From the NCBI GenBank assembly GCA_947259645.1, contig CAMYND010000008.1:1-51631 (forward strand): a stretch of DNA of 51,631 nt. The letters are read 5' to 3'. A model generated the notes under the pieces. That model saw only the letters and a list, made by a program, of their open reading frames with translations. It did not search any database and was not told the DNA's origin. This document shows positions 1 through 51,631 of the stretch, in pieces. Both the position numbers and the translations under genes were made by a program. The first letter of the stretch is position 1; each line of letters begins with the position of its first letter. Origin of the DNA: Thermodesulfovibrionia bacterium. GTDB lineage: Bacteria; Nitrospirota; Thermodesulfovibrionia; UBA6902.

Positions 1-251
1 CCCAGGAGAGACTGGGTATCTGCCACCCATGATTTCACCGCTTCAAAATCCTTAATGTCAACCTTGAATGATCCAACTCGCACCCCCAGCTCTTTAAGTT
101 CATTCTCAAGTTCTTTGGCATTATGATCACTTTGAAGAAAACTAAAGCTGATGTTAGCTCCGGATTTTGCCAGTTCAATTGCAACAGCCCTGCCAATGCC
201 TCTGGATGCTCCACTGATTATTACTGTCTTATCCTTTATACCTTTACTCAT
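1..251 (-). CDS. SDR family oxidoreductase (FabG-like), N-terminal part only
   Basis: The protein starts at 251 and runs off the left edge of the window, so about 83 residues are visible. The N-terminus has a beta strand followed by SGASRGIGRAVA, the glycine-rich NAD(P)-binding motif of short-chain dehydrogenases, then a helix, a second strand and VDI, the usual acidic position at the end of a later strand. This matches 3-oxoacyl-ACP reductase (FabG)-like proteins, but the catalytic Ser-Tyr-Lys lies outside the window, so the substrate cannot be named. No strong ribosome binding site is seen upstream. The next gene on the right is on the opposite strand. Confidence 0.8.
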   Translation of the reverse strand, partial: MSKGIKDKTVIISGASRGIGRAVAIELAKSGANISFSFLQSDHNAKELENELKELGVRVGSFKVDIKDFEAVKSWVADTQSLL

Positions 252-627
252 AAGATAATGATATCAATATATAGCGGACCTTTGTAGTTATAATTTTCCA
301 TGAGATAAAAAGCGCAGGGCATTTCCCTACTGGATGATGCACTGCATTATAATGAGTTATTGAACTTAAATAATTATTGTATCTGATTTTCCTTGACAAG
401 GAAAGTCTGCTCCATGAGAAATAATCAGTGCCCGGTAATTCAAGGAGCGCTGGATAGCTTTGTTCCATATGCAATTATATATGTTCGGTATTTTTTATTC
501 AGAAAACTTTATACTTTCAAGTGGGTAGTGTCAATTAATTTACAGATCTATAATTATTAACTATAGAGACTGATAAAATCAATCAGCCATGAATTTTTCA
601 GCCTCCATGATTTAAATTAGAAATATC
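252..627. other. gene-poor stretch, no supported gene
   Basis: About 380 bases of AT-rich sequence between the divergent SDR gene and the small selenoprotein candidate. A 76-codon open frame on the minus strand (244-474) has no ribosome binding site or recognisable features and is not accepted. Promoters for the two divergent genes presumably lie here; only the plus-strand extended -10 at 628-636 is clear. Confidence 0.5.
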
Positions 628-636
628 TGCTATAAT
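628..636 (+). promoter_or_regulatory. extended -10 promoter of the small selenoprotein candidate
   Basis: TGCTATAAT is a perfect -10 hexamer with the TG extension, 27 bases before the ATG at 664. No good -35 is seen, as is usual for extended -10 promoters. Confidence 0.6.
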
Positions 637-663
637 GTTAGCCTTAAGTAATAGGAGACGTAC

Positions 664-831
664 ATGAAGTGCAAGAAATGTAAGGGCAGGTTAAACTTAA
701 AGATAGGCTGAAAAAGCGTACAGTTACGCTGCATGGAGTGCAGCATGAGCTATTCAATTGAAGAATATATTCATGAACTGGACGCCGGATCATGGGAACA
801 GCTGTCACAGCGCACGTGCGACAGGGCTTAG
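664..831 (+). CDS. small dual-CXXC (seleno)protein with in-frame UGA at codon 16
   Basis: Reading from ATG 664 gives 15 codons, an in-frame TGA at 709-711, then 39 more open codons to TAG at 829-831. A CXXC (CKKC, residues 3-6) lies before the UGA and a second CXXC (CMEC, residues 24-27) after it, followed by SYSIEEYIHELD and a late Cys. This is the plan of the family annotated as dual CXXC motif small (seleno)protein, where the position in IG-U-K is Sec or Cys. AGGAG at 653-657 is six bases from the ATG. A hairpin with its apical loop 22 bases after the UGA fits a bacterial SECIS. The function is unknown; a redox or metal-binding role is plausible. SelA, SelB, SelC and SelD would have to be elsewhere in the genome. 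A plain pseudogene with a nonsense mutation is the alternative. Confidence 0.72.
715..748 (+). promoter_or_regulatory. candidate bacterial SECIS hairpin
   Basis: Directly after the UGA (709-711) lie two alternative perfect 6-bp hairpins. AGCGTA/TACGCT pairs around CAGT (715-730). GCTGCA/TGCAGC pairs around TGGAG (728-744), and this stem extends by three more pairs past one mismatch. The second apical loop starts 22 bases after the UGA and has G at its second position, which agrees with the usual bacterial SECIS pattern of a small G-containing loop 16-37 bases downstream. Confidence 0.55.
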
Positions 832-869
832 CATGAAAGTCATCTTTCAGTATTACGCTACGTAAAACC

Positions 870-899
870 TTGACAATTAAATGCCTTTTAAACTATCAT
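870..899 (+). promoter_or_regulatory. sigma-70 type promoter of rplM-rpsI
   Basis: TTGACA (870-875) and TATCAT (894-899) are separated by 18 bases, 40 bases upstream of the rplM start. Confidence 0.55.
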
Positions 900-939
900 G
901 TTATGTTTATTTCATTAATATGAGAGATGGAGACGGAAT

Positions 940-1374
940 ATGAAAACCATATTTGCTAAGAAAACAGATGTACCAAAAAAGTGGCATCTGATTGATGCTG
1001 ACGGGCAGGTCCTGGGGAGGCTCGCAACGCGCGTTGCCTTAATCCTGAGAGGGAAAAACAAGCCCACATTCACACCAAACTCAGACACCGGTGATTTTGT
1101 AATTATCATTAATGCATCCAAAGTGCGCTTAACCGGCAACAAGCTTGAAAACAAGGCCTACTATCATCACACCGGCTATCCGGGTGGAATAAAGAAAGAG
1201 ATCGCAAAAGATATAATGAACAAGAATCCGGAAAGAATCATAATATCAGCGGTAAAGGGCATGCTTCCCAAAAACACCCTGGGCAGACAGATATTAAGCA
1301 AATTAAAAGTTTACGGCGGTTCAGAACATCCCCATCTTGCTCAAAATCCTGAATCACTTAATTTAAACATATAG
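940..1374 (+). CDS. rplM: 50S ribosomal protein L13
   Basis: This 144-residue protein has the full length of bacterial L13, an early-assembling large-subunit protein. Recognisable segments are [16 protein letters not shown] at the N-terminus, [18 protein letters not shown], and the HHTGYPGG and [12 protein letters not shown] segments in the C-terminal half. It is followed after 16 bases by rpsI, the conserved rplM-rpsI operon. A GAGACGG sequence precedes the ATG. Nothing is missing or unusual. Confidence 0.98.
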
Positions 1375-1390
1375 CAAGGAGCGTTGTGAC

Positions 1391-1783
1391 ATGGCAGACA
1401 TAGAATATAATGCAACTGGAAGGAGAAAGTCATCAATTGCCCAGGTATTTATGAAACCGGGCAAAGGCGATATTGTTATAAACAAAAAACCTCTTGGTGA
1501 ATATTTCCCCTATGAGACGATGAAGATGGTCGTTCAGCAGCCCCTCAGTGTTGTTGCGGTTACCGGAAAATACGATATCAATGTACGCGTAAAGGGCGGT
1601 GGATTCAGTGGTCAGGCGTCTGCAATACGTCATGGTATATCCAGAGCCCTGTTACTGGTGAATTCTGACTTCAGGGGAAAACTCAAAAAAGAAGGCCTGC
1701 TCACCAGGGACCCGAGGGCTGTTGAAAGAAAGAAATACGGCCAAAAGGGTGCAAGAGCCCGCTTCCAGTTTTCAAAGAGATAA
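1391..1783 (+). CDS. rpsI: 30S ribosomal protein S9
   Basis: The 130-residue product is typical S9: [11 protein letters not shown] near the N-terminus, [19 protein letters not shown] in the middle, and the basic C-terminal tail [17 protein letters not shown], which in the ribosome reaches the P-site tRNA. It shares a transcript with rplM, and a strong Rho-independent terminator follows at 1815. Start ATG 1391 has GGAGCG upstream. Confidence 0.98.
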
Positions 1784-1814
1784 GAAATCTGTTTCTGAAC
1801 AAAAGGAACACTTC

Positions 1815-1857
1815 AAATGCCCAAAACGTTTATCAGTTTTGGGCATTTATTTTTTTG
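1815..1857 (+). terminator. Rho-independent terminator of rplM-rpsI
   Basis: A perfect 13-bp stem (AAATGCCCAAAAC with GTTTTGGGCATTT) around an 8-base loop is followed by a run of T. It ends just before the argC promoter. Confidence 0.9.
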
Positions 1858-1889
1858 ACTCGCGGTACATACTCTTAACATTTAATTTT

Positions 1890-1898
1890 TGTTATAAT
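1890..1898 (+). promoter_or_regulatory. extended -10 promoter immediately before argC
   Basis: TGTTATAAT contains a perfect TATAAT (1893-1898) with TG extension. Its last base is only five bases before ATG 1904, so initiation about 6-8 bases downstream would fall on the start codon. No Shine-Dalgarno sequence precedes the ATG. A leaderless argC mRNA is inferred. Confidence 0.5.
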
Positions 1899-1903
1899 TG
1901 CAG

Positions 1904-2950
1904 ATGCTAAAAGTTGCCATATTAGGAGGAAGCGGTTATACAGGTTCTGAACTGCTCAGGCTGCTTCTCTCCCATCCTGAGGTAAAAGTAACTGCCATCA
2001 CCTCTGAACGACTGGCCGGGTTACCTGTTTCCGATGTATTTCTGCATTTCAGGAACACGGATCTGCGCTTTGAACCATTGAAGGCGTCAGAACTCGAAAA
2101 AAAAGCTGACCTTTTCTTGCTCTGCCTGCCTCACAAAGCATCGCAGGAAACAGCAGCTTTCTTCCATGATAAAGGCAAAAAAGTCATTGATCTTTCGGCA
2201 GACTATCGATTAAAAAGTTCACGGGTTTATGAGAAATGGTACAAAACACCCCATCATTTTAAAAACCTGCTAAAAAAAGCTGTGTATGGACTGCCAGAAC
2301 TTCACCGGGAGAAAATCCGAAAGGCTTCGATCGTTGCTAATCCCGGCTGTTATCCAACGAGCGTTCTCCTCGGTCTTGCTCCTGTTATGAAGAAAGAATT
2401 TATAGACAGTGATTCGATAATAATAGATTCAAAATCAGGCACATCTGGTGCTGGAAGAAGTCCTGCCCAGCCCTTTATGTTTTGTGAGGTTGATGAATCA
2501 ATAAAAGCCTACGGCATAGCCGTGCATCGCCACACGCCGGAAATTGAGCAGGAGTTGAGTGCCCTGGCCGGCACCAAATTGAATGTTATTTTCACTCCCC
2601 ATCTTGTACCGATGGACAGGGGAATTCTCAGCACGATATATGTCCGGTTAAAAAACAAAGTCAGTCTCTCTGCGATCAGAAGCATGTACCGCGATTATTA
2701 TCAGGATGAAGCCTTTGTGAGAATTCTTAATAATGGTGTTTACCCGGTAACCAAGGCGGTGAAAGGCAGCAACTACTGCGATATTTCCCTTTTCCTTGAC
2801 AAACGTTCCGGCAAGGGACACACACTGATCGTGGTGAGTGCTATTGACAATCTTATCAAAGGGGCTTCCGGCGCAGCTATACAGAATATGAATATACTGT
2901 ATGGTTTCGATGAGACAACCGGGTTAACCGCCCTTCCTCTATCTCTTTAA
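1904..2950 (+). CDS. argC: N-acetyl-gamma-glutamyl-phosphate reductase
   Basis: ArgC catalyses the NADPH-dependent reduction of N-acetylglutamyl phosphate, the third step of arginine (ornithine) synthesis. The 348-residue protein opens with VAILGGSGYTGSELLRLL, the Rossmann nucleotide-binding motif. The catalytic cysteine is Cys149 in VANPGCYPTS, and the IDSKSGTSGAGR segment is also typical. ATG 1904 is preferred to an in-frame TTG at 1898, which lies inside the TATAAT box. Its stop codon overlaps the argJ start (TAATG), so the two are translationally coupled. Confidence 0.96.
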   Translation: MLKVAILGGSGYTGSELLRLLLSHPEVKVTAITSERLAGLPVSDVFLHFRNTDLRFEPLKASELEKKADLFLLCLPHKASQETAAFFHDKGKKVIDLSADYRLKSSRVYEKWYKTPHHFKNLLKKAVYGLPELHREKIRKASIVANPGCYPTSVLLGLAPVMKKEFIDSDSIIIDSKSGTSGAGRSPAQPFMFCEVDESIKAYGIAVHRHTPEIEQELSALAGTKLNVIFTPHLVPMDRGILSTIYVRLKNKVSLSAIRSMYRDYYQDEAFVRILNNGVYPVTKAVKGSNYCDISLFLDKRSGKGHTLIVVSAIDNLIKGASGAAIQNMNILYGFDETTGLTALPLSL

Positions 2951-4152
2951 TGAAAAAAACTTCACGAAAACCAGAGCTGGCAGTTCCGGGCTTCATGTTT
3001 TCAGGCATTGCCGCTGGAATCAAGAAAAGCGGGGACTATGATCTCGCGTTGATCGTCTCTGACAGACCTGCAACCACAGCAGGCGTTTTCACAAAGAACA
3101 GCGTAAAAGCCGCACCGGTCAGGCTTGCCATGGAACATATTTCTTCCGGCAGAGGCCAGGCAATAGTCATAAACAGTGGAAATGCAAATGCCTGTACCGG
3201 AAAGCATGGCATGAGAGATGCAGCAAAAGTTAAAGAAAAAGCTGCGAAAGCTCTTGGCCTGTCACCTGAAGTTGTGTACGTATCTTCCACCGGTGTTATC
3301 GGTAAACGGCTTCCCGCTGAAAAAATTGTACAAGCACTTCCGGAGCTGGTAATGAAATTGAGACCTTCAGGGCTGACCAACGCGTCAAAAGCGATAATGA
3401 CCACAGACAAGTACCTGAAGGCAACGTCCAGGCGAATCCGGATAGGTTCGAAGACCGGGACGATTGCAGCCATGGCAAAAGGAGCAGGTATGATATGTCC
3501 TGACATGGCTACCATGCTTTGTTTTATTATGACAGATATTTCTCTCACTCATGCAGCCCTGAACCATGCACTGATAGACGTGGTAGCCCGTTCATTTAAC
3601 ATGATCTCAGTTGATAATGACATGAGCACAAATGATACTGTCATGGCAATGGCAAACGGCGCGCTCGAGAATAAACCTCTTACCAGAAATTCGGCTGATT
3701 ATCAAAAGTTCAAAGACACGCTTTTCAGCATTTCTTATGAGCTTGCCAGAATGATTGTCAAGGATGGAGAGGGAGCCACCAAGTGCGTCGAGATTACCGT
3801 CGAAGGAGCACGGACCGAGTCAGATGCCCGGCTGGCAGCTCGATCCGTAGCCGGGTCACTGCTCGTTAAGACCGCGATGTATGGAAAGGATCCGAACTGG
3901 GGAAGAATTATGGCAGCAATAGGCTATTCAGGTGCCGTTGTTAAAGAAGAAGATATTAATATCATCATCAACAAGGTAAAGGTGGTCCGCAACGGTTTGG
4001 GAACAGGTAAGGAAGAGGTCCTGCACAAAGTACTTTCAGAAGATGATATTTTTGTTACCATAGACTTGGGGAGAGGGAACAAATCAGCCAAAGCGCTCAC
4101 CTGTGATTTGACAGAAGAATACATAGAAATAAACGCTCATTACGGGACCTAG
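2950..4152 (+). CDS. argJ: glutamate N-acetyltransferase / amino-acid acetyltransferase ArgJ
   Basis: ArgJ transfers the acetyl group from N-acetylornithine to glutamate, making the arginine pathway cyclic; some members also use acetyl-CoA. The 400-residue precursor carries the ATML self-cleavage motif in CPDMATMLCFIMTD. Thr188 would become the N-terminal nucleophile of the beta chain after autoproteolysis. DGEGATK and YGKDPNWGRIMAAIGYSG are family segments. The start overlaps the argC stop by one base. Whether it is mono- or bifunctional cannot be told from the sequence; no argA-like gene is in the window. Confidence 0.96.
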   Translation: MKKTSRKPELAVPGFMFSGIAAGIKKSGDYDLALIVSDRPATTAGVFTKNSVKAAPVRLAMEHISSGRGQAIVINSGNANACTGKHGMRDAAKVKEKAAKALGLSPEVVYVSSTGVIGKRLPAEKIVQALPELVMKLRPSGLTNASKAIMTTDKYLKATSRRIRIGSKTGTIAAMAKGAGMICPDMATMLCFIMTDISLTHAALNHALIDVVARSFNMISVDNDMSTNDTVMAMANGALENKPLTRNSADYQKFKDTLFSISYELARMIVKDGEGATKCVEITVEGARTESDARLAARSVAGSLLVKTAMYGKDPNWGRIMAAIGYSGAVVKEEDINIIINKVKVVRNGLGTGKEEVLHKVLSEDDIFVTIDLGRGNKSAKALTCDLTEEYIEINAHYGT

Positions 4153-4197
4153 GCAGCACCTGATGAGTAAATCTTTTTTTTGCTGTGATCTGTAAAC

Positions 4198-4226
4198 TTG
4201 ACACAAGGTAAAGACTACTATATTTT
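4198..4226 (+). promoter_or_regulatory. sigma-70 type promoter of the LysM protein gene
   Basis: TTGACA (4198-4203) and TATTTT (4221-4226) are spaced by 17 bases, about 50 bases before the ATG. Confidence 0.5.
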
Positions 4227-4277
4227 AAATGAGTATGCATTTGTTTACTCAATGATTGAACAGATGGGAGAATTATT

Positions 4278-5312
4278 ATGAAAAAACTGCAGTATTTTTT
4301 TATTTTTTCCTTGTTGCTTATTTTAGTGACAGGTATTACAGCAAAAGGACAGGAATCAGAAGAATATATCATTAAAAAAGGGGATACGCTCTGGGACATC
4401 TCAGATAACGAGCTGGAAGACACCTATCTTTGGCCAAAACTGTGGAATGTGAACCCCCATATAGACAACCCTGACCTGATATATCCCGGAAGCATGATAA
4501 GAATACCCTCAAGAGAAGAATTAATGCGCATTGCGCCCGTTCCGATGAGGAGGCCGTGGAAACAAAAGTCTGAGGCTAGAACTGTCTATAAAATTCCTGA
4601 ACAGCGCAAAAAAAAGTATATTGTTGACAGAGATCTCTTTATCAAGAGCGGTTGGATCGCGGACAGGATACCGGGCATCGGCGAAATTACCTATTCCCCG
4701 AATAATCGGATGCTGCTCAGCAAGAATGAAATCGCTTATCTGAAAATGTCTTCTCTGGAAGAAGCGTCACTCTTCAAGAAAATCAAAAATCCTGTAAAAC
4801 TTATTGTTGGGCAGGAGGAGATCAGACTGAATGACAAGTTTTATAGTGTCCGTGAAGTCAAAGAGGTCAGACACCCGGATACAGGAAAAAAAGTTGGCCA
4901 TCAAATAAGAGTAACAGGCATTCTGGAAGTAATGGGTGAAGATAGCGATACTCCTAAAGCGAAGATAACCAGCACCTTTGAAGAAGTAAATGTCGGAGAC
5001 AGGCTCTTTCCTTATTTTGAATTAGAGCCTCCCCTGGTTTCTGACTCGTACAGAACTCCTGCCATAAGCGGCACTATCGTTGAATCACAGACTAATTCCT
5101 ACCTTTCTCCCGAAGGATCTATTGTATTTCTTGATAAAGGAGAGAAAGACGGCCTTAAACAGGGTGATATGTTTGCTGTATTTTCAGGGGAACCCGTAGA
5201 TAGAGTCAAAGGGAAAATCCAGGTAATTTCGCTTCAACCCTCGACTGCTGGAGCTCTCGTACTGGAAAGCGATCAGGAAATATTAATCGGGAACAAATGG
5301 GGACATCGATAA
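4278..5312 (+). CDS. secreted LysM-domain protein
   Basis: The 344-residue protein begins with a cleavable-looking signal peptide (Met-Lys-Lys, hydrophobic core FFIFSLLLILVTG, then TAKGQ). One LysM domain follows at about residues 31-77, with the hallmark KKGDTLWDIS and YPGSMIRIP, so peptidoglycan binding in the cell envelope is expected. The remaining 260 residues show no recognised enzymatic domain; GSIVFLDKGEKDGLKQGDMFAVF resembles a small beta-barrel segment seen in long LysM proteins of related bacteria. GGGAG upstream supports the start. It has its own promoter and a shared terminator with convergent rpoD. Confidence 0.85.
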   Translation: MKKLQYFFIFSLLLILVTGITAKGQESEEYIIKKGDTLWDISDNELEDTYLWPKLWNVNPHIDNPDLIYPGSMIRIPSREELMRIAPVPMRRPWKQKSEARTVYKIPEQRKKKYIVDRDLFIKSGWIADRIPGIGEITYSPNNRMLLSKNEIAYLKMSSLEEASLFKKIKNPVKLIVGQEEIRLNDKFYSVREVKEVRHPDTGKKVGHQIRVTGILEVMGEDSDTPKAKITSTFEEVNVGDRLFPYFELEPPLVSDSYRTPAISGTIVESQTNSYLSPEGSIVFLDKGEKDGLKQGDMFAVFSGEPVDRVKGKIQVISLQPSTAGALVLESDQEILIGNKWGHR

Positions 5313-5348
5313 ACGATTCTAACTGAATAATTATTTATAGACGATAAA

Positions 5349-5388
5349 AAAAGGGTGAGTAATCTGAGTTACTCACCCTTTTCATTTT
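5349..5388. terminator. bidirectional terminator between LysM gene and rpoD
   Basis: A 14-bp perfect stem (AAAAGGGTGAGTAA with TTACTCACCCTTTT) and a 6-base loop has A-runs on the left and T-runs on the right, so it can serve both convergent genes. Confidence 0.88.
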
Positions 5389-5400
5389 AGTACTTCCTAA

Positions 5401-6831
5401 TTATGTGCTTACCAGGGCTTTCAGTGCCTTTAGCCTGCTCGGATGTTTCAGCTTCCGGAGAGCCTTTGCCTCAATCTGTCTTACCCGCTCCCTCGTTATC
5501 GTGAGATGCCTTCCAACTTCCTCAAGCGTGTGGTCTCTGTCTACGCCTATACCAAATCTCATCCTGATCACTTTTTCTTCTTTGGGAGTCAAGGTACCTA
5601 AAACCTTCTTGATATACCCGGAAATCTCTTTCCCCTCAGCATCTGTATAAGGGGAAGGACTGTTTTTATCGCCGATGAAGTCTTCCAGCTCAGTGTCCTC
5701 ATCACCTACAGGCGTTTGAAGAGCGATCGGATCCTGAATAGCCCTGAATACCTCTTCGACTTTTCGTGTTGGTACTGCAAGTCTCTTGGCAATCTCCTCA
5801 TCAGTCGGCTCCCTGCCCAGCTCTTGCGTCAGCTCTCTCGATGCCTTCGTAACCCGGTTATAAAATTCCATCATATGAACAGGCACCCTTATTGTCTTGG
5901 TCTGATCAATCAGGGCTCTCGTTATTGCCTGCCGTATCCACCATGTTGCATAGGTGCTGAATTTAAAACCCTTTTCATGCTTAAATTTATCAACAGCTTT
6001 CATGAGGCCGATATTGCCCTCCTGAATGAGGTCAAGGAGGGGAAGACCCCGTCCGACATAATTTTTTGCTATATTGACAACAAGCCTGAGATTTCGGGTA
6101 ATGAGCTCATTTTTCGCTTCCAGAACAAATGCCTGAACCCGGCAAATCCTGTCCCACAAGGCAAGCAGGGGCTCTACCTTGATTCCGACTTCATCTTCGA
6201 CTTTCCTAAAGGTTCTTTGAGCCTTGCCGGCAATATCTTCCATCGCTGCGAGCAGAGCGTGCCTTACCCTCTTCTTGCCTTTCTCATTTTTCAAGAGAAT
6301 TTTCAGCGCTTTATAGGACCCGCCATAGTTTTTCAACTCTCTATCAACATCACGGACAACTTCCAGCATCATCTCCAGCCTGAACAGTGTCGATTCAATT
6401 ACGTAGTTCATTCTTTCTAAGTCTTCGGCATTCTGATTGTCTTCATTGCTCAGAAAATCTTCTTCAATCCTTTTTGTCAAAGGGAGATAGCTGATTATCT
6501 CAGCGATAATTTCTTTGCCTTCTTCCAGTTTTTTGGCAAGTTCCACCTCTTCATCCTTGGTAAGAATTGAAATATCGCCCATGGAGTGGAAATATGCCTG
6601 AACCAGATCCTCGGTTTTCTCATATTCCGGGGTTTCTGCTTCCTCTGCAGGGGCACTTTCTTCAGTGTCTACAATCTTCACTCCCATATCGCCCAGAAGA
6701 TCCATAAGTTCTTCTATTTCATCGGGAGTGAAAAATTCAGAAGGAAGGGCCTCATTAATTTCGTCATACGTCAGGACACCCCGTCTCTTTCCAACTTCTA
6801 TAATTTCGTCAAATAAATCTTTCTCTTTCAT
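5401..6831 (-). CDS. rpoD: primary sigma factor RpoD (sigma-70)
   Basis: The 476-residue protein directs RNA polymerase to housekeeping promoters. It has a short region 1.1 at the N-terminus, region 1.2 (LVQAYFHSMGDISILTKDEE), a compact non-conserved insert, region 2 with LVVNIAKNYVGRGLPLLDLI, KGFKFSTYATWWIRQAI and the -10 recognition helix, region 3 (PTDEEIAKRL), and region 4 with the -35 binding helix-turn-helix HLTITRERVRQIEAKALRKL. It is shorter than E. coli RpoD because the insert between 1.2 and 2 is small. An AGGAAATCAGGAA leader precedes the ATG. The usual neighbour dnaG is not next to it here. Confidence 0.97.
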   Translation of the reverse strand: MKEKDLFDEIIEVGKRRGVLTYDEINEALPSEFFTPDEIEELMDLLGDMGVKIVDTEESAPAEEAETPEYEKTEDLVQAYFHSMGDISILTKDEEVELAKKLEEGKEIIAEIISYLPLTKRIEEDFLSNEDNQNAEDLERMNYVIESTLFRLEMMLEVVRDVDRELKNYGGSYKALKILLKNEKGKKRVRHALLAAMEDIAGKAQRTFRKVEDEVGIKVEPLLALWDRICRVQAFVLEAKNELITRNLRLVVNIAKNYVGRGLPLLDLIQEGNIGLMKAVDKFKHEKGFKFSTYATWWIRQAITRALIDQTKTIRVPVHMMEFYNRVTKASRELTQELGREPTDEEIAKRLAVPTRKVEEVFRAIQDPIALQTPVGDEDTELEDFIGDKNSPSPYTDAEGKEISGYIKKVLGTLTPKEEKVIRMRFGIGVDRDHTLEEVGRHLTITRERVRQIEAKALRKLKHPSRLKALKALVST

Positions 6832-7109
6832 TTCCTGATTTCCTTGTCTTCTTTAACTTAAAAGTCTAACATATATTATTAATTTCCACAACAGGTAAGC
6901 TTATTCTGTGCCTGAGCCCATTACCCCCCCTAACCGCTTCAATTCTTTCACTTTTTTCCGTTAAAAAATTAAACTGTACCGCTGTTTCATAATCTTCATT
7001 ATTCTTATCGGACATTAATCGGACAAAATTCAATTTTTTATATTTTTTCAGTAAATTAGCCATAAGCACCGATCATCAGGGACAGATATATCACGGGAAA
7101 AAAGTTGGA

Positions 7110-7625
7110 TCATTCCTGCTGCATCAGGGCAAAGGCTCTGCGAAGCTTGCTATACGTTTTTTTCAGATGTTCCGGCATGACCCTTGTTTCAGAAATAATC
7201 GGCATGCTGTCAGTATCACCGGTCCAGCGCGGCACAATGTGCTTATGCATATGAGACTCCATTCCTGCGCCAGCTACTTTGCCAAAATTAAGCCCCATGT
7301 TGAAACCATCGGGGGATAAGATTTTTTTTAAAGTGTCTACCGAGTTTCTTACTGTTTTAATGATGTCACAGAGCACCGCATCAGATAGTCCGTCAAAGGA
7401 TGATGTGTGAATGTAGGGGACAACCATAAGATGGCCACTGTTGTAGGGGTATTTATTTAACATTACAAAACAGTGCTTTCCTCTATGCAATATCAGGTTT
7501 TTCTTATCAGCTGCATCAATTGCCTTGCCTTTGCCTTTTTTGGAAATATCACAGAACAGGCAGGTGCCATGTTTTGTTGTGTCAAGGATATACTCCATTC
7601 TCCAGGGTGCCCAAAGCCTTTTCAT
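7110..7625 (-). CDS. HIT family nucleotide hydrolase/transferase
   Basis: The 171-residue protein carries the histidine triad as HMHKHIVPRW; His125, His127 and His129 form the triad with the catalytic central His127. CLFC at residues 22-25 suggests the zinc site found in AP-4-A phosphorylase-like HIT proteins. GHLMVVPYIHTSSF is the nucleotide-binding strand region. Substrates of this class are dinucleoside polyphosphates or nucleotidyl conjugates. GTGGAGGCTAC precedes the ATG. It sits in a minus-strand run between rpoD and the uracil-DNA glycosylase without overlap. Confidence 0.93.
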   Translation of the reverse strand: MKRLWAPWRMEYILDTTKHGTCLFCDISKKGKGKAIDAADKKNLILHRGKHCFVMLNKYPYNSGHLMVVPYIHTSSFDGLSDAVLCDIIKTVRNSVDTLKKILSPDGFNMGLNFGKVAGAGMESHMHKHIVPRWTGDTDSMPIISETRVMPEHLKKTYSKLRRAFALMQQE

Positions 7626-7716
7626 GTAGCCTCCACGAGTAACTTTAAATAATATTTTTATCTGTGACGCATTTTCCGGCTTCTGAGCCAGGTGCTGAAA
7701 TACTGAGTCAACAGAA

Positions 7717-8439
7717 TCAGGTTAATCTCTTCATGACTTTCTGCATGTCGTCCCATGTCAGCCATTTTGCTTTAGGATTTCTGAGCAGATAGGCTGGATG
7801 AAAGGTCGGCATCACAGGGATCCCGTTGAAATCGAGGAAATTCCCCCTTAATTTACTGATGGGGGTCTTCACTCCGAGCAGCGTCTCTGTGGCAATCTTT
7901 CCCAGACAGACAATTACGCTGGGCCTTATAATTTCAATCTGCTGTAATAAAAAAGGACTGCAAGAGTTAATCTCATCTTCTTCCGGGTTCCTGTTGTAGG
8001 ACGGCCTGCATTTAACTATATTGGCAATGTATACGTCTTCCCGTTTCATCCCCAGCTTTACAATCATTTTTGTAAGCAGTTTACCGGCATCACCGATAAA
8101 CGGCCTCCCCTGCAGGTCCTCATCCCTGCCGGGTCCTTCGCCTATGAACATCAACGGGGCATCCGGACTGCCTTCACCAAAGACAATGGTATTCCTTCCC
8201 CCACTAAGTTTACACCGCTGACAGTCTCCAATATTTTCTCTCAGCAGATTCAGAGCCTCCTGACCGTTTACAGTCCTGCCAGCCCCAGAGTGCTGTTTCA
8301 TTTCAGACGGTTTGCTTGCTAATGGAGAGAGAATCTCCGCTATTCTTGATTTCTTTACCGGCATATATACAAATCCCAGTTCCCGGTAAAACTCGATTGC
8401 CTTCCTGATTTTCTTTATCGTGTCAATATTGTTATGCAT
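7717..8439 (-). CDS. type 4 uracil-DNA glycosylase (Fe-S)
   Basis: The enzyme removes uracil from DNA. The 240-residue protein has GEGPGRDEDLQGRPFIGDAG (residues 100-119), the active-site block of family 4 UDGs, and HPAYLLR (214-220). Four cysteines, Cys73, Cys76, Cys144 and Cys160, are placed as the ligands of the 4Fe-4S cluster of this family. About 60 residues of less conserved sequence precede the domain; no Shine-Dalgarno is evident at the chosen ATG, so the start is uncertain. A phage-type DNA polymerase-associated UDG is unlikely given the housekeeping context. Confidence 0.93.
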   Translation of the reverse strand: MHNNIDTIKKIRKAIEFYRELGFVYMPVKKSRIAEILSPLASKPSEMKQHSGAGRTVNGQEALNLLRENIGDCQRCKLSGGRNTIVFGEGSPDAPLMFIGEGPGRDEDLQGRPFIGDAGKLLTKMIVKLGMKREDVYIANIVKCRPSYNRNPEEDEINSCSPFLLQQIEIIRPSVIVCLGKIATETLLGVKTPISKLRGNFLDFNGIPVMPTFHPAYLLRNPKAKWLTWDDMQKVMKRLT

Positions 8440-8467
8440 AACTGGACGGTTACCGCAAATTCCTTTT

Positions 8468-8495
8468 GTAAGGGCTTATTGCTATAAGCCCCTAC
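8468..8495. repeat. 28-bp palindromic repeat, copy 1
   Basis: GTAAGGGCTTAT, loop TGCT, ATAAGCCCCTAC. The copy at 29441-29468 has the same length and the same ends (GTRAGGGC and GCCCCTAC) with a different centre. It lies between nadK and the glycosylase gene. Confidence 0.65.
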
Positions 8496-8522
8496 GAATT
8501 AATTCCGATTCTGACTGAAAAT

Positions 8523-9368
8523 TCACTCCCCCCACTTCAGCTTTGTCCGCAAGAGCTCAAAATAGTCCCTTCCATGCAAAACCAGAAATTTGGTCTTATA
8601 GTCAGCCTTTCTGATTCCTACCCTGTCATTAACCTTCGTGGGAAAACCCACTTGGCCATCAAGTGTCAGGTGAACATCATCACCGCTTTTGATATTAATA
8701 TTCAGAACAAATGTATCAGGGAGAACAATAGGCCTGCTGGTAAGAGTGTGAGGACAGATCGGTGTTACAACAAATGACTCAAGGGTAGGATAGAGAATCG
8801 GTCCTCCCGCTGAGAGGGAATGGGCTGTTGAGCCCGTCGGCGTAGAGATGATCAAACCGTCCGCCCTGAAGGTCGTCACGTATCTGTCATTAATGTCTAT
8901 ATCAATTTCAAACATCCTTGATAAGGCGCTTTTGTTTAGCACAACATCATTGAGCGCATTATGCTGGATCAGAGTTTTCCCTTCCCGGTATACGTCAGCA
9001 AGAAGCATGATTCTTTCTTCATAACAGCATTCATCAGCAAAGAGCATATCAATATTCTGGTAGATTTCATCTCTGTCCAGTTCTGTAATAAAACCAAGGC
9101 CTCCCAAGTTAACACCGAGAATAGGGACTCCGCTGTCTCCCACAGTCCGTGCCACCCCTAAAATGGTTCCATCACCACCGAAGACAATTATGAGGTCGGC
9201 AGCATCAGGAATTTCATCTCTCTGGCAGCTCTTTTTCCCCAGGACAGATGCAACATCGGGTTCAATAAGGAACTCAACCTTTCTCTTTTCAAGTGCCTCA
9301 AGGAGTCCTTTCACCGCCTTGATTGCCTCGGGATCGTTTTTCTTTGCGTATATACCGATTTTTTTCAT
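8523..9368 (-). CDS. nadK: NAD kinase
   Basis: NadK phosphorylates NAD to NADP in the cytosol. The 281-residue protein has the GGDGT motif at residues 64-68, GVNLGGLGFITEL, NDVVLNK, and the DGLIISTPTGSTAHSLSAGG block characteristic of the family. Its start overlaps the end of tsaE by four bases (ATGA), so the two are coupled in the pgeF-CBS-tsaE-nadK minus-strand run. Confidence 0.97.
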   Translation of the reverse strand: MKKIGIYAKKNDPEAIKAVKGLLEALEKRKVEFLIEPDVASVLGKKSCQRDEIPDAADLIIVFGGDGTILGVARTVGDSGVPILGVNLGGLGFITELDRDEIYQNIDMLFADECCYEERIMLLADVYREGKTLIQHNALNDVVLNKSALSRMFEIDIDINDRYVTTFRADGLIISTPTGSTAHSLSAGGPILYPTLESFVVTPICPHTLTSRPIVLPDTFVLNINIKSGDDVHLTLDGQVGFPTKVNDRVGIRKADYKTKFLVLHGRDYFELLRTKLKWGE

Positions 9369-9784
9369 AGTTCCAGACCTTCTATTTCGATCTCCCGGCA
9401 GTTATCTCCTTTGTGTTCAAGTCTGACACTGATCTGCGCATCAGGAATCTCGCTTCCAGCTCTCTCTGCCCACTCTATTACGCAAATGCCGTCTCCTCCC
9501 AGGTATTCGTGCAAACCCAGCTCTGAAATATCATCACCGGACACTCTGTACAGATCAATATGGTAAAAGGGTATTGGACTGTCATATTCTGCGATAATCG
9601 TAAAACTGGCGCTGGTTATGTCCCGCTCCTCTATGCCCAGAGCAGATGCGATTCCCTTGGTTATTGTGGTCTTACCCGCGCCAAGATCTCCAAATAAACA
9701 GACAGTATCACCCGGTTTCAGCCTGTTGCCGATCAAGCGACCGATATTTCTCGTGTCATCATCGCTTTTACTTTGAAGCCTCAT
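9365..9784 (-). CDS. tsaE: tRNA threonylcarbamoyladenosine biosynthesis ATPase TsaE
   Basis: TsaE is the small ATPase that works with TsaB and TsaD to make t6A37 on ANN-decoding tRNAs. The 139-residue protein has the Walker A GDLGAGKTTITKG (residues 32-44), SASFTIIAEY and HIDLYRV, and ends with VIEWAER, all typical. It overlaps the CBS gene upstream by 17 bases and nadK downstream by four, indicating one transcript. tsaB and tsaD are not in the window. Confidence 0.96.
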   Translation of the reverse strand: MRLQSKSDDDTRNIGRLIGNRLKPGDTVCLFGDLGAGKTTITKGIASALGIEERDITSASFTIIAEYDSPIPFYHIDLYRVSGDDISELGLHEYLGGDGICVIEWAERAGSEIPDAQISVRLEHKGDNCREIEIEGLEL

Positions 9785-10226
9785 TGGTCATAGCCCTAAC
9801 CATGTCAGCCTTGCCCACAATGCCAACAACTTTCCCCTCTTCCAGTACAGGGAGTAAATGGATATGCTGCTCAGCCATGATTGTGGCAATTTCATCCAGA
9901 GAGGTTTCTTCTTCTATGGACACAACCTCTTTCGTGTATATCTCATCAACCGTAATAGCCGCAATGCTCTTCACTTCCTTCTCCATACTTTTGGAGCCGA
10001 GCATCACATAGGCGTCAAAAAGCCTGATAACCGTCGGTATATGAAGGCGTTTGTTTTTCCTTATCAAGTCATTTTCCGTGACAATGCCGATCATATTATT
10101 GTTGTCATCTACAACCGGGGTCCCGCTGATCTTTTTATCAATAAGCAATCGTGCCAGTTCTTCCAACGTGGTTTCAGGCTTAACAGTAATCACATCTCTG
10201 GTCATTATATCTCTGGCATTAAGCAT
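9768..10226 (-). CDS. tandem CBS domain protein
   Basis: This 152-residue protein consists of two CBS domains: residues about 6-60 (ARDIMTRDVITVKPETTLEE ... GTPVVDDNNNMIGIVTENDL) and about 92-150 (YTKEVVSIEEETSLDEIATI ... LLPVLEEGKVVGIVGKADM). Such Bateman modules usually bind adenine nucleotides and regulate a partner; no partner domain is attached. TGGAGGTAGT precedes the ATG. It is the gene before tsaE and overlaps it, so co-transcription is likely, though no functional tie is known. Confidence 0.92.
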   Translation of the reverse strand: MLNARDIMTRDVITVKPETTLEELARLLIDKKISGTPVVDDNNNMIGIVTENDLIRKNKRLHIPTVIRLFDAYVMLGSKSMEKEVKSIAAITVDEIYTKEVVSIEEETSLDEIATIMAEQHIHLLPVLEEGKVVGIVGKADMVRAMTNEASK

Positions 10227-10289
10227 ACTACCTCCATACGTAAATTATTGTCCTGATTCTTCCATCTGGATACTGCTGACGTATCTATA

Positions 10290-10985
10290 TTACCACATTC
10301 CAATAAAGCCTCCCTGCCTCCCGGGCGATGTTCCTCTTGAGAATCGATATGAAAAAAACCTCTCGGGATTACAATATGTGCATTCCTCTGACTGCCAGAT
10401 ATTGCCGGCACTAATCCCTTCGTTCAGAGCCTGCATTTTATTTGCCGATGATATATCAATAAAATACCGGTCTTTCTCCCGGAGTATATAGTCTCCTTTT
10501 CCAGTCGCGTTTTGAACTTCTGTTTTAACCTCCTCATCAACTTCATAACTGCACTGTCTTATGCTCGGACCTATCGAAACCATAATGTTTGCGGGAATGC
10601 AGCCGTATCGTTCCCTCATGGTACGAATAGTCTTAGGTAATATGTTAGCTGCTGTTCCCCTCCAACCTGCATGGACAGCTCCCGCGACTCTCTGTTGATT
10701 ATCATACAGAAGAACTGGAACACAGTCAGCCACAGCAATGCCGAGAAGGCAGTTTCTTCTCGCGGTTACCACCGCATCCGCTATGACAGGTTCAGAATTT
10801 GAATCCAGCACCTGCACTGCATCAGTATGTTTCTGGATTGGCATGTATATGCTGTCCATCGGAATATTAAATTTTTCGCTGAGAACATCCTTTACATTTC
10901 GCTTCTCATCAACAGAGAGCTTGGTCGTAAAAAATGCCCTCAGGTTGAATACGGCTAAATTGGGGGGCTCGATAAGTGTATGCAT
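10290..10985 (-). CDS. pgeF: PgeF/YfiH laccase-domain protein (purine nucleoside phosphorylase type)
   Basis: The 231-residue protein is a member of the DUF152 / multicopper-polyphenol oxidase-like family, members of which have been shown to act on purine nucleosides or to edit peptidoglycan precursors. Visible motifs are VAVADCVPVLLYD, VAGAVHAGWRGT (zinc histidine and neighbouring segment) and SIGPSIRQCSYEV. These hold the Cys/His metal ligands. It leads the minus-strand run to CBS, tsaE and nadK. Confidence 0.9.
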   Translation of the reverse strand: MHTLIEPPNLAVFNLRAFFTTKLSVDEKRNVKDVLSEKFNIPMDSIYMPIQKHTDAVQVLDSNSEPVIADAVVTARRNCLLGIAVADCVPVLLYDNQQRVAGAVHAGWRGTAANILPKTIRTMRERYGCIPANIMVSIGPSIRQCSYEVDEEVKTEVQNATGKGDYILREKDRYFIDISSANKMQALNEGISAGNIWQSEECTYCNPERFFSYRFSRGTSPGRQGGFIGMW

Positions 10986-11047
10986 TTAATAAGAAATTAA
11001 CATATAACAATCAAGAATTAAAAGACTGTCCCGGAGAACAACCAGGG

Positions 11048-12622
11048 TCATGCACTCAAAGACGTATACACTGATGAGACAGCATTGATGATATCTGAAG
11101 CTATGAGAGGCCGGCGACCTTTTCTTTGAGCAGCAGCATCCCCTGCCAGTCCATGCAGATAGACACCGGAGAAAGCAGCGTCCTCAGGTTTGAGTCCCTG
11201 GGCCACCAGCGCGGCGATAATCCCGGTAAGGACATCGCCTGACCCGGCAGTTGCCATTCCCGGATTTCCTGTTGTATTAATGAAGGCCCTGCCGTCAGGA
11301 GCCGCAGTAATCGTTGGAACACCCTTTAAAACCAGATATGCTTTTTTTCCTTGAGAATATTTTTGCGCTGTCTCGAGTCTCTGCTTTTCAATAGCCTTTG
11401 TGATCTCACTGATATTCGCAGACCGGTAAAGAGGGCTCTGTTTTAAGAGCCTCGCCATTTCTCCTGGGTGAGGAGTAAGAATGACCGGCGCACCGCTCTT
11501 TTTTAAAATTCCTGCATTATGTGCCAGGGCATTAATCCCGTCTGCGTCAATGATCAGGGGCCTTTTTGACTGAGTAATCAAATGAGAGACCAGATCAGTT
11601 ATCTCCCTGTCAACAGAAAGGCCCGGGCCAATTGCCAGGACATGTGCGGTTCTCTTCAGAAATTTCATTATCAGGTCAATTGCCTTATATGACAACGTTC
11701 CATTCCCTTTGTCCGGAAGCGGCAGTATCATCTCCTCCGTGACCCTGGTCTGAAAAGCGCCAACCAGTGACTCTGGAATTCCTATTGTTACAAGGCCGGC
11801 ACCTGACCGCAAACAGGCCCGTGCTGCCATTAACGGAGCTCCTGTCTTCCCTCGTGAACCGCCTACAACAAGCACATGCCCATAGGTTCCCTTGTGGGAA
11901 TATGCAGGCCTCAGTGGAAGCACTGAAACCAGATCATTTTTTGTCACCATCTCTACTTTTAATTTCTCTGACCTCAGCAGTTCCTGCGGGAACCCGATAT
12001 CTTCGATGAATAACTTCCCCGAATGGTCTGCACCGGGATAGAGAAGATGCCCTCTCTTTGCCAGCCCAAAGGTTACAGTACAGTGCGCCCTGACAGCGCA
12101 TCCCATAACCTGTCCTGAATCAGATGAAATCCCTGAAGGAATATCAACAGACACTACACTGCTTGAGATCCTGTTTAATTTGCTGATCACGTCCCCCATC
12201 AGCCCCCGGACATTCTTACTCAATCCTGTACCGAGCAGAGCATCAACAACAAGAAGGTCTTTTGCCTGCCTCAAGGTAACGCGCCTGATAAAGGTGGAAA
12301 GAGGCCGCATATTTACGCCAAACTTCTTCGCGATATTATATGCTGTTTTTGCGTCTCCTTTGAGCGATGCGGGGGTGGTTAAAAGATAGGCCTCTACATC
12401 CCTCCCCTGGTTATGAAGTTCCCTGGCAACCACAAATCCGTCTCCCCCGTTATTCCCGCTGCCACAGAGCACTGCTGTCTTTTTGTCAGGATAATTCTTG
12501 TTTATTATTTCAACAACCCTGAGCCCTGCCCTCTCCATTAAGACAATGCCGGCAATTCCATATTTGCCGATAGTGGTGCGGTCTATCTTCTGCATTTCCT
12601 GTGCTGTAGAAACTTTTGACAT
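11048..12622 (-). CDS. nnr: bifunctional NAD(P)H-hydrate epimerase / ADP-dependent dehydratase
   Basis: This 524-residue enzyme repairs hydrated NAD(P)H. The N-terminal half (about 1-215) is the YjeF_N epimerase, with GSGNNGGDGFVVARELHNQG and VVDALLGTGLS. The C-terminal half (about 230-520) is the ribokinase-like dehydratase, with GHVLVVGGSRGKTGAP, ILTPHPGEMARLL and GSGDVLTGIIAAL. ATG 12622 is chosen because GCAGGAG lies seven bases upstream; an in-frame TTG 24 bases earlier has no such site. The gene stands alone, divergent from the RseC-like gene. Confidence 0.95.
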   Translation of the reverse strand: MSKVSTAQEMQKIDRTTIGKYGIAGIVLMERAGLRVVEIINKNYPDKKTAVLCGSGNNGGDGFVVARELHNQGRDVEAYLLTTPASLKGDAKTAYNIAKKFGVNMRPLSTFIRRVTLRQAKDLLVVDALLGTGLSKNVRGLMGDVISKLNRISSSVVSVDIPSGISSDSGQVMGCAVRAHCTVTFGLAKRGHLLYPGADHSGKLFIEDIGFPQELLRSEKLKVEMVTKNDLVSVLPLRPAYSHKGTYGHVLVVGGSRGKTGAPLMAARACLRSGAGLVTIGIPESLVGAFQTRVTEEMILPLPDKGNGTLSYKAIDLIMKFLKRTAHVLAIGPGLSVDREITDLVSHLITQSKRPLIIDADGINALAHNAGILKKSGAPVILTPHPGEMARLLKQSPLYRSANISEITKAIEKQRLETAQKYSQGKKAYLVLKGVPTITAAPDGRAFINTTGNPGMATAGSGDVLTGIIAALVAQGLKPEDAAFSGVYLHGLAGDAAAQRKGRRPLIASDIINAVSSVYTSLSA

Positions 12623-12766
12623 CAGACTGCTCCTGCCTCTTTGCAAAGGTCGATTTTAAAAAATCAGTATAAGATACCATGGGTTATTTATCAACAGATA
12701 ATCTCAGGCGCCCACTTCCTCTCCAGCAATACAGGTTAAGGATGGGGCGAACATCAAAGAGGATTC

Positions 12767-12780
12767 ATGATCTGGATCAT
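12767..12780 (+). promoter_or_regulatory. Fnr-type palindrome upstream of the RseC-like gene
   Basis: ATGATctggATCAT carries the Fnr-family core TGAT-N4-ATCA. Its centre (12773.5) is 41.5 bases before the ATG at 12815, which has no Shine-Dalgarno. A weak -10 (TAAACT, 12804-12809) fits a start of transcription at or near the ATG. Confidence 0.45.
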
Positions 12781-12814
12781 AGCAGACCAATGACACGGTA
12801 AATTAAACTATGGT

Positions 12815-13315
12815 ATGGAAAGAACCGGATTTGATACAGCAACAGTCCTTGAGACTGATGGAGCTTTTGCGACGGTAATAACCAACAAAAGCAAATCCTG
12901 TAATGAGTGCGGCAAAGCGCAGGCCGGTATCTGCGGCAAGAGCGGAACCGGGATGATAATCAAAGCGAATAACCGATTGAATGCTGTAAAAGGTGATGAG
13001 GTTACAATTGAGCTGGACAGTAAGTCTCATGCACAGGGATATTTTTACTTTTTCGTGCTCCCTGTAATTGCCCTTATAGCAGGCACTTATTCAGGATATC
13101 TCATTTCAGAATCAGCAGGGATAAAAGGGCTGGATGTAATTGCAGGAATTGTGTTTCTGGTAATTTCAATCGCCTACGCCTTGATCAAGGTACAGAAACT
13201 TGACAGGTCAACACAATTTGAGATTACCAGAATTCTCCATAAACAGCCGGAATCGCCGGCCATCGCCTGCTCAGAGGAACTGGATTACCTGGAACGTTTT
13301 AAACGCACTGCGTGA
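12815..13315 (+). CDS. RseC/MucC family membrane protein
   Basis: The 166-residue protein has a small N-terminal domain with Cys29, Cys32 and Cys40 in a CXXC-X7-C arrangement (KSCNECGKAQAGIC), then two transmembrane helices at about 70-92 and 102-122, and a cytoplasmic tail. This is the plan of RseC, known as part of the SoxR-reducing system and as a sigma-E accessory protein; relatives occur beside Rnf electron transport genes. Here no rnf genes are adjacent. No ribosome binding site is seen; an Fnr-like box lies 41.5 bases upstream. The exact function is not known. Confidence 0.85.
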   Translation: MERTGFDTATVLETDGAFATVITNKSKSCNECGKAQAGICGKSGTGMIIKANNRLNAVKGDEVTIELDSKSHAQGYFYFFVLPVIALIAGTYSGYLISESAGIKGLDVIAGIVFLVISIAYALIKVQKLDRSTQFEITRILHKQPESPAIACSEELDYLERFKRTA

Positions 13316-13374
13316 GGTTAAGGCAGGAAATGGGATAATGGTGATGCAGCTGGCAAGATGGTTCTGATACTTTT

Positions 13375-13746
13375 TTATACTTCCAGCACAACAGATGCAA
13401 CAGCAAATTCTTTCTCATGACTGAGAGAGACAAAACTCTTCTTTATCTCATTGTTGTTAAAAAACTCTTTGGCCTTCCCATGAACAATAAGAGAGGGTTT
13501 GCCCTTTTCATTGTTAAGGATTTCCACTTCTTTCATGTTTAGGTTAATTTCAGATCCAATGGCTTTTACGAGGGCCTCTTTGGCCGCAAAGCGTACTGAA
13601 AGAGAAGGATAAGGGTCCTGTTTCCTGTTGCAGTAGTCAATCTCTTTGTCTGTCAGAAACTTCGCAAAAAACTTTTCACCCCATTTATCGTCAGCATCCC
13701 GCATACGCTGGATTTTCACAATATCTATGCCGATACCGTAAATCAT
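13375..13746 (-). CDS. acpS: holo-[acyl-carrier-protein] synthase
   Basis: AcpS transfers 4'-phosphopantetheine from CoA to the acyl carrier protein. The 123-residue length is typical. GIGIDIVKIQRM at the N-terminus has the magnesium-binding Asp8, and RFAAKEALVKAIG carries the catalytic Glu and Lys. The final FVSLSHEKEFAVASVVLE is the conserved C-terminal strand. It follows pdxJ by 53 bases on the same strand; the pdxJ-acpS pair is a common arrangement. Confidence 0.96.
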   Translation of the reverse strand: MIYGIGIDIVKIQRMRDADDKWGEKFFAKFLTDKEIDYCNRKQDPYPSLSVRFAAKEALVKAIGSEINLNMKEVEILNNEKGKPSLIVHGKAKEFFNNNEIKKSFVSLSHEKEFAVASVVLEV

Positions 13747-13799
13747 CTGTAGCTGACCACCATGGCTTCATTCCTGATCCCGTCCAGTTTAGTCATTTT

Positions 13800-14522
13800 C
13801 TATCTGCTGCTGCTCTCCACTATGCTCTTCATCGTGCTGACAGCTTTTTCTATTCCGATATAAAGTGAGTGAGCGATTATGCTATGACCGATATAAAGGC
13901 CCCTGATTCCTTTAATCGCAGCAATTTTCTTCACATTTGTATAGTTCAGTCCGTGTCCCGCATTAACCCCCAGGTCGTTTTCATGCCCTCTCATAACAGC
14001 TTTTTTCACGCGATGTAACTCAGCTGTTTTCTGTGCACCCCTGGCATTGGCATACAGGCCTGTATGAATTTCAACCATGTCTGCGCCAAGTGCCGCTGAT
14101 ATTTTTATATCAGTGAGAGCTGGATTAATAAAGAGACTGACAGGAATTCCCTTCCCCCGCAGGGCAGCAACAGCTTTCTGGAGTTTTATTCTTCCTCTGC
14201 GGAGATCAAGCCCCCCTTCAGTTGTCAGTTCAGCTCTTTTTTCCGGCACAAGGGTCACCATGTCAGGTTTTATTTTTAATGCTATGCGTACCATCTCATC
14301 TGTAGCAGCCATTTCAAGATTTAATTCAACTTTTTTCACTTTTCGTCTTATAGCGATAAGGTCCCGGTCCTGAATATGGCGTCTGTCTTCTCTGAGATGA
14401 ACAGTTATTCCGTCTGCGCCTCCTCTGATTGCCAGCTCAGCAGCCCTGAGTGGATCAGGCTCTGCTTCTTTTCTTGCTTCTCTCACTGTGGCCACATGAT
14501 CAACATTTACACCAAGAAGCAT
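13800..14522 (-). CDS. pdxJ: pyridoxine 5'-phosphate synthase
   Basis: PdxJ condenses 1-deoxy-D-xylulose 5-phosphate with 3-amino-2-oxopropyl phosphate to form pyridoxine phosphate. The 240-residue protein shows GVNVDHVATVREAR, GADGITVHLREDRRHIQD, LNLEMAAT, LVPEKRAELTTEGGLD and GVNAGHGLNY, which together are diagnostic. AGAGGAGGTTGTT precedes the ATG. It is the first gene of a pair with acpS. Confidence 0.97.
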   Translation of the reverse strand: MLLGVNVDHVATVREARKEAEPDPLRAAELAIRGGADGITVHLREDRRHIQDRDLIAIRRKVKKVELNLEMAATDEMVRIALKIKPDMVTLVPEKRAELTTEGGLDLRRGRIKLQKAVAALRGKGIPVSLFINPALTDIKISAALGADMVEIHTGLYANARGAQKTAELHRVKKAVMRGHENDLGVNAGHGLNYTNVKKIAAIKGIRGLYIGHSIIAHSLYIGIEKAVSTMKSIVESSSR

Positions 14523-14932
14523 AACAACCTCCTCTTCCCTCTATTAATGGTACTTCTCAGCATAATATTGAATCCCTCAAAGATATCCATTTCCATTCAG
14601 AACCCTCATTCCATATATCAGAATATGCCTGCAGGTATTCGCAAACAAACACGGTCCTCAACATGGTGAATCTATAGAGTTCTTGCGGTTAGTAACTATA
14701 CCAGCAGGTATCATCCTGTTTAATGAATTCGGCAGGACCAGAATATCCCCTTATTAACAATGCAGGTTTATCTTCTTTCAGCTGCGTTTATTAAAGACAT
14801 TAAAGAATTTGAAGCAGATGCCGATTACTATATAAAATATAGATAAATCCAAACAATTTGATATTGGATAACTTAATTTAATGAATGAAACTTTGTCAAG
14901 ACATCTTACTGATAAAAAGCTGCACAAACAAT
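14523..14932. other. intergenic stretch, no supported gene
   Basis: About 410 AT-rich bases between divergent pdxJ and the DksA-like gene. A 28-codon frame at 14760-14846 has no ribosome binding site and is not accepted. No terminator, repeat or RNA gene was recognised. Confidence 0.5.
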
Positions 14933-14961
14933 TTGACTTACCTATTCTGAATCTGTTAATT
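14933..14961 (+). promoter_or_regulatory. possible promoter of the DksA-like gene
   Basis: TTGACT (14933-14938) and TTAATT (14956-14961) are spaced by 17 bases, about 45 bases before the start codon. Confidence 0.4.
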
Positions 14962-15004
14962 TACTCTTTATTTAAAACTAATCAACATTTCATGGAGTTA
15001 ATAT

Positions 15005-15538
15005 ATGGTTAAGAAAGCGACAGCAAAAAAAGCAACAACAAAGAAGACCACAAAGACCGTGAAGAAAGCAACTGCAAAAACCAAGGCGCCGGCAAAGCCA
15101 GCAAAGAAAGCTGTTAAGAAAGCTGCTGTGGCAACAAAGAAAAAAGCATCTAAGACAAAACAGGTAAAATTGTCGGGAAGAGATAAACTCATCCAAAAAA
15201 TAAAACAGGATCTCATATCACAAAGGGAGACCTTGCTCAGGGAAGCGGAAGAAACGTTGAGTGCTCTCCCTTCAGAGCTTAATTTTCCTGATATGGGCGA
15301 CCAGGCAACTGCTGAAACAGACAGAAATTTCATGCTGAGACTGAGAGACAGGGAACGGCTGCTCCTGAAAAAAATCGAAGAGACAATCGCGCGCATCGAT
15401 GCGAATGACTACGGGATGTGTGGAGAGTGCGGAAATGAGATAGGTATTAAACGTCTCGAAGCAAGACCGGTCGCGACGTATTGCATTGACTGCAAGACCC
15501 GGCAGGAAGAAGAAGAGAGAATCACTGAGGGCGGTTAG
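15005..15538 (+). CDS. DksA/TraR-type zinc finger protein with histone H1-like N-terminal tail
   Basis: The first about 55 of 177 residues are nearly all Lys, Ala and Thr (VKKATAKKATTKKTTKTVKK and similar), like bacterial histone H1/AlgP tails that bind DNA. From about 57 the sequence is a DksA-like coiled coil with ETLLREAEETLSAL, then LLLKKIEETIARIDANDYGMC and a zinc finger with Cys139, Cys142, Cys160 and Cys163. DksA proteins bind the secondary channel of RNA polymerase and modulate initiation with ppGpp. The tip of the coiled coil here has PDMGDQATAETDR, close to the Asp-X-X-Asp region of DksA. Whether the tail tethers it to DNA is unknown. Confidence 0.88.
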   Translation: MVKKATAKKATTKKTTKTVKKATAKTKAPAKPAKKAVKKAAVATKKKASKTKQVKLSGRDKLIQKIKQDLISQRETLLREAEETLSALPSELNFPDMGDQATAETDRNFMLRLRDRERLLLKKIEETIARIDANDYGMCGECGNEIGIKRLEARPVATYCIDCKTRQEEEERITEGG

Positions 15539-15564
15539 CTCAGGTTCATATAATAAAATACAAA

Positions 15565-15599
15565 GCGGAGAATCACCTGAATGATTTTCCGCTTTTTTT
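15565..15599 (+). terminator. Rho-independent terminator of the DksA-like gene
   Basis: GCGGAGAATCA pairs with TGATTTTCCGC (one G-T pair) around a short loop, followed by seven T. Confidence 0.85.
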
Positions 15600-15641
15600 G
15601 TGCATTCTTTAAACAGGAATCATATTTCGGGAACATATAAA

Positions 15642-15671
15642 TTGAAGAGATCACAAAAGGTAGTGTATTAT
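15642..15671 (+). promoter_or_regulatory. promoter of tRNA-Thr
   Basis: TTGAAG (15642-15647) and TATTAT (15666-15671) are 18 bases apart, with the expected start about 25 bases before the mature tRNA. Confidence 0.45.
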
Positions 15672-15701
15672 ATCTGAATTCAGCATCATTACCGTGTATA
15701 T

Positions 15702-15774
15702 GCCACCGTAGCTCAGTTGGTAGAGCGGATCATTCGTAATGATTAGGTCAGCGGTTCGATTCCGCTCGGTGGCT
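15702..15774 (+). tRNA. tRNA-Thr (anticodon CGT)
   Basis: A full cloverleaf is seen: acceptor GCCACCG with CGGTGGC, D-arm GCTC/GAGC, anticodon stem GATCA/TGATT with loop TTCGTAA (anticodon CGT, reads ACG), and T-arm AGCGG TTCGATT CCGCT. The discriminator is T and the CCA tail is not encoded. Confidence 0.95.
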
Positions 15775-15992
15775 TGTAGTCCATACCTGTTTATACTATC
15801 TTCAGTTCGACACATTACTTATTTCACTGTCTGCGATTAATTTATTTACTTGGTATGGATTTTTTTTGTTGACAATAGTATACTTTTTTCTTGACAGGCG
15901 CCCCTATGAACCGTTCTCAACACCTTTCCTGCTGCTTCATTTTTTATGGTATGAGAGATCTAGGGGAAATAAAATTTTGAGGGAGATTAAAA

Positions 15993-17780
15993 ATGAATAT
16001 CACTATTGAAAATAAGAAATTAAACTCATGGATAAAAGAAGTAGAGGATTTGTGTCAGCCCGACAGCATATACGTGTGCAATGGTTCCAGTGAAGAATAC
16101 AGCCGCCTTATTGATGAACTGACCAAAAGCGGCATCGCAACACCGTTAAAAAAGCGCTCTAACTCTTTCCTGTTCAGGTCAGACCCCAGCGATGTTGCCC
16201 GTGTTGAGGACAATACCTACATAAGCACCTCTACCAGGGAAGAAGCAGGCCCGACAAACAACTGGATAGAGCCCGACAAACTGAAAAAAATAATGCTCGA
16301 ACTCTACAAGGGATGCATGAAAGGCCGTACAATGTATGTGATTCCCTTCTCAATGGGCCCAATCGGTTCACCAATCTCAAAAATCGGGGTAGAAATATCG
16401 GACAGTCCTTACGTTGTTATTAATATGCATATCATGACCCGTGTCAGCGAACGGGTGCTGGAACTTCTCGGAACTGATGGGGATTTTATCCCCTGCCTGC
16501 ACTCGATCGGGGCCCCCCTTGCTGAAGGCGAGAAAGACTCAATGTGGCCCTGCGCACCCCTGGAAAAGAAATACATCAGCCACTTTCCCGAGGAAAACCT
16601 TATCTGGTCCTATGGTTCAGGGTATGGTGGAAATGCCCTGCTTGGAAAAAAATGTCTGGCCCTTCGCATTGCCTCAGCAATGGCACGGCGTGAGGGATGG
16701 ATGGCAGAACATATGCTGATTCTCCGGCTGACAAATCCCGAGGGGAAAAAATACCATATTGCCGCGGCCTTCCCGTCAGCCTGCGGAAAAACAAACCTTG
16801 CGATGATGCAGCCTTCCCTCCCGGGCTGGAAGTGTGAATGTGTTGGCGATGACATCGCCTGGATGAAGGTCGGGCCTGACGGCCGGCTGTACGCAATTAA
16901 CCCGGAAAACGGGTTCTTTGGCGTGGCACCCGGCACATCTTATGATACGAATCCCATGGCCATGGATACATTAAAGGAAAACGTGCTTTTCACCAATTGC
17001 GCACTGACTGACGACGGTGATGTATGGTGGGAAGGTATTGATGGTGACACGCCATCACACCTTATTGACTGGAAGGGGAATGACTGGACTCCGGATAGCA
17101 AAACAGACGCTGCTCATCCCAATTCCCGCTTTACAGCCCCGGCATCTCAATGTCCTGTAATCTGCGAAGACTGGGAAAAACCTGAGGGAGTGCCCATTGA
17201 TATTTTCATATTCGGAGGTCGACGCAGTACTGTTGTTCCTCTTGTGAACGAAGCGTTCAACTGGGACCATGGGGTATTTCTCGGTGCCACAGCAGGGTCT
17301 GAGACAACAGCCGCTAATATTGGCGCTGTGGGCAACCTCAGACGCGATCCTTTCGCCATGACACCCTTCTGCGGTTATAACATGGGTGATTATTTCCAGC
17401 ACTGGCTGAATATGGGGGAAACACTTGGAGATAAGGCCCCGAAAGTTTTTTATGTGAACTGGTTCAGAAAGAGTAATGACGGAAAATTTATATGGCCTGG
17501 TTTCAGCGATAACAGCCGCGTGCTCAAATGGATGTGTGACCGCGTTGACGGCACAGTCAGTTCACGGGAAACACCGATTGGATTGTTACCAAATGAGGGC
17601 GATCTTGATATCAGCGGTATTGATTTATCAGAAGATGATATGAAGGAGTTGTTGAAAATCGACGCAGATGCCTGGAAAGCTGAGATTCCTGATATTGAGA
17701 ATCATTTTTCCAAATTCGGAAACCGTCTGCCGGAGCGTCTGCACAAGCAGCTTCAGGAATTCATAAAGCGCCTGGGTTAG
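15993..17780 (+). CDS. pckG: phosphoenolpyruvate carboxykinase (GTP)
   Basis: This enzyme interconverts oxaloacetate and phosphoenolpyruvate with GTP/GDP, linking the citrate cycle with gluconeogenesis. The 595-residue length and motifs match the GTP class: [13 protein letters not shown], the nucleotide loop with its reactive cysteine, near residue 261; CVGDDIAWM, the metal-binding kinase-2 block; [12 protein letters not shown]; and [21 protein letters not shown], the substrate loop. GAGGGAGATTAAAA precedes the ATG. It is monocistronic, between tRNA-Thr and a PilZ gene. Aspartates typical of the ATP-dependent PckA are not present. Confidence 0.97.
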
Positions 17781-17836
17781 CACCGAATATTCCAGCTTTA
17801 TGTCAGATTAAGATGTAGTAATAATGGCATGTATTT

Positions 17837-17849
17837 TGCCATTATGGCA
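17837..17849 (+). promoter_or_regulatory. 13-bp palindrome, putative enhancer-binding site for sigma-54 promoter
   Basis: TGCCATTATGGCA is TGCCA-N3-TGGCA. A further half site TGGCA lies at 17825-17829. It starts 79 bases before the GC of the sigma-54 promoter at 17903. An element of the same form (TGCCA-N3-TGGCA) starts 79 bases before the GC of the ankyrin gene promoter. Confidence 0.6.
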
Positions 17850-17902
17850 TAGCGTCTATTTCCTTTACACCCCTAACTCTTTGTGTTAAAAGACTATACT
17901 TC

Positions 17903-17918
17903 TGGCATCCTACTTGCT
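17903..17918 (+). promoter_or_regulatory. sigma-54 (-24/-12) promoter of pilZ gene 1
   Basis: TGGCATCCTACTTGCT matches TGGCAC-N5-TTGCW, with GG (17904-17905) and GC (17916-17917) 12 bases apart. The predicted start near 17929 leaves a leader of about 49 bases. Confidence 0.7.
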
Positions 17919-17977
17919 TCAATATCGTTAAGCATTAACAGCTTATTGAACATACCTGATAGAGATGCGAGGGGTAT

Positions 17978-18343
17978 TTGGAAAAGCGGGGCTTTGAAAG
18001 AGTGCCAACAAGTTTCAGGGCTCGATTTATGACTGACCACTGCCCTGACTTTGCGGTAGTCACAAATTTCTCTGAAAAGGGTATGTGCCTCAGCACCGGC
18101 TACTGCCTTCCCTGCGATAACCCCATTGAGCTTCTCATCCCCCTGAAGGCAGAAGCGCTGAAAGTGCTTGTCAGAGTCAGGAGATTGTCAAAGGTCGACG
18201 ATTTTAATTATATTCTGGGAGTTGAACTTATTGACGCTCCAGATGAATACATAAAATTTGTAATCAATCACAGAAACGTATTCAATTCATTGAAGGGATT
18301 CCAGTTTAATGAAAGATTCAGGGTCTATAATTATGACCTTTAA
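17978..18343 (+). CDS. PilZ domain protein 1
   Basis: A 121-residue single-domain PilZ protein, expected to bind cyclic di-GMP. The RXXXR motif is RGFER (residues 4-8) and the second motif is NFSEKG (30-35), so both nucleotide-contact motifs are intact. TTG is used as the start, with GCGAGGGG just upstream; no in-frame ATG lies near. The protein is a paralogue of the one at 40298: both start Met-Glu-Lys/Arg-Arg and have the second motif at residues 30-35. The gene has a sigma-54 promoter. Confidence 0.88.
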   Translation: MEKRGFERVPTSFRARFMTDHCPDFAVVTNFSEKGMCLSTGYCLPCDNPIELLIPLKAEALKVLVRVRRLSKVDDFNYILGVELIDAPDEYIKFVINHRNVFNSLKGFQFNERFRVYNYDL

Positions 18344-18376
18344 TTCAGGAGAGCCTTTGCTGCTCATCCACATCGC

Positions 18377-18838
18377 CTATGAACAGACATCCCCTGAATA
18401 ACTGCTCTCATTGCCGCTGGTATCATAAGAAGTTACTGAAAAGCACCACATTTCGCTGGATAACCCACTGATAACAGTTCCTGTTGTATTTCCAACATCC
18501 ACAGCCTGCGCATACATGTCCGAGTTGGGGCCATAATAAACTTTATACCCGGCCAGATCAGTTAACGGACTCCCATCACTGTTTGTCGTGGGCGCGTCCC
18601 ATGTTATACTTACTGATCTGTCATCTCCACTTGTGTCAGATCCAGATCCGGTATCAGTGCCGGAACCTGTGTCCGTTCCGCTGTCGGAGCCGCTGATCCC
18701 TCCGAATCCGCTAACACCGCTAATTGTGTTTGGTCCTGCACCTCCACCGCCACCGCCGCAGCCGACCAGGGCAAAAATGATGAGGCCAAGAAGTAAAATG
18801 CTTACGTGTAATTTATTAGTTACTGTTATTCTTTCCAT
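18377..18838 (-). CDS. lipoprotein with a fibronectin type III-like domain
   Basis: The 153-residue product from ATG 18838 has a lipoprotein signal (LLGLIIFALVGC) followed by a run of glycines and a low-complexity linker rich in Gly, Ser, Asp and Thr (about residues 30-75). The C-terminal about 80 residues resemble a fibronectin type III fold: VSITWDAPTT, LAGYKVYYGP and YDTSGNESSYS. Such modules bind surface polymers or proteins, but no partner is evident. An in-frame GTG 48 bases upstream is less likely because the lipobox would be too far in. No Shine-Dalgarno is present; an Fnr-type box and a TATCAT -10 place the transcript start at this ATG. Confidence 0.8.
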   Translation of the reverse strand: MERITVTNKLHVSILLLGLIIFALVGCGGGGGGAGPNTISGVSGFGGISGSDSGTDTGSGTDTGSGSDTSGDDRSVSITWDAPTTNSDGSPLTDLAGYKVYYGPNSDMYAQAVDVGNTTGTVISGLSSEMWCFSVTSYDTSGNESSYSGDVCS

Positions 18839-18872
18839 GATTTTATGATAGGCAAATTTCGAGATCAGGGAT

Positions 18873-18886
18873 GTGATCTGAATCAC
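18873..18886 (-). promoter_or_regulatory. Fnr-type palindrome upstream of the lipoprotein gene
   Basis: GTGATctgaATCAC has the core TGAT-N4-ATCA centred at 18879.5, which is 41.5 bases before the A of the ATG at 18838. A TATCAT -10 lies at 18850-18845 on the minus strand, so transcription is predicted to begin at the start codon. The geometry equals that of the RseC-like gene. Confidence 0.5.
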
Positions 18887-19132
18887 GATACTTTCATTTT
18901 TTTCTACAGCATGCTTTCGCCCTCTGTTTCCTGAGGCACAGCAGCAGGGGTTTTATCAATAGACTCCTTTACTCTTGCTGTGGTCTTTGGTTTCGAGGAA
19001 TTTAACAATTATGCAGGTTTTATGATCAACGTATGGCAAGGAATGAATAACTTTCTGCAGAGGAGGTTTCTCTGATTACAGATCATCAGAATGAGAATTT
19101 AACAATTAATTTAAGGTACAATACCAACGTTT

Positions 19133-19798
19133 ATGGACGCGAATACTATTAAACAACTGATCATATCTGTTCCTGCATTGATCCTCGCCATAACTATTCA
19201 TGAAGTCTCTCATGGATATGTTGCGAACAGGCTTGGTGATCCGACAGCCAAACTCCTGGGAAGACTTACGCTCAACCCCATTAAACATATTGATCCGGTT
19301 GGAACGATCATTATGCCTATTGCACTGTACTATATGTCTGGAGGTCAGTTTATATTCGGGTACGCAAAGCCGGTACCGATTAATCCTTCCAACTTTAAGA
19401 ACCCTAAAAAAGGCATGGCCATATCTGCCGCAGCAGGGCCCATAACGAATATCCTGCTGGCGATCGCAAGCTCGGTGCTTCGGATGATCATCATGCTTTT
19501 ACTTTCAATGTTCCCCGATAGCGGTATAGCGAACGCTGTACTTATCCCCCTTACGCTCATGCTGGGATACAGTATCTTTATCAATATTTTTCTCGCAGCA
19601 CTAAATTTAATACCGGTCCCGCCTCTGGACGGCGGCAGGGTTCTCACAGGAATGCTTCCGTATAACATGGCAATAACGTACAGCAAGATTGAGCCCTACG
19701 GATTTATCATTCTCATAGCACTTATTTTTACCGGAGCAGCAAAATATTTTATTTATCCAGTCGTCAGCGCACTATATTTACTTGTCCCGTTTATATGA
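19133..19798 (+). CDS. site-2 protease family (M50) membrane metalloprotease
   Basis: The 221-residue polytopic membrane protein has the zinc-binding HEVSH (His23, Glu24, His27) in the first helix and NLIPVPPLDGGRV with the third ligand Asp166. Intramembrane proteases of this small class lack the PDZ domain of RseP and their substrates are mostly unknown. No ribosome binding site is seen; TACAAT at 19117-19122 suggests a very short leader. Its stop abuts trpS, giving the frequent M50-trpS pair. Confidence 0.92.
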   Translation: MDANTIKQLIISVPALILAITIHEVSHGYVANRLGDPTAKLLGRLTLNPIKHIDPVGTIIMPIALYYMSGGQFIFGYAKPVPINPSNFKNPKKGMAISAAAGPITNILLAIASSVLRMIIMLLLSMFPDSGIANAVLIPLTLMLGYSIFINIFLAALNLIPVPPLDGGRVLTGMLPYNMAITYSKIEPYGFIILIALIFTGAAKYFIYPVVSALYLLVPFI

Positions 19799-19816
19799 TT
19801 GAAAGGAGAAGCACAG

Positions 19817-20800
19817 GTGTCTAAGAAAATCGTTCTCAGCGGAATTCAACCAAGCGGTAACCTTCATATAGGCAACTATATCGGAGCGTTACAAAACTGG
19901 GTGAAAATTCAGGATGAGTTTGACTGTTACTATTTCATTGCGGACTGGCATGCCCTCACGTCGCAATATGCTGACACATCGCAGATCAAGGAATATGTGC
20001 GTGACGTCCTTGTTAACTGTCTTGCAGCCGGCCTTGACCCGAATACATCAACCATCTTTCAACAGTCCCGGATTCCGGAACATGCTGAGCTTCACCTACT
20101 CCTCTCTATGATGACGCCGCTGGGGTGGCTTGAACGCGTTCCGTCTTATAAAGAAAAACAGCTGGAAGTAAAAGACAAAGACCTGAACACCTACGGTTTC
20201 CTCGGGTATCCTTTGCTTCAGTCCGCTGATATTCTGATATACAGGGCCCATTTTGTTCCTGTCGGCGTTGACCAGATGCCTCACCTTGAGATTACCCGGG
20301 AAATCGCCAGGCGGTTCAACAATTTTTATGGTGAAGTCTTTCCCGAGCCTGACGGGCTGTTGACAAAGTTTCCAAAGGTTGTCGGCACTGACGGCAGAAA
20401 AATGAGTAAAACCTACGGCAACTGCATCTTTCTCTCTGACTCCCCGGAAGAAGTTGAACAAAAAATCAGAACCATGACAACTGACCCTCAAAGAATCAAG
20501 CGTACAGACGCGGGCAACCCTGAGCTTTCTCCGGTATATCAGCTGCACAAGGTTTTTTCGTCGAGAGAGGAGCAGGCCGAAGTGGCCAAAGGCTGCCAGA
20601 CAGCCGGGATCGGCTGCATAGACTGCAAGAAAATACTGATTAAAAATGTGCTCACCCTTTTAGAGCCTGTCTGGGAAAAACGCCGGGTCTACCTTGCTGA
20701 TCCTGACCTGCTTGAAGACATTATAAGAACCGGATCTGAAAAGGCGCGGGTTGCAGCTGTCAAAACCATGGAGCATGTCAGAGAAGCAATGGGGTTATGA
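19817..20800 (+). CDS. trpS: tryptophan--tRNA ligase
   Basis: The enzyme charges tRNA-Trp. The 327-residue product starts with GTG at 19817, which has AAGGAG eight bases upstream; the in-frame TTG at 19799 lies before that site and is rejected. The class I signatures are HIGN (residues 17-20) and KMSKT near residue 195. GVDQMPHLEITREIARRFN is the usual segment near the active site. It follows the site-2 protease gene closely. Confidence 0.96.
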   Translation: MSKKIVLSGIQPSGNLHIGNYIGALQNWVKIQDEFDCYYFIADWHALTSQYADTSQIKEYVRDVLVNCLAAGLDPNTSTIFQQSRIPEHAELHLLLSMMTPLGWLERVPSYKEKQLEVKDKDLNTYGFLGYPLLQSADILIYRAHFVPVGVDQMPHLEITREIARRFNNFYGEVFPEPDGLLTKFPKVVGTDGRKMSKTYGNCIFLSDSPEEVEQKIRTMTTDPQRIKRTDAGNPELSPVYQLHKVFSSREEQAEVAKGCQTAGIGCIDCKKILIKNVLTLLEPVWEKRRVYLADPDLLEDIIRTGSEKARVAAVKTMEHVREAMGL

Positions 20801-20871
20801 TTCACAGTTTTCTTCGCTTACCATTTTTGGAACGATACAGCATCCTCGGTACCAGCCTGAAGCAGTGTTAA

Positions 20872-21645
20872 ATGAGACATCTGAAAATCATAGTTCAATA
20901 TGACGGCACTGACTATTCAGGATGGCAGATACAAAAAAAGGGTACAACCATTCAGGGGCTTCTTGAAAACGCCGTCCTTACTGTCACCGGGAAATTCTCT
21001 CGGGTTACCGGCGCATCCAGAACCGATGCAGGAGTGCACGCCCTGGAGCAGGTCGCATCATTCAGGACCCCTTCCATTCTTGATGAACAGACTATTGTTC
21101 GCGCATTAAACGCAAACCTGCCGCTGGGTATTCGTGTTCTGTATGCCGGGGAAATCAGTGATGATTTCCATCCAAGATACAGCGCAAACAACAAGACTTA
21201 TTCGTATATGATTACCGCACCGGGCCCGTATTCCCCGTTCCTCCGGAGATATTCATGGACTATCCCGCACACCTTAAATATCAGTGCCATGAAACATGCC
21301 GCGGAATTCCTTCCTGGAAAACAGGACTATTCAAGTTTCCGCGCGTCAGGGTGCAGCTCAAAAAATCAGATCAGGGAAATCACTGAACTGGAAATCACCC
21401 GTCCGGAATTTATTGATTTTATCGGTTTCAGATTTAATGCCCCGATGATAAAAATAAGTATCAGTGCAAACGCCTTTCTCAGGCATATGGTGAGAAATAT
21501 TGTTGGCACCCTGGTAGAAACAGGCAACGGGAAAAAAAGTCCGGAATTCATGAAGGAACTTATTGCGCTAAAAGACCGGCGCGCGGCAGGTCAGACAGCG
21601 CCAGCCTGTGGATTGTTTCTTGAAAAGATTGAATATATTAAATGA
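20872..21645 (+). CDS. truA: tRNA pseudouridine(38-40) synthase
   Basis: TruA converts uridines 38-40 of the anticodon arm to pseudouridine. The 257-residue protein has the YDGTDYSGWQ opening, the catalytic Asp52 in GASRTDAGVHAL, and HMVRNIVGTLVETGNG near the end. The length is normal. No clear Shine-Dalgarno precedes the ATG; the gene lies 71 bases after trpS. Confidence 0.96.
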   Translation: MRHLKIIVQYDGTDYSGWQIQKKGTTIQGLLENAVLTVTGKFSRVTGASRTDAGVHALEQVASFRTPSILDEQTIVRALNANLPLGIRVLYAGEISDDFHPRYSANNKTYSYMITAPGPYSPFLRRYSWTIPHTLNISAMKHAAEFLPGKQDYSSFRASGCSSKNQIREITELEITRPEFIDFIGFRFNAPMIKISISANAFLRHMVRNIVGTLVETGNGKKSPEFMKELIALKDRRAAGQTAPACGLFLEKIEYIK

Positions 21646-21665
21646 CCTGCTGAGGCAGAATCGTC

Positions 21666-23057
21666 TTATCCAACCACATTGAAGTGCCGAACTCGCAGGG
21701 GCACGCCAAGCTCATCTGCTATGCTCGCGCATTTATCCAGATTAATCTGCGGTATTTGAACGACCGAAACCTGCACCTCAGGAATTATTTTTTTCGCTTC
21801 CCTGATAAAAGACAGCACCCCGTTGTAGGCATTATTCAGAGACGGCTTACAAATTTTATTGTACTTTACTTCATTTTCAGCATCAAGGCTAATTGAAATA
21901 CTGTCAACAATATCTGCCAATTCAGGGACAATGTTTTTTCCATGGATTATATTTCCATGACCATTTGTGTTAATCCTTACCCTGCCGCCGTGCTGTTTCA
22001 CCCATTTTGATACTTTTTTAATAATATCAAGACGGATTAACGGCTCACCAATACCGCAGAATACAATTTCTTTGAATTTCTTTGGATCGTCTATTGCCTT
22101 TATGAGCTGCAGCGCTGATGGCTCCTTTTCCAGCCTCAGGTTGTGGCCTTTGACATAACTGGTACGGGACCGCACACAAAAGCTGCACTTGTTCGTACAT
22201 TTATTGGTAATATTGAGATAGAGGGAGTCTCTAATTTTGTAGATAATTTCGCCCTTCTCCTCGAGATTGCCGATGCTGAAGAGTTTCTGCGCATTCAAGG
22301 TAGTGATCCTCGCAAGGTCATCGAGGGTAACACCTCTTAAATCCGCGATCACTTCCGCTGTATGTTTTATAAAGGAGGGCTCATTCCTCTTGCCTCTCAT
22401 AGGCGTGGGGCTCAGATAAGGCGCATCTGTTTCAATAAGAAGAAATTCATCGGGAATAAACTTTGCGACTTCCCTGAGATCAGCTGCTTTTTTAAAAGTG
22501 ATCGGTCCTGCCAGAGAAATATAAAAGCCAAGCTCCATAGCTTTTTTAGCCATGTTCAGATCCCCAGAAAAACAGTGAAGCACTCCGGTTGTGTCTGCTA
22601 TTTCATCGCGAAGAATGCGGAGTGTGTCATTTTTTGCCTCTCTGCTGTGGACAATTATCGGGAGTCTGGCCTCCCTTGCCAATATTATTTGCCGCCTGAA
22701 AGCCTCTATCTGAACACCCTTGGGCGAATGAAAATAATAGTAGTCAAGGCCGATTTCCCCGACAGCCACAACTTTCGGCTTTTTGATCCATTCTTTCAGC
22801 TCATTATAAAATGCTTCATCAAGCGTCTTTGCGTCGTGGGGATGAATACCCACTGCAGAGTAAATCTGAGGGTATGCAGCCGAGAGCTCAAGACCACTGA
22901 GATTTCCCCTTCTGTCAGAACCGGCATTAATGATAAATGTCACATTTGCATCTGCCGCTCTTTTGATTACTTCATCCCTGTCATTGTCAAAAGTACGCAT
23001 TTCAAGGTGACAATGTGTATCTATGAATTCCGGTTTCTCTACTTTCACGCTTCCCAT
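21666..23057 (-). CDS. TatD-family metal-dependent hydrolase fused to a radical SAM domain
   Basis: The first about 258 of 463 residues are a complete TatD nuclease: IDTHCHLEM (His15 and His17 metal ligands), VGEIGLDYYYF, PIIVHSREA, VLHCFSGD and LIETDAPYLSP. The remainder is a radical SAM domain with CX3CX2C at Cys287, Cys291 and Cys294, then FCGIGEPLIRLD (GEP motif) and VRINTNGHG. These two activities are usually encoded by separate adjacent genes where both occur, the second annotated as TatD-associated radical SAM protein. The substrate of the radical SAM part is unknown. There is no stop or frameshift at the junction. It is convergent with truA. Confidence 0.9.
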   Translation of the reverse strand: MGSVKVEKPEFIDTHCHLEMRTFDNDRDEVIKRAADANVTFIINAGSDRRGNLSGLELSAAYPQIYSAVGIHPHDAKTLDEAFYNELKEWIKKPKVVAVGEIGLDYYYFHSPKGVQIEAFRRQIILAREARLPIIVHSREAKNDTLRILRDEIADTTGVLHCFSGDLNMAKKAMELGFYISLAGPITFKKAADLREVAKFIPDEFLLIETDAPYLSPTPMRGKRNEPSFIKHTAEVIADLRGVTLDDLARITTLNAQKLFSIGNLEEKGEIIYKIRDSLYLNITNKCTNKCSFCVRSRTSYVKGHNLRLEKEPSALQLIKAIDDPKKFKEIVFCGIGEPLIRLDIIKKVSKWVKQHGGRVRINTNGHGNIIHGKNIVPELADIVDSISISLDAENEVKYNKICKPSLNNAYNGVLSFIREAKKIIPEVQVSVVQIPQINLDKCASIADELGVPLRVRHFNVVG

Positions 23058-23194
23058 AAGCCGATCATATCCTTAATCTTCTTTATCAGGTTTCAAACCA
23101 TAACTTATTGATTTTATTTGCTTAGTATCTGAGGTTGCCTGCTGAGAAGGGTTATACATATTCTCTTTGTATGTTAGATAAACAGAAAGAATTT

Positions 23195-23216
23195 GTCAAA
23201 GTCATGTCAAAGTCGT
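23195..23216 (+). repeat. tandem 11-bp direct repeat
   Basis: GTCAAAGTCAT and GTCAAAGTCGT lie in direct succession upstream of the DUF465 gene. An 11-bp period keeps both on one face of the helix, so a regulator site is possible. Confidence 0.4.
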
Positions 23217-23280
23217 GGCCTTGTAATTTTCATGAAAATATGGTAATTTTTCACTTTATTATTAAGAGGAGGTTCCCAAT

Positions 23281-23493
23281 ATGAACAAAGCGGAAGTAAT
23301 CAACATTTTGAGAAGCAAAAATGAAGAGTACAAAAAGCTTGAAGAGGAACACAAAAAGCTGAACCAGTCCCTTGACGAGATATCCAAGAAAAAATATCTC
23401 TCTGCCGAGGAAGAATTTAATAAGAAGCAGTTGCAAAAACAGAAGCTCCAGTTTAAGGACCGCCTGGCGCAGCTGGTCATGGAATATAAATAA
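23281..23493 (+). CDS. DUF465 (YdcH-like) small coiled-coil protein
   Basis: The 70-residue, highly charged helical protein matches the DUF465 plan: an N-terminal helix with EEHKKLNQSLDEI, a short turn with LSAEEEF, and a second helix with KKQLQKQKLQFKDRLAQLV. Function is unknown. AAGAGGAGG lies upstream of the ATG. It is followed by ilvD after 48 bases. Confidence 0.85.
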   Translation: MNKAEVINILRSKNEEYKKLEEEHKKLNQSLDEISKKKYLSAEEEFNKKQLQKQKLQFKDRLAQLVMEYK

Positions 23494-23541
23494 GTAATCG
23501 CGTAACACACTAAAACCGTCTTATAATTTATTCAGAATAAA

Positions 23542-25203
23542 ATGAAAAGTAATGCCATAAAAAAAGGACTCGAACGGGTGCCTCACCGGGCTCTGCTGTA
23601 TGCAACCGGAATCCCGCATTCTGAAATGAATAAACCCTTTATAGGGGTTGCAACCAGTTTTACAGATATAATTCCCGGGCATACGGGGATGCGTGACCTC
23701 GAGAGATTTATTGAAAAAGGTGTCCATACAGGCGGTGGCTACCCATTCTTTTTCGGTATCCCGGGCATTTGCGACGGGATTGCCATGGGGCACAAGGGGA
23801 TGCATTACAGCCTCGCTTCCAGAGAACTCATTGCCGACATGGTTGAGACGGTTGCAGAGGCTCACCAGCTGGACGGCCTTGTACTGCTGACAAACTGTGA
23901 CAAAATAACACCCGGTATGCTGATGGCCGCGGCACGCGTTAATATTCCTTCAATAGTGGTAACCGGTGGACCAATGCACTCCGGCAACCTCAGAGGCAAA
24001 CGCCTTTCACTGGTCAATGATACATTTGAAGCCGTGGGAAAGTTCAAGAAAGGGTTGATAAGCACCTCTGAGCTTTCAGATCTTGAGATGTGCGCCTGCC
24101 CTGGAGCAGGATCATGTCAGGGAATGTACACCGCCAATACCATGGCTTGTGTTACAGAGTCTCTCGGCATGAGTCTGCCTGGTTGCGCCACAGCGCTCGC
24201 CGTGTCAGCCAAGAAACGAAGAATCGCCTTTAACAGCGGTGCACGCATAGTGGACCTTGTCAAAAAGAAGATAACCCCGAGAAAAATCATGAACCTGAAG
24301 GCCTTTGAAAATTCGATTAAAGTAGACATGGCCCTCGGAGGTTCTACCAATACCGTGCTGCACATTCCGGCCATCGCCCATGAAGCTGAGGTTGACCTGC
24401 CGCTGGAACTCTTTGACAGGATCAGCAAGCAAACACCTCACATAGCTGATATGCTGCCGGGCGGAGCGCATTACCTTGAAGACCTTGAATATGCCGGCGG
24501 CATTCCGGCCGTTCTCAAGCGCTTCAAAAAGAGTATTTATAATGTAAACACCGTGTCAGGCAAGAAAATACACTCTATCGCTCAGGATGCTGAAATAATG
24601 GATTCTGAAGTCATCAGGCCTCTAAATAAATCCCATCATAAAGAGGGGGGTATCGCTGTACTGAAAGGGACCCTGGCTCCTGATGGAGCTGTAGTGAAGC
24701 AGTCAGCTGTCAGCAGCAGGATGATGAAATTTAAAGGCATCGCCAAAGTATTTAATTCTGAAGAGCTGACTATGAAAGCGGTCCTGGCAGGTAAAATTAA
24801 ACCGGGCGACATTATAGTTGTCCGCTATGAAGGCCCCAAGGGGGGTCCCGGAATGAGAGAGATGCTCAGCCCCACCGCGGCCATTGCAGGGATGGGACTC
24901 AGTGACTCTGTTGCGCTTATAACAGACGGACGCTTTTCCGGTGGAACACGGGGACCATGCATCGGCCATGTTTCGCCTGAGGCAATGGAATCCGGCCCCA
25001 TATGTATCGTGAAAGACGGGGACACAATCGCGATTGATATTCCCGGGAGAAAGCTTGATTTATTGATCAGCAAAAAAGAGGCAGAGAACCGCTTTAAAAA
25101 ATTGAAACATATAAAACCAAAAATCAGAAAAGGCTGGCTTGCACGATACGCTGCACTTGTTACCTCTGCGAGTACCGGCGCTGTCATGAAGAACACGAAC
25201 TAG
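23542..25203 (+). CDS. ilvD: dihydroxy-acid dehydratase
   Basis: IlvD dehydrates dihydroxyisovalerate and dihydroxymethylvalerate in valine and isoleucine synthesis, using an Fe-S cluster. The 553-residue protein shows [10 protein letters not shown] and [16 protein letters not shown], which hold cluster cysteines, plus [21 protein letters not shown] and [11 protein letters not shown]. The ATG at 23542 has no Shine-Dalgarno, and TATAAT at 23522-23527 implies a leader of only a few bases. It heads the ilv-leu block. Confidence 0.97.
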
Positions 25204-25226
25204 ACGTTACTACCTTTGGAGAATAT

Positions 25227-26960
25227 ATGAAAAAAAATGGTGCTGAAATATTAATAGAATGTCTAAAAAAAGAGGGCGTAAAACATATTTTCGGTTATCC
25301 CGGCGGTGTAGTACTGAATATCTTTGATGCACTTTATGACGAAAAAAATCTCCAGCTTTTCCTCACGAGGCATGAACAGGGAGCAATCCATGCGGCTGAC
25401 GGCTATGCAAGGGCAAGCGGGAAAGTGGGTGTCGCAATTGTGACGTCAGGTCCCGGAGCAACAAACACGGTGACCGGCATCGCAACTGCATCCATGGACT
25501 CCATTCCTCTTGTTGTTTTTTCCGGACAGGTTCCGACGATGCTTATCGGTAATGACGCCTTTCAGGAAGCTGACATTGTAGGTATGACAAGACCCTGCAC
25601 AAAGCACAACTACCTGGTGAAAGATGTTAAAGACCTTGCCCAGACTATTCGTGAGGCATTTCACATAGCATCCACTGGACGCCCCGGACCTGTACTTATT
25701 GATCTACCCAAAGATGTAACAACGGGGATGGCAGAATTTAAATGGCCCAAAGAGGTTAAACTCAGAGGCTACAACCCCACCTACCAGGGGAATAAGTGGA
25801 TGATTAAACAGGCTGCCCAGATGATATCCAAGGCAAAAAAACCGGTTATCATGGCCGGCGGCGGAGTAATATTGTCGGAAGCCGCAAAAGAACTGACAGA
25901 ACTTGCGGAAATCACCCGGATTCCGGTTACAACAACAATGATGGGTCTCGGCGGATTTCCTGAAACGAACAATCTTTCTTTAGGGATGCTTGGCATGCAT
26001 GGGACCTTTTATGCCAATACCGCGGTTCAAAATTGCGATCTCCTCATCGGCATTGGCGTTAGATTTGATGACCGTGTAACAGGAAGAACCTCTTCCTTCG
26101 CGCGGGATGCAAAGATTATTCAGATAGACATCGACCCGACTTCAATCAAAAAAAATGTGCCGGTTGACCTTCCTGTTGTAGGCGATGTTAAAAGCGTGCT
26201 GAAGGATCTGTTAAACGTACTGAAAGATCAAAAAGAACCTTGGGGCGAAATCAGAAAATCCTGGCTGAAACAGGTAGCCGCCTGGAAAAAAGAACGGCCC
26301 CTGACGTACCGGTTTGACAAGAAGGTCATCAAACCTGAATTCGTGATAGAAAAAATATATAAAGTAACAAAGGGTGATGCCATTATCTGTACAGAAGTAG
26401 GCCAGAACCAGATGTGGGCCGCTCAATTTTATCAGTATGACAAACCGAGGACCTGGCTCTCTTCCGGAGGACTGGGGACAATGGGTTATGGCTTCCCGGC
26501 AGCAATTGGAGCCCAGATCGCCTGCCCCGATGCATTGGTATTTGATGTGGCCGGTGACGGTAGCATTCAGATGAACATCCAGGAACTTGCTACCGCGGTC
26601 ATTAATAAACTGCCGGTCAAAGTCGCTATTCTGAACAACAGATTTCTTGGAATGGTCAGGCAGTGGCAGGAGCTCTTCTTTAAGGAGCGGTATTCGCACA
26701 CGAACCTTGAAACAGTGCCTGATTTTGTGAAAGTTGCTGAAGCCTACGGCGCTGCCGGTCTCAGGGCAACAAAGCCCGAGGAGGTTGAGCCCGTGCTCAG
26801 GGAAGCCTTAAAAATCAAGGACAGACCGGTCTTCATGGATTTCGTGGTTGACTGGCGGGAAAAAGTGTTCCCGATGGTCCCTGCCGGTGCTGCTATAGAT
26901 GAGATGATCTTTGAAGATGTGGAAGAGAAACCAAAGAAAAAATTAAAGGCAGTTAAATAG
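25227..26960 (+). CDS. ilvB: acetolactate synthase large subunit
   Basis: The thiamine-diphosphate enzyme makes acetolactate or acetohydroxybutyrate, the first common step of branched-chain amino acid synthesis. In 577 residues one sees FGYPGGVVLNIFD with the HEQGAIHAADGYARASG block (catalytic Glu), a FAD-binding middle domain, and the ThDP motif VAGDGSIQMNIQELATAV ... NNRFLGMVRQWQ. The small subunit ilvN follows. TTTGGAG precedes the ATG. Confidence 0.97.
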   Translation: MKKNGAEILIECLKKEGVKHIFGYPGGVVLNIFDALYDEKNLQLFLTRHEQGAIHAADGYARASGKVGVAIVTSGPGATNTVTGIATASMDSIPLVVFSGQVPTMLIGNDAFQEADIVGMTRPCTKHNYLVKDVKDLAQTIREAFHIASTGRPGPVLIDLPKDVTTGMAEFKWPKEVKLRGYNPTYQGNKWMIKQAAQMISKAKKPVIMAGGGVILSEAAKELTELAEITRIPVTTTMMGLGGFPETNNLSLGMLGMHGTFYANTAVQNCDLLIGIGVRFDDRVTGRTSSFARDAKIIQIDIDPTSIKKNVPVDLPVVGDVKSVLKDLLNVLKDQKEPWGEIRKSWLKQVAAWKKERPLTYRFDKKVIKPEFVIEKIYKVTKGDAIICTEVGQNQMWAAQFYQYDKPRTWLSSGGLGTMGYGFPAAIGAQIACPDALVFDVAGDGSIQMNIQELATAVINKLPVKVAILNNRFLGMVRQWQELFFKERYSHTNLETVPDFVKVAEAYGAAGLRATKPEEVEPVLREALKIKDRPVFMDFVVDWREKVFPMVPAGAAIDEMIFEDVEEKPKKKLKAVK

Positions 26961-27028
26961 TTATTCGTCGATGAAAGGGCTTTTTGCCCGCTCCTTAACT
27001 GGCGATAATCAGATAAAGCGGAGGATGA

Positions 27029-27523
27029 ATGAGGCATACAATATCCGTACTTGTAGAAAATAAATTTGGAGTTCTTTCAAGAGTTTCAGGTCTGTTCAGC
27101 GGAAGAGGTTTTAACATAGAAAGTCTGTCTGTCGGAGAAACAATCGATCCGTCAGTCTCTTTGATGACGATTGTAACAACGGGAGATGATCAGATAATCG
27201 AGCAGATCACAAAACAGCTGAACAAGCTCATTGATGTTATCAAGGTCGTAGACTATATGGAAGTTGATCATGTAGAGCGTGAGATGGTCCTGATAAAAGT
27301 TTCTCCCAGAAAAAACGACAAGTCAGAGTTTCTGAAATTATCGGAAATATTCCGGGGCAGGATAGTAGATTCAGGCACATCCACATTTACCGTTGAAGTG
27401 ACAGGAGACGAAAAAAAGATAGCGGCCTTCATTGAGCTTATTAGACCATTCGGCATAAAAGAATTTGTTCGCACCGGAACTGTTGCTATAGCCCGTGAAG
27501 GAATAAAAAAATCAAACCAATAA
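27029..27523 (+). CDS. ilvN: acetolactate synthase small (regulatory) subunit
   Basis: The 164-residue protein has an N-terminal ACT domain (HTISVLVENKFGVLSRVSGL, FSGRGFNIESL) and the usual C-terminal domain. It binds valine and gives feedback inhibition to IlvB. GCGGAGGATGA precedes the ATG. It lies in the ilvB-ilvN-ilvC order. Confidence 0.96.
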   Translation: MRHTISVLVENKFGVLSRVSGLFSGRGFNIESLSVGETIDPSVSLMTIVTTGDDQIIEQITKQLNKLIDVIKVVDYMEVDHVEREMVLIKVSPRKNDKSEFLKLSEIFRGRIVDSGTSTFTVEVTGDEKKIAAFIELIRPFGIKEFVRTGTVAIAREGIKKSNQ

Positions 27524-27665
27524 GAAATAACAAGAAACAACCCGAAATTACAAATACGTTCCTGCTCGTCATCACTACATAGCTTTACCATTATTACAGT
27601 GTGACTTAATCAGAATGTAATTCTTATTTGTATTTTGGTACGCAAAATCAGAGATTCTATTTTAA

Positions 27666-28691
<1,026 letters not shown>

Positions 28692-28811
28692 TTTTATGAC
28701 AGACATCACAACAGAGAACATACGTTTCAGACTGACTGACGATGACAAGGGTTCCGGAGCTGCAGGAATGGTCCACAGATTATCCGGGTACGGTCCGGCG
28801 ATCTGAATACC

Positions 28812-29444
28812 ATGTTCCAGTTTGCCAGAGAAGGCTACCCCTTTATCATATCTTTTTTGATTCTCACCATTGCCGCGGCAGTCTTTAACCTGCACTGGGT
28901 TTCGGCGGCGGCGCTCGTGTTGACCCTGTTCATGTTCTATTTCTTTAGAGACCCTGAGAGAAATACCCCGGATAACAGCCACGGCTTCTATGCTCCTGCT
29001 GATGGCAAGATAATCTATATAGGCAAAACAAGAGAAGACGAGATATTAAATGCGGACAGACAAAAGATAAGCATATTTATGTCTCCCTTAAACGTTCATG
29101 TTAACAGGGCGCCGTGCAGCGGCCTGGTAAAGAAGGTCAAGCATTTCCCTGGCAAATTCTACTCCGCTTTTACGGATGACGCTTCGATCCTGAATGAGCA
29201 TATCACCATGCTACTCGACAGTGAAATTCATGGTAAGATAGTTGTCAAACAGATAGCAGGAGCCGTTGCCCGCCGATGCGTTTGCAGGGTGAAGCCAGGA
29301 GAGACTCTCAGCCAGGGAGAACGGTACGGCATCATTAAATTCAGTTCACGGGTAGATATTTTTCTCCCACTTGATTCTGACGTTAGGGTACAATTAAACG
29401 ATACGGTAACTGCCGGGGAAACGGTACTGGCTGTCAGGCAGTGA
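28812..29444 (+). CDS. psd: phosphatidylserine decarboxylase family protein (short form)
   Basis: This membrane enzyme makes phosphatidylethanolamine from phosphatidylserine and needs a self-generated pyruvoyl group. The 210-residue protein has two N-terminal hydrophobic helices (residues about 9-48), APADGKIIYIG, SPLNVHVNRAPCSG and ERYGIIKFSSRVDIFLP. In the short family the processing site normally reads FGS; here it is FSS, so Gly before the nucleophilic Ser is replaced by Ser. Whether cleavage still occurs is uncertain. It precedes pssA, which makes the substrate, and lies between ilvC and leuA. Confidence 0.9.
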   Translation: MFQFAREGYPFIISFLILTIAAAVFNLHWVSAAALVLTLFMFYFFRDPERNTPDNSHGFYAPADGKIIYIGKTREDEILNADRQKISIFMSPLNVHVNRAPCSGLVKKVKHFPGKFYSAFTDDASILNEHITMLLDSEIHGKIVVKQIAGAVARRCVCRVKPGETLSQGERYGIIKFSSRVDIFLPLDSDVRVQLNDTVTAGETVLAVRQ

Positions 29445-29468
29445 GGGCGTTGCATGCAACGCCCCTAC
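29441..29468. repeat. 28-bp palindromic repeat, copy 2
   Basis: GTGAGGGCGTTGCA followed by TGCAACGCCCCTAC; the inner 20 bases are a perfect palindrome. It has the ends and length of copy 1 at 8468 and sits between psd and pssA. Confidence 0.65.
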
Positions 29469-29489
29469 AGGTATGATGAGCACTGAACT

Positions 29490-30209
29490 ATGAGAAAAGG
29501 AATATACATCCTGCCGAATTCGTTGACTCTCTGCGGCATGTTCTGCGGGTTTTTCGCAATTCTTTCGTCCTTTAAAGGCAACTATATCCACGGGGCCTGG
29601 GCAATACTTATTGCCAACATTTTTGACGGACTTGACGGATGGGTTGCACGGCTGACAAACAGCACAACCAAGTTTGGCGTTGAACTTGATTCTCTGTCTG
29701 ACCTGGTTGCCTTTGGCGTTGCCCCGGCAGTGCTTATTTACAGCTGGGGACTGCAGCCCTTTGGACGGTTTGGGATTGGTGCCGCATTTCTCTACGTTAT
29801 CTGTGGGGCCTTGAGACTGGCGCGATATAACGTGCAGATGGGAACAGCTGAGAGCAAAGCGTTTACAGGGCTGCCCATACCGGGAGCAGGAACAGTGCTG
29901 GCCTCTCTTGTGCTGTTTCATCATGAAGTCTGGGGGAATACCATTGATAAAAATTACATCGTCATATTTCTGCCATTCCTTCTGGCAGTTCTCATGGTTA
30001 CAACATTAAAATTTCACGCCCTCAAGGAGGTTGACTTCCGGAAAAGAAAACCTTTCTCCATTCTCGTTGCAGTGGGTACGGCAATAGTTCTTATTCTCAT
30101 GTACCCGGAAATAGTGATTTTCCTATTGGCCATTTCATATGTGTGCTGGGGTATTATTGAAGGAACATACATCATACACAAGAACAGAAAGTACAAGGAC
30201 ATTGTCTGA
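29490..30209 (+). CDS. pssA: CDP-diacylglycerol--serine O-phosphatidyltransferase
   Basis: PssA makes phosphatidylserine from CDP-diacylglycerol and serine. The 239-residue polytopic membrane protein has the CDP-alcohol phosphotransferase signature DGLDGWVARL ... KFGVELDSLSD (DGX2ARX8GX3DX3D). About seven hydrophobic segments follow. Its product is the substrate of Psd, encoded just upstream. The stop TGA overlaps the leuA start (TGATG). Confidence 0.94.
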   Translation: MRKGIYILPNSLTLCGMFCGFFAILSSFKGNYIHGAWAILIANIFDGLDGWVARLTNSTTKFGVELDSLSDLVAFGVAPAVLIYSWGLQPFGRFGIGAAFLYVICGALRLARYNVQMGTAESKAFTGLPIPGAGTVLASLVLFHHEVWGNTIDKNYIVIFLPFLLAVLMVTTLKFHALKEVDFRKRKPFSILVAVGTAIVLILMYPEIVIFLLAISYVCWGIIEGTYIIHKNRKYKDIV

Positions 30210-31717
30210 TGAGAACAATAAAGATATTTGATACTACCTTGAGAGACGGAGAACAGTCACCTGGCGCAGCGATGAATATACAGGAAAAACTCCAGATAGC
30301 AAAGCAGCTTGCCCGTCTTGGAGTAGACATAATAGAGGCAGGGTTCGCCATCACCTCCCCGGGGGATTTCGAAGCCATAAAAACTATCAGCGGGGAAGTA
30401 GAGGGACCGGTAATCTGCAGCCTTGCCAGAGCCAAGGAAACAGACATAAAGCGGGCATGGGAAGCGATAAAGGATGCTCCCAGAAAAAGAATTCACACAT
30501 TTCACTCCACATCTGACATCCACCTTAAATACCAGTTCCGCGTGGGCCGGGAGGAGGCACTTAAGACATCAGTAGAAATGGTAAAACTGGCATGTTCATT
30601 TGTCGATGATGTCCAGTTTTCTCCTATGGATGCAACAAGAACCGACCTTGATTACCTCTGCGAAGTAACAGAGGCGGTAATTGAAGCAGGTGCATCAACG
30701 GTCAACATCCCCGATACCGTGGGCTATACAATTCCCAATGAGTTTGGAATCATGATCAAGGCGTTACGAGACAGGGTGAAAAATATTGATAATGCCGTAA
30801 TCGCGGTTCACTGCCACAATGATTTAGGGCTTGCCGCGGCTAATTCACTTTCAGCTGTTCTCAACGGGGCAGGTCAAATTGAGTGCACTGTAAACGGAAT
30901 AGGTGAGCGTGCAGGAAACTGCTCTCTGGAAGAGGTTGTAATGGCAATGAGAACCAGGCGTGATATCTTTAATGCGGACACAAATATTATATCCGAAGAA
31001 ATAATGAGGAGCAGTAAACTGGTGACAAAAATTACCGGGATGTCTGTTCAGCCGAATAAAGCGATTGTGGGAGCTAATGCCTTTTCTCATGAGTCGGGAA
31101 TTCATCAGGACGGGCTTCTGAAAGAGAAAACAACATATGAAATTATCACCCCTGAGACGATCGGACTGAATAAAACCAAATTTGTCCTGGGTAAACTCTC
31201 GGGCAGAAATGCTTTTCGAACAAGACTCGGCATACTCGGTTATGCCCTGAGTGATGAAGAGATAAACAGTACCTTTGAACGCTTCAAAAAACTGGCTGAC
31301 CAGAAAAAGGAAATTTTTGACGAAGATCTGGAAGCGCTCGTCTCTGAAGGGTTTACCACTGTGCCGGAAACATACAGCCTTGTAGACATGCGGATCTCAT
31401 CCGGTTTTCATGAAAAGCCTACCGCGGTCATCACCCTGAAGACCGGAGACGGTGTCATCGAGAAAACCGAACACGGAGACGGACCGGTAGATGCTATATT
31501 CAAAGCGATCACCTCGATTACGGGGACTAAAAGTGAACTTGTGAAATATGAAGTAAAAGCGATAACCGGTGGTACCGACGCTCTGGGCGAGGTTGTCTGT
31601 TCTCTTGAGGAAGACAACAGAAGAGTAATCGGACACGGAGCTGACACTGACGTTATTATTGCATCTGCGAAAGCCTATGTGAACGCCCTGAATAAGCTGG
31701 CAGTCAGGAAGAAGTAA
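30209..31717 (+). CDS. leuA: 2-isopropylmalate synthase
   Basis: LeuA condenses acetyl-CoA with 2-oxoisovalerate, the first committed step of leucine synthesis. The 502-residue protein has DTTLRDGEQSPGAAMN, the catalytic TIM barrel with HCHNDLGLAAANSL and NGIGERAGNCSLEEV, ESGIHQDG, and the C-terminal regulatory domain responsible for leucine feedback. It is coupled to pssA by a one-base overlap of stop and start. Confidence 0.96.
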   Translation: MRTIKIFDTTLRDGEQSPGAAMNIQEKLQIAKQLARLGVDIIEAGFAITSPGDFEAIKTISGEVEGPVICSLARAKETDIKRAWEAIKDAPRKRIHTFHSTSDIHLKYQFRVGREEALKTSVEMVKLACSFVDDVQFSPMDATRTDLDYLCEVTEAVIEAGASTVNIPDTVGYTIPNEFGIMIKALRDRVKNIDNAVIAVHCHNDLGLAAANSLSAVLNGAGQIECTVNGIGERAGNCSLEEVVMAMRTRRDIFNADTNIISEEIMRSSKLVTKITGMSVQPNKAIVGANAFSHESGIHQDGLLKEKTTYEIITPETIGLNKTKFVLGKLSGRNAFRTRLGILGYALSDEEINSTFERFKKLADQKKEIFDEDLEALVSEGFTTVPETYSLVDMRISSGFHEKPTAVITLKTGDGVIEKTEHGDGPVDAIFKAITSITGTKSELVKYEVKAITGGTDALGEVVCSLEEDNRRVIGHGADTDVIIASAKAYVNALNKLAVRKK

Positions 31718-31726
31718 GAAATATTG

Positions 31727-31760
31727 ATATCGAGGTTCAACCTCGATATGACAGTTTTTT
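31727..31760 (+). terminator. possible terminator or attenuator between leuA and leuC
   Basis: A perfect 11-bp inverted repeat (ATATCGAGGTT, one base, AACCTCGATAT) is followed after five bases by a run of six T. It could end or reduce transcription between leuA and leuC, or be a dispersed repeat. Confidence 0.5.
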
Positions 31761-31848
31761 AGTCTGGACCTGATTTGACTAATCCCTGCATTTTCCTGTA
31801 CTATTTTCTACTTCTCGTGGTGTACTGAGACCATCAATTGGAGGAACC

Positions 31849-33105
31849 GTGACTATAACAGAAAAGATTCTTGCAGCACATGCAGGGAAAAAAGAAGTGT
31901 CAGTCGGGGAATTAATCAACGCAAAGCTGGATATAATCCTCGCCAACGACATTACAGCACCGATTTCTATTACAGAATTTAACAAAACAGGCGCGGACCA
32001 TGTTTTTGATAAGGACAAGATCGCACTCATCCCGGATCATTTCGCTCCTCAAAAGGATATCAAGGCAGCGGAACAGTGTAAAATGCTCAGGGAATTTTCG
32101 AGAGAACATGACCTGTCCCTCTATTATGAAGTCGGAAGAATGGGAGTTGAACATGCTCTTTTGCCGGAGCAGGGGATTGTCCTCCCGGGAGATCTCGTCA
32201 TAGGCGCTGACAGTCATACATGCACTTACGGAGCACTGGGTGCTTTTTCCACGGGAGTGGGTTCAACCGACGTTGCTTCAGCAATGGCTACCGGTGAGTG
32301 CTGGTTTAAAGTCCCCGAGTCAATGAAATTTATCTACTACGGAAAACTGAACAAATGGGTAAGCGGCAAAGATTTAATACTCCATACAATCGGAGATATC
32401 GGCGTTGACGGCGCCTTATACAGGGCAATGGAGATTGAAGGAGAAACAATCAGCACGCTCCCGATATCAGGCAGGCTCACGATGTGTAATATGGCGATAG
32501 AAGCAGGGGGCAAAAATGGAATCATAGTGCCTGACGACATCACCGAAGAATATGTAAAATCAAGGGCAAAAAGAGAGTATACCTTTTACACCTCAGACAG
32601 CGATGCCGAATATGTCGATGTTAAAGAGTATGACTGCTCTAAAATAACCCCGACAGTAGCCTGCCCTCACCTCCCCTCAAACACAAAACCGGCCGCAGAG
32701 CTCTCCTCTGTAACCATAGATCAGGTAGTTGTCGGCTCATGCACAAACGGAAGGATTGAGGATATACGGGAAGCTGCCCAGGTTATCCGCGGTAACAAGG
32801 TTAACCCGAACTCCCGACTCATTGTCATTCCCGCAACCCAGCAGATATACCTGGATGCTGTTAAAGAAGGTCTGGCAGAAATATTTGTAAATGCGGGCGC
32901 TGTTTTTTCAACCCCCACCTGCGGCCCCTGCCTCGGGGGACATATGGGAATTCTCGCCAAGGGTGAAAGGGCGATTGCGACAACAAACAGAAACTTTGTG
33001 GGTAGAATGGGACATCCTGAAAGTGAAGTGTATCTTTCAAACCCCGCGGTTGCCGCTGCATCAGCTGTTAAGGGCAGAATCGCAACACCAGAGGAGGTAA
33101 TATGA
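31849..33105 (+). CDS. leuC: 3-isopropylmalate dehydratase large subunit
   Basis: LeuC with LeuD isomerises isopropylmalate in leucine synthesis and carries a 4Fe-4S cluster. The 418-residue protein is the shorter form common in archaea and anaerobes. Cluster cysteines lie in VGSCTNGR and [26 protein letters not shown] is another signature. The start is GTG with TTGGAGGAACC before it. It overlaps leuD by four bases (ATGA). Confidence 0.96.
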
Positions 33106-33599
33106 TCTTAAAAGGAAAGGTCTGGAAATTCGGAGTCAATATAGACACTGACGCTATTATCCCTGCCCGTTACCTCAATACATCCGATCCGGAAGAACTG
33201 GCGAAACATATTATGGAAGACGCGGATAAGGACTTCCCCTCCAAGGTAAAGCCGGGTGATATAATCGTAGCTGATGCGAATTTCGGCTGCGGCTCATCAC
33301 GGGAACATGCACCGATTGCGATAAAAGCGGCCGGCATGCAGGGCGTTATCGCAAAGAGCTTTGCACGGATATTTTACAGAAATTCATTTAATATAGGCCT
33401 TCCTATTTTTGAGTCTGAAGATGCTTCTGATAAAATATCAGAAGGTGATGAAATAGAGATTGATGCTGACAACGGCATAATCAGGAACCTGACCAGGGGA
33501 GAAGAATACAGGGCAAAACCCATTCCGCCCTTTATGCAGGAGCTGATAACTGCCGGCGGCCTGATCGAATGGACAAAGAAGCGGATAAAGGCTTCATAG
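33102..33599 (+). CDS. leuD: 3-isopropylmalate dehydratase small subunit
   Basis: The 165-residue swivel-domain subunit has [29 protein letters not shown] (substrate-binding loop) and [18 protein letters not shown], all typical. It is translationally coupled to leuC by four bases. AGGAGG in the leuC end serves as its ribosome binding site. The following pseudogene starts within its last codons. Confidence 0.96.
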
Positions 33600-33769
33600 C
33601 TGCCTATCGCACGCTCTCTCCAGACACACTGAAAGAAAAAATATGCTTTGCTGAGGAGATGCTGAAAAGCTGTTCTCTCTGCCCTCCCCTGAAAAGAACG
33701 ATCACCTATGCCGAATACAGGAATACACTCAAGGAAGCGGAAGGTGCCGGGTTAGAGCTGCTTGATTGA
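33569..33769 (+). pseudogene. internally deleted radical SAM protein (COG1313-like) remnant
   Basis: The 66-codon frame overlaps the end of leuD by 31 bases. Its first part, YRTLSPDTLKEKICFAEEML, and KSCSLCP resemble the N-terminus of PflA-like radical SAM proteins of the COG1313 type, where a CXXCP precedes the radical SAM motif. The last part, TYAEYRNTLKEAEGAGLELLD, resembles the C-terminal end of the same family. The about 250-residue core with the CX3CX2C cluster site is missing, so an in-frame internal deletion is inferred. A real small CXXC protein cannot be excluded without a search. Confidence 0.5.
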
Positions 33770-33846
33770 TTTTTTGTCTTCTCAATAAAAAGAAATATGC
33801 ATTTTTTCATAGTGATCAGGTAAAATAAAAAAACAAGGAGAAGAAC

Positions 33847-34203
33847 ATGCAGGATGACAGGCGCAAATATATAAGATACGATATTCCCCTTGAAGTCGAA
33901 TTTAAACCCCTTGAAAACGCATCTGAGTTTTTATCAGGGCTTACGTTAAATTTTTCCCGCTCCGGAATCTGCTTTTCCTCATCATTTAAAGCTCCCCGCC
34001 TTAATGAGGTGCTTGATTTAAGGGTAAAGAGACCAGATGAAGATACTTTTGTTTCAGCTATCGGTGATCTTGTCTGGAAAGAAGAATCATCGAAAGAATG
34101 TTTCTATGGAGTAAACCTGATGTCCATGGAAGCCGAGGCCAAGAGTATAATCCTGGAGACCGCCTATAACCGATGGCTCGATCTCATGCGTGACCGGCAG
34201 TAA
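33847..34203 (+). CDS. PilZ domain protein 3
   Basis: The 118-residue single-domain protein has RXXXR at residues 6-10 (RKYIR) and NFSRSG at 35-40, so cyclic di-GMP binding is expected. AACAAGGAGAAGAAC precedes the ATG. Unlike the two other PilZ genes in the window (17978, 40298) it has no sigma-54 promoter and its sequence is more distant from them. Confidence 0.87.
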   Translation: MQDDRRKYIRYDIPLEVEFKPLENASEFLSGLTLNFSRSGICFSSSFKAPRLNEVLDLRVKRPDEDTFVSAIGDLVWKEESSKECFYGVNLMSMEAEAKSIILETAYNRWLDLMRDRQ

Positions 34204-34410
34204 CCAGGAGACCTCACCAACCCCATCTTTGGCATCTCAATAATCATTTTTTACATTTTTATCATATCAGCCCAAATATCATATCAAGCAAATGATGAGC
34301 TTTATCTATTTATATTAATAACTTATGAAGCTCCGACTGTAAGACCGCTCTCTTCATATTTGCTTCATAGTTTATAATTATTCTAATATAGTAATGATTA
34401 ATGAAATAAG

Positions 34411-34424
34411 TCAATTTCGATTGA
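34411..34424 (+). promoter_or_regulatory. inverted repeat upstream of small membrane protein gene
   Basis: TCAATttcgATTGA has 5-bp arms around four bases, about 20 bases before the next start codon. The 34204-34410 stretch otherwise holds no recognised feature apart from a TATAAT at 34373-34378. Confidence 0.3.
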
Positions 34425-34446
34425 TGAAAAAGAGGTGTACGTTAAT

Positions 34447-34653
34447 ATGCTCTATGTAGGATTAATCATGGGTATGATAATCGGAAGTTTTATAACCGTA
34501 ATAGTATTTTCGGTTTCAAAAACATTATTTTATGGGTCGGGGGTTTCCCGTTCTGTCAGCACTGCAGGCGGACACAACACTGTAGCACGGAAAGCTGAAC
34601 ATCTGAACCCAATGACGTTTCCGCTGAATGACAACTATGAAAGAGATCGCTAA
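34447..34653 (+). CDS. small single-pass membrane protein, unknown
   Basis: The 68-residue product starts at ATG 34447 (MLYVGLIMGMIIGSFITVIV) with AGAGG about 11 bases upstream; an in-frame GTG 12 bases earlier is an alternative. One hydrophobic helix at about residues 3-25 is followed by a polar tail rich in Ser, Asn and Arg. I do not recognise a family. A 29-codon hydrophobic frame overlaps its 3' end. Confidence 0.45.
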   Translation: MLYVGLIMGMIIGSFITVIVFSVSKTLFYGSGVSRSVSTAGGHNTVARKAEHLNPMTFPLNDNYERDR

Positions 34654-34717
34654 AGCTTTTGCAATATCACTGGCAGTATCCTGTCTATTTACACTCATTG
34701 TTGTTATGCTGGCCTGA
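34628..34717 (+). CDS. possible 29-residue transmembrane peptide
   Basis: From ATG 34628 (or 34637) the frame encodes Met-Thr-Thr, a lysine, then a single hydrophobic helix ending in LFTLIVVMLA. It overlaps the preceding small membrane protein gene in another frame. No clear Shine-Dalgarno is seen, so this rests only on composition and position. Confidence 0.25.
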   Translation: MTTMKEIAKAFAISLAVSCLFTLIVVMLA

Positions 34718-34806
34718 TTGCCAGCCGTGACTTCATCTGTGTAGCATACCTCATGTAATGTCGTGCTTCTCCTGTCCGTGTTATACTTGAAGAAAAGAGG
34801 TTTTTC

Positions 34807-35160
34807 ATGACACAACAAGATGACAAAAAAGCGATAACGTGGGCCACATTGTGCCATGTCGCTGCCCTTTCTTTGTTTCTGGGAGTACCCTTCGGCAATA
34901 TCATTGTACCCCTGGTTATCTGGCTGGTCAAAAAGGATGATTTCCCTCTTGTAGATGAGCAGGGAAAGGAATCATTGAACTTCCAGGTTACTATGACCAT
35001 TTACGGCGTAATAGCAGGACTCCTCTGCTTTGTTTTTATCGGCTTCATTCTCCTGCCCGTTCTTGTGGTAATGGATGTTGTCCTTATCATCATTGCCACA
35101 GTCAAGACAAACAAGGGGGAAAGGTACCGTTATCCATACACGATACGGATCATCAAGTAG
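34807..35160 (+). CDS. DUF4870 family membrane protein
   Basis: The 117-residue protein has three to four hydrophobic segments. WATLCHVAALSLFLGVPFGN at the N-terminus, WLVKKDDFPLVDEQGKESLNF in the middle and the last helix with TVKTNKGERYRYP are the hallmarks of DUF4870 proteins. Function is unknown. AAAGAGG lies upstream of the ATG. It appears to be transcribed alone. Confidence 0.87.
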   Translation: MTQQDDKKAITWATLCHVAALSLFLGVPFGNIIVPLVIWLVKKDDFPLVDEQGKESLNFQVTMTIYGVIAGLLCFVFIGFILLPVLVVMDVVLIIIATVKTNKGERYRYPYTIRIIK

Positions 35161-35198
35161 CTGACAGCAACCACGTTCTCTTTCCAAAATCTGTAACA

Positions 35199-35228
35199 TG
35201 GACAATTTCCAACGGTTATTTTTATAAT
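35199..35228 (+). promoter_or_regulatory. promoter of the FKBP-type isomerase gene
   Basis: TGGACA (35199-35204) and a perfect TATAAT (35223-35228) are 18 bases apart. Confidence 0.5.
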
Positions 35229-35265
35229 AGAGGCTTGACAACAATAACATACATACGGAGGATTC

Positions 35266-35952
35266 ATGCGTAAATTATTAACAGTCTTTGGAATCATATT
35301 ATTGGCAACCGGAGTATATGCAGAGAGCGAGTCCCCTTTAAAGACAGAAAAGGACCGGCTCAGCTACAGCATAGGGTTAGATATCGGAAATAATTTAAAA
35401 AATCAGTCCTTGGATATTGACTCAGATTTTCTTTCCAGGGGGATCAGTGATGCCCTGTCCGGGAGCAAACAGTTATTAACTGACGAGGAATTCAAGGAAA
35501 CCATGGCTAATTTCAGAAAAGAGATGATGGCGAAACAGGCATCCATGATGAAAGAGATCAGTGATAAAAATAAAAAAGACGGCGAAGCATTTCTCGCAGA
35601 AAACAAGAAAAAAGAGGGCATCGTAACTCTCCCGAGCGGACTGCAGTACAAAGTGATAAATGAAGGTGCGGGGGAATCTCCGAAGGTGTCTGATACAGTC
35701 ACTGTAAATTATCGCGGCACCCTGATTGACGGCACTGAGTTTGACAGTTCATACAAACGGGGAGAACCCGCTTCTTTTAAAGTCAATGCAGTGATTGCCG
35801 GATGGACAGAAGCGCTTCAGCTCATGAAAAAAGGCTCCAAATGGGAGCTGTATATCCCCTCCGGCCTTGCCTACGGAGAACGCGGCGCAGGACGTCAGAT
35901 CGGGCCCAACTCAGCCCTTATCTTTGATGTCGAGCTGTTGTCCATGAAGTAA
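35266..35952 (+). CDS. periplasmic FKBP-type peptidyl-prolyl isomerase (Mip/FkpA-like)
   Basis: The 228-residue protein has a signal peptide (MRKLLTVFGIILLATGVYAE), an N-terminal helical dimerisation domain typical of FkpA/Mip (LSYSIGLDIGNNLKNQSLDI, about residues 30-115) and a C-terminal FKBP domain from about 125 with VTVNYRGTLIDGTEFDSSY and YIPSGLAYGERGAG. It is expected to assist folding of envelope proteins. ACGGAGGATTC precedes the ATG. It has its own promoter and terminator. Confidence 0.94.
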   Translation: MRKLLTVFGIILLATGVYAESESPLKTEKDRLSYSIGLDIGNNLKNQSLDIDSDFLSRGISDALSGSKQLLTDEEFKETMANFRKEMMAKQASMMKEISDKNKKDGEAFLAENKKKEGIVTLPSGLQYKVINEGAGESPKVSDTVTVNYRGTLIDGTEFDSSYKRGEPASFKVNAVIAGWTEALQLMKKGSKWELYIPSGLAYGERGAGRQIGPNSALIFDVELLSMK

Positions 35953-35985
35953 TTTCCTTTTCCAAAGGATTCATTTTCAATTCCT

Positions 35986-36020
35986 CAGGCCCTGTAACTA
36001 TTACAGGGCCTGTTCTTTTT
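35986..36020 (+). terminator. Rho-independent terminator of the FKBP gene
   Basis: A perfect 12-bp stem CAGGCCCTGTAA / TTACAGGGCCTG with a 3-base loop is followed by TTCTTTTT. Confidence 0.9.
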
Positions 36021-36128
36021 ATCGATCCCGTAGCTGTAACGCAGGCAGTACTGTTCAAGAAAAGCGATAATGGCCCATGCCTCAGCAACAGGCTTTACTT
36101 CTGAATTGATTTCACGGGACCATCTAAA

Positions 36129-36157
36129 TTGACAACCGGGCTGTAATGTGATAGATA
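36129..36157 (+). promoter_or_regulatory. possible promoter of the 36201 gene
   Basis: TTGACA (36129-36134) and TAGATA (36152-36157) are 17 bases apart. Confidence 0.4.
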
Positions 36158-36200
36158 AGAATAAGAGGAGTAATCACTCTTAATCGAAGGGAGGCACAAA

Positions 36201-36821
36201 ATGAAGGAAGCTCTTGCCGGCAATACCCAAAAAGAGATAAAAAATATACTTAACAGATTACATGATTTTACCATTGATGCTGAGGATTGCATATTCCAGC
36301 TGCAAACCGCTTTTATATACTCTCGCTCTGAACCGCTCTCTGAGCTAAAGGCGAAGATCAATCGTATTAAAAGTGAAGAGATCACAATGACCAAACAGTT
36401 AACAGAAATTGCCGGAAATAATCTTGATACGCAAAAATATGTAGCGGTTCCGGGTCATCTCTCCACAATGGCGGCGAACATAGAAAAAGTATCAGAGCTC
36501 ATTGATGATAAGAATAAGGACAGGATCCTTTTCTCTGATAAGGCAGTAAACGAGTTCATGTTTTTGCTGCAAAGACTTTCTGAAATCGTGCGGCCCGTAG
36601 CAGATATTCTTCTCGCGAGAAATGTTTTTCTCAGTCAATATGTACAGGAGTCCCAGGCCGGCTTCGAAAAAACCGCTCATGAATATGCTACATTTCACGA
36701 AGATCGCCTCATTCGAGGGCAGTGTCTTCCTATAGCATCATCCATGTATATTGGCATGCTCGATGCTGTAAAAAGTGTCGCCTGGCATGCGAAGGAAATA
36801 ACAGTCAAACTCACAGGATGA
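36201..36821 (+). CDS. helical protein, possibly PhoU-like, unknown function
   Basis: The 206-residue, Cys-poor protein is predicted to be almost entirely helical, with heptad-like patterns (IKNILNRLHDFTIDAEDCIF, LSELKAKINRIKSEEITMTK, VNEFMFLLQRLSEIVRPVAD). Pairs such as EKVSELIDDKNKDRILFSDK recall the helical bundles of PhoU and of the C-terminal part of Na/phosphate symporters, but I cannot show the PhoU metal-binding motif. No signal peptide is present. GGGAGGCACAA precedes the ATG. It is convergent with the Crp/Fnr gene. Confidence 0.6.
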   Translation: MKEALAGNTQKEIKNILNRLHDFTIDAEDCIFQLQTAFIYSRSEPLSELKAKINRIKSEEITMTKQLTEIAGNNLDTQKYVAVPGHLSTMAANIEKVSELIDDKNKDRILFSDKAVNEFMFLLQRLSEIVRPVADILLARNVFLSQYVQESQAGFEKTAHEYATFHEDRLIRGQCLPIASSMYIGMLDAVKSVAWHAKEITVKLTG

Positions 36822-36873
36822 TACTGACATTGATACAAGAGTGTGTCGAAGATGAGATAGAGAGCTCGGATTT

Positions 36874-37575
36874 TCAGAGGTCAATTTTAACACCATTTAC
36901 AACATCATGAAGCGCTTTCTTATTAATTATCCTGATTGTGCGGCCTTTAACTTCAAGAATCTTTTTTTCGCTCATTTTCTTTAATATCCTGGAGAGAGTC
37001 TCGGGAATAGTCCCCAACAGGCTCGCAAGCTGTCCCTTGGAAATATCAATTTCTACCAAGTCCCTGCAGGAAGACTGCTTGCACATGTAAACGAGGTATG
37101 CTGCCAGCCTGCCCGGCACTTCCTTAAGAGAAAGGTCCTCAATCATTCGGGTAAAATGCTGAAGGCGCAGTGAAAGGTTTGCCATCATGTTCATAACAAC
37201 TGTCGGCTCTTTCTTAATGAGCTGGAGAAAGGCCCGTCGCTGCAGATAATATGCCTTTGTTTTTTCCAGAGCGTCAGCATGTGCAGGATAAGGTGCCCCT
37301 GCAAAGGCGGAGACAGCGCCAAGCAGTTCATTTGAACCCACAAAATGGAGTATCTGCTCCTTCCCTTCAGCAGAGAGCTTAAACACCTTTACCCGGCCCT
37401 TTAGTATGATATAAAAACCGGCGGATTCACTGCCTTCTGAAAATATATTCTCCCCCCGGGCAAACTCACGCTCTATAAGTATTTCATCAAGCATGTTAAA
37501 CGCACGATCAGGGAGATTCTGAAATAACGGTATACCAGACATCCTGGATATCTGTTTATCCCGGGCTTCACTCAT
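36874..37575 (-). CDS. Crp/Fnr family transcription regulator (HcpR/Dnr-like)
   Basis: The 233-residue product has an N-terminal cyclic nucleotide-binding-type domain (GIPLFQNLPDRAF ... GFYIILKGRVKVFKLSAEGK) and a C-terminal winged helix with ISKGQLASLLGTIPETLSRI. No Fnr-type 4Fe-4S cysteine cluster is present at the N-terminus, so a haem-binding or ligand sensor like HcpR or Dnr is more likely. It is divergent from hcp, a classic target of HcpR. ATG 37575 is taken as start, but a GTG at 37599 next to a tract of eight G is possible. Confidence 0.88.
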   Translation of the reverse strand: MSEARDKQISRMSGIPLFQNLPDRAFNMLDEILIEREFARGENIFSEGSESAGFYIILKGRVKVFKLSAEGKEQILHFVGSNELLGAVSAFAGAPYPAHADALEKTKAYYLQRRAFLQLIKKEPTVVMNMMANLSLRLQHFTRMIEDLSLKEVPGRLAAYLVYMCKQSSCRDLVEIDISKGQLASLLGTIPETLSRILKKMSEKKILEVKGRTIRIINKKALHDVVNGVKIDL

Positions 37576-37620
37576 AAATACAGTAATACCATTTACCACC
37601 CCCCCCTGTCAAAAACGCTC

Positions 37621-37756
37621 CCTTTGTCCCTTTGTCCCTTTGTCCCTTTGTCCCTTTGTCCCTTTGTCCCTTTGTCCCTTTGTCCCTCTGCCCCTCTGCC
37701 CCTCTGCCCCTTTACCTCCTTACCTCCTTACCTCCTTACCTCCTTACCTCCTTACC
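37621..37756 (+). repeat. tandem array of 17 eight-base units in three sequence blocks
   Basis: Eight copies of CCTTTGTC, three of CCTCTGCC, one CCTTTACC and five of TCCTTACC follow without a break, 136 bases in all. One strand is almost pure pyrimidine. The other strand repeats TAAGGAGG. It lies between the divergent crp/fnr and hcp genes, next to the Fnr-type box. The open frame across it is a by-product of the repeat. Confidence 0.93.
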
Positions 37757-37773
37757 TCTATTTTTTATCCTTC

Positions 37774-37787
37774 TTGACATAAGTCAA
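37774..37787 (+). promoter_or_regulatory. Fnr/HcpR-type box of hcp
   Basis: TTGACataaGTCAA is a perfect palindrome and is extended by C and G at its ends. The centre is 37780.5. A TAAGAT -10 at 37810-37815 predicts a start at about 37822, 41.5 bases downstream, the class II activator position. Confidence 0.72.
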
Positions 37788-37809
37788 GGACATGACCAAC
37801 AGAGATTGA

Positions 37810-37815
37810 TAAGAT
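37810..37815 (+). promoter_or_regulatory. -10 element of the hcp promoter
   Basis: TAAGAT, with no good -35, as expected for an activator-dependent promoter; the activator box covers the -35 region. Confidence 0.45.
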
Positions 37816-37872
37816 ACACTCAGATGACAAATAAAAGCACAACAATAATAAAACAGATTAAGGAGGAACACT

Positions 37873-39516
37873 ATGTTTTGTAATCAATGTGAACAAGTAG
37901 CTAAAGGCGGGGGCTGCCATAAAATTGGGACCTGTGGAAAGAAACCGGACGTTGCCGCGCTTCAGGACCTGTTAATACATTCCCTGAAAGGCCTGTCTCT
38001 CTATGCTGTCCAGGGGCGCAACGCAGGGATCACGGATAAAGAGGTAGACCGGTTCACAGTAGACGCGCTTTTTTCTACACTCACGAATGTTAACTTTGAC
38101 GCTGAACGGTTCTTTACCTTAATTAATAACAGTGTCAAGTTGAGAGAAAAACTGAAAACCAGGATAAACCAAAGCGGAATAAAAACAGCTATCAAGCATG
38201 AAACTGCCGAGTTCATCCCGGAAAAAACAGTTGAAGGCATGGTCAAGCAGGGCATGACTGCGGGAATTACCGCCAATGAGGTCGATGCTGACATCTCATC
38301 GCTGCAGCAGACAACGCTCTACGGTTTAAAAGGGGTTGCCGCATATGCCTACCACGCGCAAATTCTCGGTCATACAGACGAATCAATTTACGCTTACACT
38401 CATGAGGCATTAAGCTCAATGCTCAGTACAGACCTCTCTCTTGAGGACTGGCTAGCCATAACCCTGAAGTGTGGTGAAATAAACCTGAAGGTAATGGAGC
38501 TTCTTGATGCGGCGAATACGGGAAAATACGGACATCCTGTTCCTACTGAAGTCCCGCTGGGTGTCAGGAAAGGAAAGGCGATCCTCGTTTCCGGTCATGA
38601 CCTGTACGATCTGGAGGACGTACTGAAACAGACAGAAGGAAAAGAAATACAGGTATATACACATGGTGAAATGCTTCCCACACATGGTTATCCGGAGTTA
38701 AAAAAGTACCCGCATTTCTATGGTCACTACGGGACAGCATGGCAGAACCAGCATAGAGAATTTGCAGCGTTTCCCGGTGCGGTGGTCATGACAACAAACT
38801 GTCTCCAGAAACCACACGAATCCTATAAAGAGAATGTGTTTACCTGCGGAGTAGTGGGATGGCCGGGTATTGCCCATATCAGGAACCGGGACTATACACC
38901 AGCTATTAATCGAGCTCTTGAGCTTCCCGGGTTTACAGAAGACGTGGCAGGTGATACTGTCATGACAGGCTTTGCGAGAAATGCGGTTATGGGTGTTGCG
39001 GACAAGGTAATTGACGCTGTAAAGAGCGGATCCATAAGGCACTTCTTTCTTGTTGCAGGATGTGACGGAGCCAAACCAGGAAGAAACTACTATACTGAGT
39101 TTGTAGAGAAAGTCCCTGATGATTGCATCGTACTGACTCTGGCGTGCGGCAAGTTCAGGTTTTTTGACAAGAAACTCGGTGATATTGGAGGAATTCCCCG
39201 GCTGCTCGACATCGGCCAGTGTAATGACGCATACTCTGCTATCCAGATCGCTCTGGCCCTTTCAAAAGCCTTTAATGTGGAGGTAAATCAGCTGCCCCTC
39301 TCAATGGTGCTGTCCTGGTATGAGCAGAAAGCGGTAGCAATACTTCTTTCACTGCTCCATCTCGGAATCAAGGACATCAGGCTCGGGCCTACGCTTCCTT
39401 CATTTCTGACACCGAATGTTCTGGACCTACTCGTCAAGAATTATGATATTAAACCGATCACAACTCCTGATGAGGACCTTGCGGCAATCCTCCAGAAACA
39501 CCCCGTCGAAGCATAG
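37873..39516 (+). CDS. hcp: hybrid cluster protein (hydroxylamine reductase)
   Basis: Hcp reduces hydroxylamine in vitro and is linked with nitric oxide detoxification and protein nitrosation in anaerobes. The 547-residue protein opens with MFCNQCEQVAKGGGCHKIG and TCGK, the cysteines of the N-terminal 4Fe-4S cluster of the class in Desulfovibrio and related organisms. Ligands of the hybrid 4Fe-2S-2O cluster are expected in NCLQKP, VAGCDGAKPG and LACGKFRF. AAGGAGGAACACT precedes the ATG. It is divergent from the Crp/Fnr gene and carries a class II box. Confidence 0.96.
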   Translation: MFCNQCEQVAKGGGCHKIGTCGKKPDVAALQDLLIHSLKGLSLYAVQGRNAGITDKEVDRFTVDALFSTLTNVNFDAERFFTLINNSVKLREKLKTRINQSGIKTAIKHETAEFIPEKTVEGMVKQGMTAGITANEVDADISSLQQTTLYGLKGVAAYAYHAQILGHTDESIYAYTHEALSSMLSTDLSLEDWLAITLKCGEINLKVMELLDAANTGKYGHPVPTEVPLGVRKGKAILVSGHDLYDLEDVLKQTEGKEIQVYTHGEMLPTHGYPELKKYPHFYGHYGTAWQNQHREFAAFPGAVVMTTNCLQKPHESYKENVFTCGVVGWPGIAHIRNRDYTPAINRALELPGFTEDVAGDTVMTGFARNAVMGVADKVIDAVKSGSIRHFFLVAGCDGAKPGRNYYTEFVEKVPDDCIVLTLACGKFRFFDKKLGDIGGIPRLLDIGQCNDAYSAIQIALALSKAFNVEVNQLPLSMVLSWYEQKAVAILLSLLHLGIKDIRLGPTLPSFLTPNVLDLLVKNYDIKPITTPDEDLAAILQKHPVEA

Positions 39517-39523
39517 CCAGGTT

Positions 39524-39551
39524 CAGGCGGGGAGCACCTGCTCCCCGTCTG
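39524..39551 (+). terminator. GC-rich hairpin after hcp
   Basis: CGGGGAGCA pairs with TGCTCCCCG and the stem extends four more pairs outward. The T-tract that follows is weak (TTATTCT), so termination may be partial. Confidence 0.6.
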
Positions 39552-39608
39552 TTATTCTGCATGGAAGTCTGTTCAGCACCTGCCCCGTTGTTGTTACTTC
39601 TTCTGATT

Positions 39609-39635
39609 TAAGCTTTTACGAACAAGTACCGATAA
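39609..39635 (+). promoter_or_regulatory. sigma-28 (FliA) type promoter of cheX
   Basis: TAAG-N15-ACCGATAA matches the flagellar consensus TAAA-N15-GCCGATAA with two differences. The ATG of cheX is 28 bases downstream. Confidence 0.6.
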
Positions 39636-39662
39636 AAAAGAAGTTAATCTCAAGGAGAATCC

Positions 39663-40127
39663 ATGAATGTAGCATTTGTCAATCCGTTTCTCAGCGCGAT
39701 ACTGAATATATTATCGACTATGGCAAAGCTTGATGCAAAACCGGGCAAACCCAGGGTTAAGGATAACGAGCTTGCCTGCGGTGATGTTACCGGCATCATA
39801 GGAATGGCAAGCGATCAGACAAAAGGCACTCTTGCAATTACCTTCACTGAACCGGTGATTCTTGAAATAACGCGGCGCATGATTGAGGATGAAGTATCTG
39901 AAATAGATGATACTGTAACCGATATGGTTGGCGAAATTACGAATATGGTTACTGGCGGGGCAAAGAAAGTGCTCAGCGAGGAAGGGTACTCTTTTGATAT
40001 GGCTATTCCTTCTGTTATTTCAGGGAAGGATCATATTGTTTGTCACAAATCCAGGGCGCCGGTAATAATCGTACCATTTCATACTGACGCCGGAGACTTC
40101 TTTATCGAAATCTGCTTTGAGCAGTAG
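39663..40127 (+). CDS. cheX: CheX-family CheY-P phosphatase
   Basis: CheX dephosphorylates CheY-P in chemotaxis. The 154-residue protein has the phosphatase motif EXXN as Glu91 and Asn94 in MVGEITNMVTGGAK, plus the N-terminal NPFLSAILNIL and the strand TKGTLAITF. AAGGAGAATCC precedes the ATG. No other chemotaxis gene is adjacent, but a sigma-28-like promoter ties it to motility. Confidence 0.9.
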   Translation: MNVAFVNPFLSAILNILSTMAKLDAKPGKPRVKDNELACGDVTGIIGMASDQTKGTLAITFTEPVILEITRRMIEDEVSEIDDTVTDMVGEITNMVTGGAKKVLSEEGYSFDMAIPSVISGKDHIVCHKSRAPVIIVPFHTDAGDFFIEICFEQ

Positions 40128-40268
40128 ATCAGTGCGTGGTTCTTTTTGACAGTTCATGTCAAATTAATGACCGAAACAATCGAACATCCTTTCTTACATG
40201 TCATTTCCCTTATCTAATTCTCTTTAATTATCAAAGAGTTAATTGAACATACCATGCCATAGTGAGAG

Positions 40269-40284
40269 TGGCATAGTACTTGCG
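40269..40284 (+). promoter_or_regulatory. sigma-54 (-24/-12) promoter of pilZ gene 2
   Basis: TGGCATAGTACTTGCG has GG (40270-40271) and GC (40282-40283) 12 bases apart. The predicted start near 40295 leaves at most three bases before ATG 40298. A TGCCA half site lies at 40255-40259. Confidence 0.55.
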
Positions 40285-40297
40285 ATTGAGTTGAATC

Positions 40298-40624
40298 ATG
40301 GAAAGAAGACTCTACAGGCGGGTAGATACATGCATTCCTGTCAAATACCATTGCGAATATATTCTTTACAATGGCACTGTTGAAAATATTTCAGAAAATG
40401 GTATGTTTATTCGAACTACAAACTTTCTTCCCTGTACGAACGAGATTGAGATGATTGTCCCTCTGAATGAAATAGTGACGACATGCACCGCGAAAATACG
40501 GAGAATAATCAAGACAGACAACACAACCTTTCAGGTAGGGTTAGAAATTCTTAATCCTTCTTCTGCCTATCTTGACTTTGTGGAAAAACTTAAATCCCTT
40601 TGTTCAAGCCTGAAAAGCCACTAG
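40298..40624 (+). CDS. PilZ domain protein 2
   Basis: The 108-residue single-domain protein has RXXXR at residues 3-7 and 4-8 (RRLYRR) and NISENG at 30-35. It is a paralogue of PilZ protein 1 at 17978, with the second motif at the same residue positions and a similar LPC after it. Cyclic di-GMP binding is expected. The region before the ATG has no clear Shine-Dalgarno, and a sigma-54 promoter lies directly upstream. Confidence 0.87.
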   Translation: MERRLYRRVDTCIPVKYHCEYILYNGTVENISENGMFIRTTNFLPCTNEIEMIVPLNEIVTTCTAKIRRIIKTDNTTFQVGLEILNPSSAYLDFVEKLKSLCSSLKSH

Positions 40625-40756
40625 CCTGTGTGTTCAGAACTTCAGAGTATCTGACTACATTTTCGATTGCTGGCCGGTCATCTGAAATTCAGCTTTTTGT
40701 TCTCCCAAATATCATGAAAAATGTTAGAGTATCATTTTTGGGAGTAGTAATAAGGC

Positions 40757-41170
40757 ATGAAAATATACTTCTTAAGCATAGTGATAATTGCGTTCTTCGG
40801 ATGTGCCACAGCCGCTCATCAGCAGAAGCTGGATTTATTTGAAAAAATAAGCGGAGACTATGGAGTTGCGGTTCGCTGGGGCCGCTTTGATCTTGCGGAA
40901 ACCTTCAGGAAGAATCTGGCTCAAAGAGAGGAACCATTCGATGCCAATAGAGCGAAGACGGTTAAGGTAACGTCATACGAGCCTCTCAACAGGATTATGT
41001 CAGAAAACCACCTCGAGGCTGTTCAGGATGTGGAGATTAAGTATTATTTTGTTGACCGCTTGATTGAACGGACCATTCTTGACAGACAGGTATGGAAATA
41101 TGATCTGTCTGAGAAAAAGTGGTATCTACACAGCAACCTCCCCGAATTCAGCAATAACAATGAAAACTGA
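40757..41170 (+). CDS. small lipoprotein, unknown
   Basis: The 137-residue product has a lipoprotein signal (MKIYFLSIVIIAFFGC, Cys16 as lipid anchor). The mature part is soluble with an alternating pattern of charged and hydrophobic residues; LEAVQDVEIKYYFVDRLIER and VWKYDLSEKKWYLHSNLPEF suggest a small beta-rich domain of the SnoaL/NTF2 or similar type, but I do not recognise a named family. No strong ribosome binding site. It lies between the pilZ 2 gene and the sigma-54-controlled ankyrin gene. Confidence 0.75.
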   Translation: MKIYFLSIVIIAFFGCATAAHQQKLDLFEKISGDYGVAVRWGRFDLAETFRKNLAQREEPFDANRAKTVKVTSYEPLNRIMSENHLEAVQDVEIKYYFVDRLIERTILDRQVWKYDLSEKKWYLHSNLPEFSNNNEN

Positions 41171-41192
41171 CCATGCCATTATGACAGTGAAA

Positions 41193-41205
41193 TGCCAGAA
41201 TGGCA
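41193..41205 (+). promoter_or_regulatory. 13-bp palindrome, putative enhancer-binding site
   Basis: TGCCAGAATGGCA (TGCCA-N3-TGGCA) with a degenerate second copy TGCCATTATGACA at 41174-41186. It starts 79 bases before the GC of the downstream sigma-54 promoter, as at pilZ gene 1. Confidence 0.6.
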
Positions 41206-41258
41206 TGCTTTTTTTATAAGGAAATACTATAACTCGCTAATTTTACAGTATTCTTACT

Positions 41259-41274
41259 TGGTATAATTATTGCT
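41259..41274 (+). promoter_or_regulatory. sigma-54 (-24/-12) promoter of the ankyrin gene
   Basis: TGGTATAATTATTGCT has GG (41260-41261) and GC (41272-41273) 12 bases apart. The predicted start near 41285 lies downstream of an in-frame ATG at 41281, supporting the later start at 41335. Confidence 0.62.
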
Positions 41275-41334
41275 TATATAATGATTAAAATAAATCTCCC
41301 CTCTACTCAATCAGAGGGAAAGCGAGGCTCTGTC

Positions 41335-42267
41335 ATGAATTATTTTTTAAGAAATTATCCAACCAATCAAGTCATAATCATCCTGCTCATTCTGATTACC
41401 CCGGCTTTCAATAGTTTCGCATATGCAGACAGGGGCATGGAGATGGCAGCCCTTCAGGGTCAGTCAAAGCAGATCCAGTCGCTGATCAGCAATGGTGCTG
41501 ATGTCAATGCCAAAAACAGGGACGGCGCTACACCATTAATGATGGCGTCGCTGATGGGACACACCAGCGTTGTTAAAATCCTCGCAGAAAACGGAGCGGA
41601 CCTGAATGCACAGGATAAAAACGGTGAAACAGCCTTGATGGCAGCAGCCTTTGCAGGACAGGGCGATATCGTGAAGATCCTGCTTGAAAAAGGCGCTGAC
41701 GTAAATGCGAAAGACCGGAAAAAAGAAACTGCTCTGGGTGAGGCAGCCTTTGCGGGACATGCAAATATTCTGAAACTCCTGTTGACTCATGGCGCTGATG
41801 TAAACGCAAAAGATCTGAACAAGGAATCCGCATTAATGCTCGCGTCTCTTGCGGGTCAGACTGATGTGGTGAGGGCCCTTGTTGCTGGAGGGGCAAATGT
41901 CAATGATGTCAACTGCATGAAGGTAACACCCCTGGTTTACGCGGCATTAAGAGGTCATACAGATACCGTTAAAGAGCTCATAGCCAGCGGAGCCGATGTT
42001 AACGCAAAAGACACAAACAACAAGACTCCAATAATGTATGCGGCCCTGAACAACCAGGTTGATGTAGTTGATGCCCTTGCAGACCATGGAGCGAATGTTA
42101 ATGCAAAGGATTCCAAGGGGAGATCAGCGGTTATGTATGCGTCAATGCAGGGTAACGCAGACGCAGTCAATGCGCTCGTTGCAAAAGGCGCTGACCTTCT
42201 GATCAAAATAGCTGACCTGAAAGAGTCAAGTAACAACTATGCAAGCCTCGTCTGTGATAAAAACTGA
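41335..42267 (+). CDS. secreted ankyrin-repeat protein
   Basis: From ATG 41335 the 310-residue product has a signal peptide (NQVIIILLILITPAFNSFAYA) and then about eight ankyrin repeats of 33 residues, with copies of GADVNAKD and TALMAAAFAG recurring. Ankyrin repeats bind other proteins. A periplasmic or secreted location is inferred. The longer reading frame from ATG 41281 would put 18 polar residues before the signal peptide and start before the predicted sigma-54 transcript. GCGAGGC is seven bases before ATG 41335. Confidence 0.85.
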   Translation: MNYFLRNYPTNQVIIILLILITPAFNSFAYADRGMEMAALQGQSKQIQSLISNGADVNAKNRDGATPLMMASLMGHTSVVKILAENGADLNAQDKNGETALMAAAFAGQGDIVKILLEKGADVNAKDRKKETALGEAAFAGHANILKLLLTHGADVNAKDLNKESALMLASLAGQTDVVRALVAGGANVNDVNCMKVTPLVYAALRGHTDTVKELIASGADVNAKDTNNKTPIMYAALNNQVDVVDALADHGANVNAKDSKGRSAVMYASMQGNADAVNALVAKGADLLIKIADLKESSNNYASLVCDKN

Positions 42268-42299
42268 TCTCTGAAACAATAGATAAAAAACTCACGTAC

Positions 42300-42325
42300 G
42301 GCCCGGGTATTCCGGGCCTTTTTAT
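42300..42325 (+). terminator. Rho-independent terminator of the ankyrin gene
   Basis: GGCCCGG pairs with CCGGGCC around GTATT, followed by TTTTTATT. Confidence 0.88.
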
Positions 42326-42380
42326 TCTCTCCAAAGTCCTGCCAGGAATATGCTCTGAAAAGGAAGTTCCCGCTGGTCAG

Positions 42381-42417
42381 AGTCAAATTTGACTTTAATA
42401 GTCCCCGTTACTATAAT
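42381..42417 (+). promoter_or_regulatory. promoter of the liv operon with a palindromic operator
   Basis: TTGACT (42389-42394) and TATAAT (42412-42417) are 17 bases apart. A perfect 14-bp palindrome AGTCAAATTTGACT (42381-42394) covers the -35, so a repressor or activator of transport genes could bind there. Confidence 0.65.
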
Positions 42418-42464
42418 GGCATAAATTTCGACAACATATACTCATGGTCCGGGAGGAGCGCTCA

Positions 42465-43595
42465 ATGAAAGATATTTCTGGGAAATCAATTATCGTGGCC
42501 GTAACCCTGCTGCTTATGGCAGTTACCCTGTCCTGTACAACGAAGGATCCTGAAACCATAAGGCTGGGGGTTGCCGGATCTCACAGCGGTGACCTCGCCT
42601 CCTATGGAATTCCGACTGTCAAGGCAGCTGAGCTGGTAGTCAGGGACATTAATGAAAAAGGCGGCGTCCTGGGCAGAAAAGTTGAACTACTTGTTGAGGA
42701 CGATGTGTGCAAGCCCGAGATCGCGACCAACACAGCCACCAAACTGATTTCCGAAAATGTGCACGCTGTTCTGGGGCATATATGCAGTGGCGCCACCAAG
42801 GCAGCCCTTGGTATTTATAAGGCCTCAAAAGTCATTACCATATCTCCGTCAGCTACCAATCCCGCACTGACCCAAAGCGGTGACTACCCGAACTTTTTCC
42901 GGACAATTGCCTCTGACGATGCCCAGGCAAAACTCCAGGTCGATTTTACCCTCAATGTCTTACAAATAAAGAAAATAGCGATACTCCATGATAAAGGCGA
43001 CTACGGCAAGGGTCTTGCCGAATTTTCAAAAAGCTATCTGGAATCATCGGGGAAAGCTGACATTGTCTTCTATGAGGGTATCACCCCGGGAGCGGTTGAC
43101 TATTCCGCGGTAATTCAGAAGATTAAAACAGCCGGGGCAAAGGCTGTAATATACGGCGGCTATCATCCCGAGGCATCGAAAATTGTAATGCTCATGCGTA
43201 AAAAGAAGATGGACACAGTATTTGTATCCGGCGACGGTGTGAAAGACAACACCTTTATTAAAGTTGCAGGTGAATATGCGGAAGGTGTGTACGCAACTGG
43301 CCCCCAGGACGTCTCGAAAAACCCGTTGTACATAAAAGCGGCTGATGATCATAAGACGGCAAACAACTCTGATCCCGGAGCTTTTTTCTTTAACGCGTAC
43401 GCGGCTGCACAAGCCATCCTGAACGCTTTCGAAAAGGCCGGTTCGACAGAATACAACGCTGTATCAAAGGCATTGAAATCAGAATTCATTGAAACACCCC
43501 TTGGCAATATCAGTTTTGATAAGAGCGGCGATGCAATCGGTGTTGGTTTCTCAATGTATAAAGTACAAAACAGGGAATACAGAGAAGTTAAGTAA
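42465..43595 (+). CDS. livK: branched-chain amino acid-type ABC transporter, substrate-binding lipoprotein
   Basis: The 376-residue protein has a lipoprotein signal (LLLMAVTLSC, Cys24), then a type I periplasmic binding fold of the LivK class: GVAGSHSGDLASYGIPTVKA, AELVVRDINEKGGVLGRKVE, and the hinge strands in the second half. ATG 42465 has GGGAGGAG six bases upstream; an in-frame ATG at 42444 is less likely. The ligand could be leucine/isoleucine/valine or another amino acid or amide. It heads livKHMGF. Confidence 0.92.
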   Translation: MKDISGKSIIVAVTLLLMAVTLSCTTKDPETIRLGVAGSHSGDLASYGIPTVKAAELVVRDINEKGGVLGRKVELLVEDDVCKPEIATNTATKLISENVHAVLGHICSGATKAALGIYKASKVITISPSATNPALTQSGDYPNFFRTIASDDAQAKLQVDFTLNVLQIKKIAILHDKGDYGKGLAEFSKSYLESSGKADIVFYEGITPGAVDYSAVIQKIKTAGAKAVIYGGYHPEASKIVMLMRKKKMDTVFVSGDGVKDNTFIKVAGEYAEGVYATGPQDVSKNPLYIKAADDHKTANNSDPGAFFFNAYAAAQAILNAFEKAGSTEYNAVSKALKSEFIETPLGNISFDKSGDAIGVGFSMYKVQNREYREVK

Positions 43596-43773
43596 TCTCT
43601 ACGCAGTTTTTGAGGGACAGCCTGTACCAGCGTGCTGCCCCTTTTTTCAATGCCTGTCGATAGTTTCCTTAAGCTGCTGTCCAGCATTCCAGTTCAAGGG
43701 CATGCTATACTATATCCGTTCAGGAAAAGATATTTTTTGCTTTAAATTCTAATAGATACTCTACTAATCTGTT

Positions 43774-44676
43774 ATGGAATATTTTCTCCAGCTCTTTCTC
43801 GGAGGACTTACAAGAGGAAGCATATATGCTCTTATAGCACTTGGCTATACCATGGTGTATGGCATAATCGAGCTGATTAACTTTGCCCACGGCGAAATCT
43901 ATATGCTCGGAGCATTTACCGCGCTGATCATCTCGAGTGTGCTCGGACTTTATGGTTTCAGCGAAGTGTCAATCATTATTCTTGCCTCAGTCTTTGCTGT
44001 GCTGTATTCAGCAGCCTATGGTTTTACCGTTGAAAAAATAGCCTACAAACCCCTTCGCCATGCTCCCCGTCTTTCTCCTTTGATCAGCGCGATCGGCATG
44101 TCGATCTTTTTGCAAAATTATGTTCTGCTGGCTCAGACATCAGACTTCCTGCCCTTTCCAAGCCTTATCCCGGAGTTTTCTTTTATGGAGCCCGTAGCAC
44201 ACATATTCGGCTCATCAGAATTGATCATATTCATGACAACAACCATGGCAATGGTAATTTTGACGGTTATCATAAAATTCACCAAAACCGGAAAGGCAAT
44301 GCGTGCAACTGCACAGGACAGAAAAATGGCGATGCTCGTCGGTGTTGATGTAAATAAAATCATTTCAACAACCTTCGTAATCGGCTCGGCCCTTGCGGCA
44401 GTCGGCGGCATCCTGATAGCGTCTCATATCGGCCAAATCAATTTTTATATAGGCTTTATCGCCGGAATCAAGGCATTCACCGCGGCTGTACTGGGTGGTA
44501 TCGGCAGCATACCAGGGGCTGTGCTCGGAGGATTTATTCTGGGATGGACAGAGAGTTTTGCCACCGGGTATGTGTCCAGTGACTATGAAGATGTCTTTGC
44601 CTTCGCACTGCTCGTCTTAATTCTTATTTTCAGACCGGCAGGACTTCTGGGAAAATCAAGGGCACAAAAAGTATAA
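43774..44676 (+). CDS. livH: branched-chain amino acid-type ABC transporter permease LivH
   Basis: The 300-residue polytopic membrane protein has ALIALGYTMVYGIIELINFAH and GIKAFTAAVLGGIGSIPGAV, the EAA-type segment typical of LivH. It forms a heterodimer channel with LivM. No Shine-Dalgarno is evident before ATG 43774. The gap of about 178 bases after the binding protein gene could hold an internal signal, but none was recognised. Confidence 0.95.
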   Translation: MEYFLQLFLGGLTRGSIYALIALGYTMVYGIIELINFAHGEIYMLGAFTALIISSVLGLYGFSEVSIIILASVFAVLYSAAYGFTVEKIAYKPLRHAPRLSPLISAIGMSIFLQNYVLLAQTSDFLPFPSLIPEFSFMEPVAHIFGSSELIIFMTTTMAMVILTVIIKFTKTGKAMRATAQDRKMAMLVGVDVNKIISTTFVIGSALAAVGGILIASHIGQINFYIGFIAGIKAFTAAVLGGIGSIPGAVLGGFILGWTESFATGYVSSDYEDVFAFALLVLILIFRPAGLLGKSRAQKV

Positions 44677-44696
44677 AGGAGTACTTCGCGCTTTCA

Positions 44697-45911
44697 ATGA
44701 TAAACAGGAGAGAAATAAAAACTTCACTGCTTATATCCATCTGGTTTATGCTGCTTACCTTTCCTGTCATGGTCATAAAAATAAATCCCATTGAAAAAAT
44801 TGTTCAGTGGCGCTGGATGAACCTGCTGCTTGTCGGAATTGGAAGTTTTCTCTTCTCTCTGCTCTGGCGCTATTTCATGCAGAAAAAAGAAACCGGTACA
44901 ATGGCGGCAGCAGCCGGATCTAAACCAGCTGCATTATTGTTACGGAGAATCCGTGAAGAACCCAGACTCCGGAATATGCTTATCACAGTGAATGCCCTGC
45001 TTGCGCTGGCCTTTCCCTTTTTGTTTTCTACCTATCAGGTAAATATCATGACAACCGTTCTTCTCTACATCATGCTCGGTCTGGGACTTAATATCGTTGT
45101 CGGGCTTGCCGGTCTTCTGGATCTTGGCTATGTGGCCTTTTACGCTGTCGGTGCGTACTCCTATGCCCTTCTCAACCATCATTTCGGCATCAGTTTCTGG
45201 GTGGCCCTTCCCTTTGGCGCGTTAATCGGAGCGGTTTTCGGAATACTCCTGGGATTTCCAGTGCTCCGGCTCAGGGGAGACTACCTTGCCATCGTAACGT
45301 TGGGCTTCGGGGAAATCATTCGCTTGATCCTCGAGAACTGGAATGAGTTTTCTTTCGGGCCCAGCGGCATTGCCAATATTCCCCGACCCTCTTTCTTTGG
45401 CCTTGATTTTTCTCTTCATGAATCGTCCACCTTTATATATTTTATAATGATACTTCTCGTTCTCTTTACGATCTTTGTTGTAAACAGGCTTCAGGATTCC
45501 CGGATCGGCCGGGCCTGGATAGCCCTTCGGGAGGATGAGATAGCCTGTCAGGCAATGGGCATTGACAAGGTGAAGACAAAGCTCACGGCATTTGCCCTTG
45601 GAGCAACATGGGCGGGTATGGCCGGTGTCATATTTGCTGCAAAAACCACCTTTATTAACCCGGCCAGTTTTACATTCCTTGAATCCGCAATGATACTCTC
45701 TATTGTTGTCCTTGGAGGTATGGGATCAATTCCAGGTGTTATTTTCGGTGCAATAATATTAATTCTGCTACCAGAGTACCTGAGGGCGTTCTCGGAGTAC
45801 CGCATGCTTCTTTTCGGGGCAATCATGGTCTTGATGATGGTTTTTCGGCCCCAGGGCATTATAAGTGATGTAAGAAAAACATACCGTATCAAACACCGGG
45901 AGAGCCCTTAG
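44697..45911 (+). CDS. livM: branched-chain amino acid-type ABC transporter permease LivM
   Basis: The 404-residue protein has an N-terminal extension of about 100 residues with two hydrophobic segments, then the LivM core with GLGLNIVVGLAGLLDLGYVA and the EAA-like ESAMILSIVVLGGMGSIPGV. It pairs with LivH. AAAGGAG is about 15 bases from the ATG, longer than optimal, so the exact start is not firm. Confidence 0.94.
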   Translation: MINRREIKTSLLISIWFMLLTFPVMVIKINPIEKIVQWRWMNLLLVGIGSFLFSLLWRYFMQKKETGTMAAAAGSKPAALLLRRIREEPRLRNMLITVNALLALAFPFLFSTYQVNIMTTVLLYIMLGLGLNIVVGLAGLLDLGYVAFYAVGAYSYALLNHHFGISFWVALPFGALIGAVFGILLGFPVLRLRGDYLAIVTLGFGEIIRLILENWNEFSFGPSGIANIPRPSFFGLDFSLHESSTFIYFIMILLVLFTIFVVNRLQDSRIGRAWIALREDEIACQAMGIDKVKTKLTAFALGATWAGMAGVIFAAKTTFINPASFTFLESAMILSIVVLGGMGSIPGVIFGAIILILLPEYLRAFSEYRMLLFGAIMVLMMVFRPQGIISDVRKTYRIKHRESP

Positions 45912-45921
45912 ACTGTCTATT

Positions 45922-46707
45922 ATGAAATTACTCGAAGTGGATAAGCTGACAATGGATTTCGGTGGTTTACGGGCTATTAACCGTCTTGACCTGTGTGTAG
46001 AGAGCGGTGAAATTCTCGCGCTCATAGGTCCCAACGGTGCCGGCAAAACAACTTTTTTCAACTGTATAACCGGGATCTCTCTGCCGACAAGCGGTGAAAT
46101 ATTTCTTGCGTCCCCTGGAAAGAACCGAAAAAAGCTGAACGGGATGAAGCCCAATCTTATAACAAAAAGAGGCATGGCCCGGACTTTCCAGAACCTTCGG
46201 CTTTTTCCAAATATGACCGCCCTTGAAAATGTGATGGTAGCGCATCATTGCCGGACATCATCCCGGATCATTGGCGCACTCTTCAGAGGCAGTTCAACGA
46301 GAGCGGAAGAGCAGAAAGTGCTGGAAAACAGCTATCAAATACTGGAAAAATTCGGCCTTATCCCGTATATCAATGAATACGCCAAAAACCTTCCCTACGG
46401 TGCGCAGAAACGACTCGAAATAGCACGGGCCCTGGCCACCAACCCGGTTCTCCTCCTCCTTGATGAACCTGCTGCCGGACTCAACTCCCATGAAACCCTT
46501 GAGCTGAACAAAATGATCATCAGGATCCGCGATGATGAGGGTATATCAATTCTGCTGATAGAGCATGACATGAAACTGGTAATGAGCATATCCGACAGAG
46601 TCGCTGTCCTGGACTATGGAAGTAAAATAGCTGACGCTCCACCTGATGAGATTAAAAGAAATAAGGCTGTAATCAGGGCATACCTCGGAGAGGAGTTCAG
46701 TGCTTAA
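45922..46707 (+). CDS. livG: branched-chain amino acid-type ABC transporter ATP-binding protein LivG
   Basis: The 261-residue ATPase has Walker A GPNGAGKTT, the signature region LPYGAQKRLEIARAL, Walker B LLLLDEPAAGLN and the switch histidine in LLIEHDMKLV. YGAQ in place of LSGG is normal for LivG. It overlaps livF by eight bases. Confidence 0.95.
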   Translation: MKLLEVDKLTMDFGGLRAINRLDLCVESGEILALIGPNGAGKTTFFNCITGISLPTSGEIFLASPGKNRKKLNGMKPNLITKRGMARTFQNLRLFPNMTALENVMVAHHCRTSSRIIGALFRGSSTRAEEQKVLENSYQILEKFGLIPYINEYAKNLPYGAQKRLEIARALATNPVLLLLDEPAAGLNSHETLELNKMIIRIRDDEGISILLIEHDMKLVMSISDRVAVLDYGSKIADAPPDEIKRNKAVIRAYLGEEFSA

Positions 46708-47407
46708 CGTCAGGAATATTTCTTCGTATTATGGAAACATAGAGGCCCTTAAAGATGTAAGTATTGATATATCAGAAGGTGAAATTATCACCCTGATCGG
46801 GGCCAATGGTGCAGGAAAGACGACCACTCTCATGTCCATTTCAGGGATCATCCCGCCCCGTTCAGGAGAGATCTATTTTATGGGACAAGAAATTCATACC
46901 ATGAGCCCCGACAAGATAGTTTCCCTGGGAATATCCCAGGTCCCGGAAGGCCGCCATATTTTTCCTGACCTTACAGTAATGGAAAACCTTCATATGGGCG
47001 CTTTTCTCAGAAATGATACTCAAGGCATAAAAGATGACATTGATTATATCTTCAGCCTTTTTCCGATACTGACAAAAAGACAAAATCAGGCTGGAGGCAC
47101 ACTCAGCGGTGGAGAGCAGCAGATGCTTGCCATTTCAAGAGCATTGATGGCCAAACCCCGATTGCTGCTGCTCGATGAACCGTCCCTCGGGCTTGCGCCA
47201 CTCATTGTCAAGCAGATATTTGAGATCATCAGAAAGATTAACGCTGAGCAGAACACAGCGATTTTCCTGGTAGAACAGAATGCAAACCTTGCACTGCATG
47301 CCGCCAACAGAGGCTATGTGATTGAGAATGGTTCAATCGTACTGGAAGATTCAGCAGAGAATCTGCTTTCAAATGACGAGGTAAAGAAAGCTTATCTCGG
47401 CCTCTGA
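46700..47407 (+). CDS. livF: branched-chain amino acid-type ABC transporter ATP-binding protein LivF
   Basis: The 235-residue ATPase has Walker A GANGAGKTT, signature LSGGEQQMLAISRAL, Walker B LLLLDEPSLGLAP and FLVEQNANLAL. With LivG it forms the energising pair of the transporter. It overlaps the livG end by eight bases and closes the operon. Confidence 0.96.
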   Translation: MLNVRNISSYYGNIEALKDVSIDISEGEIITLIGANGAGKTTTLMSISGIIPPRSGEIYFMGQEIHTMSPDKIVSLGISQVPEGRHIFPDLTVMENLHMGAFLRNDTQGIKDDIDYIFSLFPILTKRQNQAGGTLSGGEQQMLAISRALMAKPRLLLLDEPSLGLAPLIVKQIFEIIRKINAEQNTAIFLVEQNANLALHAANRGYVIENGSIVLEDSAENLLSNDEVKKAYLGL

Positions 47408-47469
47408 TGATCAAATGTAACCCCTAAGCAGCAACATCATGGACTCTCCCTGGGTTCATGGCCTGTATG

Positions 47470-47498
47470 TTGACCGCTATCGGCTTTTCATGTAAAAT
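47470..47498 (+). promoter_or_regulatory. promoter of tRNA-Gln
   Basis: TTGACC (47470-47475) and TAAAAT (47493-47498) are exactly 17 bases apart, with a start expected about 18 bases before the tRNA. Confidence 0.5.
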
Positions 47499-47522
47499 AA
47501 TTTGTTCGATTAGTTGGTATAA

Positions 47523-47597
47523 TGGGGCGTCGCCAAGCGGTAAGGCACCGGATTCTGGTTCCGGCATTCGGGGGTTCAAATCCTCCCGCCCCAGCCA
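47523..47597 (+). tRNA. tRNA-Gln (anticodon CTG)
   Basis: Acceptor TGGGGCG with CGCCCCA, anticodon stem CCGGA/TCCGG with loop TTCTGGT (anticodon CTG, reads CAG), T-arm GGGGG TTCAAAT CCTCC. Discriminator G, and CCA is encoded. Confidence 0.95.
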
Positions 47598-47601
47598 TTT
47601 A

Positions 47602-47708
47602 AGCTGTCAGCTGTCAGCAATCAGCTCTCAGCTAAGAATAAAATTCGAGATGTCGAATTTGTTGTTTTTTTTTGCTGACGGCTGATCGCTAACGGCTGAT
47701 TGCTGAGA
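47602..47708. repeat. inverted pair of heptad repeat blocks after tRNA-Gln
   Basis: Five 7-base units AGCTGTC/AGCTGTC/AGCAATC/AGCTCTC/AGCTAAG (47602-47636) are the reverse-complement type of five units GCTGANN (47674-47708). Between them lies a smaller inverted repeat AAATTCGA-gatg-TCGAATTT (47641-47660). Confidence 0.7.
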
Positions 47709-47717
47709 ACTATTAAA

Positions 47718-47793
47718 GGTCCCATCGTCTAGTGGCCTAGGACACCGGCCTCTCACGCCGGGAACACGGGTTCGAGTCCCGTTGGGATCACCA
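47718..47793 (+). tRNA. tRNA-Glu (anticodon CTC)
   Basis: Acceptor GGTCCCA with TGGGATC, anticodon stem CCGGC/GCCGG with loop CTCTCAC (anticodon CTC, reads GAG), T-arm ACGGG TTCGAGT CCCGT. Discriminator A, and CCA is encoded. Confidence 0.95.
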
Positions 47794-47806
47794 TTTTATT
47801 AATTGG

Positions 47807-47876
47807 CCGTCAGGATTCAGCCATAAGCGCTCAGATTTATTACTGACAGCTGACCGCTGAGAGCTGATCGCTTTTT
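47807..47876. repeat. inverted pair of heptad repeat blocks after tRNA-Glu
   Basis: Units CCGTCAG/GATTCAG/CCATAAG/CGCTCAG (47807-47834) oppose CTGACAG/CTGACCG/CTGAGAG/CTGATCG (47843-47870). A run of six T follows at 47872, so the folded pair may also terminate the tRNA transcript. Confidence 0.7.
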
Positions 47877-47896
47877 TATCAGATTAAGGAGAACGC

Positions 47897-48964
47897 ATGT
47901 CAAATTCATACAACATTGCTGTTATACCGGGCGATGGAACAGGCCCGGAAGTTGTCGCAGAGGGAATTAAAGTTCTTGATGTCGCTGCGAACAAGGCCGG
48001 ATTCAAACTCAATTACAACTATTACGATTACGGCGGAGACCAGTATCTGAAAACAGGTGAAGTCCTTCCTGACAATGCAGTTGAGGAATTAAAAAAGAAC
48101 GATGCAATATACCTCGGTGCTATCGGGCATCCGGATGTAAAGCCGGGAATACTTGAAAAAGGCATTCTCTTAAGGTTGCGTTTCGAACTTGATCAGTATA
48201 TCAACCTCAGGCCAGTAAAACTCTATCCAGGCATAGACTGCCCCATAAAGGACAAGGAACCTGAGCATATTGACTTTGTCGTTGTCAGGGAAAACACGGA
48301 AGGGTTGTACGCCGGAGCAGGCGGTACCCTCAAGAAAGGGACCCCCGATGAAGTAGCCATTCAGGAATCAATCAATACCAGGAAGGGAGTGGAGCGGTGC
48401 ATCCGCTATGCATTTGAGTACTGCAAAAAGCGCAACAAAGACAATAAGCTCACGCTCTGCGGAAAAACAAACGTGCTCACCTTCGCATTTGATCTCTGGG
48501 AGAGGGCATTTTATGAGACTGCCCGGGAGTATCCCGGTATTACGGCTGATTATGCCCATGTAGACGCAATCACCATGTGGTTTGTGAAAAACCCGGAATG
48601 GTTTGATGTGATTGTCACTGACAATATGTTTGGAGACATTATCACAGACCTTGGAGCCATGATACAGGGCGGAATGGGAATTGCCGCAGGCGGAAATATA
48701 AATCCAGAGGGAGTCTCAATGTTTGAGCCGATCGGCGGGTCAGCGCCAAAGTATAAAGGTCAGAACATTATTAATCCCCTCGCCGCAATCTGTGCCGCCG
48801 GCCTCATGCTTGAACACCTTGGAGAAGAGAAGTCAGGAAAAGAGATAGAAAAGGCAGTAATGAACGTTACAGCACATGATATTAAAAGCCTTGCAGCTGG
48901 ACAAATGGGACACTCCACAACAGAAGTGGGTGACCTTGTTGCAACGTACGTTACAAAACTATAG
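47897..48964 (+). CDS. leuB: 3-isopropylmalate dehydrogenase
   Basis: LeuB oxidises 3-isopropylmalate to 2-oxoisocaproate precursor with NAD. The 355-residue protein has [39 protein letters not shown] (substrate arginines), [12 protein letters not shown], and [20 protein letters not shown] with the metal aspartates, then [18 protein letters not shown]. The arginine-rich substrate loop and length favour LeuB-like enzymes; a tartrate or isocitrate dehydrogenase of the same family is less likely because the other leu genes lie nearby and no other leuB is in the window. AAGGAGAACGC precedes the ATG. Confidence 0.9.
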
Positions 48965-48972
48965 GAGATACG

Positions 48973-49992
48973 ATGTTAAAAAAGAAGGACAAATATGTTG
49001 TAGCCGTTGTAGGCGCAACAGGAGCGGTCGGCAATGAAATGATCGCAACAGTTGAGGAAAGAAATTTTCCTGTTTCCGAGCTTCGCCTGTTTGCGTCGGA
49101 ACGGTCTGAAGGAAAGACACTTGATTTTCAGGGGAAAGCAGTGCGTGTAGAAATACTTACGGATAAAGTCTTTGACGGAATTGATATCGCGCTCTTTTCA
49201 GCAGGAGGAAACAGGAGCAAAGAATTTGCGCCACACGCGGCAAAAGCAGGCTGTGTGGTTATAGATAATTCAAGCGCCTGGAGAATGGACCCTGAAGTGC
49301 CTCTCGTGGTACCGGAAGTTAACCCTGATGACCTTGACTGGCATAAAGGCATAATCGCAAATCCCAACTGTTCAACCATTCAGATGGTAGTTGTTTTAAA
49401 ACCGATACATGATGCCGCGAAGATAAAAAGAGTTGTGGTGACAACATTTCAGTCTGTTTCAGGGACTGGGAAAAAAGCGATGGATGAACTGCTTCAGCAA
49501 ACCAGGGAACTCCTGAATTCCCAGGACATAAACCCGACGGTATACCCTCATCAGATCGCCTACAACTGCCTTCCCCATATTGACCGCTTTGAAGATGACG
49601 GATACACAAAGGAAGAAATAAAAATGGTCAATGAAACAAAAAAGATTCTGGGAGATGACTCTGTTCAGGTCTCAGCCACTACAGTGCGGGTCCCGGTGTT
49701 CAGGGGCCACTCTGAGGCGCTCAACATTGAAACGGAGAATCACATTTCAGCCAATGAGGTCCGGGCGGTTCTTTCAGCGGCTCCTGGAGTACTGGTGTAT
49801 GACGCTCCCGAAAAAAACATTTATCCTCATCAGATTGTTTGTGCTGGCAGAGATGAAGTGTATGTCGGCAGGGTAAGAGAAGATAAAACCATCGAGAACG
49901 GCATAAACATGTGGATTGCAGCTGACAACCTGAGAAAAGGGGCTGCCCTGAATGCTGTACAAATAGCCGAGGAGCTGATTAAAAGGGCCTGA
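48973..49992 (+). CDS. asd: aspartate-semialdehyde dehydrogenase
   Basis: Asd makes aspartate semialdehyde for lysine, threonine, methionine and diaminopimelate. The 339-residue protein has VVGATGAVGNEMIAT, the catalytic Cys133 in NPNCSTIQM, and TTFQSVSGTGKKAMDEL and VPVFRGHSEALNIE toward the end. It follows leuB by eight bases, the leuB-asd pair common in this kind of genome. TAGGAGATACG precedes the ATG. Confidence 0.96.
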   Translation: MLKKKDKYVVAVVGATGAVGNEMIATVEERNFPVSELRLFASERSEGKTLDFQGKAVRVEILTDKVFDGIDIALFSAGGNRSKEFAPHAAKAGCVVIDNSSAWRMDPEVPLVVPEVNPDDLDWHKGIIANPNCSTIQMVVVLKPIHDAAKIKRVVVTTFQSVSGTGKKAMDELLQQTRELLNSQDINPTVYPHQIAYNCLPHIDRFEDDGYTKEEIKMVNETKKILGDDSVQVSATTVRVPVFRGHSEALNIETENHISANEVRAVLSAAPGVLVYDAPEKNIYPHQIVCAGRDEVYVGRVREDKTIENGINMWIAADNLRKGAALNAVQIAEELIKRA

Positions 49993-50032
49993 CCAGAACT
50001 AAAAGTCAGATTTCTAGATCTAGAGAATTTTC

Positions 50033-51352
50033 ATGGAAAAAGTCGACTACATTCTCAGGGCTGATCATCTGCTGACTATGGAAGACGGCCTGCCAGTCAT
50101 CAGTGACGGGGCAGTGGCTGTTCATGGCGCTGATATCAGGGCTGTCGGGACATTCGACACGATTTCTGAACAGTACAGCTCAGAAAACATATTGGGCGGA
50201 AAAGATACCGTTCTCATGCCCGGCCTTATCAACACCCATACGCATGCTGCCATGGTGTATTTCAGAGGACTTGCCGATGATATGCCCCTGCAGGACTGGC
50301 TTGAAAAGCATATATGGCCGGTAGAAATGAAGTGGTTGACCGCTGAATTTGTTGATGATGCCATTGAACTGGCCTGCGTTGAGATGCTTAAGTCCGGTGT
50401 CACAACCTACGCTGATCAGTATTTTTACCAGGACATTGCCGCGAGCAAGCTCGTTCAGATAGGCATGCGGGGAGTTCTTGGTTCGGGAGTTATTGATTTT
50501 CCCTGGAAAGATGTAGCACAGTCTCCTGAAGATTATTTTATAAAAGCGGAAGCTCTCATTAAGGAATGGAAGGGAAGTGAGCTTGTCACCCCCTGTGTTG
50601 CGCCGCACGCGACCTACACCTGCAGTCCTAAAAACTACATGCGGGCAAAGGAACTGGCTGACTCACATGATGTACCGCTCCATACCCATCTTGCTGAAAC
50701 ACAGTTTGAAGTCGCAGAGTGCAAAAAGCGGTTCGGGAAGAGCCCCGTCGAGCATTTACATGACATTGGCTTTTTATCTGAACGTGTTTCTGCTGCACAT
50801 TGTGTTTGGTTGACAGATAAAGAAATAGAAATTCTGTCAGAGAAAAAGGTCGGCGTTGCCCACTGCATAGAGAGCAATCTGAAACTTGCTTCAGGTATAG
50901 CTCCTGTTCCAAAACTTCTTAACGCAGGAGTGAATGTTGCGTTCGGCACAGATGGTGCCGCCAGCAACAATGATCTCAGCATTTTGGGAGAGATGGCAAC
51001 TGCCGCAAAAATTCATAAAGCAGCTTCACTGGATGCCACAGTCCTTGATAGCAAAACCGCTCTCCTCATGGCAACAAAGAACGGTGCCGGGTTATTTGGA
51101 CTCGAAAATAAAATCGGATCGATTAAGGTCGGCAAAAAAGCTGACCTTGTGCTCGCGGACCTGAATAAGCCTCACCTGGTTCCGCTCTATGATGTATATT
51201 CCCATATCACCTACAGCATGAGGCCTTCCGACATACATACAGTAATGGTAAACGGGAAAGTTGTTGTTGACAACGGCAGGCTTACCACGATCGATGAGAA
51301 TGAAGTATTAGCAAAAGCAAAAATCTGGAGCAATAAAATTAAAGCAACATAA
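50033..51352 (+). CDS. mtaD: 5-methylthioadenosine/S-adenosylhomocysteine deaminase
   Basis: The 439-residue amidohydrolase removes ammonia from S-adenosylhomocysteine or methylthioadenosine, feeding methyl-cycle salvage. The metal ligands are in NTHTHAAM, HTHLAETQFEV, AHCVWLTD and GTDGAASNNDLS, in the order of the family, and GSIKVGKKADLVLADL is the usual end. Related cytosine or guanine deaminases differ in HLAE neighbours. It lies 40 bases after asd. No strong ribosome binding site was seen. Confidence 0.9.
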   Translation: MEKVDYILRADHLLTMEDGLPVISDGAVAVHGADIRAVGTFDTISEQYSSENILGGKDTVLMPGLINTHTHAAMVYFRGLADDMPLQDWLEKHIWPVEMKWLTAEFVDDAIELACVEMLKSGVTTYADQYFYQDIAASKLVQIGMRGVLGSGVIDFPWKDVAQSPEDYFIKAEALIKEWKGSELVTPCVAPHATYTCSPKNYMRAKELADSHDVPLHTHLAETQFEVAECKKRFGKSPVEHLHDIGFLSERVSAAHCVWLTDKEIEILSEKKVGVAHCIESNLKLASGIAPVPKLLNAGVNVAFGTDGAASNNDLSILGEMATAAKIHKAASLDATVLDSKTALLMATKNGAGLFGLENKIGSIKVGKKADLVLADLNKPHLVPLYDVYSHITYSMRPSDIHTVMVNGKVVVDNGRLTTIDENEVLAKAKIWSNKIKAT

Positions 51353-51392
51353 TTCTGTTCCTCTTTGTTTACCGTTAACTATAGAATGCATC

Positions 51393-51631
51393 ATGATACA
51401 TATCTCACGTCCTGTCTGTAAAATCTGCTCTCACAGCACTCAACTCATTAAGGACAAACAGTCCTCCATTTCATATCACCACTGTGGCATCTGTGACTAT
51501 ATATTCACAGATGAAAAGCACTTCCTATCTAGAGAGGAAGAAGAGTCCCGGTACCGGCAGCACAATAATACAATGGAAAATGAGGGTTATGTGAGCATGC
51601 TTGATAACTTTATTGATGAGAATATTGCGCC
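51393..51631 (+). CDS. class I SAM-dependent methyltransferase, N-terminal part only
   Basis: About 79 residues are visible before the right edge. They begin with a small zinc-ribbon-like segment (PVCKICSHS ... YHHCGICDYIFTD), then KHFLSREEEESRYRQHNN and ENEGYVSMLDNFID. This layout, two CXXC pairs followed by the Arg-Tyr-X2-His-Asn-Asn segment, is that of a family of uncharacterised methyltransferases whose Rossmann domain starts just after. The glycine-rich SAM motif lies outside the window, so the assignment rests on the N-terminal part. Confidence 0.6.
   Translation, partial: MIHISRPVCKICSHSTQLIKDKQSSISYHHCGICDYIFTDEKHFLSREEEESRYRQHNNTMENEGYVSMLDNFIDENIA

Follow-up and report, generated by a model that had tools for sequence, protein, structure and literature searches.

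Two described selenoproteins stand closest to the gene analysed here, and both are placed in the family NF041197 by a 2026 review (PMC13188914): OS_HP3, cited there to 2007 (Zhang & Gladyshev, from the Olavius algarvensis Delta 1 symbiont), and 'hypothetical protein DW', cited there to 2025. The latter comes from the deep-Sep work on Desulfosarcina widdelii and Desulfosarcina sp. BuS5, in which a SECIS-like structure and Cys homologues were reported (PMC12013277). The gene at positions 664-831 of the window (the whole stretch of 51,631 nucleotides that was analysed) therefore adds a member to a family that is catalogued already and was described in the 2007 and 2025 papers. A preceding sequence-only reading of this DNA had held that ordinary annotation would miss or split such a gene; this needs qualifying, as NCBIfam has a family model and the review lists the family twice. 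OS_HP3 shares the family assignment made by the review but differs from the window copy in its motif (RxU against KIGU, compared by published motif and not by sequence) and in its host, a deltaproteobacterium and not a member of Nitrospirota. 'Hypothetical protein DW' shares the assignment, the SECIS-like structure and the Cys homologues, and its GxU motif, likewise compared by motif and not by sequence, is like that of a second subfamily described below.

Direct reading and translation place the gene on the forward strand, from ATG at 664 to the stop codon TAG at 829-831, with an in-frame UGA at 709-711. The 55 codons before the TAG specify a 55-residue product, which with UGA read as U is MKCKKCKGRLNLKIG-U-KSVQLRCMECSMSYSIEEYIHELDAGSWEQLSQRTCDRA; Sec is residue 16 and lies between two CXXC pairs at residues 3-6 (Cys3-Lys-Lys-Cys6, positions 670-681) and 23-26 (Cys23-Met-Glu-Cys26, positions 730-741). 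A Shine-Dalgarno sequence, AGGAG, is located at 653-657 (+), 6 nt 5' of the ATG. The UGA dividing the gene, the Shine-Dalgarno and the CXXC on either side had all been proposed from the sequence-only reading and are borne out. An extended -10 promoter element had been proposed as well, and TGCTATAAT can indeed be read at 628-636 (+), as a motif reading only, because a sigma-70 two-hexamer scan lists no site there.

In a profile search the readthrough product matched NCBIfam NF041197.2, "dual CXXC motif small (seleno)protein" (CxxC_Se_CxxC), at 59.6 bits against a cut-off of 40 (E 2.5e-16), so that the name given to it earlier was right. The alignment is full-length (profile 1-52 of 53), and the two sequences are alike in both CXXC pairs, in the Sec/Cys position that these flank and in their size of about 53 residues, with columns C3, C6, C16, C23 and C26 invariant. 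No feature setting the window copy apart was found, and it is an ordinary member of the family. A Pfam search of the window protein gave no real match. Membership in the Trm112 family was considered and rejected, the NF038101 score being 15 bits (E 0.02) against a cut-off of 77 bits. Taken with the comparative sequence evidence, the gene is almost certainly a selenoprotein of NF041197.

Profile searches detected the family in 82 of 101 relatives and in 0 of 14 control genomes, and each of the matches carries one in-frame TGA. Most of the 19 relatives without the gene have selB, and the gene is therefore dispensable. Wider sampling recovered the family in 152 of 396 genomes of a phylum-wide sample and in 111 of 395 genomes from the phylum of locus L170, which belongs to a Deltaproteobacteria-titled record. 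About half of the listed matches from a DNA pattern scan for family loci were chance matches and were removed by the HMM; among those listed, the matches that passed were nearly all Nitrospirota-titled, many of them Thermodesulfovibrionia. The family is common in Thermodesulfovibrionia and is present also in other anaerobes.

Read with the standard table 11, the UGA would be an ordinary stop at which a 15-codon peptide ends, and the frame from ATG 733 to 831 (32 aa), the only piece of the gene region to appear in the open reading frame listing, would be noise or a separate small ORF. Several observations make this highly improbable. The UGA is kept in every family match among the relatives, both parts jointly match a single curated family, and a protein-coding signature is seen before and after it: differences from the 25 nearest copies at codon positions 1/2/3 amount to 74/56/221 on the upstream side of the UGA and 240/122/479 on the downstream side, a similar bias from which it follows that both sides evolve as protein. 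In TGA-free homologues the UGA column is occupied by Cys (TGC or TGT), precisely aligned, and these copies form one uninterrupted ORF. The column is TGA, TGC or TGT in the 112 Sec and 8 Cys Nitrospirota copies among the matches listed, a set whose collecting pattern admitted solely a stop or Cys there; profile-based matches, which carry no such demand, have Sec or Cys at this position wherever the full match aligned. By parsimony, six Sec/Cys switches are counted over 171 sequences. The comparison strongly supports the selenocysteine reading of the codon.

Downstream of the UGA, a hairpin GCUGCAU-GGA-GUGCAGC occupies positions 728-744 (+), with a stem of 7 bp beginning 16 nt and a loop, GGA, lying 23 nt after the UGA. 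Its folding energy is -8.6 kcal/mol and it fits the bacterial SECIS model as in PMC13188914. A hairpin with a G in its loop had been placed 22 bases after the UGA, which is close; the structure and its loop stand, with the distances amended to those given here. Of 2310 TGA triplets counted over the two strands of the whole window, just 1.2% have an equally stable model hairpin downstream. The bare minimum free energy of the region is unremarkable (z -1.35 against dinucleotide shuffles, not significant), and the hairpin is credited because of comparison.

As the hairpin overlies the stretch that codes for the second CXXC (R-C-M-E-C-S), each copy was compared with 200 synonymous recodings made with local codon usage, a hairpin being scored at -4 kcal/mol or better. 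Among recodings of the window copy, 2% form a hairpin as stable. Across the matches listed, in counts that are not independent because the sequences are related, the model hairpin is found in 93% of the 112 Sec copies against 26% of their recodings, and in 12% of the Nitrospirota Cys copies (1/8) against 11% of theirs. Judging by codon choice, the constraint is carried by the third positions of the Cys23 and Cys26 codons: in the listed Sec copies TGC is used at Cys23 in 107/112 and at Cys26 in 108/112, against 77/112 at Cys3 and 60/112 at Cys6, while the listed Cys copies use it in 4/8 and 3/8 at Cys23 and Cys26 respectively. Loci of the L170 phylum have the model hairpin in 26 of 29 Sec copies versus 5 of 23 Cys copies. 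Among the matches listed, a single Nitrospirota Cys copy has a strong hairpin, of -8.2 kcal/mol (L106, in G234), and it appears to have switched recently. An independent-pair test on the tree for hairpin loss with Cys, which had only 2 supported pairs, was not significant.

Decoding of the UGA as some other amino acid (e.g. Trp), or by a near-cognate tRNA, is still less probable than an ordinary stop. The replacement seen in TGA-free homologues is Cys, many genes of the window terminate in TGA with just a short extension, a tRNA-Sec with UCA anticodon is present, and the Sec forms keep the hairpin beyond what the protein's coding requires, most Nitrospirota Cys forms being without it. For the selenocysteine reading, selA, selB, selC and selD were all found in the same genome: selA at C11:33698-35041 (615 bits) with selB adjoining on C11 (369 bits), the tRNA-Sec on C83 (72.4 bits), and selD on C94, which has a single TGA in frame, within KAGG-U-AAKLGP. 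With Cys found at the UGA column and this machinery present, neither of the two outcomes that the earlier reading had named as refuting it has occurred. This selD (L310:1531 in the host genome, G000) is itself a selenoprotein gene, with a SECIS-like model hairpin of -7.4 kcal/mol.

The machinery was also compared in six Nitrospirota genomes that hold the Cys form. G234 and G283 are without selA and show no selB or tRNA-Sec over the cut-off. G285 has selA and selB as pieces only, with a tRNA-Sec remaining. These three have lost or are losing the machinery and carry the Cys form, which links the codon to the machinery in what amounts to a natural experiment. In G285 the selA/selB pieces lie at C105:4711-5083 and C97:8709-9711, the tRNA-Sec still adjoining the selA remnants, and its Sec machinery is apparently caught during loss with the protein already in the Cys form. 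Two further genomes (G215, G278) have the Cys form, yet keep selA, selB and tRNA-Sec, and G367 has it with selA and selB kept and no tRNA-Sec seen over the cut-off. Conversely, G091 (99% complete) and G003 (91%) have the UGA form with no selB found over the cut-off, perhaps owing to assembly gaps; counter-examples of this type to the link are few. The gene itself was to be expected, and the useful part is the comparative evidence together with this natural experiment. Retention of the gene with Cys16 in lineages that have lost or are losing the Sec machinery suggests that the chalcogen at position 16 is what is under selection. Because the gene is kept as the Cys form where the machinery is lost or being lost, the function of this widespread family is directly addressable through Sec16, Cys16 and Ser16 versions of the protein.

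An AlphaFold2 model of modest confidence (pLDDT 77.5, pTM 0.52) gives strands at residues 9-14, 19-23 and 29-31 followed by two helices, with a strand-turn-strand whose first turn holds residue 16. Foldseek matches to it are mostly zinc ribbons and fingers, the best at E 0.24 and none with E <= 0.001; the PDB search likewise yielded no more than weak likenesses to ribbons. Residues 3, 6, 16, 23 and 26 are invariant in alignments A1 and A2, and each CXXC is a predicted zinc knuckle. On this predicted fold the two motifs resemble the ligand pairs of a zinc ribbon more than they do redox CXXC motifs; the earlier reading holds as to family, Sec, SECIS and machinery and is qualified in this respect. 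ZifS TTHA0897 (8yoz), Rpc10/Rpb9, the topoisomerase I ribbon and Trm112 have two CXXC knuckles and a beta-hairpin like the predicted model, with no significant sequence or structure match to it, and to our knowledge none of them is a selenoprotein. Sec16 is flanked as IG-U-KS, outside any CXXU redox motif. A thioredoxin-like CXXU protein was considered and rejected, there being no CXXU/UXXC-type motif and no thioredoxin-fold match among the structural and sequence matches listed.

Beyond these positions, Tyr35 and Trp44 are invariant in A2, whose collecting pattern required Tyr and Trp there, and Arg50 and Arg54 are nearly invariant in the alignments. Cys52 occurs in 97 of the 112 Sec copies and is replaced in 15, and it is replaced in 4 of the 8 Cys copies, in both cases among the matches listed; it could be a resolving partner that is not obligatory.

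As to how the protein would be made and work, SelB would carry Sec-tRNA to the UGA at 709-711, guided by the hairpin at 728-744, to yield a product of 55 residues. One zinc ion is most likely held by Cys3, Cys6, Cys23 and Cys26, all of them invariant, and the model suggests a zinc ribbon whose selenol is exposed; Sec16 would sit as a reactive group at the hairpin turn between the two knuckles and may pair with the C-terminal Cys52 as a selenenylsulfide. As a best guess, the protein is a small zinc ribbon whose reactive selenol at the β-hairpin turn serves as a redox or metal/electrophile-responsive centre. It may be a small soluble thiol/selenol switch or adaptor reacting with an oxidant, an electrophile or a soft metal; a redox or electrophile switch role is put forward tentatively, with somewhat less than even confidence. 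The boldest form of the proposal, a zinc ribbon with a lone reactive selenol outside CXXU that may act as a redox-, electrophile- or metal-sensing adaptor and in which each observed switch has retained either Sec or Cys, is unlikely; if true, the lone-selenol zinc ribbon would be a selenoprotein type with a new function.

The same residues may be understood differently, with Sec as an extra metal ligand or a metal-trafficking site (for soft metals such as Hg and Cu) and not a redox switch. The invariance of all five Cys/Sec positions, with Cys or Sec at 16, agrees with such a site, as does the absence of a CXXU motif, and the variable Cys52 suits a site without need for a resolving Cys. No metal-handling neighbours were recognised in the contexts examined, and within the selenoprotein reading this role appears possible but less likely than not.

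Gene context bears on another explanation. The gene is followed by rplM (940-1374), rpsI (1391-1783) and then argC and argJ, as recognised from sequence, and about 15 of the 60 Nitrospirota loci examined likewise have it directly ahead of rplM-rpsI; other copies adjoin rpsT-, gltX- and aspS-like genes. These placements, together with weak matches below threshold to Trm112 (15 bits, the cut-off being 77), S27e and RPC10, would suit a translation-linked zinc ribbon associated with nucleic acids or the ribosome. Almost all of the rplM-rpsI cases belong to the window's own family, however, in which the order through argC and argJ mainly recurs; neighbours differ between families as generic housekeeping genes, and sub-threshold matches of this kind are expected of any zinc ribbon. 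The translation-linked role is accordingly judged improbable. Neighbourhood clustering of 60 + 40 loci found no operon partner common across families, and since copies outside the window's family have unrelated, housekeeping-like neighbours, the context is silent on function.

Some further observations were made along the way. In seven loci from several Nitrospirota families (L084, L085, L089, L091, L115, L120 and L121) the next downstream gene encodes a small cysteine-cluster protein, recognised by eye as YkgJ-like. At 19133-20800 of the window, a site-2-protease-like gene ending in TGA is followed in the same frame by a trpS-like gene with no stop between, most likely two neighbouring in-frame genes. 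The phylum of L170 holds a second, diverged selenoprotein subfamily (L289-L292, L294, L295, L302 and L303) with a pattern like CxxCGGxAxIxGxUAxAxVxCxxCGxxxPA, which resembles the GxU of 'hypothetical protein DW'; it is often co-resident with the first form in one genome and falls mostly under the NF041197 cut-off. Lastly, a TATAAT-like box ending 4-11 nt before the ATG, with no Shine-Dalgarno, is present in 34 of the 102 family members (L041, L093, L118 and L184 among them), about a third of members as against some 7% of long ORFs in flanking loci, an arrangement that suggests leaderless mRNA in these members; the window copy has its Shine-Dalgarno instead of such a box.
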